NCBI GenBank assembly: GCA_015488935.1
Contig: WFMU01000038.1
Coordinates: forward strand, 1 to 13,028
Length of the DNA stretch: 13,028 nt
Direction of reading: 5' to 3'
Source of the DNA: Flavobacteriaceae bacterium
GTDB taxonomy: Bacteria > Bacteroidota > Bacteroidia > Flavobacteriales > Flavobacteriaceae
Positions 1 to 13,028 of the stretch are shown here, piece by piece; the stretch's first letter is position 1; the number at the start of each line of letters is the position of its first letter. A program made the position numbers and the translations under genes. The notes below the pieces were generated by a model that had not been told where the DNA came from, made no database searches, and saw only the letters and a list, made by a program, of their open reading frames with translations.

Positions 1-85
1 AAAGAAACACCAAAATATAAGCAACCAGCAAAATGGCTATTGCTATAAAGTATATAAAATATTTTTTTTCTTCTAATTGATACAT
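1..85 (-). CDS. batB: BatB (von Willebrand factor A membrane protein), N-terminal fragment, cut by window edge
   Basis: Only the first 28 codons are in the window. They read MYQLEEKKYF followed by a strongly hydrophobic stretch (about residues 10-28) that would be the first membrane segment. Flavobacterial BatB proteins begin in this way (MYQLEEK, then a membrane helix), and the gene lies directly after batA on the same strand, which is the usual Bat order. The full protein is expected to carry a periplasm- or cytoplasm-facing vWA domain between membrane helices and to work with BatA in the MoxR/Bat envelope complex; none of that domain is visible here. The start codon is fixed by the conserved MYQLEE sequence. 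The gene is separated from batA by an inserted 496-bp cassette, so co-transcription with batA may be altered. The assignment rests on the N-terminus and context. Confidence 0.8.
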   Translation of the reverse strand, partial: MYQLEEKKYFIYFIAIAILLVAYILVFL

Positions 86-135
86 TTCTGTTGTTCTTTA
101 ACCGTAAGGATTTCTGTTATTTTTTAACCGCAAAG
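84..135. repeat. Imperfect 26-bp tandem repeat at the batB/cassette junction
   Basis: Copy one is 84-109 and copy two is 110-135. They agree at 22 of 26 positions and all four differences are transitions. Copy one includes the last two bases of the batB start codon triplet (on the opposite strand). Copy two runs into the left inverted repeat of the GxxExxY cassette, so both copies contain a version of the cassette end (TTAACCGTAAGG and TTAACCGCAAAG). Confidence 0.8.
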
Positions 136-155
136 GGCGCAAAGCTTTCGCTAAG
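123..155 (+). repeat. Left arm of 33-bp perfect inverted repeat flanking the GxxExxY gene
   Basis: This 33-bp stretch is the exact reverse complement of 586-618. It begins TTTAACCGCAAAGGG and contains CGCAAAG twice at a 9-bp spacing (129-135 and 138-144). Its inner part, GCGCAAAGCTTTCGC, is itself a near-palindrome around AAAGCTTT with one extra C. Beyond 155 identity breaks down, though a short further match occurs at 158-160. Confidence 0.95.
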
Positions 156-182
156 GTCGCTATGGTTTGTTTTTTCTCGGTT

Positions 183-560
183 TTATAAATTATTTACTAC
201 TCGTTTTATTCCATTTTTTATTAATGTTACATTAAAATTTATTAGCATTCCTAATTTACAATTTGATAGTTTTATATAAGTCAATAATTGAGTTAAATGT
301 ACATCGTTTAACATTTCTACCGCTTTTAATTCTATAATCACTTTATCTTCAACTATTAAATCTAATCTATAACCAATATCTAACTTTACATTTTCATATA
401 CTAGTGGTAATCCTTTTTGTTTTTCTACCTTTAATCCTGTTTTTTTTAATTCATAAAATAGACATTCCTCATAAGCATTTTCTAATAACCCTGGACCTAA
501 AGCTCGATGTACTTTTAGAGCACAATCAAATATAACTTTTGATATTTCATTTTCTGTCAT
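183..560 (-). CDS. GxxExxY family protein (PD-(D/E)XK nuclease-like)
   Basis: The 125-residue product has the hallmark motif GLLENAY at residues 24-30 (G24, E27, Y30), the length usual for the family, and a PD-(D/E)XK-like core: D67 in YRLDLIV, then E77 and K79 in IIELKAV. A conserved QLLTYIK follows at 91-97. There is no signal peptide or membrane segment, so it should be cytoplasmic. The fold suggests nucleic-acid cleavage or binding, but no biological role is established for this family to my knowledge. It is the only gene inside the 33-bp inverted repeat and is transcribed in the same direction as batA and batB. The start at 560 leaves the conserved N-terminal helix (ISKVIFDCALKVHRALGPG) complete; an ATG ten bases upstream is out of frame. 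Family call is confident, function is unknown. Confidence 0.93.
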   Translation of the reverse strand: MTENEISKVIFDCALKVHRALGPGLLENAYEECLFYELKKTGLKVEKQKGLPLVYENVKLDIGYRLDLIVEDKVIIELKAVEMLNDVHLTQLLTYIKLSNCKLGMLINFNVTLIKNGIKRVVNNL

Positions 561-585
561 TGCTTTTCATTTTTTTCTTTGCGCT

Positions 586-618
586 CTTAGCGAAAGCTTT
601 GCGCCCTTTGCGGTTAAA
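586..618 (-). repeat. Right arm of 33-bp perfect inverted repeat; carries the batA stop codon
   Basis: This is the exact reverse complement of 123-155. Its outer end overlaps the last bases of batA: the batA stop codon (TAA, 614-616 on the minus strand) is formed by bases of the repeat itself (GTTTAACCGCAAAG). Confidence 0.95.
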
Positions 619-1612
619 CAAAACCTCTAAAAACCGTAAATCGCAAAAGCATTTCAAACAGTATTAAAAATCCTGCTAGTAATACAAAAGGTCTAAACAT
701 TTCTTCGAAATTGGTATATTTAAATTCTTCTATTTTTGTTTTTTCTAATTTATTTATCTCCTCATATATTTTTGTTAGTTTACTATTATTAGTTGCTCTA
801 AAATATTTTCCATCGGTTTCTTTTGCTATATATTTTAGTAATTTTTCGTCAATTTCTACTGGTGCATTTCTAAAAATAAGTTTACCATCCATTCCTTTTG
901 CGACAGGAAACATTGCAGTTCCGTTTGTTCCTAATCCAATAGTATATACTTTTATATTTAGGGCTTTTGCCAATTCGGTAGCTGTTTTTGGATCTACAGA
1001 ACCTGTATTATTTACGCCATCTGTTAATAAAATAATGACTTTAGATTTTGCTTTACTTTCTTTTAATCTATTTACTGCAGAGCCTAATCCCATTCCAATG
1101 GCAGTACCGCCGTCTAATTGTCCCCAACGCAATCTTCGAATGGTATTTTTTACAATTCGTTTATCGCTTGTTATTGGTGTTTGGGTGTAACTTTCTCCAG
1201 CATATACTACCAATCCTATTCTATCGTTGGGTCTTTTATCAATAAAATTACTTGCTACTTTTTTAAGTGCTTCTAATCGGTTTGGTTTTAAATCTTTGGC
1301 TAACATACTTGCCGAAACATCTATTGCCATTACAATATCAATTCCTTTGTTCGATTTTGTTTTTGTAGTTACTTCTTTGTTTCTTGGTCTTGCTAAAGCA
1401 ATAATTAACGAGCTAATTGCTAGTAATCGAAGTAAGTACAATAGAGGTTTTAGTTTCGATAATATACTTCCTGATCCAAAAGATTTTGTATTCGGAAATG
1501 AAATCGTTGCGTTTTCTTTTTTGGACGTAAAAAAATGCCATAGTGCTATGATTGGTACTAATACCAACAACCATAATAATTCTGGATTTGCAAATTCAAA
1601 TTTACTTAGCAT
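614..1612 (-). CDS. batA: BatA, von Willebrand factor A membrane protein
   Basis: The 332-residue product has two membrane segments near the N-terminus (about 13-29 and 55-75), a vWA domain from about 90 to 285, and a C-terminal membrane segment (about 307-326). The metal-binding MIDAS residues are intact: D98, S100 and S102 in AIDVSASM, T170 in DGGT, and D198 in LLTDG. In characterised Bat systems (for example aerotolerance genes of Bacteroides) these proteins form envelope complexes with BatB; the exact job is not settled. The ATG overlaps the end of the upstream gene by 11 bp, which indicates translational coupling within the moxR-bat operon. The gene ends inside the inverted repeat of the inserted cassette, yet the C-terminus (LLRFTVFRGFV) looks full length, so the insertion seems to have replaced the stop region without damaging the protein. 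Confidence 0.93.
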   Translation of the reverse strand: MLSKFEFANPELLWLLVLVPIIALWHFFTSKKENATISFPNTKSFGSGSILSKLKPLLYLLRLLAISSLIIALARPRNKEVTTKTKSNKGIDIVMAIDVSASMLAKDLKPNRLEALKKVASNFIDKRPNDRIGLVVYAGESYTQTPITSDKRIVKNTIRRLRWGQLDGGTAIGMGLGSAVNRLKESKAKSKVIILLTDGVNNTGSVDPKTATELAKALNIKVYTIGLGTNGTAMFPVAKGMDGKLIFRNAPVEIDEKLLKYIAKETDGKYFRATNNSKLTKIYEEINKLEKTKIEEFKYTNFEEMFRPFVLLAGFLILFEMLLRFTVFRGFV

Positions 1613-2648
1613 CTTCTTCTACATTTTTTGGGTTTTCTAAATCATTTTTGGATGGAGTTTCTTCTTGTATTTTTTCAACTACATCTTCCTTTTCAGTTAT
1701 TTCTTCTTCTACTTTTAGTCCTTCTAAAATAACATCTGCATATTTACGATGCATCTGAATTTCTTCGGCATAAGGTTTTGACTTGGCAAATTTCACCAAA
1801 TCGGCTTCTTTTAATAAATCTTTTAGTTTAATAATTGTTTTGTTTGATATATCTAAACCACTTTCATTTTTAAACTTTTTTAGTGCATTTATCAATTCAC
1901 TTGTTGTACTTTCTAGAGCAGGAACGTTTAATTCTTTTTCGATATAAGTTCGTAATATATCGGTTAACTCGCTGTAATATTCTTTGGTTTTATTGTTTTG
2001 CCAAAGGAGTTTTTTATCTAAACTTTCGAGTTGTTGTACTGCCATTTCAAATGGTGGTATTTTTGCAATACGCTCTTCTTCGGTTTCTTTTTTACGGATA
2101 AAGAACCACCAAATTATAAAGCCAATAATTGGTAATAATAAGAGTAAATACCAATAATTTCTTGCGTAATCTTTAATACTTAACGCTTGACTTTGAATTG
2201 CTTTTATTGGAAATAATTTTTGTTTGGTTGTATCTACTGCTACGGTAGAAACATCAAAAACAATTGGTTTGGTTTGGTATTTTTTACCTTTTATGTTTAT
2301 TATTTGTTGTGGTAATTCGTATCTACCACTATCAAAACTGGTAAGTGCGTATTTTTTTATCAGTCTATTTTTTATGGTATCTACATCAAATGATTTAACA
2401 ACTTCCATTTTTTGTAAACTATCTAAAACTAGTTTCGGGAATTGTACTTCATCTTGTGCATCTACAATATATTCTAATCGAATTTGCTCTCCTATTCGTA
2501 TTTTTGTGGTGTCTGTTCTTACGGTTACTTGTGCATTAACTTTTATGGTAAAGAGTAACACAAGTGCGTAAAAACACCATCCTAAAAATTTAGGAAAAGC
2601 ATACATTTTTACCGTGTTTTTATTTGAATTTTTTGTTTTTTTATTCAT
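1602..2648 (-). CDS. Bat-cluster membrane protein with signal peptide, function unknown (BatD/DUF4381-like by position)
   Basis: The 348-residue product has an N-terminal signal sequence that ends near KVNA-Q (residue 39-40), a beta-rich periplasmic part (about 40-160), a single membrane helix at 165-184 (YWYLLLLLPIIGFIIWWFFI), then a basic stop-transfer patch (RKK) and a helical, charged cytoplasmic tail with an acidic Glu/Asp-rich end (312-348). A protein of this architecture commonly lies between the DUF58 gene and batA; in other phyla that slot holds DUF4381-type proteins. It probably links the MoxR/DUF58 cytoplasmic partners to periplasmic targets, but that is inference. An alternative start at 2606 (residue 15, MYAFPKFLG) would give a more ordinary signal peptide and is plausible. 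It overlaps batA by 11 bp and follows the DUF58 gene after a 58-bp purine-rich gap. Confidence 0.82.
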   Translation of the reverse strand: MNKKTKNSNKNTVKMYAFPKFLGWCFYALVLLFTIKVNAQVTVRTDTTKIRIGEQIRLEYIVDAQDEVQFPKLVLDSLQKMEVVKSFDVDTIKNRLIKKYALTSFDSGRYELPQQIINIKGKKYQTKPIVFDVSTVAVDTTKQKLFPIKAIQSQALSIKDYARNYWYLLLLLPIIGFIIWWFFIRKKETEEERIAKIPPFEMAVQQLESLDKKLLWQNNKTKEYYSELTDILRTYIEKELNVPALESTTSELINALKKFKNESGLDISNKTIIKLKDLLKEADLVKFAKSKPYAEEIQMHRKYADVILEGLKVEEEITEKEDVVEKIQEETPSKNDLENPKNVEEDAK

Positions 2649-2660
2649 CTCTCAAGTCTT

Positions 2661-2704
2661 ACCTCTTTTCTCTTTTCTCTTGTTTCTTGCTTCTTGTTTC
2701 TAAC
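2661..2704. repeat. Low-complexity polypyrimidine/polypurine tract between two bat-cluster genes
   Basis: About 40 bases on the plus strand are almost all C and T with a few G, built from variants of TCTTTTC and TTGTTTCTTG. Read on the minus (transcribed) strand this is a purine-rich leader just upstream of the signal-peptide gene. It could serve as an unstructured, ribosome-accessible leader, or be a neutral low-complexity repeat. Confidence 0.6.
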
Positions 2705-2706
2705 AA

Positions 2707-3573
2707 TTACCCTCTTCCTTTAAAATATCCCATTAATTCTTTTACATAATCTCTACCAATCATGGTATTTATTACTCCTGAACCACTTTTTTTGAATGCA
2801 GTTTTATAGTAGTCTGCTGTTTTTAAATAATTAGCTTTATATTTATTTCGTACTTTTTTAGAATTTGTATTTACCAACATGGTTTTTCCGCTTTCGGAAT
2901 CTACGATGTTTATCATTCCTACTTTTGGTAATTCGGCTTCGTATCTATCATATACTCTTATTCCTGTTACATCGTGTTTTCTTCCTAATATTTTTAGTGC
3001 ATTTTCGTAATTATCATCTACAAAATCGGATAATACAAATACAATTGCCTTTTTTTTCATTACACTAGAAATGTATCTAAATGCTTGTTCTAAATTTGTT
3101 TTTTTGCTTTTTGGTTGAAATTCTATAAGCTCTCTAATGATTCGTAAAACGTGTGATTTTCCTTTTTTTGGAGGAATAAATAGTTCTATTTCGTCTGTAA
3201 ATAAAAGCAATCCTACTTTATCGTTATTTTGTATTGCCGAAAAGGCGAGTGTTGCTGCTATTTCGGTAACGGTTTCTCTTTTAAATTGTTCGTTAGTTCC
3301 AAAAAATTCCGAAGCAGATATATCTACCATCAACAACATGGTTAGTTCTCTTTCTTCTTCAAAAACTTTTACAAAAGGTTCGTTATAACGAGCAGTAACA
3401 TTCCAATCTATATTACGAATATCGTCTCCAAATTGGTATTGACGTACTTCAGAAAAAGTCATACCTCGTCCTTTAAAGGAGCTGTGATATTCTCCCGAAA
3501 AGATATGATTAGACAATCGCTTTGTCTTAATCTCAATCTTTTTAACCTTTTTTAAAATTTCTTTAGTATCCAT
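2707..3573 (-). CDS. DUF58 domain protein (vWA-like partner of MoxR)
   Basis: The 288-residue cytoplasmic protein shows the DUF58 signature at residues 36-62: RGMTFSEVRQYQFGDD followed by IRNIDWNVTAR. This precedes a vWA-like fold in which the metal site is partly kept: DISAS at 84-88 (D84, S86, S88) and D183 in VLSDF. No membrane segment or signal peptide is present, unlike BatA. DUF58 proteins are almost always encoded beside a MoxR AAA+ ATPase and are thought to be its adaptor or client; the gene follows moxR here after a 114-bp gap. The start gives the usual N-terminal length for bacteroidotan members (KEILKKVKKIEIKTKRLSN). Substrate unknown. Confidence 0.92.
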   Translation of the reverse strand: MDTKEILKKVKKIEIKTKRLSNHIFSGEYHSSFKGRGMTFSEVRQYQFGDDIRNIDWNVTARYNEPFVKVFEEERELTMLLMVDISASEFFGTNEQFKRETVTEIAATLAFSAIQNNDKVGLLLFTDEIELFIPPKKGKSHVLRIIRELIEFQPKSKKTNLEQAFRYISSVMKKKAIVFVLSDFVDDNYENALKILGRKHDVTGIRVYDRYEAELPKVGMINIVDSESGKTMLVNTNSKKVRNKYKANYLKTADYYKTAFKKSGSGVINTMIGRDYVKELMGYFKGRG

Positions 3574-3642
3574 TTTTTAGTTGATGTGTTTATACGTTTT
3601 TTTGTTTATGCATTAATTTACTTTGTTTGTAGAATTAGCTTT

Positions 3643-3685
3643 ACAAATCACAAATTCACAAACTTATAAATTCACAAATTCACAT
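3643..3685. repeat. Short direct repeats in the moxR-DUF58 gap
   Basis: The 12-mer TCACAAATTCAC occurs at 3648-3659 and again at 3672-3683, 24 bp apart, within a stretch built of TTCACAAA-like units. Only two clear copies are present, with no constant unique spacers, so this is not a CRISPR array. Role unknown. Confidence 0.65.
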
Positions 3686-3687
3686 CT

Positions 3688-4692
3688 TTAAGGTACTTCT
3701 ATTTCGTTTACAATTTTATCTATAATTTCTATAGAACTAATGTTTTCTGCTTCTGCTTCGTAAGTTACACCTACTCTATGTCGTAAAACATCGTGTACAA
3801 CTGCTCTTACATCTTCTGGTATTACATAACCTCTACGTTTTATAAATGCATAACATTTTGCTGCGGTTGCTAAATTTATACTTCCACGTGGCGATGCTCC
3901 AAAACTGATTAAATCTTTTAAGTCTGCTAAATTATATTTTTCTGGATATCGTGTAGCAAAAATAATATCGAGGATATATTTTTCTATTTTTTCATCCATA
4001 TACACTTCTTGTACTGCTTTTCTTGCATTAAGAATGGTATCTAACGAAACGACAGCATTTACCTTTTCCCAAGATTTATTTAGGTTTGCTCGCATAATCA
4101 TTTGTTCTTCTTGTAAGGATGGATAATCAATGACTACTTTTAGCATAAATCGATCTACTTGTGCTTCTGGTAAAGTATAGGTTCCTTCTTGTTCAATCGG
4201 ATTTTGTGTTGCCATTACTAAGAACGGCTCTTCTAATTTAAACGATGTATCACCAATAGTAACTTGATGTTCTTGCATGGCTTCTAGTAGGGCAGATTGT
4301 ACTTTTGCAGGAGCTCTATTTATCTCATCTGCAAGTACAAAATTGGCAAATATTGGTCCTTTTTTTATAGAAAAATCATTTACTTTCATATTGTAAATCA
4401 TTGTTCCAATAACATCGGCTGGTAATAAATCGGGTGTAAATTGTACTCTACTAAAACTTCCTTTTACAGCTTTAGATAGTGTGTTTATAGCTAAAGTTTT
4501 TGCTAATCCTGGAACTCCTTCTAATAAAATATGTCCATCGCCAAGCATTCCTATTAGTAATCTATCAATCATATATTTTTGACCAACAATTACTTTGTTT
4601 AATTCATTTCTAAGCAAATCTATAAAAGCACTTTCGCGTTCTATTTTTTCGTTTATAGCTCTAATATCAACTCCTGTATTTATCTGTTCCAT
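3688..4692 (-). CDS. moxR: MoxR family AAA+ ATPase
   Basis: Read from the ATG at 4692 the product is 334 residues and starts MEQINTGVDIRAINEK. The AAA+ core is complete: Walker A GVPGLAKT (59-66), Walker B VLADEINRAPA with D122 and E123, sensor 1 in ATQNP (N164), an arginine-finger candidate in VDRF (R181), and sensor 2 in SPRGSINL (R269), followed by the small helical lid. MoxR ATPases act as chaperone-like remodelling enzymes for vWA partners, here the DUF58 and Bat proteins downstream. A longer frame starts at 4728, but a TATATTTG promoter box lies at 4733-4726 on this strand, so transcription would begin downstream of that ATG; the shorter start also matches family N-termini. It is the first gene of the operon. 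Confidence 0.95.
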   Translation of the reverse strand: MEQINTGVDIRAINEKIERESAFIDLLRNELNKVIVGQKYMIDRLLIGMLGDGHILLEGVPGLAKTLAINTLSKAVKGSFSRVQFTPDLLPADVIGTMIYNMKVNDFSIKKGPIFANFVLADEINRAPAKVQSALLEAMQEHQVTIGDTSFKLEEPFLVMATQNPIEQEGTYTLPEAQVDRFMLKVVIDYPSLQEEQMIMRANLNKSWEKVNAVVSLDTILNARKAVQEVYMDEKIEKYILDIIFATRYPEKYNLADLKDLISFGASPRGSINLATAAKCYAFIKRRGYVIPEDVRAVVHDVLRHRVGVTYEAEAENISSIEIIDKIVNEIEVP

Positions 4693-4725
4693 GTTTCTTT
4701 TAATTTTAATAAAAAATTTAGAATA

Positions 4726-4733
4726 CAAATATA
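4726..4733 (-). promoter_or_regulatory. -7 box of the moxR-bat operon promoter
   Basis: TATATTTG on the minus strand matches the Bacteroidota -7 consensus TAnnTTTG exactly. It lies 33 bp upstream of the chosen moxR start and would give a leader of about 25 bases. A clear -33 box (TTTG) is not visible at the expected distance. Confidence 0.55.
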
Positions 4734-4877
4734 CGCTTGAAGTACTGTTTTTACTGTTAAAGAATGGTTAAAAGAATTTTAAAATATTCTTAAAATTAAC
4801 ACATCTTAAAAAAAGGCAAGAATGATTTTTTTTAAGTTATACTTTTAATGATAGAATACATAGAAATAATTTGTAAT

Positions 4878-4916
4878 AACTAGTAAAGATGTTTTGTCAA
4901 AACATCTTTACTAGTT
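4878..4916 (-). terminator. Hairpin at the end of mnmD (18-bp perfect stem)
   Basis: Arms 4878-4895 and 4899-4916 are perfectly complementary over 18 bp around a three-base loop. The mnmD stop codon (TAG, 4911-4913) is inside the first arm on the transcribed strand. After the stem the minus-strand RNA continues UAUUACAAAUUAUUU, a poor U-tract; on the plus strand the stem runs straight into six T. It probably ends mnmD transcription before moxR, but the T-run suits the plus direction better. The 144 bp from here to the moxR promoter hold no gene that I can see. Confidence 0.75.
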
Positions 4917-5576
4917 TTTTGTAGCTCTAAGCATTTCTCGTTTTCCAACAGGTCCAGGTAAGCGTTCTACCGTAAATCCAACAGTTTGCATTGCTCTACG
5001 TACAGAGCCTTTTGCCGAATAAGTAACTAAAATACCGTTTGGTTTTAAGGCTTCAAACATTTTTTTAAAGATGGTTTCCGTCCATAACTCTGGTTGTACT
5101 CTTGCTCCAAAAGCATCGAAATAGATAAGATGGAACTTATTTTTATCGTCTATTTTTTCAAATAATTGTTTTCGTTTTAAAAGTGTAAAATTAGTGTTTA
5201 TGGTTTGCATTGTTTCCCAATCCGAAGTATGCATTTTTGTAAAAATTGCAGTTTCTTTCTGTGTATTTAATGCATCGCAATAATTCATTAATTTTATTTC
5301 TTCGGCACTTACAGGATATGCTTCAATACCTACATAATCAACTATTAAGTTTCGTTTAACACTCTCTAAATAAGTAATAAAACAATTTAAACCTGTACCA
5401 AAACCTATTTCTAAAATTGCAATATTAGATTTATCTTCAAATACATCTAAACCATGTTTTATAAATACATGATATGCTTCTTGTATTGCGCCGTGTTTGG
5501 AGTGGTATTGTTCATTTATTTCTGGCAGATGTATGCTTGTAGAACCATCGGCTGTAATACATATTTCTCTTTTCAT
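4911..5576 (-). CDS. mnmD: tRNA 5-(methylaminomethyl)-2-thiouridine methyltransferase MnmD
   Basis: The 221-residue protein is a stand-alone MnmD (Methyltransf_30 type), corresponding to the methyltransferase half of Escherichia coli MnmC. It carries the SAM-binding motif I LEIGFGTGLN (55-64), an acidic residue at the end of beta 2 (E85 in VGIEAYP), the catalytic-region motif YFDAFGARVQPELW (152-165), and the C-terminal signature GPVGKREMLRA (208-218). It methylates the wobble uridine of certain tRNAs in the cytoplasm after MnmE/MnmG. The oxidase half of MnmC is absent, as is usual in Bacteroidota. The gene is divergent from ilvE across a 107-bp spacer. Start at 5576 retains the short N-terminal beta strand (ICITADGSTSIHLPE) typical of the family. 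Confidence 0.93.
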   Translation of the reverse strand: MKREICITADGSTSIHLPEINEQYHSKHGAIQEAYHVFIKHGLDVFEDKSNIAILEIGFGTGLNCFITYLESVKRNLIVDYVGIEAYPVSAEEIKLMNYCDALNTQKETAIFTKMHTSDWETMQTINTNFTLLKRKQLFEKIDDKNKFHLIYFDAFGARVQPELWTETIFKKMFEALKPNGILVTYSAKGSVRRAMQTVGFTVERLPGPVGKREMLRATKN

Positions 5577-5601
5577 GGTAAGGTTATTACTTTATTATAG
5601 A

Positions 5602-5609
5602 CAAATATA
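5602..5609 (-). promoter_or_regulatory. -7 box of mnmD promoter
   Basis: TATATTTG on the minus strand matches TAnnTTTG and lies 25 bp upstream of the mnmD ATG. No convincing -33 box is visible. Confidence 0.5.
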
Positions 5610-5657
5610 TTCAAAATATTTATAATTGAATATCTTTTAAATATACCTAAAAAAGCG

Positions 5658-5665
5658 TATTTTTG
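5658..5665 (+). promoter_or_regulatory. -7 box of ilvE promoter
   Basis: TATTTTTG matches TAnnTTTG and lies 18 bp upstream of the ilvE ATG, implying a leader of only about 10-12 bases. Such a short leader leaves no room for an attenuator or riboswitch. The -33 element is weak (a T-run at 5635-5638). Confidence 0.55.
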
Positions 5666-5683
5666 CAAAACTAAAGAAGACAG

Positions 5684-6751
5684 ATGAAAACTGATATCAC
5701 AACACAGATAAAAATAGAAAAAGTAACAGAATCTAAACTAGATAAAGCTACGTTAAGCAATCGTAAGTTTGGCTCTACATTTACCGATCACATGTTTATT
5801 TGTACCTACAAAAATGGTGCATGGCAAATGCCAAAAATAACGCCTTATCAGGCTTTACAATTAGAACCATCTGCTCGTGTTTTTCATTATGGTCAAGCTG
5901 TTTTTGAGGGTATGAAAGCCTACAAAGACACCGATGGTCATGTTTGGTTATTTAGACCAGATGAAAATCAAAAAAGAATTAATCGTTCGGCTAAGAGATT
6001 GGCTATGCCTGAATTTCCGGAAGAATTATTTTTTGAAGGTTTAAAAACATTATTAACTATCGATGCAGATTGGATTCCTACTGCTGATGGTAATTCGTTA
6101 TATGTTAGACCTTTTATGATTGCTTCTGGAAATGGAATTTTTGCTGCTCCCTCAGAAGAATATACATTTATGATTATATGTTCTCCTTCAGGAAAATATT
6201 ATACTAAAGATGTTGGTGTTGTAATTGCAGAATATTATAGTAGAGCTGCAAATGGCGGTGTTGGTGCTGCAAAAGCTGCTGGTAATTATGGAGCACAATT
6301 TTATCCAACACAATTAGCTATCGAAAAAGGATACCAACAAGTGGTATGGACAGATAGTACGCACGAATATTTAGAGGAAGCAGGTACCATGAATGTCTTT
6401 TTTAGAATTAACGACACGTTATTAACTGCACCAACTAGTGAGCGAATTTTAGACGGTGTTACCAGAAAAAGTATTATTACCATTGCTAAAAATCAAGGTA
6501 TAAAAGTAGAAGAAAGACGTATTAAAATTAGTGAAATTAAAGAAGCTGCAACAAATGGAACCTTAAAAGAAATGTTTGGTGCTGGTACTGCTGCTGTAAT
6601 TGTTCCAATCTCGCATTTTTCACATCAAAATGTAGATTATGAAATTCCAAAAATAAAAAATAGATATTCTGAATTATTTAAAAAGCAATTAACAGACATT
6701 CAATACAACAGAGCCGAAGATAAATTTGGATGGCGCTATAAAGTTTTGTAA
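5684..6751 (+). CDS. ilvE: Branched-chain amino acid aminotransferase IlvE
   Basis: The 355-residue class IV aminotransferase uses pyridoxal phosphate to interconvert leucine, isoleucine and valine with their 2-oxo acids (glutamate as the other partner), the last step of branched-chain synthesis. The PLP-binding lysine is K197 in GAAKAAGNYGAQF (194-206). Other family features are the FHYGQAVFEGMKAY block (67-80), VRPFMIASG (141-149), YLEEAGTMNVFF (229-240), and ILDGVTRKSI (255-264) with EMFGAGTAAV (296-305). The length fits the larger (about 355-residue) fold-type IV form. It is divergent from mnmD and converges on cbpM, with which its 3' end overlaps by 16 bp. Confidence 0.96.
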   Translation: MKTDITTQIKIEKVTESKLDKATLSNRKFGSTFTDHMFICTYKNGAWQMPKITPYQALQLEPSARVFHYGQAVFEGMKAYKDTDGHVWLFRPDENQKRINRSAKRLAMPEFPEELFFEGLKTLLTIDADWIPTADGNSLYVRPFMIASGNGIFAAPSEEYTFMIICSPSGKYYTKDVGVVIAEYYSRAANGGVGAAKAAGNYGAQFYPTQLAIEKGYQQVVWTDSTHEYLEEAGTMNVFFRINDTLLTAPTSERILDGVTRKSIITIAKNQGIKVEERRIKISEIKEAATNGTLKEMFGAGTAAVIVPISHFSHQNVDYEIPKIKNRYSELFKKQLTDIQYNRAEDKFGWRYKVL

Positions 6752-7032
6752 AAACAAAGTTCGTTGTTTAGTGTATTTACCTCATTTTGTAAATTGTTAA
6801 TTTGGTTTAATAAATTTACAACGACATCTAAACCTTCAAAATTAATATCTAAATCGTAATGCAAACGCATTAATTTTTCTATGGTTGCAAGTTCCTTTTC
6901 TGGCACATGCATTACATTATTTATTGGACTTAGTTCTATTAAGTTAAAATCGGATAACGATTCGATAAACGAAATTGGAATTTCGTAATGTGTACATAAT
7001 TGTTTTACTGAAATTGTTTTAATTGTTCCCAT
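6736..7032 (-). CDS. cbpM: CbpM-like chaperone modulator (MerR-type fold)
   Basis: The 98-residue protein begins with a short winged-helix-like part (KTISVKQLCTHYEIPISFIESLSDFNLIEL) and ends in a helical dimerisation segment with heptad character (LVVNLLNQINNLQNEVNTLNNEL region). This is the build of CbpM, which binds the J-domain of CbpA and restrains its activity; MerR-type DNA binding is the alternative but the protein lacks an effector domain. It starts 4 bp after the stop of cbpA, so the two are surely co-transcribed. Its last 16 bp overlap the end of the convergent ilvE. Family call rests on size, predicted fold and partner gene. Confidence 0.85.
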   Translation of the reverse strand: MGTIKTISVKQLCTHYEIPISFIESLSDFNLIELSPINNVMHVPEKELATIEKLMRLHYDLDINFEGLDVVVNLLNQINNLQNEVNTLNNELCFYKTL

Positions 7033-7036
7033 AATA

Positions 7037-7936
7037 TTATCTTAGTTTTGCTAATTCAGTAAATAATTCTTTTTCTTTTTTACTTAAATTTGTTGGTATT
7101 TTTACTTGATAAGTAATATATAAATCTCCAAAAACATCTTTTTTCTTATATACAGGAAAACCTTTTCCTTTTAATTTTACTTTGGTTCCGTTTTGTGTTT
7201 CTGGTTTTACTTTCAGTTTTACTTTTCCATTTAAAGTTTCTACAAACACATCGCCACCTAAAACAGCTTTGTACAAATCTAAATCTACTGTTACGTGTAA
7301 ATCATTTTTATTTCTTCTAAATTTGGTGTTGTTTATAATGTTAAATTTGATGTATAAGTCTCCTTTTCCGCCACCATTAACACCTGAACCACCATGCCCT
7401 TTTATTTTAATTATTTGTCCGTTTTCAACTCCTGCTGGAATAGTTAAACGGATATTTTTACCATTTACAGTAAGGGTTCTTTTATGTGTTTTTGCAACAT
7501 CGGTAAGGTTTAGTTGTAGTTCTGCATTGTAGTCTTGCCCTTTAAATTTTACACTACTGTTTCTTTGACTATATCCAGAATTACCACCACCAAACATTGA
7601 TGCAAAGAAATCGGAATAATCTGCTTCGTTAAAATTTGAGTAAGTTTTTTGATTTCTATGTGTTTGTTGGTATTTGCTTTGCTGTTGTCTTGCTTTTTCA
7701 AATTCTTCGGCATGTTGCCAATCTTTTCCGTATTTATCGAATTTTTTTCGATTTTCTGGATTTCCTAAAACTTCATTTGCTTCGTTTATTTCTTTAAATT
7801 TTTTTTCGGCAGTTTTATCATTTGGATTTAAATCTGGATGGTATTTACGTGCCAATTTACGATATGCTTTTTTTATATCGCTTTCTGTTGCATTTTTAGA
7901 AATGCCAAGTACTTTATAATAATCTATATAGTTCAT
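7037..7936 (-). CDS. cbpA: CbpA-type DnaJ co-chaperone
   Basis: The 299-residue protein has an N-terminal J-domain (about 3-70) with the HPD motif at 33-35 (KYHPDLNP), which stimulates DnaK ATPase. A linker rich in Gln, Ser and Asn (81-128) contains a short glycine-rich spot (FGGG, 115-118). Two C-terminal substrate-binding domains follow (about 130-210 and 215-285), with KGHGGSGVNGGGKGDLYIKF and KGKGFPVYKKKDVFGDLYI as the DnaJ-C landmarks. The CxxCxGxG zinc repeats of DnaJ are absent, which separates CbpA from classical DnaJ. It is paired with cbpM just downstream and lies after yfdX and its terminator hairpin. A start at 7936 gives the conserved MNYIDYYKVLGI. Confidence 0.93.
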   Translation of the reverse strand: MNYIDYYKVLGISKNATESDIKKAYRKLARKYHPDLNPNDKTAEKKFKEINEANEVLGNPENRKKFDKYGKDWQHAEEFEKARQQQSKYQQTHRNQKTYSNFNEADYSDFFASMFGGGNSGYSQRNSSVKFKGQDYNAELQLNLTDVAKTHKRTLTVNGKNIRLTIPAGVENGQIIKIKGHGGSGVNGGGKGDLYIKFNIINNTKFRRNKNDLHVTVDLDLYKAVLGGDVFVETLNGKVKLKVKPETQNGTKVKLKGKGFPVYKKKDVFGDLYITYQVKIPTNLSKKEKELFTELAKLR

Positions 7937-7972
7937 TTATCGTTACCTTTAAAGTATCTTTTTTTAATTGAA

Positions 7973-8012
7973 AAGAAACCGTCTAAAGATACATTTTTTT
8001 AGACAGTTTCTT
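7973..8012 (-). terminator. Terminator hairpin after yfdX
   Basis: Arms 7973-7987 and 7998-8012 pair over 15 bp with a 10-base loop. The single non-Watson-Crick position is G.U in the minus-strand RNA but A/C in the plus-strand RNA, so the hairpin is best formed by the yfdX transcript. It begins 8 bp past the yfdX stop codon. The tail after the stem is UUCAAUUAAAAAAAG, so the U-tract is short. Confidence 0.7.
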
Positions 8013-8019
8013 CTATTTT

Positions 8020-8970
8020 TTACTTGTTATTTTTAGGAAATAATCTGTTTTGAAATTTTTTAATATTATCTTTTAATTTCTCAAATTTTCCTTCACTATT
8101 TTCTTTATTTGCAACTGATTTTTTTAGATTTTTAATAGATTCAGCTAAACTTGCATAGTCTTTATCTTTCTTACCATATCCTAATTCTTCTGCTAATTGT
8201 AGCTGATAATCTGCATTGTTTAACAAGTTTGTTACCTTATCTACATTTTCGTGGTCTTTAGCATCAATTGTAGCAGCTTCAATAATCATCTGTTCTGCAT
8301 TAAGTACTGGTAATGGTAAAATTGTTTTTTGAATTACTACCGTACCTAATACTTTTTGCAATATAAGTTTAGCATCTTTTATTTTATCTTCTTCTAAAAG
8401 CACAACAGCTTCTTTTATTGCTTTAGGATAGGTATCTGTAGGCATAAAATAAGTATTAATTACCATTTCACTTCTTAAATCTTTAAGTAAATCACTTGCT
8501 GTTCTATAATATCCTTTATTCATTGCTTCTTTTGCTGCTTTGGTTGTTTTATGAACCACTTTAATATCGGCAACAAATTCTTCTTTTTGGTAATCTACAT
8601 CTACAGGTAATAGTGCTAATGAAGGATCTTTTGCAAGTAATACTTCTAATTTACCTATTAATACTTTTCCTTTTTTAATTGCATCTTGTTTTTTCCCTTT
8701 TGCTACAACGTTTAATAAAGACTCTGTTTCTCCAATAGTTGCAATTGCTTCTTTTGTTAATTTTGCAGTTCTATCTATTTTTTCTTTTTCTACATCTGCA
8801 ATAACCTTTGCATCTAAGGTATCTTTATTCATTTTTAGTGTAGTTTCCTTTTTCGGAATTTCTTTAAGAGCTACATCTTCTGTTGTTTTTACTTTTTTAC
8901 TTTGCGCACAGGCAAATAAGCTTATTAATAAAATGTTTAAAACTAAAATTCTTTTTACTGTATTTTTCAT
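8020..8970 (-). CDS. yfdX: YfdX family protein, predicted lipoprotein
   Basis: The 316-residue product starts with a hydrophobic signal (residues 8-20) and a lipobox-like LFAC with C21, so it is probably lipidated and exported. The charged sequence after it (AQSKK) has no acidic surface-export signal. The YfdX domain covers about 60-235; the best recognised parts are ALLPVDVDYQKEEFVADI (119-136) and the stretch from DLLKDLRSEMVINTYFMP (160-177) to LPLPVLNAEQMIIEA (218-232). The rest is helical and Lys/Glu-rich. YfdX proteins are stress-associated, with chaperone-like behaviour reported for enterobacterial members, but the mechanism is unclear. Here it sits between hsp20 and cbpA, which supports a proteostasis role. 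Family call is fairly firm; function is inference. Confidence 0.82.
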   Translation of the reverse strand: MKNTVKRILVLNILLISLFACAQSKKVKTTEDVALKEIPKKETTLKMNKDTLDAKVIADVEKEKIDRTAKLTKEAIATIGETESLLNVVAKGKKQDAIKKGKVLIGKLEVLLAKDPSLALLPVDVDYQKEEFVADIKVVHKTTKAAKEAMNKGYYRTASDLLKDLRSEMVINTYFMPTDTYPKAIKEAVVLLEEDKIKDAKLILQKVLGTVVIQKTILPLPVLNAEQMIIEAATIDAKDHENVDKVTNLLNNADYQLQLAEELGYGKKDKDYASLAESIKNLKKSVANKENSEGKFEKLKDNIKKFQNRLFPKNNK

Positions 8971-8979
8971 TTTTGTTAA

Positions 8980-8999
8980 ATTTTGATATTTATCAAAAT
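8980..8999. promoter_or_regulatory. 20-bp palindrome in the yfdX leader (possible operator)
   Basis: ATTTTGATATTTATCAAAAT is a perfect inverted repeat with 9-bp arms (8980-8988, 8991-8999) and a 2-bp centre, ending 10 bp upstream of the yfdX ATG. The half-site TATCAAAA recurs at 9040-9047. No regulator is identified. Confidence 0.5.
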
Positions 9000-9081
9000 G
9001 AGGTAGTACACTAAAAAATTAAACTATCTATAAAACTCGTATCAAAACCTCAGATTGAAATTATTAATATTTGTTTTAAAT

Positions 9082-9112
9082 TTCTGCCCGAAAATAAAAC
9101 TTTCAGGCAGAA
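9082..9112 (-). terminator. Terminator hairpin after hsp20
   Basis: Arms 9082-9093 and 9101-9112 form a 12-bp stem with a 7-base loop. The one imperfect pair is a G.U wobble on the minus-strand RNA and an A/C mismatch on the other strand, so it suits the hsp20 transcript. It starts 17 bp after the hsp20 stop. The following RNA is AUUUAAAACAAAU, a weak U-tract, so some read-through into yfdX is possible. Confidence 0.65.
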
Positions 9113-9128
9113 TAGTTATGGTCTTAAA

Positions 9129-9566
9129 TTATGCAATTTTAATTTGCTTAATTGGTTTTGGTTTTGCTTCTTCTTTTTTTGGAATTGCAATTGCCAAAAT
9201 TCCATTTTTATAACTTGCAGTTATTTTATCACCTTCTACCATTTCAGGTAAAGTAAAAGAGCGTGTAAAAGATTGGTAACTAAATTCTTTTTTAGTGAAT
9301 GTTTCTCCTTCTTTAGTTTCATTTTCTATTTTCTTTTCTGAAGAAATAGTCAATAAATCATTATTTAATTCGATATTAAAATCTTTTTTATCAAATCCAG
9401 GAGCTGCAACATGTACTTCAAAAGCATCTTTATTTTCTTTAATATTTACCGATGGTAATGTGGTGTTAGTTTCTGAATAGTTTCTTCTAGATAAAGTGTC
9501 TAATTCAGTATCAAAAAAGTGACTTAATAAACTTGGTAATTGGTTTTGGTATCTTACTAGTGTCAT
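9129..9566 (-). CDS. hsp20: Small heat-shock protein, Hsp20/alpha-crystallin family
   Basis: The 145-residue cytoplasmic chaperone has a short N-terminal arm (1-38, with LPSLLSHFFD), an alpha-crystallin domain at about 39-130, and a short C-terminal tail. Landmarks are VNIKENKDAFEVHVAAPGFDKKDFNIEL split across 40-67, the loop around FTKKEFSYQSFTRSFTLPE, and the closing motif ASYKNGILAIAIPK (117-130), a form of the family signature A-x-x-x-x-G-[IV]-L. The tail has the IxI-type anchor (IKI, 142-144) used for oligomer assembly. It binds unfolding proteins without ATP and hands them to DnaK with J-proteins, such as the CbpA encoded two genes on. It is the first gene of the minus-strand stress island and divergent from yyaL. 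Confidence 0.96.
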   Translation of the reverse strand: MTLVRYQNQLPSLLSHFFDTELDTLSRRNYSETNTTLPSVNIKENKDAFEVHVAAPGFDKKDFNIELNNDLLTISSEKKIENETKEGETFTKKEFSYQSFTRSFTLPEMVEGDKITASYKNGILAIAIPKKEEAKPKPIKQIKIA

Positions 9567-9616
9567 TGTTATATATTTTAAAAGTTATACATCTATTTTT
9601 TACAATCTGCATTATT

Positions 9617-9648
9617 CAAATTGTATTCCATTTCAAAAAATAAGTCAA
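9617..9648 (-). promoter_or_regulatory. Candidate hsp20 promoter
   Basis: On the minus strand TTG (9648-9646) is followed after 20 bases by TACAATTTG (9625-9617). This resembles the Bacteroidota -33/-7 pair but has one extra base inside the -7 box (TAnnnTTTG). It would give a leader of about 45 bases. Confidence 0.4.
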
Positions 9649-9659
9649 TTTTTACAAAA

Positions 9660-9723
9660 AAACACAATATTTATGACATTATGTCTTAATAAACACAATT
9701 AAAATGACATATAGTCCGATGTC
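9660..9723. promoter_or_regulatory. 31-bp-spaced direct repeat with GACAT/ATGTC palindromes between hsp20 and yyaL
   Basis: The pattern AAACACAAT-N4-ATGACAT-N3-GTC occurs at 9660-9685 and again at 9691-9716, exactly 31 bp apart (three helical turns). The first copy holds a perfect palindrome, GACATTATGTC (9675-9685). The second leads into GACATATAGTCCGATGTC (9706-9723), a GACAT/ATGTC pair with an 8-bp gap. The block lies upstream of the candidate hsp20 promoter and just upstream of a weak yyaL -7-like box (TAACTTG, 9742-9748), so it could control both genes. It resembles neither CIRCE nor HAIR. Confidence 0.6.
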
Positions 9724-9768
9724 GTGTTCCATAAAAAATCCTAACTTGCAAACCTAAACACCAATAAA

Positions 9769-11883
9769 ATGTATAAATATTTACTTCTAATACTTACTAT
9801 TACTTTTTTTAGTTGTAAGAGTCAAACAAAAACGGAAATGAAAGAACATAAATTTACCAACGATTTAATAAAAGAAACCAGTCCGTATTTATTACAACAC
9901 GCTCATAATCCTGTAAATTGGCATGCATGGAATGAAGAAACATTAGCATTAGCAAAAAAAGAGAATAAATTAATTTTAATTTCTATTGGTTATGCCGCAT
10001 GTCATTGGTGTCATGTAATGGAGCATGAAAGTTTTGAAGATGAATTTACAGCCGATATAATGAATAAAAATTTTATCTGTATAAAAGTAGATAGAGAAGA
10101 AAGACCAGATGTAGATCAAATTTATATGAATGCTGTACAATTAATGACTGGTCGTGGTGGTTGGCCTTTAAATTGTATTGCAATGCCAGACGGGAGACCT
10201 GTTTGGGGAGGAACGTATTTTCCGAAGAATAATTGGATTAATGCACTAAAGCAAATTGCAGAATTATATAAAAAGGAACCACAAAAATTAGAAGAACAAG
10301 CTAAAAAATTAACCGAAGGTGTAAAATATGATGGACTTATTAGTTTTAACACCGATAAACCTGTTTTTACTAAAGAAGGTTTAAAACAAGTGGTACTTAA
10401 TTGGGAAGATTATATGGACTTAAAAATGGGCGGAAGAAATGGTTCCCCAAAGTTTCCAATCCCAAATAATTTTCAATTTTTACTACGTTATGCAATACAA
10501 GCTAATGATAAAAAAATACTCGATTATGTAAATTTATCTCTAACCAAAATGGCTTATGGTGGTATTAACGACCAAGTTGGTGGTGGTTTTGCTCGTTATT
10601 CTACAGATGAGCGTTGGCACATACCACATTTCGAAAAAATGCTGTATGATAATGGTCAGCTATTAAGTTTATATGCAAATGCTTATACAGCAACTAAAAA
10701 TAAATTATATAAAGAAACCGCTTACCAAATTACCCAATTTATTGAACGTGAATTGATGAATGATGTAGGAGCATTTTATTCTTCTTTAGATGCAGATAGC
10801 AATAATACACAAGGAAAATTAGAAGAAGGTGCTTTTTATGTTTGGACTAAAGAGGAATTACAAAAATTAATTACCCAAGATTACCAACTATTTGCAGACT
10901 TTTATAATGTAAATGCAAATGGCGAATGGGAAAACGGAAAGTATAATTTAATTCGTACACAATCTAAAGATGCTTTTTGTAAAGAACAACATATTTCTGT
11001 AGAAACACTAAATAAAAAAATTAAGCAATGGAAAAAAACGTTATTACACGAAAGAGAAAAAAGAGAACGACCTCGTTTAGATGATAAAACCTTAACTTCA
11101 TGGAACGCTTTAATGTTAAAAGGTTATGTAAATGCTTATATTGCATTTAAGGATAAACATTTTTTAGATATAGCTATTAAAAATGCACATTTTATCGAAA
11201 AATTACAGTTAAAAGGAGATGGTAGCCTATACAGAAATTACAAAAATGGAAAAAGTAGTATTACTGCTTATCTAGAAGATTATGCTACCGTAGCTGATGC
11301 TTTTATTAATCTTTACGAAGCAACTTTAGACGAAAAATGGTTAAAAACAGCTAAAAAATTAACCGATTATAGTCTAGATCACTTTTTTGATGATAAAAGT
11401 CGTATGTTTTTCTTTACTTCAGATACACAAAAAGGATTAATTACTCGTAAAATGGACACTGATGATAATGTTATTCCATCTTCTAATTCTATTACTGCTT
11501 TAAATTTATTTAAACTGGGACATTATTTTTCTAATGGTACTTATTTAGCAACTTCACAAACCATGCTTAATAATGTTAAAAATAAAGCCATGCGTTATGG
11601 TGCTGGAGCATCTAACTGGTTTATTTTATATGCTAATTTTATTGGTAATTTTTACGAAGTTGCCATTGTTGGAAAAGATGCTAAACAAAAATTACAAGAA
11701 ATTAACAGTAGTTATTTACCTAACAAATTAATTGCTGGTAGTTTATCGGAAAGTACTTTACCTTTATTACAAAACAGATATTTTAAAGACGATACCATGA
11801 TTTTTATCTGTGTAGATGGTGCTTGTCAAATGCCAACTAACGAGAGTAAAAAAGCAATGGAATTGATGAAAATAGGATTTTAG
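9769..11883 (+). CDS. yyaL: YyaL/DUF255-type thioredoxin-like and six-hairpin toroid protein, predicted lipoprotein
   Basis: The 704-residue product starts with a lipoprotein signal ([14 protein letters not shown]16). A thioredoxin-like domain follows (about 28-190) with [23 protein letters not shown], the redox pair C78-H-W-C81 in [19 protein letters not shown] (108-116) and GGWPL (130-134). The C-terminal two thirds is an alpha/alpha toroid like six-hairpin glycosidases, with [20 protein letters not shown] from about 264 followed by [23 protein letters not shown] (about 354) and [12 protein letters not shown] (from 438). Orthologues include B. subtilis YyaL and animal SPATA20; the activity is not established. 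Length is normal for the family. A second Met at residue 24 would give a cytoplasmic form, but the lipobox favours the first. It is divergent from hsp20. Confidence 0.92.
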
Positions 11884-11911
11884 GTAAACAAAAGTTTCTA
11901 ATATAATAGTC

Positions 11912-11955
11912 AGGGTTTGACTAATGCCTTTTTTACTTAACATTACTCAAACCCT
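11912..11955 (+). terminator. Hairpin after yyaL
   Basis: Arms 11912-11926 and 11941-11955 pair over 15 bp with one mismatch and a 14-base loop (11927-11940), 28 bp beyond the yyaL stop. It is followed by TTGTTTTATTG, a moderate U-rich tail. The nearly symmetric stem could also act as a terminator for anything approaching from the other side. Confidence 0.6.
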
Positions 11956-11984
11956 TTGTTTTATTGCTTATATCCTTTGTTTTA
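11953..11984. repeat. 11-bp direct repeat upstream of the integrase
   Basis: CCTTTGTTTTA occurs at 11953-11963 and 11974-11984, a 21-bp period (two helical turns). The second copy runs into a small inverted repeat, GTTTTAAACAAAAC. This spacing is what arm-type recombinase sites can look like, but that is a guess. Confidence 0.55.
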
Positions 11985-12034
11985 AACAAAACTTTATCTA
12001 TCTTTATATAGAAAAAACAGGTAAAATAAAGGTT

Positions 12035-12056
12035 TTTTGGTAACGCTTTTGGTAAC
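12035..12056. repeat. 10-bp direct repeat overlapping the integrase -33 box
   Basis: TTTTGGTAAC occurs at 12035-12044 and 12047-12056, 12 bp apart. The TTTG of the second copy (12048-12051) is the -33 element of the integrase promoter, so a protein bound to the pair would interfere with transcription. Confidence 0.75.
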
Positions 12057-12079
12057 ATAAATATTTTTTATTAGATTTG
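12048..12079 (+). promoter_or_regulatory. Integrase promoter (TTTG-N20-TAGATTTG) with inverted-repeat operator
   Basis: TTTG (12048-12051) and TAGATTTG (12072-12079) match the Bacteroidota -33/-7 consensus with a 20-bp spacer, the best promoter in the window. The -7 box is embedded in a 10-bp inverted repeat, TATTAGATTT (12069-12078) and AAATCTAATA (12092-12101), that spans the expected start site and stops two bases before the integrase ATG. Confidence 0.7.
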
Positions 12080-12102
12080 AAATACAATTAAAAATCTAAT
12101 AT

Positions 12103-13028
12103 ATGTATTTTTATTTACGCAACAATAAAACAAAAACAAAAAGTTTAATCATTATTCGCTATCATATAGGAAAGGGCAAGGATAGGTTTGTTTATTCTAC
12201 TGGGGAAAATATCCACCCTAAAGACTGGGATAAAACTTTAAAAAATGTCAAAAAAGAAAAAAGGGGGGTAGAATATGCAGCTTTGCGAAAACGATTAAAC
12301 CAATATAGCCAATACTTAGATACTTTAATAGCAACGTATAAACTTAATGATATTGATATAACTAAAGAGCTTCTTAAAAAGGATTTCGATATACAGTTTA
12401 AAAAGATAAAAAGAGCAAAAAAAAGTGTTATAGCTTGTTTTGAAGATATGATACAAGAGCGTAAAAGTCGTAATTACGCAGAAAGCACAATAAAAAAACT
12501 TACAACTATTAAAAACAATTTAATACGTTACGAAAAAGAGCATTTAAAACGCTCTTTAGTTTTTGACGATTTTAAAGGCGACTTTTTTAGACGTTGGGTT
12601 GTTTTCTGTTATGAGGTTTTGGATTTATCCGACAACACCATAGATAGACAAGGCGGCTACTTTAAAACTTTTTTAAGAGAAACCTACAAAAAAAGATTGC
12701 ATGACATTTCAGATTACACACACTTTTTTAGTCTTAAAAAAGAAACAGACAATATATCACTAAGTAAAAAAGAAGTCTTAGAAATATTACATTTTGATTT
12801 TAACAACAAATCCGAGCAAAGAGTTATCGACCTCTTTTTAATAGGATGTTTAACAGGGCAACGATTTTCCGATTATTCTGTATTTGATAAATTAGATTAT
12901 AACAATGGAAGAATAGAAAAAAGAGCAAAAAAAACAAATTTTAAGACCATCATCCCAGTAGATGACAATATTTACTTAAAAAATCTGTTAGAAAAATACG
13001 ACTGGCAATTGCCAAAGATTAGTAATAA
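12103..13028 (+). CDS. Tyrosine recombinase (site-specific integrase), C-terminal end cut by window edge
   Basis: An open frame of 308 codons with no stop runs off the right edge. The N-terminus (MYFYLRNNKTKTKSLIIIRY and on to YSTGENIHPKDWDK) is the arm-type DNA-binding domain common to Bacteroidota integrases. A SAM-like core-binding domain follows (about 108-205), then the start of the catalytic domain with the first active-site arginine at R254 in CLTGQRFSDYS, and a beta-hairpin lysine at K276/K277 in KRAKKTNFKTIIPV. The second HxxR and tyrosine motifs lie beyond the window. These enzymes integrate conjugative transposons, genomic islands or phages. An in-frame TAA at 12097-12099 fixes 12103 as the first possible ATG. 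It probably opens a mobile element lying to the right. Confidence 0.92.
   Translation, partial: MYFYLRNNKTKTKSLIIIRYHIGKGKDRFVYSTGENIHPKDWDKTLKNVKKEKRGVEYAALRKRLNQYSQYLDTLIATYKLNDIDITKELLKKDFDIQFKKIKRAKKSVIACFEDMIQERKSRNYAESTIKKLTTIKNNLIRYEKEHLKRSLVFDDFKGDFFRRWVVFCYEVLDLSDNTIDRQGGYFKTFLRETYKKRLHDISDYTHFFSLKKETDNISLSKKEVLEILHFDFNNKSEQRVIDLFLIGCLTGQRFSDYSVFDKLDYNNGRIEKRAKKTNFKTIIPVDDNIYLKNLLEKYDWQLPKISN

Follow-up and report, generated by a model that had tools for sequence, protein, structure and literature searches.

The closest described counterpart of the locus reported here is the REPIN-RAYT system, in which, according to the available portions of three publications, a single TnpA_REP enzyme gene lies beside or between palindromic repeats (the REPtron), gene-less inverted doublets of the repeat (REPINs) are dispersed in extragenic space, and the RAYT enzyme and its repeats co-evolve (PMC8266576, PMC3116915, PMC3733652). 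As far as the available text of these papers allows the comparison, our locus resembles a REPtron in combining one enzyme gene with palindromic repeats and dispersed gene-less inverted doublets, but its enzyme belongs to the PD-(D/E)XK family PF13366 rather than to the HUH/Y1 transposases, and its arms are arrays of ~7-bp units without the GTAG tag, which were not found at 20 Y1 loci. PD-(D/E)XK-type nucleases also serve mobile DNA, e.g., TnsA of Tn7 and the R2 endonuclease, which act together with a DDE transposase or a reverse transcriptase, whereas the nuclease of the GxxExxY element stands alone. The BrickBuilt MITEs of Porphyromonas gingivalis, the ends of which are compared with IS5-family ends in the accessible part of the publication, resemble the gene-less copies described below as short intergenic inverted-repeat elements of Bacteroidota (PMC4596501); in contrast, no transposase with matching ends was found in the current study, and the matching gene encodes a nuclease-family protein. 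The principle of an enzyme gene with dispersed cognate hairpins has a precedent, and among the matches listed from the open-access literature there was neither an account of these repeats or their link to GxxExxY nor a precedent for the enzyme class, the repeat design, or the code.

The window, i.e., the whole 13,028-bp stretch of DNA that was analysed, carries a GxxExxY gene (125 amino acids; positions 183-560, minus strand) framed by a perfect inverted repeat, as positions 123-155 match the reverse complement of 586-618 in 33 of 33 letters. In 300 mononucleotide shuffles of positions 1-700, perfect inverted repeats did not exceed a length of 18. The perfect 33-bp arms that the first-pass annotation had noticed around the gene between batA and batB are confirmed. 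With mismatches allowed, the arms reach 41 nt (120-160 and 581-621; 93%). They are arrays of near-identical 7-bp units (CGCAAAG-GG-CGCAAAG-CTTT-CGCTAAG), located at 129-135, 138-144, and 149-155 in the downstream arm, which lies 3' of the gene (123-155, plus strand), and at 606-612, 597-603, and 586-592 in the upstream arm on its 5' side (586-618, minus strand), and a fourth CGCAAAG unit of the upstream arm is found just 5' of the gene (577-583, minus strand). The window arms lack a GTAG/CGTC tag and end in TTTAACC, which in the upstream arm supplies the TAA stop codon of batA (614-616, minus strand). The upstream neighbour batA (614-1612; PF07584 BatA and VWA domains), the GxxExxY gene, and the downstream neighbour batB, the 5' end of which occupies positions 1-85 (start codon 83-85; assigned by paralogue matches beside BatA), are all co-directional on the minus strand. 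A decayed copy of the arm end, TTTAACCGTAAGG (97-109, plus strand), was recognised from the direct repeat D1 (84-107 versus 110-133; 88%) and from the corresponding junction of genome G005; it is probably the leftover of an older arm or a local duplication.

The encoded protein matches TIGR04256 (GxxExxY; 151 bits, cut-off 35) and PF13366 (PDDEXK_3; 145 bits, cut-off 22), and with the perfect arms these matches bear out the earlier view of a nuclease-family gene packaged inside its own inverted repeats. In an alignment of 216 homologues, from a family of at least 8,000 non-redundant sequences in several phyla, the residues E27, D67, E77, K79, Q91, and Y95 are conserved at 99 to 100%, and the protein contains the PD-(D/E)XK residue pattern E, D, ExK, QxxxY. 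Fold matches assign its AlphaFold model (pLDDT 95.4) to the restriction-endonuclease-like fold, with the conserved catalytic residues in a predicted nuclease; the weak Foldseek matches include R2 endonuclease chains. By family and model, the protein thus models as a single-domain, Cas4/Hjc-like PD-(D/E)XK nuclease. An earlier model from a shallow alignment (pLDDT 72.9) was without a meaningful fold match and was replaced, and the sequence search against solved structures returned three RelE chains with an E value of about 0.3, which is not meaningful. Cas4 has four cysteines for an iron-sulphur cluster. These four cysteines are missing from GxxExxY, as no cysteine occupies an invariant or nearly invariant column in 63 sequences, and the protein further differs from Cas4, Hjc, and lambda exonuclease in its length of 125 amino acids and the possession of its own repeat arms.

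A comparison of the insertion site was based on BatA, which was found in 39 of 40 genomes, including that of the window, and on the 30 batA-batB junctions that were read, again including our own. Three of the 30 are filled, the window's own among them. In G005 (BatA 93% identical), the gene is cut short after ~47 codons and the arms are mostly of the CAC type, and in G003 (BatA ~84%) an intact GxxExxY gene (88% identical) is accompanied by an extra hairpin. No GxxExxY match below an E value of 0.2 was detected at the other 27 junctions, and within the same genus three of six genomes (G001, G002, and G004) have an empty junction. In the window's own genome, the arm recurs at three places outside the window with one mismatch each. 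The first-pass annotation had regarded a gene present at this locus in all relatives, with a repeat found nowhere else, as speaking against its proposal of a mobile unit; the data disagree on both counts, since empty sites exist and the repeat occurs elsewhere. Because the proteins nearest to the gene remnant of G005 carry CAC arms, two GxxExxY lineages seem to have occupied this one junction.

The association of arms and gene is not a peculiarity of the window. It was investigated in the best 80 of more than 545 close relatives, taken with their flanks, and in 140 loci representing the best-scoring matches from 296 Bacteroidota genomes, 152 of which have a GxxExxY match, with as many as 12 copies per genome; both selections are biased towards strong family members and are not a random draw. 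In the first set, the unit arrays are concentrated in the 250 bp next to the gene and point inward, with 69 forward arrays upstream (76 loci; 19 in the other orientation) and 79 reverse arrays downstream (78 loci; 8 in the other orientation), and beyond 500 bp there are at most 3 arrays per strand and 250-bp bin. The units of ~7 bp (CGCAAAG, CACAGAG, and similar; general form C-R-C-N-R-R-G) most often start 9 to 10 bp apart, i.e., near one turn of DNA. Most of the GxxExxY genes examined have such arms, as at least two chained units are present on both sides of 142 of 216 distinct genes (controls: 23 with reversed flanks, 31 on the opposite strand) and at least three on both sides of 74 (controls: 1 and 11); about a third (74/216) lack two-sided units. 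In a motif-free test, 153 of 210 genes reached or exceeded the 99th percentile of dinucleotide shuffles in the inverted similarity of their flanks, with medians of 20 for inverted, 12 for direct, and 10 for shuffled flanks; in direct orientation, the flanks of 66 of the 210 genes also reach this threshold, some of them with tandem copies. Two loci (L315, 1900-2323; L320, 1844-2208) contain tandem or inverted copies of an apparent GxxExxY 3' end plus arm beside the gene, as if truncated 3' copies had been added repeatedly, and in L328 (1048-1393) several tandem 71-bp units with CACGGATA and GCGGATTTTT motifs adjoin the gene.

With the window protein as query, matches were obtained in 8 of 72,556 plasmid records and in none of the phage records, and the 11 pattern matches in viral contigs included no confirmed relative. 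Seven of the eight plasmid loci were read (Prevotella was left out), three of them from Bacteroidota. Arrays on both sides were found by motif in three of the seven, i.e., in Bacteroides, where they face inward, in the alphaproteobacterium Sphingomonas, where they also face inward and the 3' end of the GxxExxY gene, as annotated, encloses the downstream array, and in Gemmatirosa (Gemmatimonadota), where a complete CGCAGAG hairpin is present on each side of a frameshifted gene. Looser matching motifs on both sides were seen by eye in Bernardetia and Treponema, the Fusobacteria copy has direct repeats, and no repeats were seen at the Persicobacter plasmid locus. The link between gene and repeat therefore appears to reach beyond Bacteroidota, as indicated by these few loci. 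A GxxExxY protein is also reported for the algal virus Chrysochromulina parva virus BQ1 in the accessible part of the respective publication (PMC12085832).

The two arms of a locus share their letters. Unit position 2 (G/A) agrees between the arms with a rho of 0.90 and position 5 (A/G) with a rho of 0.86 (n=74), and after removal of GC content the values are 0.90 and 0.75. The spacers between the units agree as well, both in their letters (238/431 versus a mean of 36% for mismatched arms) and in their lengths (84% versus 49%; 131 loci). Such an agreement of spacers is not needed for unit recognition, which indicates that the arms of one locus are kept alike, by pairing, copying, or conversion, and homogenisation or pairing of arms may be the rule. 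The first-pass annotation had taken perfect arm identity as a sign of recent insertion or active maintenance; recent insertion need not follow from it, because arms of one locus are alike beyond chance across the family. Deamination is an unlikely source of the CGC/CAC alternation, given that the arms contain 132 copies of CACAAAG and 11 of the mirror product TGCAAAG.

The letters also track the protein. In a FastTree phylogeny of the proteins, which is based on few columns, 9 changes of the CGC/CAC label were counted, compared with a mean of 39 and a minimum of 31 for shuffled labels (n=128), and the nearest protein of another family carries the same label in 59 of 74 cases (~80%; majority baseline 53%) among rows with a known family code. 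Of 12 genomes with two or more typed genes, nine contain both the CGC and the CAC type, and 19 of their 24 rows share the type of the nearest protein elsewhere. Judged by these comparisons, the unit letters follow protein lineage more than genome. The residues that differ most between the CGC and CAC lineages, with ancestry ignored, are 122, 89, 62, and 12.

Copies of the repeat without a gene are widespread. The window's own genome contains the hairpin L005, which consists of two inward-facing arms with no gene between them, as well as the further arm copies L003 and L004. Repeat-only matches to two CGC-type queries numbered 27 and 37 in G003, 4 and 5 in the window's own genome, 1 and 1 in G005, and 0 in G001, G002, and G004, where CAC-type copies could be missed. 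The orthologue of L005 at the same position in G005 has CAC instead of CGC in most units of both arms, the one case of such a letter difference at an orthologous site (G000 versus G005); two other G005 copies, found with a CGC query, are of the CGC type, and this genome is thus not uniformly CAC. In two Flavobacterium genomes, all 42 arrays of a 260-kb sample chosen around known matches lie between genes, in DNA that is 83% coding, and neighbouring array pairs are inward-facing in 13 of 20 cases, tandem in 7, and outward-facing in 0, i.e., inverted doublets in extragenic DNA as known for REPINs. The Flavobacterium label of code g36 rests on a G255 locus identical to L071 of F. glaciei.

A scan of the 296 Bacteroidota genomes for the pattern CGCAAAG-N1-4-CGCAAAG gave as many as 101 matches in a single genome, and the reversed control never exceeded 3. 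Of the 152 genomes with the gene and the 144 without it, 59 and 1, respectively, have three or more matches for CGCAAAG, 42 and 1 for CACAGAG (reversed control, at most 8), and 84 and 3 (G062, G175, and G194) for both patterns summed, where the counts include gene-flanking arms, kinship is ignored, and many gene-less genomes come from one family. The dominant dispersed type and the sampled gene arms agree weakly (rho 0.33, p 0.02; 51 genomes). In G162 and G228, 22 and 17 CACAGAG array matches all lie on one strand, suggesting long direct tandem arrays.

The combination of arms, gene, and gene-less copies suggests a hitherto unrecognised kind of enzyme-plus-repeat genetic element. In our view, the window cassette is probably a REPtron-like element in which an unrelated enzyme recognises its own arms and drives the turnover of dispersed hairpins. 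With regard to the mechanism, we infer that the repeat system has two parts, of which the cassette is the one that carries the gene. Its stand-alone PD-(D/E)XK nuclease, encoded between two inverted arrays of ~7-bp units, would recognise and bind arrays with the same letters as its own arms, probably in the form of folded hairpins or inverted arrays, and would cut at or beside them. Host repair or recombination would then create, move, or rewrite the arrays and thereby mobilise them, so that gene-less hairpins build up in intergenic DNA while the gene, which may be expressed by read-through from the upstream neighbour, stays low-copy. A further-reaching version is put forward more tentatively, with the odds somewhat against it, i.e., that GxxExxY proteins are a class of repeat-mobilising lone nucleases with a letter code at positions 2 and 5, which seed hairpins and, upon a change of specificity, rewrite old ones. 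With these findings, a very common protein family named in annotations for its sequence motif alone gains a context, and a class of CGCAAAG/CACAGAG-type intergenic repeats gains an owner; if true, the REPIN-RAYT arrangement was invented independently by an unrelated nuclease, and a visible protein-DNA specificity code would be open to in vitro testing.

The main competing view attributes the arms to a different mobile or host repeat and regards the GxxExxY gene as a passenger spread by homologous recombination between repeats. It is compatible with the turnover at Flavobacterium junctions, where several kinds of gene-less hairpin share sites with gene-bearing elements. Junction 1 contains the gene-bearing element in some species, a ~60-bp gene-less hairpin of another subtype in eight others that were read, and a third kind of occupant in G510, and junction 2 (that of L212) is filled, cleanly empty (G335), or occupied by single arms or other hairpins. 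At junction 3, the flanks of G255 and G457 are 82 to 88% alike, the GxxExxY genes of the two species are identical at 42 of 120 positions, and the arms differ, those of G457 being of the CACGAATT type, as if junctions exchange cassettes. However, arm letters that track protein descent and are not the same in all paralogues of a genome, repeats that are nearly confined to gene-carrying genomes, and the lack of such arms at all 20 Y1 loci from repeat-rich genomes make a mere passenger unlikely. The L212 junction also shows other sequences; in G505 (L353), TTAACCA precedes GTCATTGCGAGGAACGAGGCAATCTC, apparently a repeat of a different type, and in other Flavobacterium genomes (L363, L364, L366, and L368) the junction bears CTAAGTTGCTAAGATTCTAAG-type hairpins, which may represent a further repeat class at this site.

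The outer arm end is most often TTAAC (84/259 arms), and outer tetramers are duplication-like in 27 of 124 loci (shuffled maximum, 26), where the TTAA palindrome cannot separate a duplication from a terminal repeat. In the 86 loci whose outer tetramers are non-palindromic, these look duplicated in 2 cases and inverted in 12, and no clear target duplication was found. No near-identical dispersed gene copies were present among 30 of 40 matches in eight genomes, in which the recent gene duplicates are tandem ones only, and no transposition event was seen. Of the mobile unit suggested by the first-pass annotation, the gene in its own repeats and the empty sites were substantiated, and the movement of the gene was not. 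From these comparisons, the multiplied part appears to be the gene-less repeat, as in REPIN-RAYT systems.

A regulatory role of the arms, as an autoregulation operator or as an mRNA stem insulating the cassette from its operon, with the dispersed copies acting as terminators or a regulon and nothing moving, would fit their proximity to the gene and to the neighbours' stop codons (at most 15 bp for 83 of 130 elements), the stable folding of the L005 hairpin (z -3.3), and the full co-directionality of 98 of the 112 loci with both neighbours known. But 112 of 191 junctions are co-directional as a base rate, with 41 of 56 for short genes, and empty junctions, site turnover, and strong copy-number differences between congeners are unexpected for fixed operators, which renders this explanation improbable. 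The folding of the gene-less hairpin L283 is no better than would often arise by chance (z -1.7; 14 of 200 shuffles fold as well). The single match to a known RNA family (E 0.21) is below the gathering score.

It is very doubtful that IS200/IS605-type (RAYT-like, Y1_Tnp) transposases move the repeats as REP sequences. Such genes are common in Bacteroidota (matches in 209 of 296 genomes), and among gene-carrying genomes, at least three repeats are more frequent where a Y1 transposase co-occurs with GxxExxY (77/130) than with GxxExxY alone (7/22). In contrast, the respective numbers are 3 of 79 for genomes with Y1 only and 0 of 65 for those with neither gene, the window's own genome is without a Y1_Tnp match (assembly 83% complete), and none of 20 Y1 loci from 13 repeat-rich genomes has unit arrays on both sides, several having other inverted repeats. 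The locus survey and the genome counts thus largely rule out Y1 mobilisation as the sole cause, and Y1 enzymes may still act as helpers in the spread of the repeats. The Y1_Tnp genes at L391 and L393, in genomes rich in GxxExxY repeats, have their own, unrelated inverted repeats.

A defence or restriction nuclease for which the arrays mark self would agree with the PD-(D/E)XK fold and is hardly credible in view of a weak PADLOC match (E 0.005, 13.6 bits), annotated housekeeping neighbours (batA/batB; fabD/fabG, ade, and radA in three plasmid records), and the absence of a companion gene inside the window element. At the opposite end of the window, an open reading frame (12103-13026) that runs off the contig end contains a weak Arm-DNA-bind_5 domain (4e-5) and probably encodes a tyrosine-recombinase integrase.
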